A stretch of 52,932 nt of DNA from Desulfogranum japonicum DSM 18378 (GTDB lineage: Bacteria; Desulfobacterota; Desulfobulbia; Desulfobulbales; Desulfobulbaceae). Below, piece by piece: positions 1 through 52,932 of this stretch. How positions within the stretch are numbered: the first letter of the stretch is position 1; the number at the start of each line of letters is the position of its first letter. The notes below the pieces were generated by a model that worked only from the letters and a program-made list of their open reading frames with translations, was not told where the DNA came from and did not search any database. Position numbers and translations under genes: made by a program. The stretch lies in the NCBI RefSeq assembly GCF_000429945.1, contig NZ_AUCV01000044.1, positions 1-52,932 of the forward strand, in the 5' to 3' direction.

Positions 1-2
1 TT

Positions 3-182
3 TGGAAAAGTTCTATATCTCTCATAATGAAAACGGGATACCACGATAGGCGGTGGCTAAGCAAGCATTACCCACAGGAAACAGCGAGGAACCGTTTATT
101 TCCGGTGTCTTGCCGGAAAGTCGGTCACAGGGGGTGTATTGCCTCTGAATGGATTACCAAGGCAGTTGGGGGCGAGTTTTGA
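3..182 (+). CDS. 3' end of an unrecognised reading frame (partial)
   Basis: An open frame enters from the left edge and ends at TGA 180-182, giving about 59 residues rich in Arg, Cys and His (it includes HDRRWLSKHYPQET and CRKVGHRGC). I recognise no family. It could be the tail of a real gene, of a decayed mobile element, or non-coding sequence. No ribosome binding site can be judged because any start lies outside the window or is the weak ATG at 27. It lies about 70 bp upstream of the redox operon on the same strand. Confidence 0.2.
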   Translation, partial: WKSSISLIMKTGYHDRRWLSKHYPQETARNRLFPVSCRKVGHRGCIASEWITKAVGGEF

Positions 183-251
183 AAAAGGGCAACCATTGAA
201 AGAATGTTGTTCGGTTCTCTATTTTAGGCTTATTCAACAAAGGAGAAGATA

Positions 252-482
252 ATGAAAATCCAAATCCTGGGACCAGGATGCGCTAAATGCAGCAAACTCA
301 TGGATACAGCTAAGACTGCAGCAATGGAGTTGGGTATTGCCTGCGATTTTGAAAAAATTTCGGACGTGAACCAGATTATGGGTTTTGGTGTCATGATGAC
401 TCCCGGCCTTGTAGTCGACGGAGTGGTAAAAAGCGTCGGTAAGGTGCCCTCGCTTGAAGAAATGAAAAAGCTCTTACAATAA
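252..482 (+). CDS. Small thioredoxin-like redox protein (CXXC)
   Basis: A 76-residue protein of the small redox-active disulfide protein 2 / thioredoxin-fold family. The active site is CAKC at about residues 11-14, after the first beta strand (MKIQILGPGC). The cis-Pro region is seen in MMTPGLVVDG, and the family's short length is matched. It is cytoplasmic because no signal peptide is visible. A good AGGAG site lies 6-8 bases before the ATG. It is the first gene of a four-gene operon with a DGC protein, an exported thioredoxin and a CcdA-like protein, so it likely takes part in thiol-disulfide exchange. In related genomes such sets often lie beside arsenic-type permeases and ArsR; neither is inside this window. 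Confidence 0.85.
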   Translation: MKIQILGPGCAKCSKLMDTAKTAAMELGIACDFEKISDVNQIMGFGVMMTPGLVVDGVVKSVGKVPSLEEMKKLLQ

Positions 483-493
483 AGGAGAGAGTA

Positions 494-883
494 ATGAGTG
501 CAACGCAAAGCGAATGTACCTGTTCCTGTGGAGGAGAGAACACCGGATTAAAAGTCATTTTTTCCTGTTCAGGATGTGCGGATGTCGGAGAATTGGCTGA
601 TCAATCAGCACGCAAGCTTACCAGGGACGGTGCGGCAAAGATGGCTTGCCTGGCAGGAATTAGCGGCAAAGTCGACGGCATTGTTAAATCTGCTGAAGCA
701 GCCGATTCAATTCTTGCCATAGATGGTTGCCCCCTTGAATGCACAAGAAAAACATTGGAAGAATCTGGATTTACCGAGGTAAACCACTTGCGATTAAGTG
801 ATCTTGGTTTTGAAAAAGGAAAAACAGAAATTTCCGCCGCCTCGATTGCCGAGGTTATCAGCAAAGCGAAAATGTATCTTTAA
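494..883 (+). CDS. DGC-domain putative zinc-binding protein
   Basis: A 129-residue cytoplasmic protein of the putative zinc-binding DGC family, named for a conserved Asp-Gly-Cys. That motif is visible as AIDGCPLECTRK at about residues 75-86. Further cysteines sit in the N-terminal CTCSCGG, in FSCSGCAD and in MACLAG. The spacing of paired cysteines suggests a metal or thiol-redox role; the biochemical function is not established. It begins 11 bases after the stop of the upstream thioredoxin-like gene, with a strong AGGAGA site, and is followed by an exported thioredoxin, so the genes are very likely co-transcribed. Confidence 0.8.
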   Translation: MSATQSECTCSCGGENTGLKVIFSCSGCADVGELADQSARKLTRDGAAKMACLAGISGKVDGIVKSAEAADSILAIDGCPLECTRKTLEESGFTEVNHLRLSDLGFEKGKTEISAASIAEVISKAKMYL

Positions 884-897
884 GATAGGAGTTAGCG

Positions 898-1293
898 GTG
901 AGAAAGTATTCTTTATTATGTGTCTTGATGGCGCTTGTCTTTTTTATAACCCCTGGACTCCTTGTACTTACCCAGAATTCTGTCAAAGCAGAATCCTTGC
1001 CACAGGTTCCGGTCCCCGGATTAGTGACCATGGTTGATTTAGGAGCTAAAAAATGCATCCCTTGCAAAATGATGGCCCCGATTATCGAAGAGCTGGCCAG
1101 GGAATATGAGGGACGGGCAGCGGTCATATTCATTGATGTCTGGGAAAATACCGATGTCCCGTCGAAGTTTGGAATCCGCACTATTCCTACTCAGATCTTT
1201 TATAATGCGCAAGGTAAGGAAATTTCCCGCCATGAGGGATTTTTAGATAAAGAATCCATCGTCGGTATCTTCACAGAATTAGGGGTCAAATAG
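898..1293 (+). CDS. Exported thioredoxin-family protein
   Basis: A 131-residue thioredoxin-fold protein with a GTG start, chosen because AGGAG precedes it at good spacing. Residues 1-30 form a hydrophobic signal peptide or anchor (LLCVLMALVFFITPGLLVL), so the catalytic domain should face the periplasm. The active site CIPCKM lies near residues 56-61, and the cis-Pro loop reads GIRTIPTQIFY. The short gap of 5 bases to the CcdA-like gene suggests that this protein is the periplasmic thiol partner reduced through that membrane protein. The exact substrate is unknown. Confidence 0.85.
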   Translation: MRKYSLLCVLMALVFFITPGLLVLTQNSVKAESLPQVPVPGLVTMVDLGAKKCIPCKMMAPIIEELAREYEGRAAVIFIDVWENTDVPSKFGIRTIPTQIFYNAQGKEISRHEGFLDKESIVGIFTELGVK

Positions 1294-1298
1294 AAGCT

Positions 1299-2009
1299 AT
1301 GGATCAATTTTTCCTCACCATAAATACCTGGATGACCCAGGGCCTCCTGCTAGGGGGCCTGGGATGCTTTCTTTGGGGGATGGTCAGCGTGTTGTTCAGT
1401 CCCTGCCACTTGGCATCCATCCCGCTTATTATAAGCTATGTGGCAGGACAAAATCACACCATGGCAGGAAAGAAGGCCGCCCTTTATGCAGTGGTATTTA
1501 CACTTGGCCTGTTTCTCACCATTGCTACCGTTGGAATGATATGCACTCTCCTTGGACGCATGCTGGGAGATGTTGGTCCCTATATGAATTTTGTCGTTGG
1601 TGGCATTCTTGTATGGGTTTCGTTGGACATTCTCGGTGTGGCGAAATGTTCCATGTCCGGTGGACTCATGGCAAAGATCAAAGTAAAGGGGATGGTTGGT
1701 GCACTCACCCTTGGCCTGGCTTATGGCGTTCTCTCTGGTTCTTGCACATTTGGCTTCATTGCCCCCATCCTTGCCATCATTACCGTACAGCAGAAAATCC
1801 TTACCGGTGTTGTCTTTATTCTTCTTTTCGGCATAGGTCACTGCATTCCCATTGCCGTTGCCGGCAGTTCCACTGCCCTCGTCAAACGTTTTCTGGAAAA
1901 TGGTACCTGGTTACAGGGAAGTGGCCTGTTTCGTAAAATCGCAGGGGTTTGCATTGGTGCTCTTGGCCTATATTTCATAAGTCAACCGTTCATTGCAAGA
2001 GTTTACTAG
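1299..2009 (+). CDS. ccdA: CcdA-like cytochrome c biogenesis / thiol electron-transfer membrane protein
   Basis: A 236-residue polytopic protein of the CcdA/DsbD-transmembrane family with about six hydrophobic helices. The two functional cysteines of the family are visible: one near the start (VLFSPCHLASIPLI) and one in the second half (GVLSGSCTFGFIAPIL). Both sit in the family's Pro-flanked positions. These proteins move electrons from cytoplasmic thioredoxin across the membrane to periplasmic thiol proteins. Its position directly after an exported thioredoxin, with a cytoplasmic thioredoxin-like gene at the head of the operon, makes a complete inside-to-outside reducing relay. There is no strong Shine-Dalgarno, so coupling to the upstream gene is likely. 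Confidence 0.85.
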   Translation: MDQFFLTINTWMTQGLLLGGLGCFLWGMVSVLFSPCHLASIPLIISYVAGQNHTMAGKKAALYAVVFTLGLFLTIATVGMICTLLGRMLGDVGPYMNFVVGGILVWVSLDILGVAKCSMSGGLMAKIKVKGMVGALTLGLAYGVLSGSCTFGFIAPILAIITVQQKILTGVVFILLFGIGHCIPIAVAGSSTALVKRFLENGTWLQGSGLFRKIAGVCIGALGLYFISQPFIARVY

Positions 2010-2093
2010 TTCGCTCAGAATCATTTAGGAAAAAGTATGACACGTTTCATCGGTCCACGACGAAATCATTCATCATATCGAGAATCCGAAATC

Positions 2094-2118
2094 ACTTGAA
2101 GCCTGTCGGAGACAAGTG
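2094..2118 (+). terminator. Weak hairpin after the redox operon
   Basis: A 6-bp inverted repeat, CACTTG/CAAGTG, is followed by the pyrimidine-rich run TTCTCTCTTCC. It lies between the convergent CcdA and acyl-CoA synthetase genes. The stem is short, so this is only a possible terminator for the + strand operon. Confidence 0.3.
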
Positions 2119-2143
2119 TTCTCTCTTCCTGGCAAAGCATTGA

Positions 2144-4555
2144 TCAAAGTGCAACCCTATGGCGAATACTTTCTGCATACAGCCTGCTCTCAATATATAA
2201 AGACAGTGAGGCCACGGCACGATCGCACACGGGAAAAACCGGAATACCTTTTTCAAGCAGAACATCACGAAAGGGATCATACATTCTCCCTCCGTCCACC
2301 ACGGCAACAACGGGAACTCTGCTCTCGACAACCACCTGGGACAACAAGGAAACAATACCCTGTTCCGCATCAAGCGCATATGCAGGGTTGCAGGTTTCTT
2401 TAAGAGTATGCATCTGCGGCGACAGCGGGTCCAGACCAACAACAATGGCATCAACAGCACCGTCCCTGCTCAATATTCGGACTGCTTCTGCGTGCATCTC
2501 ATCATCTGCAGACGGGTTGATGTCCAGTGGATTATTTATGGTAACCAGTGAATCCAGCTGTTTTGCCCGTAGAATATCAGCGATTTTATCAATGGTAGTC
2601 TGGGAATATTCAGCCAGCTTCATCTGGAAATCATCGGATTGTATGGAATCAGCCATACCCACGGCTTCAAATCCTGCCCCGCTCAGAGCTGCCAACCGAT
2701 TACCGCGTATAGGTTTCATACAGAAAAGCTCTGCGAGCAAAAACAAATCCTGAAATTCGGTAAAGGTTCGGGCAACAATGGCACCAGCCTGCCTAATACA
2801 GCTTTCACACACCATGTAATCCCCTGCAAGGGATGCGGTGTGTCCACTGGTGGCTGTCTGTCCCTCAGGGGTTCTGCCGGCCTTGTAAAACACCACCTCT
2901 TTCCCCTGTATCACAGCTTCTCTTACAGCCCAGGCAAATTCAAGACCATCCTGGTCGTTAAACCCTTCAGCATACACGGCAATAACATCAACCTCATCGG
3001 AATCCTTGAAGTACTTGACCATATCACCCAAGGTAAGGTCTGTCTGATTACCCATGGAAACCAGATACGCTGGGGCCAGCTCCGGGCACTGACTGCTCCG
3101 GTGCAGCATAAATGCACCGCTCTGGCTGACCAGTGCTGCCCTGCGCGGGCTCTCATCTCTGTTTCTGGGAAGTTTATCTTCTGGAATAAACCAGGTGTCA
3201 TACTTGCCCGGAAAGGAAATCACGCCCATACAGTTGGCTCCGAGAAATACAGGACCACCATCTCCTTTCCCATGTGCCAGGTTTATTTTTGTTACCAGTT
3301 GTTCCGCACGTCCTCTGCTCTCTTCATTTTCACCCATACCACCGGGAATGAGCATGACACTTCTGGCACAATCAAGGGCGATGATCTGCTCAACCAGATC
3401 AGGAACCTGCTCAGCATGGATGGCAACCACCAGCAAATCAAGCTGCCCGGGCAGAGATGAGAGGTCTTTTACACAACGTACTCCGGCCAGTTCTTCATGG
3501 TCTGGCTTGATAATGATTACTCTCTCTTTGTCAAATCCCTGGGCGAGGATATTATCCAGAATGGTGCGTCCAAAGTTTTTTCTTTTGCCCGAGGCTCCGA
3601 TTACGCCGATGGTTCGAGGGTGCAGCAAATTATCTATTTTGGCAACAGGACGTTGATACTCCACTCTTTCAGGGATGGAAAAATTGCACATTCCATCCAA
3701 AGGTACCATGAGAAAATCTGTAAACGCATAAGGATTGATCTCCATTTCTTCAATCACGAACTTTGTTTCAGGATTGGCAGGAGAATAGGTACGCCCAAGT
3801 TCTATAAACGAGCTGAAACACTCTATCAACTGTTCATCGCTGACAATGCGTCTCTGGCCACGGGTAAGACCTGCCAGTTTTCTGTAGGATATGGTTTTCC
3901 TGAACAGTTCAAAAAAACGCTCCCCGTCAATCAGTTCACAGGAGGCGGCAACAACTGCCTGTCCCTTACGGAATCTTTTTGCGTACAACTCCGTATCAGT
4001 ACCGCCAAGACCCGCACTGATAACCATGCCAAATTCACGGGTATTTCTCAGACCTACGATCAGTTCATTGCCAAAGGCTTCCGAATCAGGGGGCATGAAC
4101 TGAACCATGAGAACGCCCTTGAGATCTCGGGCTATGGCATTGATCAAGGCCTCTCCAGACAACCCACGGTATATTTCCGGTACCCCTTGAGGATTAGCCT
4201 GACACCAGGCAGCATAATTTTCAGGCACCTCATACATCATCCTCCGAAAAGCAGAGCGTATCTTGTTGGCATCCTTGTCCACGATTCTGACGCCCTTTAC
4301 TTCGGTCTTATGGATAATTGTGGGAGAAACAATCTTGAGAACAATTTTTTCACCTGGCAGGGCAAGCAGTTCTTCTTCCGAAGAACGAGCCCCCCTTGGA
4401 ATAAAAATGGACTTAGGTGGTGTTTCAGCGCCTGATTTTGCCAACAGGTTATACACCTCATATTCAAACAGGTACGTACGCCCATCCTGCTGTGCGGAAC
4501 CAAACAGTTCTGTGATGGCTTGATGTTGAATCTGAGCGGTTATACTGGTTTCCAT
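2144..4555 (-). CDS. Acyl-CoA synthetase (NDP-forming), ATP-grasp domain first
   Basis: An 803-residue enzyme of the ADP-forming acetate/acyl-CoA ligase superfamily, which interconverts acyl-CoA, ADP and phosphate with acid, CoA and ATP. The N-terminal third is an ATP-grasp (beta-like) domain; its start is marked by ESG/LLAKSGAETP-type and LKIVSPTIIHKTEVKGV segments. A CoA-binding Rossmann domain follows (TIGVIGASGKRKNFG), then the succinyl-CoA ligase-like domain. That domain carries the likely phospho-histidine in SGHTASLAGDY. The usual order in bacterial single-chain forms is CoA-binding first, so this is a permuted arrangement. The start at 4555 is preferred over an upstream ATG because GGAG lies 7 bases before it. 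The acyl substrate cannot be read from the sequence. Confidence 0.85.
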   Translation of the reverse strand: METSITAQIQHQAITELFGSAQQDGRTYLFEYEVYNLLAKSGAETPPKSIFIPRGARSSEEELLALPGEKIVLKIVSPTIIHKTEVKGVRIVDKDANKIRSAFRRMMYEVPENYAAWCQANPQGVPEIYRGLSGEALINAIARDLKGVLMVQFMPPDSEAFGNELIVGLRNTREFGMVISAGLGGTDTELYAKRFRKGQAVVAASCELIDGERFFELFRKTISYRKLAGLTRGQRRIVSDEQLIECFSSFIELGRTYSPANPETKFVIEEMEINPYAFTDFLMVPLDGMCNFSIPERVEYQRPVAKIDNLLHPRTIGVIGASGKRKNFGRTILDNILAQGFDKERVIIIKPDHEELAGVRCVKDLSSLPGQLDLLVVAIHAEQVPDLVEQIIALDCARSVMLIPGGMGENEESRGRAEQLVTKINLAHGKGDGGPVFLGANCMGVISFPGKYDTWFIPEDKLPRNRDESPRRAALVSQSGAFMLHRSSQCPELAPAYLVSMGNQTDLTLGDMVKYFKDSDEVDVIAVYAEGFNDQDGLEFAWAVREAVIQGKEVVFYKAGRTPEGQTATSGHTASLAGDYMVCESCIRQAGAIVARTFTEFQDLFLLAELFCMKPIRGNRLAALSGAGFEAVGMADSIQSDDFQMKLAEYSQTTIDKIADILRAKQLDSLVTINNPLDINPSADDEMHAEAVRILSRDGAVDAIVVGLDPLSPQMHTLKETCNPAYALDAEQGIVSLLSQVVVESRVPVVAVVDGGRMYDPFRDVLLEKGIPVFPVCDRAVASLSLYIESRLYAESIRHRVAL

Positions 4556-4653
4556 ATGAAAACTCCGGATCATTTACAAATATAAAACCTGAGAGAGTGA
4601 CTACTCGCAGGGGAAAAGGATAAGCTTGGCAGCCTTCCGTGCTATGACTGGGC

Positions 4654-4765
4654 ACAGGGTGTATGGGACTTTCGCAAGCAGGCTGGCGCAACGTTTAGGC
4701 AGACTCAAGCCAGGTTCTTCATAACAAGAGCAGCTGTATAGTGATCAGCTCACCTTAAAAGAGAA
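4654..4765 (+). repeat. Dispersed intergenic repeat, copy 1
   Basis: This stretch resembles the reverse complement of 49444-49562. The best block shares TTTCG, CAGGCTGGCGCA and CAAGCC-GGTT in the same order, followed by a GTGA-CAG block. Both copies lie in non-coding gaps. The rest of the 4556-5132 gap holds no convincing gene; it contains further short inverted repeats (for example around CATATG/GCATGCC at 4775-4800). Confidence 0.55.
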
Positions 4766-5132
4766 GATACGGCATATGGAGTCTGCATGCCATAACCAAG
4801 CGAGACTATACAGGCATTTCTGGTAATTGGCTTGTGGCAGTTCTCACCTGTGACCAGTTGCAATAAATTATGTAGAATAACAGGATTTATTGCACCCAGA
4901 TTTGCATTTGCCGATTTCCTGGAATATCATAATGACAGCGATGTTCATGCAGCCATACTGGACGCTGCAAAATCGACAGGCTCTTCTTGTAAGTCAGTAA
5001 AGAAAAACCCGGTGTGGGCAATTCATACAGCATCTATGTGTCAGTTACACCCTTTCCGGGGCCACATACTGTAAGCGTTAGCAATATATTTATCACCGTG
5101 TTCACATTCTATGACGTCACAGGGGTATTCTA

Positions 5133-5984
5133 TTGGTTCACCTGATAAGTTTACAAGCAATCATAAAGGATTCGGAAAACCTGCTTACCTTGCCTGATAT
5201 ATGGCTCCGACTCAGAAGAATGATTGATGACGACCACTGTTCAGCGGATGATATGGCAACGCTTATCTCCCGTGATCCGTCACTGAGTGCCCAATTACTG
5301 AAGCTCGTCAATAGCCCCCTGTATTATTTTCCCAGAACCATTTCCTCCATCTCCCAGGCCATAACGCTCATCGGCAGCAAACAGCTGTATGCGCTGGTTA
5401 CCGCTGCCTCCACCGGGGCGATAATCAGATCTGCTGCCGGACGACATATTGAGCTGAAATCATTATGGAAACACTCATTGTACACTGCTTTCGGCACAAC
5501 ACTCCTTGCTGAAGAGATGAAACAGAGTGCAGATACGTTTTTTCTTTCCGGTCTTCTCTGCAACATAGGAACACTGGCTGTAGTAACATATGCTCCAGAT
5601 ATCGCCTTGGCTGCCGTGGGATATCACTGTAAAAACCAGTTTCCATGGGACAGAGAAAAAGAAGTACTGGGCTTTACCATGGCCGAGGCCGGAGGAGCTC
5701 TTCTGGACGCCTGGAACCTGCCGTTTGACATTGTTACTCCGGTATTGTTTCAGCATACACCCGGTAAGTCGGCGGAATATACAGCCAACTGCCACGCATT
5801 ACACTGTGCCAGTCGAATTGCTCTGGAGATATTGCAATCCAATGGTCAGGATACCCTGGATTATCTCTCTGTCATCAACGATGACAGCCTTTCCGCCATC
5901 GGTCACCCAAGAAATACTCTGGACGCTCTGGTTAAACAAATTACTGCTCGTGCTCCCGAAATGTTGGATATTTTCACAATGTAA
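5133..5984 (+). CDS. HDOD-domain signalling protein
   Basis: A 283-residue protein that is almost entirely one HDOD domain, the HD-related output domain found in bacterial signal-transduction proteins. Visible family features are the N-terminal LPDIWLRLRRMIDD segment, LISRDPSLSAQLLKLVNSPLY near residues 45-65 and the SSISQAITLIGSKQL helix. HDOD domains usually lack the catalytic HD residues, so a regulatory rather than hydrolytic role is expected. The start is TTG, chosen because AGGGG lies 7 bases upstream and the homologous region begins at once. It ends 12 bases before the REC/HD-GYP gene, so the two are an operon. Confidence 0.85.
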   Translation: MVHLISLQAIIKDSENLLTLPDIWLRLRRMIDDDHCSADDMATLISRDPSLSAQLLKLVNSPLYYFPRTISSISQAITLIGSKQLYALVTAASTGAIIRSAAGRHIELKSLWKHSLYTAFGTTLLAEEMKQSADTFFLSGLLCNIGTLAVVTYAPDIALAAVGYHCKNQFPWDREKEVLGFTMAEAGGALLDAWNLPFDIVTPVLFQHTPGKSAEYTANCHALHCASRIALEILQSNGQDTLDYLSVINDDSLSAIGHPRNTLDALVKQITARAPEMLDIFTM

Positions 5985-5996
5985 CCGTAGGTAATC

Positions 5997-7517
5997 ATGG
6001 ATGAATTAATTTTCAAAAGCGACGACGAGGCCACCGCAGTTGAGGAAAAGTACAGCCCATGGAAAATCCTTGTAGTGGATGATGAAGACGGTGTGCACCA
6101 AGTAACCAATCTGGCCTTAAAGCATTTCAGCTTTGACCATAGAGAATTGTTACTCCTGCACGCATATTCTGCCGAAGAAGCATTGCATCTTCTCAATGAA
6201 CATGCAGATATTGCAGTAATTCTACTGGATGTTGTCATGGAATCCGAGCATGCGGGGCTCAATCTCGTGCATACCATCCGCAAGGAGTTGAATAATACCA
6301 GCGTACGTATTGTCCTGCGAACCGGACAACCTGGAAAAGCTCCTGAACACGACGTCATCCAGAATTACGATATCAACGACTATAAAACAAAAACCGAACT
6401 CACCTCCAACAAACTCTTTACCCTGATGTATTCAACATTGCGGGCATACAGAGATATCATAACACTGGACAAAAGCAGAAAAGGCCTTGAAAAACTCATT
6501 ATCGCCTCAAGGGGAATCTCTTCACGCAGTGCCCTTGCTGAATTTATACGGGCAACACTGGGACAGCTTTCCAATTTACTGAACATAGAAAACACCACTA
6601 TTTTTTCCTGCAAGGCAATTGGGTATATTCTGTTTGACGAATTTCTTGAAATCTTTGCTCCCGATGATACGGGAGATGGGCAATGCATTGATATCGATGA
6701 TCTCCCTGAAGACAAAAAAGAACTCATTAACAGGGCCATTGAAGAACAGAGAAACATCTTTGCCGGAAATAAATTTGTGATGTACTGCTCAAATCGCAGA
6801 CACATTGTTCTCTTTTTTGCCCAGATCAACCAACCACTCTCAGACATTGACACCAGACTGCTCAACATCTTCACTGAAAACCTTATAGTTACACTTGAAA
6901 ACATCTACCTGAACGAGGCTATCACAGGAAGCCAGAAGGAGATGATATACAGGCTGGGAGAGGTCGTGGAATCTCGTTCCAACGAAACCGGCAACCATGT
7001 TAAACGCATTGCCCATTACACTGAGCTGATGGCCCGTCTTATTGGTTTTGACAACAGTGAGGCTGAGCTGATAAAGACGGCTTCAACCATGCATGATATC
7101 GGGAAGATAGCTATTCCGGACGCAATCCTGACCAAACCGGGGAAACTGGACAGTGAAGAATGGGAAATTATGAAAACCCATGCCGAACGTGGATATCAGA
7201 TACTGCAATACTCCTCGCTGACAGTCATGAACATGAGCGCGACTATTGCCCTGACCCATCATGAAAAATGGGATGGTTCCGGATATCCCAAAGGACTGAA
7301 GGGTACAGACATCCATATTTATGGACGCATCACCGCCATTGCCGATGTATTTGACGCCTTGGCCAGCGATCGCTGCTATAAGGCTGCATGGCCAATGAAA
7401 AATGTATTGGAATTGTTCAAGGAGGAGCGGGGAAAACATTTCGACCCCCTGCTTACAGACCTTTTTCTTGAAAATGCAGAGCAATTCATTGCCATAAAAG
7501 AACGATTTGAAGATTAA
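5997..7517 (+). CDS. Response regulator with DUF3369 and HD-GYP phosphodiesterase domains
   Basis: A 506-residue cytoplasmic protein. The receiver domain occupies about residues 22-150 (ILVVDDEDGVHQV acidic pocket; phospho-acceptor Asp in VILLDVVME). A DUF3369 sensor-like domain spans about 160-310, and an HD-GYP domain spans about 320-500. The HD-GYP signature residues are intact: HDIGKIAIP, then HHEKWDGSGYPKG. That predicts an active cyclic-di-GMP phosphodiesterase controlled by phosphorylation. The gene follows the HDOD gene with a TAGG site before ATG. Partner kinases may be the REC/histidine kinase just downstream or the broken PAS kinase further on. Confidence 0.9.
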   Translation: MDELIFKSDDEATAVEEKYSPWKILVVDDEDGVHQVTNLALKHFSFDHRELLLLHAYSAEEALHLLNEHADIAVILLDVVMESEHAGLNLVHTIRKELNNTSVRIVLRTGQPGKAPEHDVIQNYDINDYKTKTELTSNKLFTLMYSTLRAYRDIITLDKSRKGLEKLIIASRGISSRSALAEFIRATLGQLSNLLNIENTTIFSCKAIGYILFDEFLEIFAPDDTGDGQCIDIDDLPEDKKELINRAIEEQRNIFAGNKFVMYCSNRRHIVLFFAQINQPLSDIDTRLLNIFTENLIVTLENIYLNEAITGSQKEMIYRLGEVVESRSNETGNHVKRIAHYTELMARLIGFDNSEAELIKTASTMHDIGKIAIPDAILTKPGKLDSEEWEIMKTHAERGYQILQYSSLTVMNMSATIALTHHEKWDGSGYPKGLKGTDIHIYGRITAIADVFDALASDRCYKAAWPMKNVLELFKEERGKHFDPLLTDLFLENAEQFIAIKERFED

Positions 7518-7524
7518 CCGGCCT

Positions 7525-7671
7525 CTAGGAGGTTGTCCGAGAATAGGAATTTTCGTTCAGTTCGAGGCAAACCTGAAAAAATACCACAGGCATATACATG
7601 ATATTCCGAGGATATTTTTTCAGGTTTAACAAAGATATGGGCGGAAATACCATTCTTGGACAGCCTCCTAG
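7525..7671. repeat. 147-bp imperfect palindrome, CTAGGAG family, copy A
   Basis: The ends are CTAGGAGGTTGTCCGAGAAT and the reverse complement of CTAGGAGGCTGTCCAAGAAT. Pairing continues inward with nested arms around CCTGAAAAAATA/TATTTTTTCAGG (7572-7625). The element is non-coding and sits between the HD-GYP gene and the REC/histidine kinase gene. Its length and layout match copy C at 19820-19968. It may be a MITE-like element; the flanking duplication is not obvious. Confidence 0.75.
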
Positions 7672-7767
7672 TGTGGTTCGCACAATGTGTACATAAACCG
7701 GCCAGGTAGTTTCTTCAAGTAAAGGATTATTACCGTTAACGGCTAAAGACAGCCCGACGAGGATTGT

Positions 7768-9015
7768 ATGACTGAAACCCCAGACAGAACACAGCCCCTT
7801 ATTCTTGTTGTTGACGACGAACCCTTTATCAGAGATTGCTTTTCAGACACCCTTGAAGACAGTGGCTACGATCCACTCGTGGCAGAAAACGGCCGCATTG
7901 CTCTGGAGCTTATAGAAGAGCATCATCCTGATCTCATTCTCTGCGACATGCAGATGCCGGAGGTGGGAGGTCTGGAAGTTGTCCGCACTGTGCACGAGAA
8001 ATACCCCAACCTGCCGATTATTGTGGTCTCTGGCGCAGGCGTAATAGAGGATGCCATTGAGGCCGTTCGAGAGGGTGCCTGGGACTACCTGGTCAAACCT
8101 CTCTACAGCCTGAAAACGCTTATCCAGTCCGTTGAAAAAGCCCTGGAACGGGCACACCTGATTGCGGAAAATCAAGAATATCAAAAAAACCTGGAAAAAC
8201 GAACACTGGAATTACAGAAAGAAATTGAAGACAGGGAAAAAGCAGAGAAAAAACTGGTTCAGTCCGAAAAAATGGCCGCACTTGGTGACCTTGTCGCTGG
8301 TGTTGCCCATGAAATCAACACCCCCCTGGGGATAGGGGTGACCGGTATATCCTACCTGCAGGATGCGACAAACACCTTTCAGCAGCTCTTTGAAACAGGA
8401 GAAGCCAAAAAAAGCGACCTGGAAAAGTTCCTTAAAGACTGCCGTGAAGCCTGTGAAGTCACCTTGTCGAACCTGAGCCGTGCTGCTCAGCTGGTAACCG
8501 GATTTAAACAGATAGCCGTTGACCAGAGCAGCGACGAACGGCGCACATTCAATGTGAAAGAGTACATTCAGGAAATCCTTTTCAGTCTGTACCCACGTAT
8601 AAAAAAAACAAAACATACGGTCGACCTGGACTGCCCGGAAGAACTGGTTATAGACAGTTATCCCGGCGCATTTTCCCAGATTCTCACCAATCTGGTTATG
8701 AATTCCCTGATTCACGGATTTGAAGATATCGAACAGGGAACGATCAGTATTGCCATCATGCAGGAAAACAGTTCGTTAACCCTGCATTATAAAGATGACG
8801 GCAAGGGCATGACTGAGGAACAACGGACAAAAATCTATGACCCTTTCTACACAACCAAGCGCGGTTCAGGTGGAACCGGCCTGGGCATGAATCTTGTCTT
8901 TAATCTGGTGAGTGAAAAATTCACCGGTGAAATTGAATGTGAAAGTACGCCTGGTGGGGGAGTTCATATTACCATATCCATTCCAAATGTAGTAAAAAGT
9001 GGGGAAGCATCATGA
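7768..9015 (+). CDS. Receiver-histidine kinase hybrid
   Basis: A 415-residue soluble protein. It has an N-terminal receiver (about residues 10-125; VVDDEP acidic pair, Asp in LILCDMQMPEVGG, Lys in LVKPL) and a coiled-coil linker (about 130-170). The histidine kinase follows, with the phospho-His in VAHEINTPLG, an N box (MNSLIHGFED) and G boxes (DDGKGM, GGTGLGMNL). There is no membrane segment, so it works as a cytoplasmic relay kinase activated through its own receiver. A GAGG site precedes the ATG. Downstream lies a lone receiver, a likely phosphotransfer target. Confidence 0.88.
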   Translation: MTETPDRTQPLILVVDDEPFIRDCFSDTLEDSGYDPLVAENGRIALELIEEHHPDLILCDMQMPEVGGLEVVRTVHEKYPNLPIIVVSGAGVIEDAIEAVREGAWDYLVKPLYSLKTLIQSVEKALERAHLIAENQEYQKNLEKRTLELQKEIEDREKAEKKLVQSEKMAALGDLVAGVAHEINTPLGIGVTGISYLQDATNTFQQLFETGEAKKSDLEKFLKDCREACEVTLSNLSRAAQLVTGFKQIAVDQSSDERRTFNVKEYIQEILFSLYPRIKKTKHTVDLDCPEELVIDSYPGAFSQILTNLVMNSLIHGFEDIEQGTISIAIMQENSSLTLHYKDDGKGMTEEQRTKIYDPFYTTKRGSGGTGLGMNLVFNLVSEKFTGEIECESTPGGGVHITISIPNVVKSGEAS

Positions 9016-9061
9016 TTCTCATATATGGTTGTCGACAAGCAAAACGGCATCGCACAAAGTA

Positions 9062-9445
9062 ATGAATACAATTTTAATTTTAGATGATGAATCCGGAGTT
9101 CGGCAGAGCTTTGCAGATTATTTCGAAGATCAGCTCTGGGAGGTAATTCAGGCTGCCAGTGCCGAAGAAGCTTTGGACCTTACCGCTGACCGGACCATCC
9201 AGGCAGCGGTGGTAGACATGCGTCTACCAGGAATGGATGGCAATGATTTTATCAGGGCCATGTACCAACGGGGGCATAGAGCGGCCTTTGTAATCTGTAC
9301 AGGGTCCCCTGAATATACAATTCCCGATGATCTGTTACCCCTGCCCTGTGTCTGCAGCCAGATAGTTACCAAACCGGTGTACAGGTTTGAAGATCTGCAG
9401 GAGCTGGTCCTGCAAACCATGGAAGAGCTTGCAGACGAAACATAG
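9062..9445 (+). CDS. Single-domain response regulator
   Basis: A 127-residue receiver-only protein. The acidic pocket is LILDDESGV, the phospho-acceptor Asp is in AAVVDMRLPGMDG, and the conserved Lys is in IVTKPV. No output domain follows, so it probably relays phosphate or acts by protein contact. The start was placed at the ATG that begins the receiver fold. An upstream in-frame GTG at 8999 overlaps the preceding kinase and would add 21 residues of low-quality sequence. Its position directly after the hybrid kinase suggests they share a pathway. Confidence 0.8.
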   Translation: MNTILILDDESGVRQSFADYFEDQLWEVIQAASAEEALDLTADRTIQAAVVDMRLPGMDGNDFIRAMYQRGHRAAFVICTGSPEYTIPDDLLPLPCVCSQIVTKPVYRFEDLQELVLQTMEELADET

Positions 9446-9488
9446 CCCCAAAAACAAAAAAGCGATACGTATAGGATCAAGAGAAGAT

Positions 9489-12465
9489 CTATCTCTGAAG
9501 AGGAAGGCGGATAACAAAGGTTGAACCTTTTCCTGGAGAAGAATCAACACTCAGTGTTCCACCATGATTTTCTACAATAATAAAATAGGAAACGCTTAGC
9601 CCCAAGCCTGTTCCCGTACCTACTTGTTTGGTGGTAAAAAACGGCTCAAACACCCGCTTTCTGGTTATCTCGTCCATTCCCGGTCCATTATCCGTGATTT
9701 CAACACATGCCATCTTCTTTTTCTTATCCCGGTAGGTATGAATACCGAGAGAGGGCGACGGGGTACCAGCCTCCTGCATTGCCTGGGCAGCGTTACGAAA
9801 AATATTGAGCAGCACCTGCTGAATTTTGCTCTGTTCGCAGGGAATATGCAACGGAGAGTCCTTGAAGTCCTTGTGGATTGCAATCTGCTTGAAGTCGTAC
9901 TGCTTTTTCAGGTCATAGTCCGTTGCAGCAAGCTCCAGGGTTTTTTCTATAAGTTCTTCCAGGTCGCTATAGGTGACAATTGACTCTCCTTTACGCGCAA
10001 AACTGAGCATATTTGCAACAATGGAAGCCACTCGCCTGCCGGATTCATTGATGGTATCAAGCATGCGATATATGCCGCGGGCATCCATGAACTGCTCGAT
10101 GGACTCCATGGTTGTTCCGGCGGCCTCTGCCGCTCTCGTGTTGGCCGAAATTGGCACACCTCTTCGCAACCGATTGCTCATCACCTCTGCTGTCTGCATT
10201 ATGCCCGCCAGGGGGTTGTTGATCTCATGGGCCATACCGGCAGCAAGTCCGCCAACGGAAAGCATCTTTTCACTCTGAATCATCATTTCTTCCAGACGAA
10301 TATGTTCGCTCACATCATCTACGCGGATTACGGCGCCCTCCACACCATTTGCAATAAGCGGATAAATGGTTAATTCTTCATACCCCTCGCTGCCCCCCAG
10401 AAAACCAGGTCTTTTTTGCTCATGAATTATCTGTCGCTGGGTGATACTTGTATAAATTTTCTCCATCTCAAGCGACATGTACGGTAACACTTCAGGGAGC
10501 ATCCTGCCCCGGGCAATGTCAGCCTCTATCCCCGTATGCCGCTCTGCTGTTTTATTCCATTGAGTTACCCTGCCCATCTCATCCACGCCGATCAAGGTAG
10601 AAGGCATGGAATCAATGATATTGGAGAGATAATTTCGCAGGCTCCGTAGCTCGTGCTCATCCTGTTTTCGCCTGCTGATATCACTGACAACCCCTACTAC
10701 ACCGATGATGCAGTTATCATCATCCTTAACTGGAGAGAAACTTTCACTGAACCATCCCATGCGTCCACTTCCTGTGGGTAACCGTCTTTCAACGGTTTCT
10801 GTCACTTCACCCCGCATGGTTTTTCGGATCTGTTTTTCACTCTCGCTCTCTCTTACAAAAGCAAAGACTTCCCAGGGGGTTTTACCTAAAATATCTTCCC
10901 TTGACGTGCCGCTCATCATCTCCATGTTCTTGTTAAACACGGTATACCGAAACTTCTGATCAAGCACCAGAACCCCTTCATTCATGGATTCCAGTATATA
11001 ATTGAGCAGACGCTGATTTTCGCGCAGCTTATTTTCCGCCTCTTTCCTCTGGGTGATATTCTGGCAGAAAAGGACATAAAAGTCCTGACCTCCAAAAGAG
11101 ATCATGTTTATGATGACATCTACCTGAAACTCCTCTCCGTTTTTCCTCTTATGTATCGATTCTCCAGTGATTACACCCTGTTCATGCAAAAGTTCCTTAC
11201 TTGCCTCCCACAAATCAGGAGAGAGGGTGGGATTAAATGTAAAAAGATTTACCTCAGAAATTTCTTTCTCTGTATACCCTAAACTTTGGCGGGCCTCTTC
11301 ATTGGCTTCCAGAATTTCTCCTTGCTCCCCTATTCTGAAGATACCTATGGAGGCTTTATCAAAACAGAATTGGGTTAATTTCAATGAATCTTCTGCCTGT
11401 TTCCGTTGTGTGATATCCTGTATAAAAATAATGGAATACCGTTTCCCCTCATATTCAAGCCTGTTACTGAATATCTCCACGACTATTCTGGTACCGTCCT
11501 TTTTTACAAAAGTGGTTTGAAAATGTCTCTTTTGTCCTGGAGATAGTTCATCCCAGAGTACCTGCCAGCGCTCTTCATCCAGGTCAAAATCAATATCTAC
11601 AACCCTTTTGGTAACCAGTTCTTCACGGGTATACCCCAATAGTTCTGCGGCCTTGTGATTGACATCCAATATACTGGCATCTGCAGCAACACGAAAAATT
11701 CCCATTTCAGCATGATTAAAGCTGAACTGGGTAATGCGAAGGGATTCTTCAACCCGTTTGCTTGCCGTAATATCAAAAAGAACACCGGCATGGATAACAA
11801 CATCACCATATGTCTGGGGTTCGGCATTGCCTAAAAACCACAGAGTGGAACCATCGGACTTAATAAAACGCCCCTCGTAGTTCCACGGTACCTTCTGCTC
11901 TATCGCCCTCCTTCACAGACAGGACAAACAGTTCACGGTCCTCTTCAGGAAGGTGTTTGCAAAACTCTTTAAAAATCGTTTCAGGATTAGAATCCAGACC
12001 AAATATACGGGTGATATTATCACCAAAAAACTCAGTGTAAAACTGATGATTCGGACGATCAATAAACTGAAATACAGCACCAGGAACATTGCAGGTTATG
12101 ATTTTAAGGCGTCTCTCACTTTCCAGTATAGCACCTTCCCGCTTAACGATTTCCTCTGACATGTACTCCAAATTCCGCTCCAAACTGCGAAAGTCTTCTT
12201 CCTCTGCCAGTGGCCAGGAAAGAGCAAAATTTCCCAGGGCTATGCTGCGGGCGTTTTCTGCATATTGGTGTATATACGAGGAGAGCTTGTTGATGTATAG
12301 CCAGGAGAGGGATAAAGCAAGCAGGAGAGAAAAAAAGATACCGGAAATGATGGGAATGAACAGCTCAGTACAATCCCTGCCGCGATTTAACAGCAGGAAT
12401 ATGACCGTAAAGCACACTGGCAATACAGCCGCTAAAATAAGTTGCAGTGTTACAAAGCGTTTCAA
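9489..12465 (-). pseudogene. Multi-PAS membrane histidine kinase, interrupted by a +1 frameshift
   Basis: Read through one extra base, this is a sensor kinase of about 990 residues. It starts at TTG 12465 with GGA upstream. Two membrane helices lie within residues 1-60 (LILAAVLPVCFTVIFLLL; IPIISGIFFSLLLALSLSWL), followed by a HAMP-like segment. About five PAS domains come next, then the His box MAHEINNPLAG and an ATPase domain (DNGPGMDE, GTGTGLGLS). The first frame stops after LRGAFY at 11860. The second frame carries the continuation of the same PAS domain (IEQKVPWNYEGRF) into the 738-residue C-terminal part. The two frames join if one base is removed from the CCC run at 11906-11908. It could be a sequencing error or a true lesion. 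Confidence 0.85.
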
Positions 12466-12517
12466 GATATCCGTACGTATTTAAGATAGTATGTTACAAC
12501 ACTCCAGAAACTCAGTA

Positions 12518-12644
12518 ACTGATCACAGGTACGCCACAAAGTCTCCCGCTGGTCGCTTATCTCTTTGCATGATCGCGGTTTCCCGCATAGATATGCTATG
12601 GCGAAAAACCGCACTTGCACAAATCTGAAGCATCTGTGATCAGT
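12518..12644. repeat. Nested palindromic repeat, GATCRCGGTTTCCCGCAT family, copy 1
   Basis: Outer arms are ACTGATCACAG (12518-12528) and its exact reverse complement (12634-12644). The inner hairpin 12575-12612 pairs GCGGTTT-CCCGCATAG with CTATGGCGAAAAACCGC. The inner left arm GATCGCGGTTTCCCGCAT and the right part (AACCG, CTTG-CAAATCTG) recur near 49362-49436. It lies upstream of the broken kinase gene, in a 650-bp gap. The remainder of that gap, about 12660-13116, shows no gene I can support. Confidence 0.6.
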
Positions 12645-13116
12645 GACGACTCAGAACTCATTGAAATATCAGTGTTGTTAACCCAGTGATCAATTACGAA
12701 ACTCAACTTAAAATCAGTATAGCATAAACTGACAACAGATTATCAAAGGAAATGTACCCCCGTTCGCCAGCAGCTCTTTTTTTATGGAATGCTCCCTGCA
12801 AAGATACCTGCCTGACCAAATAACAGCGACCGGTTAACAGCGGTGTAATATACACGCTAAGTGATTCTGACAGTATCAGGAGCCGCATTTCTTATGAGTA
12901 TATTTTCCAGTGGATACGAGGCATCGGACATGCAGCCGCAGTAAACTGCCGTAAACCTGCGCTTGCCTGCAAGTGCCTGGTAACAAAGCAGATACTGAAA
13001 AAATGTATCTCCCTCCCGTAGGATGACTTTTGTGAGATTTTATGAAAAGACAATGGCTTCAAGGCATGCCACATAAACAACAGCATGACAGCTTGTCAGC
13101 CATTCGCTCGATAAAA

Positions 13117-14539
13117 TCATGAGAGATGCTGGGTAGCTTCACTTAGTCTCTTTAACTGCCACTCAAGAAGTTCTTTAAATTCTTTGAGCACATCATCCTC
13201 TTCAGAGAGGCTGCCAGCGGTTATCTTTTTAAAGAACCGCTCAGCCACGGCTCGTTGTTCCCTGCTCCAAAGCGTGGTTACTCCGGCACGCGTTGTTGAA
13301 CCATCAATTTCTGCAGAGGTATAGTCCCGCCTGCCGTGAGCCCAGTTGGTCACGTGGCTGTAAAACAGAAAAAAACGGTCCAGAAGAATATACACCAGTT
13401 GCACATTGGTCACCGGACCAATACGAACCTGATCGCCCCCCACCTTCATGCCAAGAAGGTGCAAATCACCAAGCCATTTTTTCCCTTTCATGGCCGTGCC
13501 AATCGCCCCAATGACACCGCCGAGGGTAGAGAACACTCCAAAAGTAATTCCACCGGCAGCAAGGTCCACTCCTGCTCCGACAGCGGCTCCTCCCATGGCA
13601 CCGGCCATGATTACCTGTTTATCAGACAGGCCCAGGAACTCCCAGGTGCGTTCACTAAACAGGTCTTCCTGGAGGATAGACTGCTGGGGTAAACTCACAT
13701 TAAAAATATTGTGTTTAAACAATCGCCTGATGGCTTTCTGGGCAGCCTGCTCCTTTTTCGCAACATGCTGCTCAAAACGTTCACGGACCTTTACCCTGGC
13801 TTCTACCTCCTTGTCCGGAGTACAGGCCAGGGTCTCTGAATAGGGCAATACCTCTTCAAAAAACTCCAGCATTATAGCCACAGTCTGCCGGGTACGTGCC
13901 TGCCAGTTGGCGGTGAAAGATTGTACCACCTTGCGCAGAGCCGGCTCCCATTGCTGATCCATGGATTTCAGGCTTTCCAGCAGTTCAATGCGTTGAACAT
14001 AGGTAGCTTTAGCGGAGTTGAACAAACGAGTGGAATTAAAATGTTTGCGAAAAGCCACATGCCAGTTTTCCAAAAAACCGGTCTCGTTTTCCTTGCTGTT
14101 CAAGATGGCCATTCGAGGAGCACCGGTAAGCCGAAGAATCTCCATTTCCGCACGATCGACATTACGAACAGGTCGTGAACCATCAGCCACAAAAATTACT
14201 CCTGCTCCTGCGGCAACAGGACCCAGCAACTCACAATCATCACGAAAGGCAGGATTATCTTTATGAGCCTCAATATACGCCGGGATGAGCTCTATCTCGT
14301 CTCCGGTGTAGGCCTGCATCCATTCAAGAGTTTTACGTGGATTCTGAAATCCAGGGGTATCTATGAACCGGATAATCTCCTTGCCATCGATAACCACAGG
14401 GAACGGCTGGCATTTCACAGTTTCTCCCGGTTTGGAACTGACCCGGACAGAATCGTCTTCTGCCAGCGTTGAAAGAACAGAGGATTTCCCTTCGTTGGGG
14501 TGACCTATAATAGCAAACTCAGGGACTTGATCAGACTGT

Positions 14540-14547
<8 letters not shown>
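13117..14547 (-). CDS. GTPase with DUF3482 C-terminal region
   Basis: A 476-residue Era/TrmE-like small GTPase. The P-loop is GHPNEGKSS (about residues 15-23), the switch II motif is DTPG, and ILNSKENE holds a degenerate NKXD-type position. After the G domain comes the DUF3482 region, with a charged helical stretch (about 240-300). A Gly/Ala-rich hydrophobic segment follows (MAGAMGGAAVGAGVDLAAGG), which may insert in the membrane. It overlaps the upstream DUF2868 gene by 8 bases (ATGCATAA), so translation is coupled. DUF2868/DUF3482 pairs are a recurrent gene neighbourhood with no established function. Confidence 0.85.
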
Positions 14548-16219
<1,672 letters not shown>

Positions 16220-16380
16220 CAACGGTCCCCCTGGAAAGAAGAAACCAGACAGGTACTTGAAAAAGAATTGCGCAAGGAAGGTATTCTGTATACAAATCGT
16301 TTCAGATTCATAGAACCACAGTATGTATTAAAAAAACGTACACCTGAATCCACGGAGGCTCAGATCATAACGCGAGCAAC

Positions 16381-16430
16381 ACCCCAGGAGGCTGTCCGAA
16401 AATGCTCTTTTGGGGACAGCCTCCTGGGGT
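16381..16430. repeat. 50-bp perfect-arm hairpin, CTAGGAG family, short copy B
   Basis: Perfect 17-bp arms ACCCCAGGAGGCTGTCC (16381-16397) and its reverse complement (16414-16430) flank a 16-base loop. The loop can itself extend the stem (GAAAA/TTTT). The arm core AGGAGGCTGTCC matches the ends of copies A and C, but the internal 100 bp is missing. It lies about 40 bp upstream of azlC in the divergent gap. Confidence 0.8.
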
Positions 16431-16469
16431 ACAGAACTCACACATCGGGTAAAATCGGGTTTATACATA

Positions 16470-17204
16470 ATGAAAATCCAGACAGACCACAAGGTTCTAG
16501 CACCTTCTTTGGCAAAAAACAGCAGAATTTTCCAACTCAGGCAAGGGCTTATTGCAGGCTGGCCTATCTGCCTCGGATATATCCCCATTGGAATGGCTTT
16601 CGGCGTTTTAGCCCAGCAGGCTGGCTTTCCTGCTTGGGCGGTGGGAATGATGTCCATTCTTGTTTTTGCAGGTAGTGCGCAGTTCATCTGTGTAGCCATG
16701 GTTTCATCGGGAGCATCTGCGCTGACGATTATCCTGACCACTCTGGTGGTCAACCTTCGTCATGCACTGATGAGTTCGGCCCTGGCCATCCACCTGCAAG
16801 GTGTTAACCGCTGGTTTCTCAGTCTATTTTCCTACGGCATCACAGATGAAAGCTTCAGTGTTAACATGGCCAGGTTTCGTGAGACGGATTGGTCCAGATG
16901 GAGCGGGCTGACAGTAAACCAAAGCGCCAATATCGTATGGATTCTATCAACGATAAGCGGATGCCTTATCGGTCAGTTCATCCCCAGGGGTGCCTTTGGT
17001 ATTGACTATGCTCTTACGGCCATGTTCCTCTGTCTGCTGGTTTACCAGTTGCACGGCCCCATATACATCCTTACAGCGATACTGGCGGGATGTATAAGCA
17101 TTCTATGGTATCTATTTTTGCCTGGAGAATCATACATTGTAGGCGCCTCAATGTTAGCTGCCACACTCGGTTACCTGATCAGACGCTGGAGAAAAAAGCC
17201 ATGA
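16470..17204 (+). CDS. azlC: AzlC-family branched-chain amino acid exporter, large subunit
   Basis: A 244-residue polytopic protein of the AzlC/YgaZ family, the large subunit of a two-part branched-chain amino acid exporter. Typical features are the N-terminal GLIAGWPICLGYIPIGMAFG, GFPAWAVGMMSILVFAGSAQF and NLRHALMSSALA; the last is the signature block. The start at 16470 (MKIQTDH) is chosen because the longer reading frame begins inside the repeat hairpin at 16381-16430. The stop overlaps the azlD start (ATGA), so the two subunits are translationally coupled. Confidence 0.88.
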   Translation: MKIQTDHKVLAPSLAKNSRIFQLRQGLIAGWPICLGYIPIGMAFGVLAQQAGFPAWAVGMMSILVFAGSAQFICVAMVSSGASALTIILTTLVVNLRHALMSSALAIHLQGVNRWFLSLFSYGITDESFSVNMARFRETDWSRWSGLTVNQSANIVWILSTISGCLIGQFIPRGAFGIDYALTAMFLCLLVYQLHGPIYILTAILAGCISILWYLFLPGESYIVGASMLAATLGYLIRRWRKKP

Positions 17205-17524
17205 CCTTTTATGAATATTTTGTTCTTTTCGCAGGTATGGGCCTGGTCACCTATATACCTCGCTGGCTCCCCCTGCTCTTTCTGGCTCACAGGCGTCTTC
17301 CCCAATGGCTGATAGACTGGCTCAGTCTCATCCCTGTGGCCATTCTGAGCAGCCTATTGGCACCTATTCTGTTCACGACAGCAGAACCTCGGATCTTTTC
17401 TCCGGGTAAACCGGAACTGCTTGTTGCCATTCCGACCTTTCTTTTTGCAGTGAAAACCAAAAGCCTGGGAGGTACTGTGGTGGTTGGCATGCTACTCTAT
17501 TGGCTTGCAGGTCTTTTCTTATAG
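17201..17524 (+). CDS. azlD: AzlD-family branched-chain amino acid exporter, small subunit
   Basis: A 107-residue protein with four hydrophobic helices, matching the AzlD/YgaH family in length and pattern (MGLVTYIPRWLPLLFLA; LSLIPVAILSSLLAPIL; GGTVVVGMLLYWLAG). AzlD partners AzlC in exporting branched-chain amino acids or their analogues. The ATG overlaps the azlC stop by ATGA, so the ratio of the two subunits is probably set by coupling. No further gene follows on this strand; the next gene is convergent. Confidence 0.87.
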   Translation: MTFYEYFVLFAGMGLVTYIPRWLPLLFLAHRRLPQWLIDWLSLIPVAILSSLLAPILFTTAEPRIFSPGKPELLVAIPTFLFAVKTKSLGGTVVVGMLLYWLAGLFL

Positions 17525-17552
17525 CCTAACGACCTGTCATTAAATGGACTTC

Positions 17553-18650
17553 TCAGATCGACTCATTGCAGGACTCGGGAATACGTCCAAGGAGAAAGTA
17601 TGTCTGTTCCAGACCTTTACCTTTAATATGGACGGACCTGGGGTCAGAAAACAGAAAATCATTTTCCAGCAGGAGATACAGCTCATCAGACACATTGATA
17701 TACATGGGGAGGGAGAGGCTTTCAATACGTGATGCAATATTCACTGTGTCGCCAAATATATCGAAAAGATATTTATCAGTGCCCACAATGCCTCCCACCA
17801 CTTTTCCGGTATGCAGTCCAATACGGATTTCCCATTTCAGATCCGCCACCAGGTTACGTCTGACCATAAAATCAATCATATCCAGGGAGACTTCTGCCAT
17901 TTTATGGGCATGACGCGCGTCTGGTTCAGGTATTCCGGTTGCACACAGGTACGCATCACCTATGGTCTTCATGCGTTCACACTGATGGGCATGGGTAATT
18001 GCGTCGAAGGCTGTAAAAATATCGTTGAGTTCCTGAATAACTGTTTCAGGCGGTAATGATGAGGAAATACGGGTAAAGTTAACGATATCTACAAAACAGA
18101 CCGTTACCGGATCAAAGGACTGGGGACGGCATTCCCCGGTTTGTATAAGCTCCTGGGCCACACGTATGGGCAAAACATTACGCAGCAGACCTTCAGACTT
18201 CTGTTTCTCAACCTGAAGCTGCCGGTTCTTTTCTTCAAGTTGCCGCTGCAGCTTACATAACTTCAGGTGAGTGGCAATTCTGGCCATCACCTCACCAGGG
18301 TGAAAAGGTTTGGTTATATAATCTACGCCTCCGACATTAAAAGCATGCAGCTTATCGGAGGCGCTGCCAAGTGAAGAAATAAAGATTACCGGGATATCTT
18401 CCAGAGACTTATTTTTTTTCAAGTATTTACAAAAATCAAACCCGTTCATCTCCGGCATGATAATATCGAGAAGGATCAGGTCAGGTAAACGAAATGGTGT
18501 TGTCTGCAAATAGGTAAGAGCCTGAATACCCGATCCAACAGCAGTGACATCATACCCCTGTTTCTCAAGCAGAGCGCATAAAAGCCTCTGATTAACAGGG
18601 GAATCTTCTACAACTAATATACGGGCTTGCTGGTCAACCATATGGCGCAA
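17553..18650 (-). CDS. Response regulator with class III adenylate/guanylate cyclase domain
   Basis: A 365-residue soluble protein. The receiver spans about residues 10-128 (LVVEDSPVNQRL, Asp in LILLDIIMPEMNGF, Lys in YITKPF). A coiled coil at about 130-165 (LQRQLEEKNRQLQVEKQK) leads to a class III nucleotide cyclase domain (about 180-355). The cyclase metal-binding Asp residues are seen in CFVDIVNFT and in MKTIGDAYL, and FGDTVNIASRIES is intact. Cyclase output under phospho-control is therefore likely; ATP versus GTP specificity cannot be assigned by eye. The TTG start is supported by AGGAG 5 bases upstream. Confidence 0.88.
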   Translation of the reverse strand: MRHMVDQQARILVVEDSPVNQRLLCALLEKQGYDVTAVGSGIQALTYLQTTPFRLPDLILLDIIMPEMNGFDFCKYLKKNKSLEDIPVIFISSLGSASDKLHAFNVGGVDYITKPFHPGEVMARIATHLKLCKLQRQLEEKNRQLQVEKQKSEGLLRNVLPIRVAQELIQTGECRPQSFDPVTVCFVDIVNFTRISSSLPPETVIQELNDIFTAFDAITHAHQCERMKTIGDAYLCATGIPEPDARHAHKMAEVSLDMIDFMVRRNLVADLKWEIRIGLHTGKVVGGIVGTDKYLFDIFGDTVNIASRIESLSLPMYINVSDELYLLLENDFLFSDPRSVHIKGKGLEQTYFLLGRIPESCNESI

Positions 18651-18694
18651 TCAGTCTCCTGTATGGCAAAATTCCAACACGTGTAATAGCCCTC

Positions 18695-19780
18695 TCATGC
18701 TCCTTGTCGTGTTCGTTGACGCAGCGCCATGTCAATCAGCACCAGGGCAGCCATGGACTCAACAATTGGAACAGCCCTGGGTACCACACAGGGATCATGG
18801 CGTCCTTTTGCTTCAAGCTCTACTTTTTTACCATCAAAATCAACGGTTTGCTGAGCAACCCCTATGGTAGCCACAGGCTTGAAAGCTACCCGAAAAACAA
18901 TGGGCTCGCCATTGGAGATACCACCTTGTATGCCACCACTATAGTTGGTACTGGTACCAATTCTGTCGCCTTTACGTACAAAAGGATCATTATGCTGGCT
19001 TCCTCGCATTCTGGTTCCTGCAAAGCCTGAGCCAATATCAAACCCTTTGGTAGCTGGTAAAGAAAGCATGGCCTGGGCAAATTTCGCCTCCAGCTTTTCA
19101 AAAACAGGCTCGCCCAGTCCCATGGGAACATTTCTGCACACGCAGGTAAGAATACCTCCGGTTGAATCTTTTGCATCAAGCACTTCAGCTACTCGCTGCT
19201 GCATCTGTTCTGCAGTTTGTTCATGGGGGCAGCGGATGGCAGTTGCGTCAACCTGCTGCCTGGTAATAGCCAGGGGATCAATGTCCGGAGCCTCAATATC
19301 CTCCACGGAACTCACCCACGCCACTATTTCTGTTCCGTAGTTTTCCCGCAACCATTTTTCCGCAATGGCACCGGCAGCAACCCTGCCTATGGTTTCACGG
19401 GCACTGGATCGCCCTCCGCCACTGGATGCACGTGTTCCGTATTTCATCTGATAAGTGAAATCAGCGTGTGAAGGTCTGGGAATGGTACTCATCTCACCAT
19501 AATCCTGCGGCCTCTGATCCTTATTATGCACCAGCAGCATGATGGGAGTTCCCAACGTCTTACCGAATTCTGTGCCAGAATAGATCATTACCTGATCAGC
19601 TTCCTGACGCGGGGTGGTATAATCGCTCTGTCCAGGTCGACGCCGGGAAAGCTGGGGCTGAATGTCAACCTCTGTCAATTCCATTCCTGCTGGACAGCCG
19701 TCCACAACAGCTCCAACGCCCCGACAATGTGATTCTCCAAAGGTATTGACCCGGTACAGGGTTCCAAAGGTACTGGACAT
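18695..19780 (-). CDS. aroC: Chorismate synthase
   Basis: A 361-residue enzyme that converts 5-enolpyruvylshikimate-3-phosphate to chorismate, the last step of the shikimate pathway, using reduced flavin. Signature blocks are intact: [18 protein letters not shown] at residues 15-32, the conserved [25 protein letters not shown] and the C-terminal [15 protein letters not shown]. The length is normal. AGGAG lies just before the ATG. It stands alone between a cyclase gene and a repeat, with no other aro genes in view. Confidence 0.97.
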
Positions 19781-19819
19781 GACAACTCCTTGTATATATG
19801 CAAAATAAAAAAACAGACA

Positions 19820-19968
19820 CTAGGAGTCTGTCGGAAAAAACTCTTTTTCCCCACAGTTGTGTTCTTTTCAAAAAATCAATGCTTGCCATATCAACTATAT
19901 GGCTGTGCTTGATTTCCTAAAAATGCCTTATTCTGAGAAAAAATAGCAATTCTCCGACAGGCTCCTAG
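19820..19968. repeat. 149-bp imperfect palindrome, CTAGGAG family, copy C
   Basis: The ends are CTAGGAGTCTGTCGGAAAAA and the reverse complement of CTAGGAGCCTGTCGGAGAAT. The centre pairs AAATCAATGCTTGCCATAT with ATATGGCTGTGCTTGATTT. Like copy A, the whole element is one long imperfect hairpin. It lies between the aroC start and the end of the epimerase gene. Confidence 0.78.
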
Positions 19969-19992
19969 CTAAAAATCGTGCAGGATATCGGT

Positions 19993-21021
19993 TCAGTTCG
20001 CTGCCAGATGTTCAATATACCACCGTGCGGCCAAATCAAGCCCCTGGCGAACAGAATACTGCGGAGCATAGCCGAGTAATTGTCTGGCTTTGGTTATATC
20101 AGCCAGGGAGTGACGTACATCCCCGGCACGAAAGTCTCTATATACAGGCTCGGCTTTTTCAGCTTCCGCAAAGTGCGGGGCCACCCGGTCACGAATCAGT
20201 GCAAACAGTGTATTGAGTGACGTTCGTTCACCAAAAGCCACATTGTACACCTGACCAAGAGCCTGCTGGTTATCAACGGTTGCTGCCAGAATGTTTGCCT
20301 GCACACAATTCTCTATATAACAGAAATCACGGCTGGTTTCACCGTCACCGTTGATATACAGGGGCTGATTGTGCAGTAAGGCGGCAAACCATTTGGGAAT
20401 AACGGCTGCGTACGCCCCCTCCGGATCCTGACGCTTACCGAAAATATTAAAATAGCGCAGACCGATACAGGGTACCTGATACGTTCTAAAAAAAACATCA
20501 GCATACAACTCATTTACCACTTTGGTCACTGCATATGGAGAAAGCGGCTTGCCGATAAGGTCTTCCACCTTGGGCAGTCCTGGGTGATCACCATAGGTCG
20601 AACTGGATGCGGCATAAACAAAACGCCGTACACCGGCATCACGTGCGCTGACCAGCATGTTGAGGAAACCACTTATATTGTTTCTGTTGGTGTTGATCGG
20701 ATCTTCTATGGAGCGGGGTACGGAACCCAAGGCAGCCTGATGTAAGACATAGTCGGCATCTCTGCAGGCTTCATGGCAGGCTTCAATGTGACGGATGTCT
20801 CCCTCTATGAGTCGAAAATTCTGCCACTGCTCCCTGGTTACGCTATCGGCGACTTCATCCAGGTTATACCAGTGACCAGTGGAAAAATTATCCAGTCCGA
20901 CAACCCGTTGATTCAGGCTGAGCAGAGTCTCCAGAAGATTTGACCCTATAAATCCGGCCACTCCTGTAATAAGCCAGGTAGCCGGCTTTTCCTGTAATTC
21001 TTTTAGTTGTTTCTTGTACAT
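19993..21021 (-). CDS. wbpP: UDP-N-acetylglucosamine C4-epimerase, WbpP/TviC type
   Basis: A 342-residue short-chain dehydrogenase/epimerase, very close to the WbpP group that interconverts UDP-GlcNAc/UDP-GlcNAcA and the galacto forms for surface polysaccharides. The NAD-binding motif is GVAGFIGS near residue 20. The catalytic residues lie in [11 protein letters not shown] and in the YxxxK of SPYAVTK. Further family blocks are [21 protein letters not shown] and [10 protein letters not shown]. The start at 21021 is set by the family N-terminus; the longer frame to 21093 adds 24 residues with no homology. No other sugar genes are adjacent, so its polymer is unknown. Confidence 0.9.
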
Positions 21022-21125
21022 TTCCGTTGTAGGTTGCCCTATATATAAAATCGTAATATGTTTCCTTGTATGAGTAGCACATAACAGCTGCAATTGAAAG
21101 GTTCAAGCGGTGTATGGAGCCTCTC

Positions 21126-22247
21126 ATGAGAAAAATTATTCACATAGATATGGATGCCTTCTTTGCTTCAGTGGAACAGAAGGACCATAAAGACCTTCGA
21201 GGCAAGCCAGTCATTGTCGGAGGAGATCCGCATGGACGTGGAGTTGTTGCAGCCTGTTCCTATGAAGCCCGGGCCTTTGGCATTCACTCAGCCATGTCCT
21301 GTGCAAAAGCACATCAACTCTGTCCTCAGGCTGTTTTCATTCGCCCGCGAAAGGATCGCTATGCGGAAGTCTCAAGGGAAATCATGATGATTTTCCATGC
21401 CTATACAGACCTGGTTGAACCACTCTCACTGGACGAAGCCTTTCTGGATATCACAAGCAACACCTGTAACCAGCCATCTGCCACACTGCTGGCGGAACAG
21501 ATTCGCAGTGAAATCAAAACATCGACAGGTCTCTCGGCGTCTGCTGGTGTTTCCTATAACAAATTTCTAGCCAAAGTCGCCTCTGACCAGAATAAGCCGG
21601 ACGGCCTCACTGTCATAACTCCAAATCAGGCCCGCTCCTTTCTCATGCAACTGCCCATACGAAAATTCTTTGGTGTCGGCAAAGTTACAGAGCAAAAAAT
21701 GTTACGCAGGGGCATCAGACACGGCAAGGATCTACTCCGCTTCAGCAGAGAGGAACTGGTGGCATATTTCGGAAAAAACGGCAGTTTTTTCTACGATATC
21801 GTCCGCGGTATCGATAACCGTCCCGTACAGGCGCATCGTACTCGAAAATCCATAGGAACGGAAACAACCCTGCACACAGATATTCTGGAATGGCAGCAGG
21901 TCCTTGAACTGACCGTCCAACTGGCCGAAAAGGTCGGCTCAACTCTACAGCGAAAAAAGACTGCAGGTAAAACCCTGACCCTCAAGCTCCGTTATAATGA
22001 TTTTACGACCATCACCCGTTCAAGGAGCAGCCAGGTAGGTTTTTTCTCCACCAGCGACATCTACCCTCTTTTGCAACCTCTGCTCCAGACCACCGAGGCA
22101 GGTCAACGAAAAATCCGATTGGTGGGTCTGACAGTCTCCAACCTGTTTGATCCGCAAACACTTCCGATATGCAGGCAACTTATGCTACCTTTCATACAGG
22201 AATTGTCACCACCGGGCAAAATAACTGAACATTCGGAGCATTTCTGA
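21126..22247 (+). CDS. dinB: DNA polymerase IV (Y-family translesion polymerase)
   Basis: A 373-residue Y-family polymerase. The N-terminal MRKIIHIDMDAFFASVE carries the first catalytic acids, and LSLDEAFLDIT carries the second acidic pair. SASAGVSYNKFLAKVASDQNKPDG is the steric and fingers/palm signature, and the little-finger domain follows at about 230-340. The start at 21126 is preferred over an ATG 12 bases upstream, because GGAG lies 6 bases before it and the family begins exactly there. It performs lesion bypass and may be damage-induced. I saw no clear LexA box upstream. It lies divergently from the epimerase gene. Confidence 0.95.
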   Translation: MRKIIHIDMDAFFASVEQKDHKDLRGKPVIVGGDPHGRGVVAACSYEARAFGIHSAMSCAKAHQLCPQAVFIRPRKDRYAEVSREIMMIFHAYTDLVEPLSLDEAFLDITSNTCNQPSATLLAEQIRSEIKTSTGLSASAGVSYNKFLAKVASDQNKPDGLTVITPNQARSFLMQLPIRKFFGVGKVTEQKMLRRGIRHGKDLLRFSREELVAYFGKNGSFFYDIVRGIDNRPVQAHRTRKSIGTETTLHTDILEWQQVLELTVQLAEKVGSTLQRKKTAGKTLTLKLRYNDFTTITRSRSSQVGFFSTSDIYPLLQPLLQTTEAGQRKIRLVGLTVSNLFDPQTLPICRQLMLPFIQELSPPGKITEHSEHF

Positions 22248-22278
22248 TGGTTCCCAATCAATCCATACACAAAACATT

Positions 22279-24390
22279 ATGGTTGACGTGACACTTGGCT
22301 TGGCCATCCTGCTGGCTACAGGTATGCTCTTTGCCCATATTGCCAAACAGTTTTCCCTGCCTTCTGTTACGGGCTTTATCCTCGCAGGACTGGTTCTAGG
22401 CCCATCTGGTTTTGGCTGGCTCACCGAACAGACTGTGGGGCACAAGCTAGATCACTTCACGCAGATAGCTCTCATGCTTATTGCCTTCGGCATTGGCGAG
22501 CATGTGGAGTTACGTAAACTGGGGGCCATTTCCAAACACGTATTAACAATCTGTTGCAGCCAGGCCCTTGTAACCTTCCTCCTCGTCAGTACAAGTACAC
22601 TGGTTGTTTCCTGGCTGTTTGCTGCTGAACATGCCATGTCCAGCCATATCATTCTTGCCTTACTGCTCGGTGCCCTTTCCCTGCCCAGTGCTCCTGCCGC
22701 CATATTGCACATGGTTCGCGAGTTTGAAGCCAAAGGTCCGTTAACATCGATTCTCATGGCAGTGATTGCCATGGGGGATGCCCTTGCCATTATGATTTAT
22801 GGCATCACACTCTCCATTGCCCACCAGCTCCAGGGAAGCGGCGCAGGTTCCCTTTTTGCAGGCATCATCGGTTCATTCTCTGAAATAGGGGGATCCATAA
22901 TCATAGGTACCTGTACCGGCCTGCTGATAGATGTAACCCTGCACAAGCTGCATACCAAAGGAGAAATGCTGACTGCAGGTCTTGCGCTGCTCCTGCTGTG
23001 CGGTGAACTGACTCAGCTCATGGGATTCTCCCCTCTGCTGGCAGGTATGGCTGCCGGGTTCATACTCATCAACAGGGAGGAACGGGATGTCCGCCTTTTC
23101 AGAAACCTCAACGGGTTTGAACCCCCTATGTATGTTTTGTTCTTCACTCTGGCCGGTGTGCACCTGGACCTTTCCATGCTCTCCCAGGCGGGGTGGGTGG
23201 GCCTGACCTATTTTATAGCGAGAATAATCGGAAAATATGCAGGCAGTCGCCTGGGGGCGATGTCTTCCCATGCAGAGCCAGTGGTACGGAAATATCTTGG
23301 CCTGGCCATGATTCCCCAGGCCGGAGTGGCCATAGGGCTCGTCTTCATTTTGGCAGGAGACGCCCTTCTGGTGGATTACGCTCCCCGCATTATTCCCATT
23401 GTGCTCGCAGGAGTCGTCCTTGCCGAACTCTTTGGCCCGATTCTGGCCAGGCAGGCCTTTATCAAATCCAACGAAGTGAGTCCTGATGTGCAACAGAAGG
23501 ATAGCGGTAAAGGCCAGTCCCTGCTCCACCGTGCCTTTTTTCATTCAGAAGAGCTCTCCCTTGCACCATGGACCAATGACAAACTATACCCATCCGGCGC
23601 GCCACAGGGTGTTGTCATTTTCGGCGCTGCAAATTATGCCACAGTGAGGGGGCTGGCAAGGGTCGCCACTATTCTGGCTCATCATTTTTATGCACTGCCC
23701 ATGTCTGTGCGCGTACTCGAAAACAAACTGGATGAAGAAAAAATCGATCTTGCGGCAAGCAGCCGATTCCTTCCTGAAACCGACGAAGTCAATAATATGG
23801 GCTACTCCCTGCTTACCTGGGTAGAATACGGAGTGGCTGCCACACGCCTCATTGCGGCGGTTAATGCTCATCATACAAAAGCACTGGTACTTGGATATCC
23901 GCTGGGTCGAACCCCCATGGGAATACAGAAAATCGTAGACAAAGTAGCATCCAGCGTCCCCTGCCCTGTGGTGGCGGTACGTTTTGTCGGCAGGTTTTCC
24001 TCCAACAGCATCCTGGTTCCCTTTTTACATGTAAAGGAACTGGATGACCTGCTTCCCATCCTGGAAGCAATGGGCGCGGCAAGTCAGCCGGTGATCACGT
24101 TGATGCAGATGATGCCGGCTGATTGCACCCGTCAAGACCTCCAGATGATTGAACGAGAAATCTCGGAGTGGGCGGAACTCAACCTGTTAGAGTTTGATAC
24201 AAACTATCATGCTGTTGCAGCCGAGTCCCGTCTGGAAGCCATCCTGAAAGAAGCTAAAAAGCATGATCTTATCATTCTGAAGGCTGTAAGAATGCATGGA
24301 GTCAACCGCTTTTTTCGAGGTTCTTTAGCCAATGCTGTGGTTAAAAACTGCAGCAACAGTGTATTTGCAGTATACAGCAACCATGATTAG
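22279..24390 (+). CDS. CPA2-type cation/proton antiporter with C-terminal USP-like region
   Basis: A 703-residue protein. The first 410 residues form about 12 hydrophobic helices of the monovalent cation:proton antiporter-2 family (LPSVTGFILAGLVLGPSGFG; the GFSPLLAGMAAGF block; LAMIPQAGVAIGLVFI). The last 280 residues are soluble and resemble tandem universal-stress-protein domains, which may bind nucleotides to gate transport. Ion specificity (Na, K or both) is not readable. The gene starts 31 bases after dinB with no strong Shine-Dalgarno, so the exact start is uncertain. Confidence 0.85.
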   Translation: MVDVTLGLAILLATGMLFAHIAKQFSLPSVTGFILAGLVLGPSGFGWLTEQTVGHKLDHFTQIALMLIAFGIGEHVELRKLGAISKHVLTICCSQALVTFLLVSTSTLVVSWLFAAEHAMSSHIILALLLGALSLPSAPAAILHMVREFEAKGPLTSILMAVIAMGDALAIMIYGITLSIAHQLQGSGAGSLFAGIIGSFSEIGGSIIIGTCTGLLIDVTLHKLHTKGEMLTAGLALLLLCGELTQLMGFSPLLAGMAAGFILINREERDVRLFRNLNGFEPPMYVLFFTLAGVHLDLSMLSQAGWVGLTYFIARIIGKYAGSRLGAMSSHAEPVVRKYLGLAMIPQAGVAIGLVFILAGDALLVDYAPRIIPIVLAGVVLAELFGPILARQAFIKSNEVSPDVQQKDSGKGQSLLHRAFFHSEELSLAPWTNDKLYPSGAPQGVVIFGAANYATVRGLARVATILAHHFYALPMSVRVLENKLDEEKIDLAASSRFLPETDEVNNMGYSLLTWVEYGVAATRLIAAVNAHHTKALVLGYPLGRTPMGIQKIVDKVASSVPCPVVAVRFVGRFSSNSILVPFLHVKELDDLLPILEAMGAASQPVITLMQMMPADCTRQDLQMIEREISEWAELNLLEFDTNYHAVAAESRLEAILKEAKKHDLIILKAVRMHGVNRFFRGSLANAVVKNCSNSVFAVYSNHD

Positions 24391-24443
24391 ATTCTCAAAG
24401 AATCAGTTCCTCTTTCTATTACGTTACAAGGTAGTTGTTTTTT

Positions 24444-26189
24444 ATGTTTCTTCCCACCACTGCCCAGGAAGTTGCCCAACGAGGCTGGAAACAATTGGAT
24501 ATCATCCTGGTATCAGGTGATACATATATCGACTCTCCCTATATTGGGATTTCTGTTCTCGGAAGGGTATTGGAACATGCCGGATACAAAGTAGGTATCA
24601 TTGCCCAGCCGGATACAAAATCAAATACAGACATAGGCCGTCTGGGGGAACCACGCTTATTCTGGGGAGTGAGCGGAGGATCTGTGGATTCCATGGTTGC
24701 CAACTATACCGCATCAGGAAAACGCCGCAAAGAGGACGACTATACTCCAGGAGGTAGCAATAATCGCAGGCCAGATCGGGCTGTTATTGTCTACGCCAAC
24801 TGCATCCGCAGGTACTTTAAGAACACAGTCCCCATTGTTCTCGGAGGGATTGAGGCAAGTCTTCGTCGTATGGCCCATTACGATGTCTGGTCCAATTCCA
24901 TACGCCGCTCGCTCTTGTTTGACGCAAAGGCAGATTACCTGCTGTACGGTATGGCGGAACGTTCCATACAGGAATTGGCAGCAGCTCTTGACAAAAACCG
25001 GCCTCCCCTGGATATTCGAGGGCTCTGCTATAAAACAGCTACACCTCCGGACCAGGCAGTGCAGTTGCCCTCCCACGAAGACTGTCAAAAAAACAAGGAT
25101 GCTTTCAGTCGTTGCTTTGCCATCTTTTATGCTAACAACGATCCTCTGACGGCCAAACTTCTCTGCCAGGCACATGGCAACCAGTATCTGGTGCACACCC
25201 CGCCTCCCTTACCACTCTCCACCAGGGAACTCGACCATATACACGATCTCCCCTATGAACGGTCGCTTCACCCCTTTTATGGAAAAGACGCATCGGTCCG
25301 AGCCCTTGATACTATCCGTTTTGGCATAACCACCCATCGAGGTTGTTATGGGGAGTGTAATTTCTGCGCCATAGCTGTACATCAGGGGCGAACAGTACAA
25401 AGTCGCAGTGAGACCTCTATTCTTAAAGAAGCCAGAGCTTTTACACAACATCGGGCTTTCAAAGGTATTATCAGTGACGTTGGCGGTCCGACCGCCAATA
25501 TGTACGGCATTGAATGCAGCAAAAAAATACAGCAAGGAAGTTGCTCAGACAAACGTTGTCTGTTCCCGGAAAGATGTCCTGCCATGCCGATACATCACAA
25601 GAAACAAATTTCCCTGTTGCGTAAACTCCGAGCATTACCTGGAATAAAAAGAGTATTTGTCGCTTCCGGTATTCGCTATGATATGATTCTGGAAGATCGC
25701 TCCCACGGCCTTGCCTACCTTAAGGAACTTGTGCGCCATCACATTTCCGGCCAGATGAAAATCGCACCTGAACACAGTACGCCAGAGGTTCTCAAAGCCA
25801 TGGGAAAACCAGGGGCAGAAAGTCTGATCAGTTATCGAAAATTGTTTCAGCAGGTTGTCCAGGATGAGAAGCAGCAGCTGTTTCTCACATATTACATGAT
25901 TGCTGCACACCCTGGTTGCAAAATAGAGCACATGAGAGAATTGAAAAAATTCTCCCGGCGGGAACTGCGTCTGTTGCCCAGGCAGGTGCAGATATTCACC
26001 CCTACGCCTTCGACCTGGTCAACCTTAATGTACTGGACCGAAAAAGATCCCTGGTCCGGCAGACAACTTTTTGTTGAAAAGAATACATCTAGAAAAGAAC
26101 ACCAGAAGAATACATTTCTCTCTCCAGGTCCGCAGCAATCTGATCGCAAGCCGCGCAGACCGGGGAAAACACGAAAAAAGAACGCATAA
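24444..26189 (+). CDS. ygiQ: YgiQ family radical SAM protein
   Basis: A 581-residue radical SAM enzyme of the YgiQ (UPF0313) family. The N-terminal B12-binding-like fold carries DIILVSGDTYIDSPYIG, and LGGIEASLRRMAHYDVW is a hallmark. The cluster motif is RGCYGECNFCAI (CX3CX2C) in the middle, and the C-terminal tail is basic. The chemical reaction of this family is not established. The start at ATG 24444 is preferred; an in-frame TTG three codons upstream sits too close to AAGG. Confidence 0.88.
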   Translation: MFLPTTAQEVAQRGWKQLDIILVSGDTYIDSPYIGISVLGRVLEHAGYKVGIIAQPDTKSNTDIGRLGEPRLFWGVSGGSVDSMVANYTASGKRRKEDDYTPGGSNNRRPDRAVIVYANCIRRYFKNTVPIVLGGIEASLRRMAHYDVWSNSIRRSLLFDAKADYLLYGMAERSIQELAAALDKNRPPLDIRGLCYKTATPPDQAVQLPSHEDCQKNKDAFSRCFAIFYANNDPLTAKLLCQAHGNQYLVHTPPPLPLSTRELDHIHDLPYERSLHPFYGKDASVRALDTIRFGITTHRGCYGECNFCAIAVHQGRTVQSRSETSILKEARAFTQHRAFKGIISDVGGPTANMYGIECSKKIQQGSCSDKRCLFPERCPAMPIHHKKQISLLRKLRALPGIKRVFVASGIRYDMILEDRSHGLAYLKELVRHHISGQMKIAPEHSTPEVLKAMGKPGAESLISYRKLFQQVVQDEKQQLFLTYYMIAAHPGCKIEHMRELKKFSRRELRLLPRQVQIFTPTPSTWSTLMYWTEKDPWSGRQLFVEKNTSRKEHQKNTFLSPGPQQSDRKPRRPGKTRKKNA

Positions 26190-26299
26190 GCCGGATATTT
26201 CACAAGCAGTAAAGGGATCTCCCCAATCAGGCATACATGAAAGGATATACCGGAAAACTAGCTGTGAATAACAAGTGGAAACAATATGGCAGGGAAGGA

Positions 26300-26488
26300 A
26301 TGGCATGGCTGCTGCTTCTTCTCCGGTTCGGTGTGGGACTCACCATTATGTACAGCGGATGGAAGCTGATGCGGGATGATATGTATTACGGTGTATCTTT
26401 AACCGACGACAACATCACCCCGATCTTCATTTTTCTTGTAGGTGTCTACTGTAGTTTCAGCGGACTGCTGAATAAATTTAAGAAATAA
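26300..26488 (+). CDS. Small membrane protein, two helices
   Basis: A 62-residue protein with two hydrophobic helices (LLLLLRFGVGLTIMYSGW and IFIFLVGVYCSFSGLL) separated by a short polar loop containing RDDMYYG. I do not recognise the family. The start at 26300 follows AGGGAAGGA closely. An in-frame ATG at 26237 would add 21 polar residues and is an alternative. It lies about 110 bases after ygiQ and just before a strong convergent terminator hairpin, so it may be the last gene of that unit. Confidence 0.6.
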   Translation: MAWLLLLLRFGVGLTIMYSGWKLMRDDMYYGVSLTDDNITPIFIFLVGVYCSFSGLLNKFKK

Positions 26489-26489
26489 G

Positions 26490-26536
26490 GAATTCCAGGC
26501 ACACCTTCTTGTACAGGGATGGTGCACCTGGAATTC
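26490..26536. terminator. Inverted repeat between convergent genes
   Basis: The arms GAATTCCAGG...CACACC and GGTGCACCTGGAATTC form a long stem around a 14-base loop. It lies one base after the small membrane protein gene and just before the end of the sigma-54 regulator gene on the other strand. There is no clear T-run, so termination is inferred from position and stem strength. Confidence 0.6.
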
Positions 26537-26569
26537 TTCGCAAAAAGCAGCACAAACTTGGCCATGACA

Positions 26570-27907
26570 TCAATTGGCTGAATAGCTCACCAGTTTTCTG
26601 TAGAGTGTTTTGCGGCTGATCCCCAGCGTATCTGCGGTCTTCTGCCTGTTGCCATCAAAAAATTCCAACATTTTCAGGATATGCTTTCTTTCAACAGACT
26701 CAAGACTCAGGGCATCCTCGTTTCCCTCTGACTGGATAACCAGCTCACGGGGCAGACAACGCTCTGTTATAATGTAATTTTCAGCAAGAATAATTGAACG
26801 CTCGATGACATTTCTCAGTTCCCGGACATTCCCGGGCCAGTCATATCGCAGCAGGCAATTCATGGCACTGTCCACGACCCTGTACTGACTGCCATCAGGG
26901 CTGAGGGTGGTTAAAAAATAATTAACCAGCAGAGGCAGGTCTTCTTTACGTTCCGACAACATGGGAACTTTAATATTAAAAGCGTTGATACGATGAAAAA
27001 AAGCTTCGTTAAAACGGCCACGCTCCACTTCTTCAGCCAGATTGCGGTTCGTGGCAAAAAGAAAGCGGATATTTACCTTACGCTCTTCTTTTTCACCCAC
27101 CCGCCGGTAGGTCTGGGTTTCCAGGGCTCTAAGTAAAGACGCCTGCACTTCCAAAGGTAATTCACCGATCTCATCAAGAAACAATGTGCTTTCGTGGGCA
27201 AAGGCCATGAGGCCATCTCTGGTATCTGTGGCACCGGTAAAAGACCCCTTTACATGTCCGAACAATTCACTGCGGGCCAACTCTTTCTGCAGGGAAGCAC
27301 AGTTTTTAATAATCATGGGACTATCGGCACAGGCTGAGCGCTGATGAATGAGCCTGGCGATAACATCCTTGCCTACGCCCGATTCTCCGGTTATCAGTAC
27401 TGGTATTTTTGCAGGAGCCACCTTTTCCACCAGAAAAAGGATTTCCCGTACAGATTTTGAGTTGCCGATATAGGTCACCGGCGACTCCTTGCTTTCCGCT
27501 CGTTGCCGGAGCACGGCATTTTCTCTGGATAAGACCACCTTATGGTGTGCCTTTTCCACAACCAGATCGAGCCGTTCCAGATTAAAGGGCTTGCGAATAA
27601 AATCATAGGCCCCCAATTTCATGGCATCTACAGCGATATCAATATCACCATGCCCGGTGATCATGATAATCTCCACATTGGCCAGCGTCTCTTTGAGTTT
27701 TATAAGGAGTTCAAGTTCTTTAACATCGGGCAGACGCAAATCCATGATAATGATATCAAAACGGTGCTCACGAACCATCTCCATGGTTTCCCGGGCATCT
27801 GCGGCAACGAAAAGTTCACGGCGGGAAGTGGCTAGTTCTTTTTGTAGTAGACGACGTATTGACTCTTCGTCGTCTACAATCAGTACTGAATATTTATCTC
27901 TATCCAT
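26570..27907 (-). CDS. Sigma-54-dependent response regulator (NtrC type)
   Basis: A 445-residue transcription activator. The receiver covers residues 5-120 (LIVDDEESIRRL; Asp in IIIMDLRLPDV). The AAA+ domain covers about 145-375, with Walker A GESGVGKDV, the sigma-54 contact loop GSFTGA (in place of the commoner GAFTGA) and Walker B-like LFLDEIGE. A Fis-type helix-turn-helix ends the protein (NRQKTADTLGISRKTLYRKL). It begins immediately after the stop of the PAS kinase gene (TAAATG), its obvious partner. Targets likely include its own operon promoter. Confidence 0.93.
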   Translation of the reverse strand: MDRDKYSVLIVDDEESIRRLLQKELATSRRELFVAADARETMEMVREHRFDIIIMDLRLPDVKELELLIKLKETLANVEIIMITGHGDIDIAVDAMKLGAYDFIRKPFNLERLDLVVEKAHHKVVLSRENAVLRQRAESKESPVTYIGNSKSVREILFLVEKVAPAKIPVLITGESGVGKDVIARLIHQRSACADSPMIIKNCASLQKELARSELFGHVKGSFTGATDTRDGLMAFAHESTLFLDEIGELPLEVQASLLRALETQTYRRVGEKEERKVNIRFLFATNRNLAEEVERGRFNEAFFHRINAFNIKVPMLSERKEDLPLLVNYFLTTLSPDGSQYRVVDSAMNCLLRYDWPGNVRELRNVIERSIILAENYIITERCLPRELVIQSEGNEDALSLESVERKHILKMLEFFDGNRQKTADTLGISRKTLYRKLVSYSAN

Positions 27908-29101
27908 TTATGATTGTATCCCTGGTAGTGTGACAACAAATGATGTGCCTTCTCCCTCGGTACTTTCAACGGTAATCTCACCCTCATGACTATTTACAAT
28001 TGTATAGCATGTGGACAGGCCGATTCCAATACCCTTACCCACAGGTTTGGTCGTAAAAAACGGCTCAAAGAGCTTGTCAATAACTTCGGAAGGAATGCCA
28101 TCACCAGAATCTTCAACAATTAACTGCACTCCTCTCCCTTCCTCAATCCGTGTATGCACAACAATGGTTCCCCCCTCTGCTGCGGCATCTACGGCATTGG
28201 TCAACAGGTTTATGATCACCTGTTTCAGCTGTGATTCATCTCCCATGATCAAGGGAAGCTGCTCAACCAGCTTGGTCTCAACTGTTAAATCATGTCTATC
28301 TTTAAATAGATGTTTTAATATGAAAAGCGTATCAGTTACACACTGATTAATGTCAACTGGTCTCCGGCTTGAAGAAACCGGTCTGCTGAAGGTAAGCAGG
28401 GTTTGGACAATATCGCGACATCGATAACATTCCTTGATAATGGTATCGATGTATTCCTTGAAATCGTCCCGGTCATCTGGCTCCATCTTACCCTCAATGC
28501 GACCAATCCGTCTCTTCAGCCCTTCAGCAAATCCACTGATTGCAGTCAGTGGATTATTGATTTCATGGGCCACACCCGCGGCCAGGGTCCCGACCGTGGC
28601 CATCTTTTCAGCCTGGTAAAATTGTGCCTGAAATTCTTTTTCCAAGGTCACATCACGTTTGAAGAGCAACACCTGACGTTCACCGGTGGGCTCGGATTTC
28701 AACGGAGAAGCTATAATTTCGAACTGCCGGAATTTTCCATTCACTTTGTAAATGCAGTGATCCTTGACAATCTCATCCCGGTCCAGAGAACGCAGGGCCG
28801 GACAATCGTCACAGGTGGATAAATTACCACGAAACATCTCATAACAATACCGCCCCACAGGATCCAGGTCTGCAAACCAGTCACGAAACACGTGATTCAC
28901 CTGCTGAATACGCAGATCTTCACTGAGTACCACCATCATATCGGTGATCCCGTCGAGAACGGCTTGCATTTCCTTGCGCTTTTTCTCCAATTCTATATTG
29001 GATTTCCTCAGCAGTTCAACTTTCTGCTGCAACTCCTGGTAAAACCCCTGTTTACAGTGTTCTATACCAATAAGATCATGCAGGGTAGTAGTTGGAATCA
29101 T
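27908..29101 (-). CDS. PAS-domain histidine kinase
   Basis: A 397-residue soluble histidine kinase. An N-terminal coiled coil (about residues 18-50) leads to a PAS domain (about 45-165) with an unusual Cys pair, STCDDCPALR, that could bind metal or sense redox. The phospho-His is in GVAHEINNPLTA, the N box in NLLTNAVDAA, and the G boxes in EDSGDGIP and GKGIGIGLS. No membrane helices are visible. It is sandwiched between an iron alcohol dehydrogenase gene, whose stop it abuts, and the sigma-54 activator gene. It likely senses an alcohol-related or redox signal and phosphorylates that activator. Confidence 0.9.
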   Translation of the reverse strand: MIPTTTLHDLIGIEHCKQGFYQELQQKVELLRKSNIELEKKRKEMQAVLDGITDMMVVLSEDLRIQQVNHVFRDWFADLDPVGRYCYEMFRGNLSTCDDCPALRSLDRDEIVKDHCIYKVNGKFRQFEIIASPLKSEPTGERQVLLFKRDVTLEKEFQAQFYQAEKMATVGTLAAGVAHEINNPLTAISGFAEGLKRRIGRIEGKMEPDDRDDFKEYIDTIIKECYRCRDIVQTLLTFSRPVSSSRRPVDINQCVTDTLFILKHLFKDRHDLTVETKLVEQLPLIMGDESQLKQVIINLLTNAVDAAAEGGTIVVHTRIEEGRGVQLIVEDSGDGIPSEVIDKLFEPFFTTKPVGKGIGIGLSTCYTIVNSHEGEITVESTEGEGTSFVVTLPGIQS

Positions 29102-30250
29102 CTACCACACCTCCTCACATATCTTGAGAAATTCCTGCCAGGAAGCAGGTCGTGGATTAGTCAGGTTGCACACATCATGCACAGCCATTTTACAGATAGG
29201 CTCCATGTACTGTTTTCCTTCCTCGTCAATGATATCGCTTAAGCGAAGAGGTACATCAAAAGATGCAAAGAACTCATCCAGGGCATCAATACCGGCACGG
29301 GCAAGATCGACGTCAGCCCCTTTATGCTTTTTCACCAGTATTTTTCCTATGCCAGCCAGCTTTTCAATGCAGAATTTCATGTTGAAACGCATAACCTCGG
29401 TCAACAATATCGGATGAATCACGCCATGGCGCATATCAAAATGCCCTCCCAGGGAGTGAGCCAGGGCATGTTCAGCTCCCAGTCCGGCATTACTGAAGGC
29501 CATGGATGCCGATACCGATGCGGAACTTAACTGTTCCAACGCATCCAGACTTCTGGTCCGCACAGCGCACTTGAGGTGGCGATAAATCAGTTCAATTGCC
29601 TTGAGAGACTGCATTTCAGTAAAAGGAGAAGCAATACGTGAAAGATAGGCTTCTATGGCATGGGCCAGGGCATCCACGGCAGATTGTATGATCAACCTTT
29701 CACTCTTTGTCCGCAAAATCAGTGGATCAACAATGGAAATATTGGGGACAAGTGTCCTGGTAATGATGGACATTTTTACCCCTCGCTCCACATCCGTAAT
29801 TATGCAGAACTGGGAAATATCTGACCCACTTCCCGCGGTGGTGGTTATAAAAACCATGGGTGGCAAGGGACGCTGCACCTTATTGGCCCCCTCATAATCA
29901 CGTATCCTGCCGCCGTTACTGGCCAGGATGGCAATGCCCTTCGCGGTATCCATAGGGCTGCCGCCACCAATGGCAATGATTACATCTGTGCCATTTTTCA
30001 AATACAGCTCTGCGCCCTGCTCCACCTGAAAATCCCTGGGATTGGAGGTTACACCCGGATAATATACCCACTCAATTCCTTCCTTACTGAGGATATTCAT
30101 CAATCGCTCAAGCCATCCAGCTTCCTCGATCCCCTCATCGCTGACGAGAAAAACCTTTTTTGCACCCAGTCTGCGAGCGCATAGTCCGGCATAGTTCAGA
30201 CTTCCGCGTCCAAAAATAATTTCAGGAACTGCGAACTTAGTTATAGCCAT
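29102..30250 (-). CDS. Iron-containing alcohol dehydrogenase
   Basis: A 382-residue member of the group III (iron-dependent) alcohol dehydrogenases, which oxidise alcohols with NAD(P). The dinucleotide motif is IIAIGGGSPMDTAKG (about residues 94-108). The metal ligands are seen in DALAHAIEAY, AEHALAHSLGG and MRHGVIHPILL. The length and start (MAITKFAVPEIIFG) are typical. It heads an operon with a PAS kinase and a sigma-54 activator. This recalls the ErcA-type dehydrogenases that take part in regulating alcohol oxidation, so a sensory role is possible. A weak -24/-12-like element (GG-N10-GC) lies at about 30402-30415. Confidence 0.9.
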   Translation of the reverse strand: MAITKFAVPEIIFGRGSLNYAGLCARRLGAKKVFLVSDEGIEEAGWLERLMNILSKEGIEWVYYPGVTSNPRDFQVEQGAELYLKNGTDVIIAIGGGSPMDTAKGIAILASNGGRIRDYEGANKVQRPLPPMVFITTTAGSGSDISQFCIITDVERGVKMSIITRTLVPNISIVDPLILRTKSERLIIQSAVDALAHAIEAYLSRIASPFTEMQSLKAIELIYRHLKCAVRTRSLDALEQLSSASVSASMAFSNAGLGAEHALAHSLGGHFDMRHGVIHPILLTEVMRFNMKFCIEKLAGIGKILVKKHKGADVDLARAGIDALDEFFASFDVPLRLSDIIDEEGKQYMEPICKMAVHDVCNLTNPRPASWQEFLKICEEVW

Positions 30251-30401
30251 TGTTGGTCATACTCCTTAATTGTACGGGGCCTGAAGACATCAGTATCCAC
30301 CCGGAAATGGACAGTAACGGAAGCCGGTTGACGTTATGCGGATAGTCAGACGTACATCTCCAGGAACTGGAGCCTGGAAGGAAATGCTCTGTACCTTCAT
30401 A

Positions 30402-30415
30402 GCATATTCCATACC
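30402..30415 (-). promoter_or_regulatory. Weak sigma-54-like promoter candidate upstream of the dehydrogenase operon
   Basis: On the minus strand GG and GC are separated by 10 bases (GGTATGGAATATGC). The flanks are poor matches to TGGCAC and TTGC. The site lies about 150 bases upstream of the dehydrogenase start. It is mentioned only because the operon encodes a sigma-54 activator. Confidence 0.25.
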
Positions 30416-30556
30416 GGAACCAATGCCTTCAGCCTATTTTGAGACATTTTTTCCCGCTCTTTTTTTATATCCAGATATCAGCCAAATACACTGACCATGC
30501 TGCCAGGTCTCCCTGAAAGATAAAAATTCTGGTAAATTACGCAGGAAAATCAAGGC

Positions 30557-30595
30557 GTTTTTGACCCGCATCACCCACGAAGCGGGTCAAAAAAA
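30557..30595. repeat. Palindrome TTTTTGACCCGC/GCGGGTCAAAAA
   Basis: Two perfect 12-base arms surround a short spacer (ATCACCCACGAA). The T-run is on the 5' side of each strand and the A-run on the 3' side, so a classic terminator tail is absent. It lies in the 650-bp gap between the dehydrogenase and TetR genes, which shows no supported gene. It could be an operator or an RNA hairpin. Confidence 0.6.
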
Positions 30596-30825
30596 CACAT
30601 TCCTCCTAGATATAGTTCTCACTTCCTGCTTTTTTTTCAAGGACTCTGCGAAAACTTACTTTCAATTCTCCCAGGGATTTCAAGGTAAATAACGCTCCTG
30701 TTCGTAGGTCAGCCCAGAAAAACAGGCAGGATCTCACAGCAAATAGTAGTTTAAAAACAGAAGGATAGTGCACATAAAATAGAGTAAATGTTTTCATCAA
30801 TTTTACTGATACAATCAAAATTTGC

Positions 30826-30854
30826 TTGACGAAACAAAGCGACACAATTAGAAA
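30826..30854 (+). promoter_or_regulatory. Sigma-70-like promoter of the TetR gene
   Basis: The -35 element TTGACG (30826-30831) and -10-like TAGAAA (30849-30854) are separated by 17 bases. The operator begins one base downstream, which fits repression of this promoter by the encoded regulator. Confidence 0.5.
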
Positions 30855-30855
30855 C

Positions 30856-30873
30856 TGAATGAGTACTCAGTCA
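30856..30873. promoter_or_regulatory. TetR-family operator, FadR-like palindrome
   Basis: The 18-bp site TGAATGAGTACTCAGTCA is a palindrome with one mismatched pair, centred 34 bases before the TetR start. It closely fits the TGAATGA-N4-TCATTCA pattern bound by TetR-type fatty-acid regulators such as Bacillus FadR. Autoregulation is the simplest reading. Confidence 0.65.
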
Positions 30874-30898
30874 AAAACTACAACGCAGTTATCAGGTA

Positions 30899-31495
30899 AT
30901 GCAACGATCATCTCCAAAAAAGGATGCCATTCTTCGCGAGGCGACCAAACTGTTTTCTGAAAACGGATACTGGGATACCTCAATTAGTGATATTGCCCAC
31001 GCAACAGGTGTTGCAGAAGGCACGATTTTTTATCATTTTCACAGCAAAGAAGAACTCTTTCTTGCTGTTCTGCAAAAATTCAAAACAGAGCTGATCAGCT
31101 CGTTCCATCAATTTCTCGATACCCATGAATTTGCAGATGGCCTTGAAATGCTTGAGGCCTCGATCACATTTTACCTGCAACAAACCCGTAAAATGGAGGA
31201 ACGTTTTCTTCTCCTCCATCGCCATCATTACTATCAGATAGCTGAAGACAACCAAAAATGCTGGCATCATCTGGAAGATATTTATTCCAGCCTTATCAGC
31301 ATATTCGAGCAGGCTATCATCAAAGGGCAAAAAGATTGCTCGATCAAACCGGTTTCAACGAAAAACAAAGCACTGCTCATTTTCACCCTGGTTGACGGTC
31401 TCGTCAGACTCAATACATATAAGCTATACAGGGCAGATGAACTCTACAACGACCTTATTGAGTCGTGCCGGAGTATGCTGCAATCGACAACTTAA
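30899..31495 (+). CDS. TetR-family transcriptional regulator
   Basis: A 198-residue regulator. The N-terminal helix-turn-helix is typical: ILREATKLFSENGYWDTSISDIAHATGVAEGTIFYHFHSKEELF-type sequence over about residues 11-53, in which TIFYHFHSKEELF is the recognition-helix block. The C-terminal ligand domain is helical and His-rich in the middle (LLLHRHHYYQ). The adjacent operator resembles sites of acyl-CoA-sensing TetR proteins, so the ligand may be an acyl-CoA; this is inference. It is followed after 17 bases by a SulP transporter gene, probably in the same operon. Confidence 0.9.
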   Translation: MQRSSPKKDAILREATKLFSENGYWDTSISDIAHATGVAEGTIFYHFHSKEELFLAVLQKFKTELISSFHQFLDTHEFADGLEMLEASITFYLQQTRKMEERFLLLHRHHYYQIAEDNQKCWHHLEDIYSSLISIFEQAIIKGQKDCSIKPVSTKNKALLIFTLVDGLVRLNTYKLYRADELYNDLIESCRSMLQSTT

Positions 31496-31512
31496 TTTTA
31501 CTACGGACAACT

Positions 31513-33669
31513 ATGCTACTCTTGAAAATCTTTCCCTTTCTCGGCTGGTTTAAAGGCTATGATGCCAAAAGCTTGCAGGTGGATGTTCTTGCGGGCTTGA
31601 CCGTTGCCCTGGTCCTCATCCCTCAGTCCATGGCATACGCACAACTCGCAGGTTTACCAGCATATTATGGTCTATATGCAGCGTTCCTCCCACCCATGGT
31701 CGCGTCCCTGTTCGGGTCCAGCCGGCAACTGGCAACAGGCCCGGTTGCAGTAGTTTCACTCATGTCCGCAGCATCCCTGGAGCCTCTGGCAACAGCTGGC
31801 AGCCCGGAATTTATCGCTTACTCAGTGGTCCTGGCTCTGGTTGTCGGGGTTTTCCAGTTTTCATTGGGGGTACTCCGTCTCGGCCTGGTGGTAAATTTTC
31901 TCTCCCATCCAGTGGTGAACGGCTTTACCAATGCTGCAGCAATAATCATTGCCTCTTCACAATTTTCGAAATTCTTTGGAGTATACGTAGACAAGGCTCC
32001 CCACCATTATGAAACCATGATTCGGGTAGCCAAAGCTGCCTTTGATTACACCCATCTTCCCAGCCTTGCCTTTGGTGTAGCCGCCGTTGCCATCATGGTG
32101 ACCCTGCGTAAAATCAATCCCCGTATCCCCAACGTTCTGGTAGCAGTGGTCATAACCACCGTTATTTCTTATTTCACCGGCTTTAACCATGACACGAAGG
32201 TACCTGTGGCTGCCCTGCAAGTAGAAGGGATTGCAGAAACTATCACGGCATTCAACCATACGGTTGAGGAAACCAAACATCTTGGCGACAGCCGTGCCGA
32301 GGTTGGCAAAAAAATCGATGAATTGAAAAAAGAACCCTCCAGCGGGCACGGTCCATCCATTGAAGTCATTAAGCTACAAAACGACGTCGCTCTCCTTACC
32401 GCGCAAATTGAGGAAGCCAAGGCCCACAGTCACGAACTGCGAACACAACTCCGTGGGTACAAATTCGAAGGTGTGGAAGCTAACGGTGCGTATACATTTT
32501 TCTCCAAGGATGATCTGCCAGCAGATATTGAAACCGACGGGCGCACCTGGAGAATTAAGGTCGGCAACAATGCTCTGGCAGCCGATTCGCTGCTGCTGAC
32601 CGGTGGAGGCGCCATCGTTGGGAAAATCCCCGAAGGTTTACCCAAATTCAGGGTTCCCGAGCTCAGCGTAGGATCCTTTTTAAAACTTCTTCCCACAGCA
32701 ATTATTATATCTCTACTGGGTTTCATGGAAGCCATTGCCATTGCCAAAGCCATGGCTGCCAAGACCGGACAGAAACTTGATCCCAATCAGGAACTCATAG
32801 GTCAGGGACTGGCCAATATTTTTGGTTCCATTGGTTCTTCCTATGCAGTCTCAGGTTCTTTCTCCCGTTCTGCTGTCAACCTACAGGCAGGAGCAGTTTC
32901 AGGCGTTTCCAGCGTGGTTACGAGTGTTATGGTACTGGTTACCTTGCTCTTTCTGACCCCCCTGCTCTATCATCTTCCCCAGGCTGTGCTGGCGGCGGTC
33001 ATCATGATGGCAGTTATCGGTCTTGTAAACACCAAAGGATTTGTGCATGCCTATAAGGCACAAAAACATGACGGTATCATTTCCATCCTCACTTTTATAG
33101 TTACCCTGGCTTATGCCCCTCATCTGGATAAAGGCATTATGGTTGGCGTAGGCCTGTCCATGGCAGTTTTTCTTTATCGCTCCATGCGTCCGGTCGTTGC
33201 AAAACTCTCCATGTATAAAGATGAGTCTCTTCAATCCATGGAACAGTATCAGCTGCGTGGCTGCCGCCATATAGCCGTTGTACGCTTTGACGGCGCGCTG
33301 TTCTTTGCCAATGCCAGTTACCTGGACGAACAGATCCTCAAGTTCCGTAGCGATATGCCGGATCTGCGTTACATCCTCCTGGATGCGAGAGGCATAAACG
33401 ATATCGATGCATCTGGTGAGGAAGAGTTGGCATTGATCGTAGACCGCATGCATTCTGCTGGTCTTGGATTTGCAGTATGTAATGCCAAGGGACCGATTCT
33501 GGAGGTTATGGAACGAACTCATCTGCTTGATAAAATAGGCAGGGAAAACTTCTATGCTGAGACGAAAGATGCGGTTAAAGATATTGTTTCAAAAATTCAT
33601 GACAATACTGATCTGCCAGGTGAAGGCTGCAAAAGTTGTCCATTAACCCAGTATCTGCCCCAGGCATAA
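31513..33669 (+). CDS. SulP-family anion transporter with extra internal domain and STAS domain
   Basis: A 718-residue transporter, longer than the usual 550-600. The membrane part opens with LAGLTVALVLIPQSMAYAQLAGLPAYYGLY, a SulP signature, and continues with ATGPVAVVSLM. The second half has FGSIGSSYAVSGSFSRSAVN. Between about residues 236 and 364 lies an added hydrophilic region with a coiled coil (EVGKKIDELKKE; LLTAQIEEAKAHSHELRTQL) and a small beta-rich part, ending at the conserved VGKIPEGLP. A STAS domain covers about 579-690, and a short Cys tail (GCKSCPL) ends the protein. The substrate could be sulfate, bicarbonate or another anion. GGA lies 6 bases before the ATG. Confidence 0.9.
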   Translation: MLLLKIFPFLGWFKGYDAKSLQVDVLAGLTVALVLIPQSMAYAQLAGLPAYYGLYAAFLPPMVASLFGSSRQLATGPVAVVSLMSAASLEPLATAGSPEFIAYSVVLALVVGVFQFSLGVLRLGLVVNFLSHPVVNGFTNAAAIIIASSQFSKFFGVYVDKAPHHYETMIRVAKAAFDYTHLPSLAFGVAAVAIMVTLRKINPRIPNVLVAVVITTVISYFTGFNHDTKVPVAALQVEGIAETITAFNHTVEETKHLGDSRAEVGKKIDELKKEPSSGHGPSIEVIKLQNDVALLTAQIEEAKAHSHELRTQLRGYKFEGVEANGAYTFFSKDDLPADIETDGRTWRIKVGNNALAADSLLLTGGGAIVGKIPEGLPKFRVPELSVGSFLKLLPTAIIISLLGFMEAIAIAKAMAAKTGQKLDPNQELIGQGLANIFGSIGSSYAVSGSFSRSAVNLQAGAVSGVSSVVTSVMVLVTLLFLTPLLYHLPQAVLAAVIMMAVIGLVNTKGFVHAYKAQKHDGIISILTFIVTLAYAPHLDKGIMVGVGLSMAVFLYRSMRPVVAKLSMYKDESLQSMEQYQLRGCRHIAVVRFDGALFFANASYLDEQILKFRSDMPDLRYILLDARGINDIDASGEEELALIVDRMHSAGLGFAVCNAKGPILEVMERTHLLDKIGRENFYAETKDAVKDIVSKIHDNTDLPGEGCKSCPLTQYLPQA

Positions 33670-33685
33670 AGGGTTCCTATTACAC

Positions 33686-33730
33686 AACATGTTTCTTTCT
33701 CAACCTTTCAGGAGCAGAAAGAAACGTGTT
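33686..33730. repeat. Inverted repeat after the SulP gene
   Basis: AACATGTTTCTTTCT pairs with AGAAAGAAACGTGTT with one G-U in RNA. It lies 17 bases after the SulP stop, just before the terminator hairpin. Confidence 0.6.
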
Positions 33731-33755
33731 GAAGATATCGTCAGACTCTATTCAT

Positions 33756-33794
33756 AGCACGGGTGCCTTTCTGGCACCCGTGCTCTTTTCTCTT
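33756..33794 (+). terminator. Rho-independent terminator of the tetR-sulP unit
   Basis: A perfect 12-bp stem AGCACGGGTGCC/GGCACCCGTGCT with loop TTTCT is followed by CTTTTCTCTT. It is about 90 bases downstream of the SulP stop. Confidence 0.88.
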
Positions 33795-33833
33795 CCCACT
33801 TATCCCGGATCGATTAAACACGCCTGAGGCATG

Positions 33834-34088
33834 TCAACCTTCTTCTCCTGACATATCAAGGGAGTGAATTTCGGCACTTTTGGTCAGAAAAAACCCAAGC
33901 ATTTGTTGCTGGAGTATTTTATAGTTGGAATCTGTACCGAATAGGGAGTCTGTATTGGCGTGATTCACGCGTAAAATGATTAACAGCACGTTTCTCAACA
34001 GATATCCCTTTTGACAGAGAAACGCTATGGTAGCCTGCCGCCGTTGCCAACAACCCTCTCCAGCTGACATGTAAAGCTGGTGACACAT
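33834..34088 (-). CDS. Possible small hypothetical protein
   Basis: An 84-codon open frame whose C-terminal half looks protein-like (VNHANTDSLFGTDSNYKILQQQMLGFFL). Codons there are balanced, while the N-terminal part is weak and no good ribosome binding site was found. I do not recognise a family. It occupies most of the gap between the SulP terminator and the divergent HAD gene. It may be a real small gene with an internal start, a gene remnant, or chance. Confidence 0.3.
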   Translation of the reverse strand: MCHQLYMSAGEGCWQRRQATIAFLCQKGYLLRNVLLIILRVNHANTDSLFGTDSNYKILQQQMLGFFLTKSAEIHSLDMSGEEG

Positions 34089-34146
34089 CGCGGGCTGAAC
34101 ATCAAAAACAAGACGACCCTATTCCCAAGTATAGCGGGCAGACAAT

Positions 34147-35265
34147 ATGTGCATTTCCCCTGGCGAGAGTAATTGTGACACAGTCGACGAACAGTGTTCG
34201 TCCCATTCTCAAACCGAGACCACCGGACCGGCAATACCAGCAAACTGGTTCCCGCAGAACATTCAGCAAATAAGACAGATCATTGCGAATCTGCCAGAAA
34301 CGAATCCCGGCTACTGTGCAGTTTTTGATTTTGACAACACCTGTATTTTTCGGGATATCGGTCAGGCTGTCTTTCGCCACCAGCTTTTTCAGTTGGAATA
34401 CCGACTGGATGCAGCAGAATTTGCAGCACTGATTCCTGAACGTGATGAACCTTTAGCCGGTAAACCCTACCCTGTCATTCGCTCTACCCTGATAGCTCTT
34501 TATAGAGAGCTCATGGAACACAAGCAACGTGATTCACTGCCGGAAATCTTCACCACTGATACCTACGGGCAGTTTCAGACCCTGTTTTTCTGGTATACTG
34601 CCATGGCACGTAAAGACGAAGGACTAGGGCCCAGATTCGTGTTGCCGTTCCTGGCCAAATTACTGGCAGGTTTTACGGTTGATGAAATGTATGACATGGC
34701 GGCAACGACTATCCAGACAGTCACAGAGGAGCCATTGGTTACAAAAGAGTTGCAGGCTAGTTTTGCTGACCCCATCGGTCGCTTGCAGATAGGATATCCC
34801 ATGGGGATGCAACCGTTTGCAGAAATGCGGCAACTCATGGCAGAACTGGAAGCAAAGGGCGTCAGTTGTAAAGTGGTATCAGCCAGCACCAATTGGTTGG
34901 TACAGGAGGCTGTACGCCGTTTTGCCTTCCCAGTACAGAACAGAAACGTCTACGGCATCAAGGTGAAGTTAACGCATGGCAACATGTTGACCACAGAGGA
35001 AGAGAACGATTATCCCGTGACTTTCCGTGAAGGCAAAGTGGACGTTATACAACGCTTTATCGAACACCCCATTGCCCTCATCGCCGGTGATGCAGATACT
35101 GATTATGAAATGCTGACCCTTGATAATATCCCCCTGCGTCTGATCATTAATCACAACCAGACAGGTATTATCAGCACCCTATATAAGGATTCGCGCTTTC
35201 TTCTCCAGGGCCTGGATATCTCCACAGGAAGTTTCCGGCCCGCGCGGGAAACCATCACTTCCTGA
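34147..35265 (+). CDS. HAD-superfamily phosphatase
   Basis: A 372-residue soluble haloacid dehalogenase-like hydrolase. Motif I is VFDFDNTCIF (nucleophile Asp and acid Asp, about residues 60-69). Motif II is VVSAST near residue 240, and motif IV is AGDADTDYEML near 317. The large helical cap between motifs I and II resembles phosphoserine phosphatase-like members, but the substrate is unknown. The first 30 residues look unstructured, and the Shine-Dalgarno is weak, so the start is provisional. A stem-loop follows 18 bases after the stop. Confidence 0.82.
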   Translation: MCISPGESNCDTVDEQCSSHSQTETTGPAIPANWFPQNIQQIRQIIANLPETNPGYCAVFDFDNTCIFRDIGQAVFRHQLFQLEYRLDAAEFAALIPERDEPLAGKPYPVIRSTLIALYRELMEHKQRDSLPEIFTTDTYGQFQTLFFWYTAMARKDEGLGPRFVLPFLAKLLAGFTVDEMYDMAATTIQTVTEEPLVTKELQASFADPIGRLQIGYPMGMQPFAEMRQLMAELEAKGVSCKVVSASTNWLVQEAVRRFAFPVQNRNVYGIKVKLTHGNMLTTEEENDYPVTFREGKVDVIQRFIEHPIALIAGDADTDYEMLTLDNIPLRLIINHNQTGIISTLYKDSRFLLQGLDISTGSFRPARETITS

Positions 35266-35282
35266 ATAGCACAGTCATACCG

Positions 35283-35314
35283 GTGAGAAATGCCTTTATG
35301 CAGGCATTTCTCAC
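35283..35314 (+). terminator. Hairpin after the HAD gene
   Basis: Perfect 13-bp arms GTGAGAAATGCCT and AGGCATTTCTCAC surround a 6-base loop, 18 bases after the HAD stop. There is no T-run, so efficiency as a terminator is uncertain. Confidence 0.55.
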
Positions 35315-35539
35315 ACGCTCCTGAAAATCAATACCGCAACGTGTTTATAACTGTATATTCTAGCAACTGGTGCGGCCTGGCATCTGTGAATATTTTTGAA
35401 ATTTCAGCAGAAAAACTCGACGGAAGATTTAACAGTGCCGGCAAATCAGCAGACACAGAACAATTCGGTTTTATGCCGTTTCGCCCCGGAGAGGTATACA
35501 TGCACCGCTCCAGGACGTTTCATGGACCAACCAGGTATA

Positions 35540-36658
35540 TTATTTTTTCTGTTTCATCTGCGCGGCAAAATCCAGCATCCTCTGAATGGGAATCCTCGCC
35601 TTCTTGGCCAGCTCCTGGGAAACCAGAATCTCATTCTCGCCTGTATCAAGGACATGGGCCAGCTTTTTCAAAGAATTCATAGCCATCCAGGGACAACGGG
35701 CACAACTTTCACAGGTGGCCCCCTCGCCCATGGTCGGCGCTGGCAAGAGCACTTTATCTGGAGCTAGTTGCCGCATCTTATGCAGAATGCCGGCATCTGT
35801 GGCTACAATAAATTCTGGATTATCCATGGTGCGTACTGCTTCAATCAGAGCTGTTGTTGACCCCACCACGTCTGCAAGGTCAACCACATTCTGAGGAGAC
35901 TCGGGGTGTACCAGAACTGCTGCCTTGGGATGGTTAAGATGCATCTTCTGCAGGGCGTCTGCCTTGAACTCCTCATGGACCAGGCAGGATCCGGGCCAGA
36001 AGATCATCTCCACGCCGGTCATATGCTGTACATACTGGCCAAGGTGTTTATCAGGCGCCCAGAGAATTTTTTCTCCCAGCTGGGAAAGATGCTTGATCAC
36101 AGGTAGTGCGATGCCTGAGGTTACAACCCAGTCTGAACGGGCTTTGACCTCTGCGCTGGTATTGGCATAGACAACAACAGTGTGGTCGGGGTACTGATCA
36201 CAATATGCCCTGAACTGATCAATCGGGCAGCCTTCATCCAGAGAACAGGTTGCAGCCAGATCAGGCATAAGTACCCGTTTTTCTATATTGAGGATCTTTG
36301 ACGTCTCCCCCATGAAGCGCACACCGGCAACAACCAGAGTGGAAGCTTCCTGCTCTGCTCCAAATCGGGCCATTTCCAGAGAATCAGCCACACATCCTCC
36401 GGTTTCCTCAGCCAGATCCTGTAAGTCACCATCAGTATAGTAGTGAGCTACCAGTACAGCATTCTGCTCTTTCAGTTTCTGTTTAATCTGCTCCTTGAGT
36501 TCACGTTTCTCTTCCTCACTCAAGTGGTCCTGCTCCGGGTATGGCGGTGCCTTTACCTGAGGAATATGAACCTGAGCCTCTTGTGTAGTTCCTTTAACTT
36601 TCATGACTTCTACGACCTCAACGCTATAACCGGTGACTGTTTCAAGTATATGCTCCAC
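35540..36658 (-). CDS. nadA: Quinolinate synthase A
   Basis: A [4Fe-4S] enzyme (372 residues from a GTG start) that condenses iminoaspartate with dihydroxyacetone phosphate to quinolinate in NAD synthesis. Conserved blocks are [58 protein letters not shown] and [18 protein letters not shown], which carries the cluster cysteines. It resembles the longer enterobacterial-type enzyme. The first about 35 residues are poorly conserved; an ATG at 36604 is an alternative start. No nadB or nadC is adjacent. Confidence 0.95.
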
Positions 36659-36968
36659 AGTATAATGCCATGGAGGATCATCACCCGGTAATCCTCAACA
36701 ATGTAATTCTGCCTACTCCTTTTTTTCACCCCTCACAATCTGCATGGATTCAGATCATGAGAAATAAGGATTTCCTGTAAACTAAATTCGACCTAGTACA
36801 GCAAATTCGCCAGAAATACAACGCATTTCCTTTGGCAGAGCGCCCTGTAATCCTATCTTTCGCCCTGCATCCTCCTCTCTTTTTTGCGAAAAACAGGAAA
36901 AAATGGTATTGTACGTGTTACTATTTTCTGATTTTCCGGTTCTCTCTCCCTTACACCCCCTATACTCT

Positions 36969-38687
36969 ATGAAAAAAATTCTAGTTCTCATTCTTTATAG
37001 TACACTTCTCATTCCTCTTGCCACTGGTCATACAGCTGAAAAAGCTGATAAAGAGAAAACGCCGATTACAGAACTGACGACTCCGGTACAGGCTGAACCC
37101 AAAGACAAACTTGAGGAAACAGCTGAAATGCTCAACTCGCTTTTAGAGCTACAGCAAGGTCTTCAGGAACAAATCAAACTCTCCAAAAAGGAACTCAAGT
37201 CCAGTTCGTCTGATACCGAAAAGTCAAAACTACAGGAAGAATTGCAAAAACTGGACCGTCAGCTTTCAGATACCAATACTGACTTTGAACGTATTGCCAC
37301 AGGGGTGGAATCTGCACTTTTTGTGGAAAAAGCCCCAGAAACATTCAACTGGAAAGAAGAAATTGCATCCCTGGTAGAGCCAGCCATAAAAGAACTCAAA
37401 AGATTGACCATCAGGGCAAGACAACGAACGCATCTCAAAGAGTCCATCAATGAACTGGACAAGCTCACAGCAACAGCCTCGGCCGCAGTATCCCATCTGG
37501 AAGAACTCTTAACAGTCAACCAGGATAAAAAGGTTAATAAAAAGCTTAACACCCTGCTTCCTGAGTGGAAAACCATTCTCAACAGGCTTGAACGTAAACG
37601 CGAGCTTGCCCAGATGGAGTTGAACCAGCTCAACCAGCAGGATGGTTCACTGGTCGAACATTCCCGCAAATCCGTCCGCACCTTTTTTAAGGACCGTGGC
37701 CGCTTTCTCGTCATATCTCTGCTTACATTTTTCCTTATCCTCCTGTTCTGTCGATTACTGTACCGTTTCTTTTTTGTCTATCTTCCCAGAAAGCTGCACA
37801 AAGGAACGGAACAGCGCTCATTTCAGGTCCGGCTCATTGACATACTCTTTCAGGCCACTTCATTCTTTCTGGCTATCTGCAGTGCCTTTCTGGTGCTTTA
37901 CCTTGCAGAGGACTGGTTCCTTCTCAGCCTGACCATAATTTTCATCATTGGCCTCACCTGGACTATCCGCCAGGGAGTGCCCAAACTCTGGCAGCAAGGC
38001 CGCCTGATGCTCAATATTGGATCTGTACGCGAAAGGGAGCGTATAACCTTCCATGGAATCCCCTGGCGGGTGGATTCCATAAACGTGTTCTGCAAACTGA
38101 CCAACCCAGCACTGAATACCACCCTGCGCATTCCAGTGGAGCAACTAGTTGGCCACTCATCCAGACAGTATCAACCTGACGAGCCATGGTTTCCCTGCAA
38201 AAAAGGAGATTGGGTGGTTATTGGAGATGCGCCCAGGGCACGAGTGGTCAGCCAATCTCATGAATTGGTGGAATTGGTGGAACGTGGAGGGACCCGCAGG
38301 GTTTATACCACAGAAAATTTCCTGGCCGGAAACCCGCAGAACCTTTCCCGTAACTACAGGCTGAGAGTAGTTTTCGGGCTCAGTTATGCTCTGCAATCCA
38401 GTATAACCACCACAGTTCCTGTGATCCTTGAAGAGTATATCAACAAGCGGTTGGAAGCATCTGAGTTTGGCCAGAGTTTGATCAACCTCAGAATTGAATT
38501 CATGCAGGCAAACAGTTCGTCATTGGATATACTGCTACTGGCAGATTTCAAAGGAGAAACCGCCGATATCTGCAAACGTATTGAACGTAGCCTCAACGCC
38601 TGGTGTGTTGAGTGCGCCACAGAGAATGACTGGGAAATACCTTTCCCTCAACTGACCATTCATGAAGCTGCTCAAAAAAACGTTTAA
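36969..38687 (+). CDS. MscS-family mechanosensitive channel with periplasmic coiled coil
   Basis: A 572-residue protein. Residues 1-20 form a signal peptide (KKILVLILYSTLLIPLATG). A long charged, coiled-coil periplasmic region (about 45-240) follows, then three to four hydrophobic helices (FLVISLLTFFLILLFCRLL; ATSFFLAICSAFLVLYLA; FLLSLTIIFIIGLTW). The C-terminal MscS-like beta domain includes TLRIPVEQLVG, in place of the common IPN motif. It likely releases osmotic tension, and the extra N-terminal region may sense the envelope. No clear Shine-Dalgarno was found; the start is set by the signal peptide. Confidence 0.78.
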   Translation: MKKILVLILYSTLLIPLATGHTAEKADKEKTPITELTTPVQAEPKDKLEETAEMLNSLLELQQGLQEQIKLSKKELKSSSSDTEKSKLQEELQKLDRQLSDTNTDFERIATGVESALFVEKAPETFNWKEEIASLVEPAIKELKRLTIRARQRTHLKESINELDKLTATASAAVSHLEELLTVNQDKKVNKKLNTLLPEWKTILNRLERKRELAQMELNQLNQQDGSLVEHSRKSVRTFFKDRGRFLVISLLTFFLILLFCRLLYRFFFVYLPRKLHKGTEQRSFQVRLIDILFQATSFFLAICSAFLVLYLAEDWFLLSLTIIFIIGLTWTIRQGVPKLWQQGRLMLNIGSVRERERITFHGIPWRVDSINVFCKLTNPALNTTLRIPVEQLVGHSSRQYQPDEPWFPCKKGDWVVIGDAPRARVVSQSHELVELVERGGTRRVYTTENFLAGNPQNLSRNYRLRVVFGLSYALQSSITTTVPVILEEYINKRLEASEFGQSLINLRIEFMQANSSSLDILLLADFKGETADICKRIERSLNAWCVECATENDWEIPFPQLTIHEAAQKNV

Positions 38688-38745
38688 CGATTTGCACAAG
38701 ATGAGCATGGTATTTGCTTTAAAATATGGTACAAAGAAAACACTC

Positions 38746-38783
38746 TCCTTCGGGTAAAACCTGACTCTTTTTTACCCGGAGGA
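38746..38783. repeat. Stem-loop between the channel and DAC-like genes
   Basis: A 14-bp stem (TCCTTCGGGTAAAA with TTTTACCCGGAGGA, one G-U) has a 10-base loop. It lies 60 bases after the MscS stop. A second small hairpin, CAGATGG/CCATCTG, lies at 38791-38815. They may terminate the channel transcript or structure the leader of the next gene. Confidence 0.55.
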
Positions 38784-38864
38784 AGCATTGCAGATGGTTC
38801 GTTTTTACCCATCTGTAACACGGGTGTCGGAGATCATACAACATAAACCCTGTTTTTGGCCGCC

Positions 38865-40184
38865 ATGCATGTCTATCCAACAGAACTTGTTTCTTTAATA
38901 ACTGAAAAATGGGACACCCTGGCCCCATCTTCACTTCCTGATACAGACTCACCTTACGTACTCCCTGATACTAAAAATCTGGAGGATGTGATCTCCACCT
39001 GTTATCAGGTGAGCATGATGCGTGAAGAAAATCGTCCGGTTAACATTCGCCTGATTATCACCGGCTCAGAGGCATTTCCCGCCGGCCAGGGACCACCACG
39101 AGGTTTTCAACGCATTCTGTTCTCCACCAAGCGTCCTTTCAATGAATATGAGCTGCGTCGTCTTTCACCTGCCGTGGATTTTGAACGTTCGCTGGTTGGT
39201 GTTTCCTTTACACCCCAGACAGGTTTTCAAATCTGGGGTATTATCAATTCTGGAAAACGATGGCTGCAAAGTGAGCGTGGGGGCAGTAAAAAGTCTAACA
39301 AGCTTCCGGAAGCCCTTGTTATTCATGTAAACGGCCCTGGTATGCTGACCATTTGTCGCGGGGTAAAGACACTTGCGGTGCTGAACTGCGGCAGGGTTGT
39401 CGACTCTTCCGCCAATGTATTTACTTCGCAGTGGATGAAAAAACTTTTTGCCAATGACAGGGAAGATATCATAGCCATTCATGAAGCATTCAGGAGCTCT
39501 TCCGATGTGCCAGTGGCAAAAATCACTGATGAATTCATTGAAAGCATGCAGTTCCAACTGCTGAAAAGAACCATCAGTGCCACACGAATGGCCAGTCATG
39601 GAGGAAGTTTTCTTATTTTTCCCGGTGACCAGCCCCCTGAACTGGGAGGAGATTCCCCTCATATTCTTTTGAAATACGCTTTTGCAGACGACGAGGCAAT
39701 TCGCCGTCAGATCCGGCTTTTTCGACGAACCATAGAGATTGCGACCACCTTGCTGGCAGACCCTGAAGACCCGGACAAGGTCATCACCTGGGATGATTAC
39801 GTGGGCCTGCGCCATGAAACCACATATGACCTGGAAGAGGCCTTTTATGAACAGGCCCAGTTTGTAGCAAGCCTGGCCGCTGTAGACGGCGCTGTTGTAG
39901 TCAACAAAGGTGGAGCTATCGGTTTTGGGGGAATGATTGTAGGCAGCCTGGACAAACTTACGGAAATTGCCATGGCCACGGACACCGAAGGTAAGATGGT
40001 AACCCTGGAAAAAATCGAGGGATCAGGGTCACGTCATCGCTCAGTGTATCATCTCTGCAACGCACTGCATCACGTCATGGCCATTGTTGTGTCACAGGAT
40101 GGCAGTGTACAACTTGCCAAATGGAGAAATGGAATCGTTACCTGCTGGGATCTGACGTCGTCTACATTTACCGGCGAAGTGTAA
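38865..40184 (+). CDS. DisA-N/DAC-like domain protein, putative diadenylate cyclase or nucleotide sensor
   Basis: A 439-residue soluble protein. The C-terminal 110 residues fit a DisA-N (DAC) fold: AAVDGAVVVNKGGAIGFG carries the DGA motif at about residue 341. GSGSRHRSVYHLCNAL carries the RHR(S) motif at about 390-393, and MAIVVSQDGSVQL matches the following strand. Both motifs are needed for diadenylate cyclase activity. The N-terminal 300 residues resemble the divergent regions of predicted DAC-type sensor proteins (DACNV-like), so it may instead bind a nucleotide. The ATG is taken at 38865, and there is no strong Shine-Dalgarno. The gene is isolated, without adjacent effector genes. Confidence 0.7.
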   Translation: MHVYPTELVSLITEKWDTLAPSSLPDTDSPYVLPDTKNLEDVISTCYQVSMMREENRPVNIRLIITGSEAFPAGQGPPRGFQRILFSTKRPFNEYELRRLSPAVDFERSLVGVSFTPQTGFQIWGIINSGKRWLQSERGGSKKSNKLPEALVIHVNGPGMLTICRGVKTLAVLNCGRVVDSSANVFTSQWMKKLFANDREDIIAIHEAFRSSSDVPVAKITDEFIESMQFQLLKRTISATRMASHGGSFLIFPGDQPPELGGDSPHILLKYAFADDEAIRRQIRLFRRTIEIATTLLADPEDPDKVITWDDYVGLRHETTYDLEEAFYEQAQFVASLAAVDGAVVVNKGGAIGFGGMIVGSLDKLTEIAMATDTEGKMVTLEKIEGSGSRHRSVYHLCNALHHVMAIVVSQDGSVQLAKWRNGIVTCWDLTSSTFTGEV

Positions 40185-40346
40185 TCCGGGCGCTTCACAT
40201 ACATCTTTCCTCTGCCAGTGAAAAACCTGGAGGGAATACCAGGCCCATTCCTGCCACATCTGCAGGATTTTATAACAACGTTTCCATATATCGCCCAGCA
40301 GCATCATGAAAAAAATACTTCCCACCTACAGACCAGCATAGAGAAC

Positions 40347-40378
40347 ATGCCACACCACAGTATATGGTGGTTTGGCAT
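40347..40378 (+). terminator. Hairpin in the gap after the DAC-like gene
   Basis: ATGCCACACCAC pairs imperfectly with GTGGTTTGGCAT around AGTATATG, followed by pyrimidine-rich TCTACTCTCCTTT. It lies 160 bases after the stop. The rest of the 520-bp gap (40185-40706) shows no supported gene. Confidence 0.4.
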
Positions 40379-40706
40379 TCTACTCTCCTTTATCTGCTGT
40401 TGATGTCTGCTCAATCTCAGTTCTGTGCAGCCCGTTATATAGCGGAATTCTTCATCAATATCTCAAAAAAAAATCTCAGACATTTGACATCTGGCTTGCC
40501 CGACACCTATCCTAAAATATAAGCGATATTTTTGTAATCGTTCACCAGCATCCGCTCCTGTACACGACTCGGTCACCGTGTATGGACTGAACACATCCAG
40601 TTATGTAACTGTACCTGCAACCCCATATCTTGGTGAATGATTATATGTTTTTTCACATCCAGGGGTGCTCTCACACAGATCCCCCTGCCAGGCAAGGAGT
40701 GTCATT

Positions 40707-42428
40707 ATGCTCAATAGGCTAAGCGTCAAGAAACGCATGTTTCTCGTTATTTTTCTCATTATTCTTCTTTTTGCGCTCATGACATATTTCGCTGTATCCA
40801 CAGCAAATAAGGTGAAGAGCGAAGGCCTGAAAGAGACAGCTACAATCATGCTGGCTGGACAAAAGGCTAAGCTCCAGGTGGCGACCCATACTGCCGCTCT
40901 TACTCTGAGCAAGGCAATTACAGGACTGGATGAAAAACAACAGATTGAAACTATACGTAAACTCATTGATGAGATTCGTTTTGAAGACGATAGTTCAGGG
41001 TACTACTTTGTCTATAACAAAACCACCAATGTGGCTTTGCCTCCTGGGAAGGATAAACAGGGCAAAGACCTGGGTGGAGCAAAAGATAAAGATGGTGTGT
41101 ATTATGTCCGTGAACTGATGAAAGCAGCCCTCAATGGGGGCGGATTTGTTCATTACATTTTTCCCAAACCTCCTACAAAGGAAAATAAGCCCAAACTGGG
41201 CTATTCGGAAATGATACCGGGAACAGATCTGTGGATAGGAACCGGTGTCTATATCGATAATATTGACACCACCGTAGCAAACATGCAGGATGAAATGAAC
41301 AGCCACCTACGTAAGTCCCTGTTTGCCATGGGGGCGACATCAGGTGTTGTGTTCCTGATCATTATTTCCATTATCCTGCTCATAGCATATGGAATCGTGC
41401 AGCGTTTGAATCATGTCGTGATCAACTTGAGCGATATCGCAGAGGGTGAAGGTGACCTGACCAAACGAATTCAAATTCTGACCAACGATGAAATTGGCGA
41501 ACTTGGCAATAAATTCAACCTGTTCATCGAGAAACTCCACGGCATTATTTCAGGAGTTATCAGCAACAGCTCCCAGGTTGAAAGCGCCTCGAACAGTCTT
41601 ACAAGGGTTGCTGCGGAAATGTCGGATAATGCCCAGACAAGTGCTGAGCGATCAAACGCAGTAGCAGGGGCGGCAGAAGAAATGAATGCCAACCTGGCCA
41701 GCGTGGCAGCTGCCATGGAACAGTCAACCACCAACACAGCCATGGTTGCCAGCGCAGCTGAAGAGATGACGGCCACTATCCATGAAATCGCGCAGAACGC
41801 CCAGCAGGCGCATGCCATATCAGAGGAGGCTGTGAGCAAAGCAGGACAGACCTCCCAGAAAATGGCAGACCTCGGCCAGGCCGCCCTGGCTATTAATAAT
41901 GTAACAGAGACAATCACAGAAATTTCCGAACAGACAAACCTGCTTGCTCTGAATGCAACCATCGAAGCTGCACGTGCCGGGGAAGCAGGTAAAGGTTTTG
42001 CCGTGGTGGCAAACGAAATAAAAGAACTGGCAAAACAGACAGCCGCAGCAACCCTTGATATTCGGCTGCAGATTGAAGGGGTTCAGGCAACCACAGACCA
42101 ATCTGTTCATGAAATCCACGAAATTACAGATGTCATCAACAGGGTAAATGAAATTGTGGCAACCATTGCTTCCAGTGTGGATGAGCAGTCAACGGCAACC
42201 AGAGAAATTGCCGAAAACATCGAACAGGCCAGCTTGGGGTTAAAAGAGGTAAATGAAAATATCAGCAACACAACAGTGGTTGCCAGCTCCATTACCACCG
42301 ACATGGTTGAAGTCAATACAACATCTAACATGATATCAGAAAGCAGCAGCAGCCTTTCTCAAAATGCAGAGGAACTGTTGGAAATGTCGCGCCAACTGAA
42401 TCAGCTTGTCAGTGTATTCAAGGTATAA
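40707..42428 (+). CDS. Methyl-accepting chemotaxis protein with Cache sensor
   Basis: A 573-residue receptor. The first helix (about residues 12-34: [20 protein letters not shown]) leads to a periplasmic single-Cache domain ([19 protein letters not shown], then [19 protein letters not shown]). A second helix follows ([18 protein letters not shown]), then HAMP ([15 protein letters not shown]) and the signalling hairpin with the conserved tip [19 protein letters not shown]. No C-terminal CheR-tether pentapeptide is present. The AGGAGT site is well placed, which fixes the start. The ligand is unknown; Cache domains of this type often bind small organic acids. Confidence 0.93.
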
Positions 42429-42449
42429 CCGGAATATTCTCTGCCTTTC

Positions 42450-42480
42450 ATCCGGGCTTCCCTGGGAAGGGAGCCCGGAT
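42450..42480. terminator. GC-rich hairpin after the chemotaxis receptor gene
   Basis: ATCCGGGCTTCCC pairs with GGGAGCCCGGAT (one bulged T), 22 bases after the stop, between convergent genes. There is no long T-run. Confidence 0.6.
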
Positions 42481-42569
42481 CGACTCGCATTTCCCCCTTC
42501 AAAACCACGAACTGCTCACAGCCCCTCGTTGCCAAACCACGGGTACTTATCCAAAGCGGCCAACGGTTA

Positions 42570-43445
42570 TCACTCCTGCTGTTGACACCTGGCATACTTG
42601 CGGGTAAAAAAATGTCCCACCTTGCTCAGGGCCACAGACAACTGGCTCTGCAGATCAGCCAGCTTCTGGACATCCACTTCACAGGTCCATTCATCCATAA
42701 AGACCTTTTTGACCTCCAGGGAAATACACAAACATCGAGGATAATGGGTGTATAAAAATTCAGTCAGGTATCCTTCTCCTGAAAAAACGTCATCACAGGC
42801 AACGGAACAATCCACTCCATCCAGACAGACTTGGTCCAACTGTTCAATGAGACAAGCCAACACATCGCCAAACATCTCTGTATCAACAAAATAGGTATCG
42901 ATATTGAACAAAGGAGCTCCTTTTCTCTGACGATGCCCATTATATGTATGCAAATCAAAAAGCAGGCAATACTCATATTCTCCCAACAACCGTTCAACAA
43001 TCTCAGTAAGATATTGATAATAGAGGCTGTGCCGCTTTAACAGAACCTTTTTTTCGCTGGCAACCAGAGGTTTTTTCCAGACAGGTCTATCCCACGCGAC
43101 CTCATACAGGGATTCCAAAGGCTTTCGATTAATATCATACATATACCGTGAATCCCTTGCCTGAATCACCATGCCCATATCTTTCAGCAGTTCGCCTGTA
43201 TGGGGATCTTCTTCCTGCAAACGCTCTTTGTCACTGAGCAGGCAATTATCCCTGGCCCAGCTAAACATATGATGCCCGTCATGGATAGCAGTACAAAGCA
43301 GAGGACTGTACTGCCGTAACGAGAGAGTGACAACCCCATCTGCGGTGGTTCCCTGTATTGGTTCTAAATTCTGTAATCGCGAACTGATGTTCGTGTTTTC
43401 AAGAATATGCATGAATCTGCTCTCGATAAAAACTATTTGCCTCAT
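42570..43445 (-). CDS. N-formylglutamate amidohydrolase family protein
   Basis: A protein of up to 291 residues related to N-formylglutamate amidohydrolases (HutG-type zinc hydrolases). Visible family positions are TAIHDGHHMFSWARDN (His/Asp metal-type residues), the DPHTGEL block, and LFDLHTYNGHRQ. The C-terminal part (SVACDDVFSGEGYLTEF) also fits. There is no histidine-degradation gene nearby, so the natural substrate may differ. An internal ATG at 43412 is an equally good start. It runs convergent with the receptor gene. Confidence 0.75.
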   Translation of the reverse strand: MRQIVFIESRFMHILENTNISSRLQNLEPIQGTTADGVVTLSLRQYSPLLCTAIHDGHHMFSWARDNCLLSDKERLQEEDPHTGELLKDMGMVIQARDSRYMYDINRKPLESLYEVAWDRPVWKKPLVASEKKVLLKRHSLYYQYLTEIVERLLGEYEYCLLFDLHTYNGHRQRKGAPLFNIDTYFVDTEMFGDVLACLIEQLDQVCLDGVDCSVACDDVFSGEGYLTEFLYTHYPRCLCISLEVKKVFMDEWTCEVDVQKLADLQSQLSVALSKVGHFFTRKYARCQQQE

Positions 43446-43499
43446 TTATGGCCAGGTACCTACTATAACAGCCCCCTCTGCACGTTCTTGCAGACAACA

Positions 43500-44588
43500 T
43501 TAATGCGCCAACCTGGCCTGTAAAAGAAAATTAGCAGGAAAGGTGATACCCAATTTTTTTGCCAGGGTCATATTCAGGCTGATGGCAGCCTGCCTGTTCT
43601 GGCTGTTTTCAAGCTGGCTCACCGGAACACCATCAAGAATTTTCAAGGCCTGATTTGCTATCCATCGTCCCTGCTCTTCAGGTTGGGTAGCGAGAGTAAT
43701 AAGTGCAAAAGGTGCCATCCAACTATCCCAGTTACCTGTGGGTATACGGGTTGCCCGATCAATAAACACTTTAGCCTGTTGAGCATCCCACCCCATTACC
43801 CTGGAGGAATTGCCGATAAGGAGCATATCAACTTCACTTTGCAGACGGAGATATTGCTCTTTCCATTGGTCAAAGGTGGCTACCAGACGAATATCCAGGG
43901 GCAGGTTCAAACGTTCGGCATAAAACTGGGCCTCTTTTCTCGCAGAATAATCATTCCCCTTGAGAAAACCTATTCGCGGTCCCTTTGCATATTTTTGCAA
44001 ATGGTCGACAATCTGATCAACAAGCTGTACTTCAACCATGCCGACCACCTTTTCCGGAGGCAGATCGTATTCATCGGCACTCCCATTGACACCGCAGAAA
44101 ATAACAGGAAATTTCCATTTTCGACAGTTCGGAACAACAAGGTATTTCACTGCATTGTCATCGGACACCAGGAGCAGGTCCGGTTGAAACTGCTCAATAA
44201 CACCTTCCATTCTGCGAACAGCAGAGGCAATAAAGTCGGGCTCTACGTTCCGCTTAGTATCCATATATTCAATTTTAAGCAAAACAGCACCTGTTGATTG
44301 CGCTTTGGCATACCCCTGTTCGTCAAGTTGTACCTGTAAAAGCGCTGCCGCAGCACGAGTGATGCCCCTGGTCCAGGGATACCCATAATCATAGGAATTA
44401 ATAAGAAGAAGACGAGGCAGCTCTTTTACAAAACTGACGCTCTCATGACGACGGGATGGAGATTTCCGGGAATTTGCCCTTTCATCAGAAGGAGTACAGC
44501 ACCAGAAGCACAATGCACTCAGGGTAATACAAATCAATGCTAACCAGCGTTGTCGAAGCATTGCATTCAAACGCAGGCCAATATACAT
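43500..44588 (-). CDS. ABC-type substrate-binding protein (orphan)
   Basis: A 362-residue exported protein of the ABC-transporter substrate-binding group with a two-lobe periplasmic-binding fold (LLLINSYDYGYPWTRGI; LLLVSDDNAVKYLVV; KFPVIFCGVNGSADEY). An N-terminal hydrophobic segment with a Cys pair (LCFWCCTPS, about residues 26-34) suggests a lipoprotein signal. The start at 44588 is supported by AGAGGA 8 bases upstream. No permease or ATPase gene is adjacent, so it may serve a remote transporter or a sensor kinase. Nothing supported lies between 44589 and the nif terminator at 44942. Confidence 0.75.
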   Translation of the reverse strand: MYIGLRLNAMLRQRWLALICITLSALCFWCCTPSDERANSRKSPSRRHESVSFVKELPRLLLINSYDYGYPWTRGITRAAAALLQVQLDEQGYAKAQSTGAVLLKIEYMDTKRNVEPDFIASAVRRMEGVIEQFQPDLLLVSDDNAVKYLVVPNCRKWKFPVIFCGVNGSADEYDLPPEKVVGMVEVQLVDQIVDHLQKYAKGPRIGFLKGNDYSARKEAQFYAERLNLPLDIRLVATFDQWKEQYLRLQSEVDMLLIGNSSRVMGWDAQQAKVFIDRATRIPTGNWDSWMAPFALITLATQPEEQGRWIANQALKILDGVPVSQLENSQNRQAAISLNMTLAKKLGITFPANFLLQARLAH

Positions 44589-44882
44589 GGGAGATATCCT
44601 CTTATAAGTACCAGTCGCATAATAAGCAAACCCAGACTCATCAGCATAATGGTTTGCAACCACGTAAGGGGTATTTGAAACAAAGCAGATGAAACTGCAC
44701 CCAGGCAACTTATGACTGAGAATCCAGACCACATAACGTCACACCTGCACAGCAAAAGGCAAAAAGATGTTTCCTGCCCGGAAAACATGCTCACATATTA
44801 GTATATCCTCTCAAAATTGGGTGATGAAATCAAGGATTGAGCAAAAAGAGGGAGAAGATCTACAGAAAAAATAAACAGGGAA

Positions 44883-44942
44883 AATCAAAAAACATGCGGG
44901 CAACCAGTGGACAACACAACCACTGGCTATATTGCCCGCATG
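44883..44942 (-). terminator. Rho-independent terminator of the nifENB operon
   Basis: On the minus strand a long stem (GCATGCGGGCAA and inner CCAGTGG/CCACTGG arms with a short internal loop) is followed by TTTTTTGATTTT. It starts about 40 bases after the nifB stop. Confidence 0.88.
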
Positions 44943-44981
44943 CACAAGAAGAGAGAGGGAGGAGGTAAAAATTCTATTCTA

Positions 44982-46259
44982 TCAGCCGCAGCCTCCGCCG
45001 GTTCCTGTACAGGTGCCTTCGGCACAGGGGTTACGACGACCACGAAGCTGATTCAGATCTCTTTTTTCATATACGGCACGCAGGCCGTCTTCGATAAAAC
45101 CGGATGCCTCCACGGGCTTTACACCGGCACTGCTTAAAATCTCATAGGGTGTTTCGCCAACACCGCTGACCAGTACAGCCCTGCAATCACCTAAAATACG
45201 GGCCAGCTGATGCCATCGTTTAATACCGCCACCAATTTCCGCCGCAGGCCGCTCTTCCACCTTACGGTAACTGCCATCATCCATTTCCCAGATTTCAAAC
45301 GAGTTGGCTTCTCCCAGGTGCTGATTCACAAGCAGACCTTCAAGGGTGGCAACAGCCACATAGGGACGCCCATTGACCGGCATGGGCTTAATACTTGAGC
45401 AGGATGAAAGGCAACTTCTGAATTCTTCTGTTTTGTCATCATCCAACAGACCGACGGCGTCTGCACGACATCTGGTGCAATGACGCATCTGGGGCAGGTA
45501 CTGTTCTGCCATGGAGCGAATATTTTCCATGGTTTCCTTATCCGGCTGGGTCAAATTTCCAAACGGCGTGTTAGCATTGGGGAAAAGAGCCATGGCGTTG
45601 AAGAGATCAACCCCAAGCTCTTTCATTTTGCTGGCAATATCTTCAATATGATGGTCGTTGATGCCGGGAATAACAATACAGTTCACCTTTACGGTAATGC
45701 CATGTTCCTTTAATCTGCTAATGGCGGCAAGCTGGCGGGAAAGCAGCAGTTCTGCAGCCTGCAGTCCTCTGTAGACAACCTTGCCGTCTCGCACCCAGGA
45801 ATAGATATTCTGTCCGATTTCAGGATCAACAGCGCAGACCGTTATGGTTACATGCCCTACATTCAGTTCCGCCAATTCATCTATATACGGACCTATATTC
45901 ATGCCGTTGGAGGAAATGCAAAGCAGCATCTCAGGATGATTTTTATGAATCATACGCATGGTGCCCATGGTCTCATCACCATTGGCAAAAGGATCCCCCG
46001 GGCCTGCAATACCGGCAACAGTGATACGTGGTTCTTTTTCAAGAACACGTTTGACATATACCCCTGCCTGCTCTACGGTCAATACCTTGCTGGTTACACC
46101 CGGTCTGGATTCAAGCACGCAGTCATACTTGCGATCGCAAAAATTACATTTAATGTTACATTTTGGGGCAACAGGAAGATGCACTCGCCCGTATTTGCCT
46201 TTTGCCTTTACGTTAAAGCAGGGATGTTTCAAGAACTCTTTATCCTTTGAAGTCGTCAT
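44982..46259 (-). CDS. nifB: Nitrogenase cofactor biosynthesis protein NifB (radical SAM + NifX-like)
   Basis: A 425-residue enzyme that builds the NifB-cofactor, the 8Fe-9S-C precursor of FeMo-co, by radical SAM chemistry. The radical SAM cluster motif is KCNIKCNFCDRKYDC (Cys 34, 38, 41). The motif GIAGPGDPFAN contacts S-adenosylmethionine, and further Cys residues (HCTRCRAD; RSCLSSCSS) can hold extra clusters. The C-terminal NifX/NafY-like domain spans about residues 300-400, and the protein ends in a Cys/Gly-rich tail (CAEGTCTGTGGGCG). ATG 46259 has GAGG 8 bases upstream; ATG 46265 is an alternative. It is the last gene of nifE-nifN-nifB. Confidence 0.97.
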   Translation of the reverse strand: MTTSKDKEFLKHPCFNVKAKGKYGRVHLPVAPKCNIKCNFCDRKYDCVLESRPGVTSKVLTVEQAGVYVKRVLEKEPRITVAGIAGPGDPFANGDETMGTMRMIHKNHPEMLLCISSNGMNIGPYIDELAELNVGHVTITVCAVDPEIGQNIYSWVRDGKVVYRGLQAAELLLSRQLAAISRLKEHGITVKVNCIVIPGINDHHIEDIASKMKELGVDLFNAMALFPNANTPFGNLTQPDKETMENIRSMAEQYLPQMRHCTRCRADAVGLLDDDKTEEFRSCLSSCSSIKPMPVNGRPYVAVATLEGLLVNQHLGEANSFEIWEMDDGSYRKVEERPAAEIGGGIKRWHQLARILGDCRAVLVSGVGETPYEILSSAGVKPVEASGFIEDGLRAVYEKRDLNQLRGRRNPCAEGTCTGTGGGCG

Positions 46260-46291
46260 AGTCATATCCTCATTTATGAAGCATCTTCCGT

Positions 46292-47644
46292 TTACATATA
46301 GCTGTAGCCAATGGGTGAGTCGCTCTGTTTCTTGGCAATAACAGTATTGGTAATCAAATCAAACAAGCCCTGTGCACCATGGTAACCGAGGTGGAGAATC
46401 CTCTGGCCACCAACTCTGTCGTGGATGGGAAATCCCACCCGAATCATGGGAATTTCCATCTTACGGGCAAAGGAGTATCCTTTGGAATGCCCCACAACCA
46501 TGTCAACCTTTTCTTCTCTGGCAAGGTGCTCAATATCAAAGAAATCAACATCCTCTTTAACAATTGGCATGGCACAATCCAGGCCTTCCAAGACCGTGGC
46601 AATACTTTCTTCGAATTTTCCGCTGTGGCCGCCTGAAGCACAAAGCACAGGTTTGACACCGATTTCAGCAAGCAAGGCAGCCACTCCAACTACCAGGTCT
46701 TCCTCTCCATAGACAACAGCGCGTTTTCCACTGATATATTTATGCCCATCAACCATGGCATCAATGAGACGTCCCCTGGCACCGATATACTTTTCAGGCA
46801 TCGGTTTGCCGCTGATTTTAGTCAGCAAATCCATGAAGGCATCTGTTTCACGGATACCGATGGGCAATCCAGCCTGATAGAGCTGAACTCCGTATTTATC
46901 CCGCAGGACTGTGCCAGCTGTCTGGCCGGGTAGCGTTGATCCAAGTTCTATAGAAGCCTTGGCTCCTCCCATTTTACGAATATCATCCAGTGGCGTGCCA
47001 CCTTTCGGAACCAATGGATATTCATTGAGAGCGGGTCCATCCAAGGTGTCGCTGTAATCAGGCATCAAAGAATACTCGATGCCAAAATCTTCGCAGACAT
47101 CTTTGAGATAACGGATATCAGCTGTGGAAATAAACCCGCTGAATACATTAATTTTTTCATGCTTTGCAGCAGGACCGCTAAGCTGCTCTACAGTGGCTCT
47201 GGTTGCAGCTAGAAACCCTTCCATATGGGTACCGGCGTAGCTCGGCGTGGAGACATGAACCACTAACGGAGAATTTTCATCTGCAAATTCCTCTTTATAT
47301 TCATTGAGAATCATAGGAACATTGTCGCCAATGGTTTCCGTCAGACAGGTAGTGGCAACACCTATGATTTCAGGTGAATATTTGGCTGTGACGTTTTTCA
47401 ATCCCAGCTTCAGGTTAGCGGAGCCACCGTACACAGCATGTTTCTCTCCCAGGGATGAAGAGGCAATATCAATGGGCTCATTAAAATGACTGATAATGTA
47501 TCTGCGCATATACGTAGCACACCCCTGAGAACCATGTAAAAAGGGGACACATCCTTCTATACCGCGAAAAGCCAGCGAAGCACCTAGGGGTTTACAAAGT
47601 TTACAGGCGTTGGTGGTTGATGTATAATTTGGCATTTTGCTCAT
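46292..47644 (-). CDS. nifN: Nitrogenase iron-molybdenum cofactor scaffold NifN
   Basis: A 450-residue beta-like subunit of the NifEN scaffold on which NifB-cofactor is matured to FeMo-co. Its N-terminus carries the family's cluster-binding pattern (ACKLCKPLGASLAFRGIEG; GSQGCATYMRRYIISHF; TTCLTETIGDN). Three Rossmann-like segments follow. Its start overlaps the nifE stop by four bases (ATGA), so the two scaffold subunits are coupled. NifN rather than NifK is chosen because of the short N-terminus, the CKLC opening and position after nifE. Confidence 0.95.
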   Translation of the reverse strand: MSKMPNYTSTTNACKLCKPLGASLAFRGIEGCVPFLHGSQGCATYMRRYIISHFNEPIDIASSSLGEKHAVYGGSANLKLGLKNVTAKYSPEIIGVATTCLTETIGDNVPMILNEYKEEFADENSPLVVHVSTPSYAGTHMEGFLAATRATVEQLSGPAAKHEKINVFSGFISTADIRYLKDVCEDFGIEYSLMPDYSDTLDGPALNEYPLVPKGGTPLDDIRKMGGAKASIELGSTLPGQTAGTVLRDKYGVQLYQAGLPIGIRETDAFMDLLTKISGKPMPEKYIGARGRLIDAMVDGHKYISGKRAVVYGEEDLVVGVAALLAEIGVKPVLCASGGHSGKFEESIATVLEGLDCAMPIVKEDVDFFDIEHLAREEKVDMVVGHSKGYSFARKMEIPMIRVGFPIHDRVGGQRILHLGYHGAQGLFDLITNTVIAKKQSDSPIGYSYM

Positions 47645-49002
47645 GACGCACTCTCCTCACTGGCTCTACGGGGTACAAATTTCCACACCGGACTTGTCAC
47701 AGAGATATACACTTCGTGTGCAAAATTGAGCATGCCCGTAAATCCAGCTAATATTTCCTTTCGTTCGTGATTATGATCGCAGAAGGCTACGCCAAGTTTG
47801 TATGCGATTGGCCGTTCCTTTACTCCACCAACAAACACATCCACGTCCTTTTCCTTTATAAACGCTGAAAGCTCCAATGGATTGGCATCATCAACAATTA
47901 TTGTGCCGTCATCGGTTACCTGCTCCAGTTCTTCGTAATCTGCAGTGGTGCCGGTCTGGGAGCCAACCATGACGACTTCCATATCCAGCATGCGAAAAGC
48001 CTTGATCAAGGAAAAGGCCTTGAATGCGCCACCGACATAGATGGCAGCCTTTTTCCCCTTCAGTGCTTCTCTGTATTTTTTCAGATCAGGCAGAAGCGCT
48101 CCCAACTCTTCCCTGACCAGGCTTTTAGCCTTTTCCATGAGCTCAGGATCATCAAAATGCCTGGCAACGGAATACAGCGACTCAGCCATGTCATCTACTC
48201 CAGAGTAGGAGACACGTATGGACGGAATGCCATATTTTTCTTTCATTATGTTCGCCAACTCCATGGTTGCGCCGGAACACTGCACTACGTTGAGTGATGC
48301 TCCGTGGGCACGCTGTATATCGGCAACCCGGCCATCACCGGTTATGTTGGCAACTATTTCAATACCGATGCGCTCGTAATATTCACGAATGAGCCATATC
48401 TCACCGGCAAGGTTAAAATCTCCCAGAATATTGATGGAATACTTGGAAATACCTGCGGTATCGCCGGTTCCAACCAGACTGGACAGGGCGTTACATGCCG
48501 CTTCATACCCTGCACGTTTGTTCCCTTTGAACCCTTCAGACTGTACCGGTAAAACCGGAATGCCCTTTGCCTTAGAAACCTTTTTGCAGACAGCTTCCAG
48601 ATCATCACCAATGATGCCGACAATACATGTAGAGTAGACAAAAGCAGCATTGGGCTTATGACGGTCAATGAGTTCATCAAGGGCAGCTTCGAGCTTTTTC
48701 TCTCCCCCAAAAATAACGTCCATCTCCTGCAGATCAGTAGAGAAAGAAAGCCTGTGAATTTCGGGTCCAGAGGACAAGGCACCGCGAATATCCCAGGTAT
48801 ATACAGCACAGCCTATGGGGCCATGAACCAGGTGCAGCGCATCGGCAATGGGATACAGGACAACTCTGGAACCACAAAAAACGCAGGCTCGCTGACTGAC
48901 TGCTCCAGCAAGACTATCTTTATTACAGTCTATTTCGAAAGGTGCAGCGCCCTTACGGACGACCTGTCCCTTACGTTCATCGAGTACTGTTGCTGTGCTC
49001 AT
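47641..49002 (-). CDS. nifE: Nitrogenase iron-molybdenum cofactor scaffold NifE
   Basis: A 453-residue alpha-like subunit of NifEN. Characteristic blocks are QRACVFCGSRVVLYPIADA, LHLVHGPIGCAVYTWDIRG and VYSTCIVGIIGDD. The cysteines in these hold the NifEN cluster; CVFCG has an extra Cys relative to many homologues. The gene is first in the nifENB operon, with GGAAG 7 bases before the ATG and a leader of about 44 bases after a -24/-12 promoter. It therefore needs sigma-54 and most likely NifA. Confidence 0.96.
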   Translation of the reverse strand: MSTATVLDERKGQVVRKGAAPFEIDCNKDSLAGAVSQRACVFCGSRVVLYPIADALHLVHGPIGCAVYTWDIRGALSSGPEIHRLSFSTDLQEMDVIFGGEKKLEAALDELIDRHKPNAAFVYSTCIVGIIGDDLEAVCKKVSKAKGIPVLPVQSEGFKGNKRAGYEAACNALSSLVGTGDTAGISKYSINILGDFNLAGEIWLIREYYERIGIEIVANITGDGRVADIQRAHGASLNVVQCSGATMELANIMKEKYGIPSIRVSYSGVDDMAESLYSVARHFDDPELMEKAKSLVREELGALLPDLKKYREALKGKKAAIYVGGAFKAFSLIKAFRMLDMEVVMVGSQTGTTADYEELEQVTDDGTIIVDDANPLELSAFIKEKDVDVFVGGVKERPIAYKLGVAFCDHNHERKEILAGFTGMLNFAHEVYISVTSPVWKFVPRRASEESAS

Positions 49003-49056
49003 AAGTCTGCTTCCTTGTATATGTAAAAATGAATGTATGATCTTTACCCCTATATC

Positions 49057-49073
49057 AGCAAAGGGTATGCCAA
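49057..49073 (-). promoter_or_regulatory. Sigma-54 (-24/-12) promoter of nifENB
   Basis: On the minus strand TTGGCATACCCTTTGCT has GG and GC separated by exactly 10 bases and matches TTGGCAC-N5-TTGCT closely. It is about 55 bases upstream of the nifE start. Confidence 0.85.
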
Positions 49074-49177
49074 CGATTCATTTTAAAAACAAACAAGGAA
49101 AAACAGTGAGTTAAAAAAATGAGAAAATACAACACACAATAATGTAAACATCAAACACCTGCACACATGCCCCTTTT

Positions 49178-49193
49178 TGTGTGCTTATCTACA
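49178..49193. promoter_or_regulatory. NifA upstream activator sequence
   Basis: TGT-N10-ACA (TGTGTGCTTATCTACA) lies about 107 bases upstream of the -24 element, the usual distance for NifA binding before looping to a sigma-54 promoter. Confidence 0.75.
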
Positions 49194-49260
49194 AAAAGGT
49201 AGCCAGCGAAGCCTTTGCAAATGTTTGACGTAAATTTTTCGTAATTGTACAATTTGAAAA

Positions 49261-49284
49261 CGGTGCCCAAACATCAGGGCACCG
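49261..49284 (-). terminator. Hairpin downstream of the nif accessory block
   Basis: CGGTGCCC pairs with GGGCACCG around AAACATCA. On the minus strand TTTTC follows. It lies about 290 bases after the small gene ending at 49576 and just upstream of the NifA site, so it may insulate nifENB from read-through. Confidence 0.55.
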
Positions 49285-49364
49285 AAGGAGACAGTCTGCC
49301 TTGAACAGGCATGACCAGATAAAAAAAAGTATTACAGCTCAGAGGTATGCCATCTTCAAATGAT

Positions 49365-49421
49365 CACGGTTTCCCGCATTGAAAGCCCTCCAGAGCTTTC
49401 AATTGCCTGCAAGAAACCGTG
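49365..49421. repeat. Palindromic repeat, GATCRCGGTTTCCCGCAT family, copy 2
   Basis: CACGGTTT...GCATTGAAAGC pairs with GCTTTCAATTGC...AAACCGTG. The left part GATCACGGTTTCCCGCAT matches copy 1 (12571-12588) at all but one base, and the right flank (AAACCG, CTTG-CAAATCTG) also matches. Confidence 0.65.
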
Positions 49422-49443
49422 GCTTGCCAAATCTGGCGCACCT

Positions 49444-49562
49444 TTTATGCATTTAGAGTAACTGCTCACAGTACACCTTATCTTTTCACGGTTAACCGGG
49501 CTTGGGTATGATCCAATACGCTGCGCCAGCCTGATTACGAAAATCTCAGGCACCCTGTAACC
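49444..49562 (-). repeat. Dispersed intergenic repeat, copy 2
   Basis: The reverse complement of this stretch resembles 4654-4765, with CAGGCTGGCGCA and CAAGCC-GGTT in the same order and a GTGA-CAG block further on. It lies next to the GATCRCGGTTT palindrome in the gap between nifE and the accessory genes. Confidence 0.55.
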
Positions 49563-49575
49563 AGTTACAAATATA

Positions 49576-49893
49576 TCACGTAAACTTAATCTGCAGGGTT
49601 TCCTCTTCTTCATTGGGAACCAGGGCATATTCCCCCTGACGGATAAGGGTCAAGCCAAACTGCTTTCCCTGTTGATGCAACGTGTCAAAGATCGCCCCCC
49701 GCTTATCCGGCTCACTTTCCGTATTAAACCAGACCAGTACCTCTTCGCCCTGCTCTCCCATCTGTAACAAAAAGGCATTATGCTCAATGAAGACCAGATC
49801 ATCATAACAATGGGTCATCTGATACCCGGTACTTTCCAACATACTGACGATTACTCCCAGTGGTCGATATGGGACAGCCTCCTGTGCACTCAC
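49576..49893 (-). CDS. Conserved-looking small protein in the nif cluster, unknown function
   Basis: A 105-residue soluble protein with mixed beta/alpha character (YQMTHCYDDLVFIEHNAFLLQ; EVLVWFNTESEPDKRG; GLTLIRQGEYALVPNEEEE). I do not recognise a family. The GTG start is chosen because GAGG lies 6 bases before it. It is the last of four tightly packed genes downstream of the NifB paralogue and likely belongs to the nifK transcript. It has no Cys-rich motif (one Cys only), so cluster binding is unlikely. Confidence 0.65.
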   Translation of the reverse strand: MSAQEAVPYRPLGVIVSMLESTGYQMTHCYDDLVFIEHNAFLLQMGEQGEEVLVWFNTESEPDKRGAIFDTLHQQGKQFGLTLIRQGEYALVPNEEEETLQIKFT

Positions 49894-49915
49894 GTCACAC
49901 CTCAGCGTAGTAAAA

Positions 49916-50161
49916 TTATTCTTCTGAACCTATCGTTCGAATGGATTCAACAGTATCCCAACTATAATAGGTGTTTACTGTCTCTGCATCGAGCTTCTCT
50001 GTTATACGGATAAACCCTTCACCAAGAAACATCGCGGCTTCAGCATACACCCTGCCCTCATTAATCTGCAGCTTCACCCCCTTTCTCAGTTTTCTGGAGA
50101 GCGTGCCGTGCACAGGCATGGATGCATATTCAAAAATCTTTTCCATGGTTTCTTTGTTCAT
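49916..50161 (-). CDS. Small nif-cluster protein, unknown function
   Basis: An 81-residue protein without cysteines (MNKETMEKIFEYASMP opening; GEGFIRITEKLDAETVN in the second half). I cannot place it in a family. The start at 50161 is supported by GAGGT 5 bases upstream; the longer frame to 50212 adds unlikely sequence. It lies 22 bases upstream of the next small gene and shares the GAGGTGT ribosome-site context with it, so the two are probably translated from one transcript as an accessory pair. Confidence 0.6.
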   Translation of the reverse strand: MNKETMEKIFEYASMPVHGTLSRKLRKGVKLQINEGRVYAEAAMFLGEGFIRITEKLDAETVNTYYSWDTVESIRTIGSEE

Positions 50162-50416
50162 ACTACACCTCGCAATTATAGCAAAAAAATACAATGAGCC
50201 CGCATTTCTCAATTTCCCCAGGACATGCGTTTACTCACTTAAAAAACATTGCTTTCCTGGGAAATTCAAAAAATCTACCTCTCGGAGCGAGCACTTTTGA
50301 CTGCACCAGCTTTGTCACCGAGCATTTGTGCACACAAACGAAAACTCAGCCTGTTGGGCACGACTGTATTTCCGGCGGATTACAGTTACTGCAAAATATC
50401 CTCGTGGAAAAGCAGA

Positions 50417-50818
50417 CTAGCCGGCCAACCTCGGCACCAGCAAATTATGGATATCATCACCAATACCAAGAAACCTCTCCACATCCTCGTCTGTAGGAAT
50501 CTGTATTGTATAAGCATCCACATCACAGATCTCCTGGAAAGAATCCAGATAGTTCAGCTTTTCAATCAAATCGCCGCTCAAAAGCAAATGACGACTCAAG
50601 GCGACACGCAAATCTCCTATGGTATGATTGTCAGCCAGATCACCGTTTTTCATCAGGAAAGCCATGACTAATTTTTCAATCCCCATACAAACCAGATTGT
50701 ACAGTGTCTCAGGCGAAAACGCTTTTTTACGTTGTTTCCAGGCGTTTTTGGCTACACCCATAAACTGCTCGCCATCGCGACGATAAATTTCCCAATCATC
50801 TATTTCAACACCAATCAT
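50417..50818 (-). CDS. HEPN-like domain protein in the nif cluster
   Basis: A 133-residue all-helical protein resembling HEPN domains: ETLYNLVCMGIEKLVMAFL is the first-helix pattern, followed by NHTIGDLRVALSRH and IHNLLVPRL. An R-x5-H arrangement (RVALSRH) is visible, but its position differs from the usual catalytic RX4-6H, so RNase activity is not implied. No partner nucleotidyltransferase is adjacent. Its place among nif genes suggests an accessory or small-molecule or protein-binding role. The ATG has AGG about 8 bases upstream. Confidence 0.6.
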   Translation of the reverse strand: MIGVEIDDWEIYRRDGEQFMGVAKNAWKQRKKAFSPETLYNLVCMGIEKLVMAFLMKNGDLADNHTIGDLRVALSRHLLLSGDLIEKLNYLDSFQEICDVDAYTIQIPTDEDVERFLGIGDDIHNLLVPRLAG

Positions 50819-50921
50819 AGCGATAACCTATTTGAAATATCCATTTCACTGTTTCAGTCAAACCATCTAGTACAGCTTTGCAGCGGTACAACCCGCACCG
50901 CTGCCATTTGTCCTGTACATT

Positions 50922-51224
50922 TTATCCGATCAGGTACTCTGCAGGCGGCTCACCATCTTCGACACCATCGAGTATGGCATCAATGACCTCTTCACTGTCT
51001 ACACCTTTGAACCACCAGTTATCAGGCTGAACAACCATTATCGGACCGGACTCACATTGTTTCAGACAACCGGTGGCGATAACCTGCATATCCAGCCCAC
51101 GGTCCAGAATTTCTTCTTCTATATACTGCAGAAATCCATCTGTCTGCTTGTGGCAGATGCCCTTTGGATCACCTTTTAAGCGAAAACTCTGACAGACAAG
51201 AATCTGTTTCTCCGGAATAGCCAT
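50922..51224 (-). CDS. Thioredoxin-like [2Fe-2S] ferredoxin
   Basis: A 100-residue protein of the thioredoxin-like ferredoxin (Shethna-type) family. The four cluster cysteines are C11 and C24 (C-x12-C within VCQSF...KGIC) plus C53 and C57 (ATGCLKQCESGP). The start at 51224 is set by a strong AGGAGA. Such ferredoxins are found in nif clusters, where they may supply electrons or protect nitrogenase. Here it lies directly after the NifB paralogue, so it could serve as that protein's electron partner; this is inferred from position only. Confidence 0.88.
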   Translation of the reverse strand: MAIPEKQILVCQSFRLKGDPKGICHKQTDGFLQYIEEEILDRGLDMQVIATGCLKQCESGPIMVVQPDNWWFKGVDSEEVIDAILDGVEDGEPPAEYLIG

Positions 51225-51294
51225 CTCACGTTCTCCTTTCAATACTGCACATAATCGCAAAAACGGCATGAACGCAGCCATGCCTAGGTTACAG

Positions 51295-52470
51295 TTACTT
51301 TTTTAAACCTTTCCCTTTTTTGCCTCCGCCGTACAACACATCAACACATCCTTCCACATTATCAGTAACAGACATTACCCTGATGCCGTTCTCGCCAAGT
51401 ACTTGTCTCGGACTTTCACCAGCACTTGCAGCAAGCAAAACAAAACAGTCAGTAAGAACTTTCGCCAGCTCCTGCCAACGGTTTTTCCCACTACCCGGCT
51501 CAGGCGCATCCCTGGTCTCGATCAGACTGGCCAGACCATCACCCTGCCTGGGTCCATACACCAGGACTTTAACCGCATGCCCAAGGTGTAAGTCAATATC
51601 CATACCATTGGAACTGACCACAGCGACATTGGGTCGCTCTTTGCTGGGCTTAGGCAAAGTGGAATGCATTACACCTGCTTCTTCGGGGTCATCACACTCT
51701 ACCTGAAAATCTCCGAGCGAGTGAATCACAGGAAGAACGTTTGCACATCTTGCCTTCAGTTCAGCCATGGCAGCACACCCAGGCTCCTGTTCAAGTTCCC
51801 CGTCGCTGCCATATATCTGTCCCGGCACAAGAGACAGGGCAACCAGTCCTTTTTCTTTAGCCTGGAGAGCAAAACTTTCAGCCTTCTCCAAGTTCACTCC
51901 AGGATAGAGAGTAGCACTGCCGGTAACAGTAATGCCTGCACCTTGCAAAGCAGCAATGGCCTCCTCCCTTTCCTGCAGCAGCAACTCTGCTGCACTGGAA
52001 ACAGGAACGGTTTTCCGTGCCGGACGAAGCCATTGATATACCGCTGTAAGAGTTTCGAGATCAAAACCATCAGTGATAAGCTCTACATACTTAACCCCTG
52101 TATCTGCAAGGGTTTGCGCATATTTGGCAATACCAAAGCCCAGTGTTCTCAACGCAAAACAAAGCTGAGGATGCCGTTGACGAAGCAATGAAAAGACCTC
52201 CACAACCTCACCTAAGGAGGCCATGGGATCACCTGGCCCGACAACACCCACGAGTATATCCTCTCCAAGTTGCAAATGATCACGCGTCTCTTCAAACAGC
52301 GCAAGCGCCTCACCAGGCAGCAAAACATCCTGCGTCACTTTTTTCGAAGACGCATATTTTGTCCGGCAAATAGCCACGGGTGCAATGGGCAACAAAATCA
52401 CTGAATGATCAAAATAGGTATTCTGCGTGGTCAAATTATTTTTGTAAGCAGCAAAGGAAAGAACGTTCAT
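51295..52470 (-). CDS. NifB paralogue lacking radical SAM cysteines, with NifX-like domain
   Basis: A 391-residue protein that aligns with the NifB in this same window. NifB's LPVAPKCNIKCNFC is LPIAPVAICRTKYA here, so all three cluster cysteines are replaced by Ala, Thr and Ala. The S-adenosylmethionine-contact segment VGPGDPMAS is kept. The C-terminal third matches the NifX/NafY-like domain (RPNVAVVSSNGMDIDLHLGHA; NRWQELAKVLTDCFVLL). Radical SAM chemistry is therefore not expected; binding of a cofactor or of a precursor is more likely. The ATG at 52470 has AGGG 5 bases upstream. It follows nifK by about 70 bases. Confidence 0.85.
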   Translation of the reverse strand: MNVLSFAAYKNNLTTQNTYFDHSVILLPIAPVAICRTKYASSKKVTQDVLLPGEALALFEETRDHLQLGEDILVGVVGPGDPMASLGEVVEVFSLLRQRHPQLCFALRTLGFGIAKYAQTLADTGVKYVELITDGFDLETLTAVYQWLRPARKTVPVSSAAELLLQEREEAIAALQGAGITVTGSATLYPGVNLEKAESFALQAKEKGLVALSLVPGQIYGSDGELEQEPGCAAMAELKARCANVLPVIHSLGDFQVECDDPEEAGVMHSTLPKPSKERPNVAVVSSNGMDIDLHLGHAVKVLVYGPRQGDGLASLIETRDAPEPGSGKNRWQELAKVLTDCFVLLAASAGESPRQVLGENGIRVMSVTDNVEGCVDVLYGGGKKGKGLKK

Positions 52471-52542
52471 GATGTCCCTAAAAAAGGGTAAAGGTGGTGC
52501 AACAGCAGCCGTCATGCGGCCACTGCTGCAGAATATAGAGTG

Positions 52543-52932
52543 TTACAGTACAAGCTCAAATTTGGTTTCTGTGGCATCACGATCAAGTCGATCCAGCAAC
52601 ACTCCCAGAATTTTTTCCAGAAGTCGCAAACCACCCATGTATCCTACGGTTGGAAAATGCTGATGCCCCTGGCGATCAAGGATGGGGAAGCCCCAGCGTA
52701 CAAACGGGATATCCTCATCACGAGCTATATACTTGCAGTAGGTGTTGCCGATAAGCAGGTCAACAGGCTCGTTCTTGATCAACTGATGCAGCATGAACAT
52801 ATCACTGGCTGCCTTCACGTTTACTTCACGCCCCATCTCGGCAGTAATCTCTTTGATACGTTTCTCAAACTTCTTACCAGGCGTACCGGTGATGATATGA
52901 ATCGGCTGCATATCAATGGACACCAGGAACTC
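52543..52932 (-). CDS. nifK: Nitrogenase MoFe protein beta chain NifK (3' end, partial)
   Basis: The C-terminal 129 residues of a nitrogenase component 1 beta subunit, running off the right edge. The visible part holds VDLLIGNTYCKYIARD, VRWGFPILDRQGHQHFPTVGYMGGLRLLEKIL and ends in KFELVL; the FP-D--GH pattern is typical of NifK. The type (Mo versus V/Fe) cannot be decided from this fragment, but the adjacent nifENB points to the molybdenum enzyme. It is upstream of the NifB paralogue on the same strand, so nifHD presumably lie further right. Confidence 0.9.
   Translation of the reverse strand, partial: EFLVSIDMQPIHIITGTPGKKFEKRIKEITAEMGREVNVKAASDMFMLHQLIKNEPVDLLIGNTYCKYIARDEDIPFVRWGFPILDRQGHQHFPTVGYMGGLRLLEKILGVLLDRLDRDATETKFELVL

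Follow-up and report, generated by a model that had tools for sequence, protein, structure and literature searches.

A NifB paralogue without radical SAM cysteines is probably a carrier for a nitrogenase metal cofactor in Desulfobulbus-related sulfate reducers

What is the role of a NifB-type protein that lacks the cysteines of the radical SAM cluster and is encoded between nifK and a ferredoxin gene? NifB, in its two-domain form, is the carbide-inserting radical SAM maturase. The window analyzed here, the whole stretch of 52,932 nucleotides from Desulfogranum japonicum DSM 18378, encodes a true NifB and, in the same cluster, a second protein that we call pNifB, a cysteine-less NifB paralogue. 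The original prediction saw in it a retained but catalytically silent NifB that could carry NifB-co or replace NifX or NafY. Our sequence comparisons suggest that pNifB is probably an undescribed carrier for a nitrogenase metal cofactor, present in many Desulfobulbus-related nitrogen-fixing sulfate reducers, since the chemistry appears to be lost while the cofactor-holding end is kept and the gene lies next to nitrogenase genes.

Read from the contig end, the genes follow in the order nifK (3' part), pNifB, ferredoxin, three small genes, nifE, a nifN-type gene, and nifB (Table 1). The predicted place of pNifB was confirmed, with the 3' part of nifK upstream and a [2Fe-2S] ferredoxin downstream. 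The predicted extent, 51295 to 52470, fits a likely start at Met16, although the reading frame itself reaches 52515; Met16 (52470) was nearly invariant across 59 aligned members and is therefore the likelier start. The ferredoxin scored 54.9 bits with NF041612, below the cut-off of 150, and 204.5 bits against the ferredoxin cluster of the named loci; it came after pNifB in other loci as well. The three small genes, which had no Pfam match above cut-off, matched conserved nif neighbors of unknown function (127, 127, and 161 bits). Among the best 80 of 120 named loci, the neighbors c9, c18, and a HEPN-like gene occurred in 24, 11, and 49, respectively.

Table 1. Features of the pNifB locus (positions in the window)
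Feature	Position	Strand	Basis
nifK, 3' part, cut by the contig end, directly upstream of pNifB	52543..52932	minus	PF00148 and TIGR01286
pNifB	51295..52470	minus	Met16 start within the 406-aa ORF 51295-52515
Predicted TIM barrel of the NifB type, inert, residues 38-265 (406-aa ORF numbering)	51721..52404	minus	AlphaFold2 model
Site of the lost CX3CX2C (A48, T52, A55)	52351..52374	minus	Alignment with the window's NifB
GPGDP motif kept from NifB	52225..52239	minus	Alignment counts
NifX-like cofactor-binding domain, residues 288-399	51319..51654	minus	PF02579 above cut-off
H310-L311-G312, equivalent of the NifX H35/NafY H121 ligand	51580..51588	minus	Alignment
Thioredoxin-like [2Fe-2S] ferredoxin, directly downstream, conserved neighbor	50922..51224	minus	NF041612
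Three small genes, ferredoxin to nifE	49576-49893, 49916-50212, 50417-50818	minus	Conserved nif neighbors
nifE	47641-49002	minus	Profile matches
nifN-type gene	46292-47644	minus	Under the cut-off with TIGR01285 and with TIGR01286
True NifB, same cluster, comparison protein	44982..46265	minus	TIGR01290, 375.3 bits (cut-off 343.65)

pNifB is a distant paralogue of the window's NifB, with 28% identity over 379 columns (E 1e-39). Where the cluster cysteines lie, NifB reads LPVAPKCNIKCNFC and pNifB reads LPIAPVAICRTKYA; the stretches quoted in the original prediction were found in the sequence, and the alignment placed A48, T52, and A55 of pNifB opposite C36, C40, and C43 of NifB, so that all three cysteines are replaced, as had been claimed. 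The lone Cys50 of pNifB is off-register relative to the cluster cysteines. Motifs were counted in an alignment of 101 pNifB orthologues and 26 NifBs. Cysteines 1 and 2 were each present in 0 of 101 members, which excludes chance, and cysteine 3 in 14; the search of nif clusters for orthologues with the same substitutions had been proposed as a check, and a local mutation was rejected, the loss of cysteines 1 and 2 being common to all aligned members from many genera.

The remaining motifs of NifB (HPC, ExRP, and CX2CRxDAxG as listed in excerpts of PMC5715403, together with TxTxN) have largely gone as well. The HPC histidine was kept in 6 of the 101 members, 5 of which have the complete HPC; no member has the Glu of ExRP, a loop that is deleted in 100; at the Asn of TxTxN, 8 members retain Asn and 91 have Asp or Glu; and for CX2CRxDAxG the counts of its two cysteines were 1 and 8, with a single member having both. 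The window's pNifB reads NNL at HPC, --K at ExRP, and LFQEC at the CX2CRxDAxG columns, and has E, I, and D at the three TxTxN columns, which does not match TxTxN. At the AGPG motif it reads VGPG, keeping GPG and not Ala, and among the 101 members GPGDP kept its first G in 99, P in 99, second G in 101, and D in 97. The window's NifB has a Cys at residue 144 (TITVC), in place of the otherwise mostly conserved Asn of TxTxN, a position that is Cys in 4 of the 26 NifBs. Profile scores fit these losses: pNifB reached 94.6 bits with TIGR01290, the NifB equivalog (cut-off 343.65), and 23 bits with PF04055, Radical_SAM (cut-off 29.5), which matched only from model position 50. By its motifs, pNifB is probably a NifB without its chemistry that has kept the cofactor-holding end.

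That end is the C-terminal domain, which matched PF02579 at 33.4 bits (cut-off 26.3); the claim that it and GPGDP remain was thus upheld. HLG, including its histidine, was kept in 101 of 101 pNifB members, and the alignment shows this histidine in NifB too. Excerpts of PMC13128457 and PMC8496260 describe H35 of NifX as binding one end of NifB-co and H121 of NafY as the key FeMo-co ligand, and excerpts of PMC13128457 give the cofactor histidine as missing from NifY and NafX. In some Desulfobulbus-type pNifBs (L017, L018, L022, L024, L035, and L037), a Cys-rich insert (e.g., CGCDCGPRCGTG) lies between the barrel and the NifX-like domain.

Structure prediction and comparison, another check proposed with the original prediction, was carried out. 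The AlphaFold2 model of pNifB (pLDDT 87.2, from 59 sequences) was predicted to have the barrel fold of NifB, its closest solved structures being the NifBs 6y1x (Z 26.4, rmsd 2.4 over 230 residues) and 7jma (Z 25.8), with the best match other than NifB at Z 17.3. Because these whole-model matches left the C-terminal domain uncovered, the domain was folded alone. Its best model had a pLDDT of 88.7 (the other four, 65 to 72) and gave two tied best matches, one to the NifX chain of the NifENX structure 9ian at Z 12.6 and one to 1p90, the NafY core, at Z 12.4; other PF02579 proteins scored Z about 11 and below. The barrel is thus modeled as NifB-like and the domain as NifX/NafY-like.

Conservation is distributed differently in the two proteins. 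Median pairwise identity among pNifBs was 39% in the barrel and 65% in the NifX-like domain (5050 pairs), while NifB showed the reverse, with 62% in the barrel and 53% in the domain (325 and 300 pairs). An earlier sampling agreed with this inverted pattern, which suggests that constraint has shifted to the cofactor-binding end. Values of dN/dS were 0.11 to 0.33 for the whole gene (the 60 closest of 79 DNA pairs), 0.11 to 0.41 for the barrel, and 0.02 to 0.26 for the NifX-like domain (the same 60 pairs), compared with 0.02 to 0.15 for nifK (51 of the same 60 pairs); the pairs overlap and are not independent, and a few ORFs carry N-terminal overhangs that possibly add noise. pNifB is under purifying selection, with weaker constraint than nifK. 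No internal stops, which the original prediction had linked to relaxed selection, were found: the frames are open, and the single stop that fell within a pNifB match (in G054) is the codon that ends the gene itself. Among 59 members, 28 columns are invariant.

When 257 genomes of the window's order were scanned with a profile built from 29 orthologues, the listed places put a pNifB orthologue in 142. Of 249 genomes of the order searched for nifK, 143 gave a match at E 1e-100 and 130 of the 249 scored above the model cut-off; 130 of the 143 nifK-bearing genomes also carry pNifB. At 119 of the 131 pNifB places in these genomes, the gene follows nifK immediately and in the same orientation; 3 places are on the nifK contig but farther away, with one partial match (G239) at a distance of only 698 bases, and 9 are on another contig, some perhaps as an effect of assembly. 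Twelve genomes with a listed pNifB had no nifK match, among them the window's own, whose nifK is cut; the nifK survey drew 8 genomes fewer, and some of the 12 may lie outside that draw. The 13 nifK genomes without a listed pNifB were inspected singly. One contains the start of pNifB, cut by the contig end (G020); in three the contig ends at nifK (G053, G146, and G244); one has a version reduced to the NifX-like domain (G194, described below); in five nifK is followed by the ferredoxin gene with no pNifB there (G066, G185, G187, G219, and G245; small ORFs lie between in G187); and three have a lower-scoring nifK and no pNifB in the stretch read (G220, G247, and G248).

Within the window's family, 45 of 73 genomes matched the protein, NifB matches included. 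Farther afield, a 395-genome sample of the phylum, which also contained members of the order, had pNifB in 9 genomes outside the order (E <1e-90; in two pieces in G542). In family f54, 34 of 149 genomes matched at E <1e-90; the grouping of named Humidesulfovibrio and Pseudodesulfovibrio loci with this family makes Desulfovibrionaceae its probable identity. These genome-by-genome profile searches covered the phylum, and the range beyond it was covered by a pattern scan of named genomes. A single-protein scan of the named genomes returned no relative, and a profile scan returned 120, of which the best 80 were kept; these belong mostly to Desulfobulbaceae, Desulfocapsaceae, and unplaced Deltaproteobacteria or Proteobacteria, with a few Desulfovibrionaceae and Desulfobacteraceae. 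Cable bacteria (Electronema, Electrothrix, and genus kin) keep pNifB away from nifK; in them and close kin (L177, L178, L179, and L180), a module of pNifB, ferredoxin, GNAT, HEPN-like, and c9 genes lies near amt and PII genes. This placement means that operon position does not settle the partner of pNifB. A plasmid search matched ten records. In the two Nitratidesulfovibrio vulgaris plasmids read, NifB is present as a full frame, and nifK and the ferredoxin gene are about 190 bases apart with no pNifB in the gap; these plasmids and the five genomes of the order without pNifB argue that it is not essential everywhere. On the N. vulgaris RCH1 plasmid (L147:11932-13476), NifB has a frame of 514 aa whose NifX-like end contains a long insert of low complexity, and the plasmid's gene table, which is incomplete, shows just a short piece of this frame.

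Both fold and sequence place pNifB on the NifB side of the family. In a quick tree of 47 orthologues and 19 NifBs, the latter from these lineages only, each group lay on one side of a branch with SH-aLRT 100. The nifK-[x]-ferredoxin place of f54 holds a related gene in further forms. Eighteen f54 loci were fetched: two (G650 and G687) have CX3CX2C, AGPG, and CX2CRxDA, lack HPC, and show QxRP and YxAxN; two (G645 and G683) keep CX3CX2C and have neither HPC nor CX2CRxDAxG; 11 lack CX3CX2C; and of the rest, two copies are cut by the contig end and one locus shows only NifB. CX3CX2C is likewise missing from six additional f54 loci (L203 to L208). HLG is kept in all 14 forms of the motif table. The relatives with CX3CX2C lie at the base in a quick tree with its root set on NifB. 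One locus (L223) has kept HPC and lost the radical SAM cysteines, so the sequence in which motifs disappeared was not always the same. At L209:10023-11234 and L215:5180-6391, the gene between nifK and ferredoxin is a second NifB-type gene with CX3CX2C and CX2CRxDA intact and no HPC, which could encode a second active maturase.

At the other extreme, G194 encodes a 144-aa protein that consists of the NifX-like domain alone, with the motif DLHLGEA, 9 bases behind the nifK stop. Its nearest rows by tree path are pNifBs (62% identity to the closest), a placement based on few columns and no starred branch, and this genome (85% complete) has no full-length pNifB among the listed orthologues. G761 and G750 were considered as further versions without a barrel; their NifX-only matches are cut by contig ends and were not counted. 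These forms would fit a history in which the protein encoded behind nifK started as a second NifB, perhaps an active one, then lost its clusters and became a dedicated carrier or insertion chaperone, a radical SAM pseudoenzyme that is standard in nitrogenase assembly of many Desulfobacterota, with the four CX3CX2C relatives as survivors and the domain-only protein as an end-point. We regard this history as evenly poised between right and wrong.

For the present function, our main reading, to which we give a probability of roughly 0.6, is that pNifB is a pseudoenzyme, formerly a second NifB and now a cofactor carrier at NifDK or NifEN, with a NafY/NifX-like function in a separate protein. In this second NifB of the nif operon, the motifs by which the barrel binds clusters would be gone, and the protein would serve through its C-terminal NifX-like domain. 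His310 of HLG would bind one end of NifB-co, or finished FeMo-co, while the inert barrel would act as a docking and shielding platform, and pNifB would hold the cofactor or hand it over at apo-NifDK or NifEN, as NafY and NifX do elsewhere. Cofactor binding, partner, and direction of transfer are what we infer, the partner being a guess from gene order. Support comes from the retention of HLG in every aligned member in which radical SAM cysteines 1 and 2 are gone, the inverted conservation, the dN/dS values, the place behind nifK, the domain-only protein of G194, and the predicted NifX/NafY fold. The universal histidine, purifying selection, and the gene's position likewise favor the predicted retention of a catalytically silent NifB. 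Against the carrier reading stands the presence of the HLG histidine in NifB too, whose NifX-like domain is dispensable in Klebsiella oxytoca according to excerpts of PMC5715403.

pNifB could instead shuttle NifB-co from NifB to NifEN, replacing NifX, with a barrel that mimics NifB at the NifEN dock. The fold of the domain, whose best match is the NifX of NifENX (tied with the NafY core), the position of pNifB on the NifB side of the family, and the failure of TIGR02663 (NifX) to match in the window's genome at E 1e-6 are consistent with this. TIGR02663 gave no row for pNifB itself at E up to 1, and the other PF02579 proteins of the window's genome lie outside this contig. In the order, TIGR02663 matched 44 of 249 genomes at E 1e-6, none above cut-off; 9 of these were NifB reading frames and 35 were shorter, standalone NifX-type frames, and 28 of the 35 genomes with such a frame also carry pNifB (28 against the 142 pNifB genomes, from draws that differ by 8 genomes). 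The shuttle role is therefore not vacant in these 28. Among the five clean losers of pNifB, only two (G219 and G245) have a NifX-type frame, with none at threshold in G066, G185, and G187. The gene is also encoded behind nifK, not beside nifE or nifN, in 119 of the 131 places. Replacement of NifX, with nifX absent where pNifB is present, had been part of the original prediction and was not supported; we consider the shuttle unlikely. Some genomes of the order have, shortly after nifB, a small NifX-type gene that stands alone and carries an HFG motif (L181:1501-1809 and L182:1483-1809).

Another reading makes pNifB a regulator or stabilizer of NifB or the nitrogenase complex that carries no cofactor itself; its dead barrel would adjust the flow of cofactor by pairing with NifB or by occupying the partners of NifB. 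Purifying selection on the barrel, GPGDP in nearly all members, and the two f54 forms that keep the radical SAM cysteines with neither HPC nor CX2CRxDAxG would suit such a role, but the strongest constraint falls on the NifX-like domain and its histidine, and it is this domain alone that G194 keeps. We think this reading improbable.

The barrel might also have taken on a new job, binding SAM, a nucleotide, or another metal cluster through residues that differ from NifB's, in which case the NifX-like domain would play a helping part. Four barrel residues (W162, R164, P165, and N208) are invariant across the 101 members, GPGD is kept, cysteine 3 persists in 14 members, and some Desulfobulbus members have the Cys-rich insert before the NifX-like domain. 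No barrel Cys or His, however, is among the columns kept in at least 93% of the 101 members, and the barrel is less conserved than the NifX-like domain and can be absent altogether (G194); we think such a new job very improbable. A decaying duplicate or pseudogene, as proposed for Paenibacillus nifB3 and nifB4 (excerpts of PMC8287671), would account for evolution faster than that of NifB (barrel identity and tree path lengths) and for the five nif genomes of the order that lack the gene at the locus, but it was rejected on the dN/dS values, the open frames, the 28 invariant columns, and the spread over 130 of 143 nifK genomes.

The travel of cofactor between NifB, NifEN, and NifDK matters for nitrogenase assembly and for moving nitrogen fixation into new hosts, and pNifB adds an unlisted putative assembly protein that is common in the window's order, which includes sulfate reducers and cable bacteria. 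With natural forms that range from CX3CX2C kept through cysteine-less and domain only to absent, experiments can tell apart what the barrel and the NifX-like domain each do. In the full-text literature of open-licence papers, we found no account of a cysteine-less or inactive NifB of this kind. An earlier NifB survey (excerpts of PMC5715403) began with 390 putative NifBs and kept 289 after discarding sequences that lacked motifs, in most cases CX3CX2C; its authors took the removed sequences for misannotated NifX, and by these excerpts sequences of pNifB's description were filtered out, perhaps pNifBs among them.

Among known systems, NifB itself shares with pNifB the barrel and C-terminal NifX-like domain, the predicted barrel fold, GPGDP, and the HLG histidine; the window's pNifB differs in lacking CX3CX2C, HPC, ExRP, TxTxN, and CX2CRxDAxG and in having a separate intact NifB in the same cluster. 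NifX has in common with it the predicted fold of the C-terminal domain and the H35-type histidine, but is a small single-domain protein, whereas in pNifB the domain is preceded by a dead barrel some 230 residues long. NafY escorts FeMo-co to apo-NifDK, and NafY and NifY are NifX-like proteins with a separate N-terminal domain. They resemble pNifB in having two domains and a C-terminal NifX-like core with the predicted core fold; their N-terminal part is a helical apo-NifDK-binding domain, whereas that of pNifB is a NifB barrel. PF16844, the NafY N-domain, gave no row for pNifB and matched 0 of 249 genomes, a model that also missed the NifY-type protein of Rahnella and matched no control. In Rahnella the gene order is nifHDK, nifT, a two-domain NifB/NifX-family protein, nifE, nifN, and a second NifB/NifX-family protein. 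We take the two-domain protein behind nifK-nifT to be NifY, from its position, and the place of pNifB, likewise behind nifK, is then about that of NifY. The histidine is of the H121 type in NafY, as in pNifB, and is missing from NifY (excerpts of PMC13128457). Paenibacillus NifB3 and NifB4 are extra NifB copies that have CX3CX2C and are >57% similar to the main NifB, two NifB3 proteins lacking CX2CRxDAxG, and their authors regard the genes as possibly pseudogenes (excerpts of PMC8287671); pNifB, in contrast, is widespread, far diverged, and under selection. By the tests applied here, pNifB would belong to neither NifB nor NifX and is best described as a putative NifX/NafY-like cofactor domain on a dead NifB.
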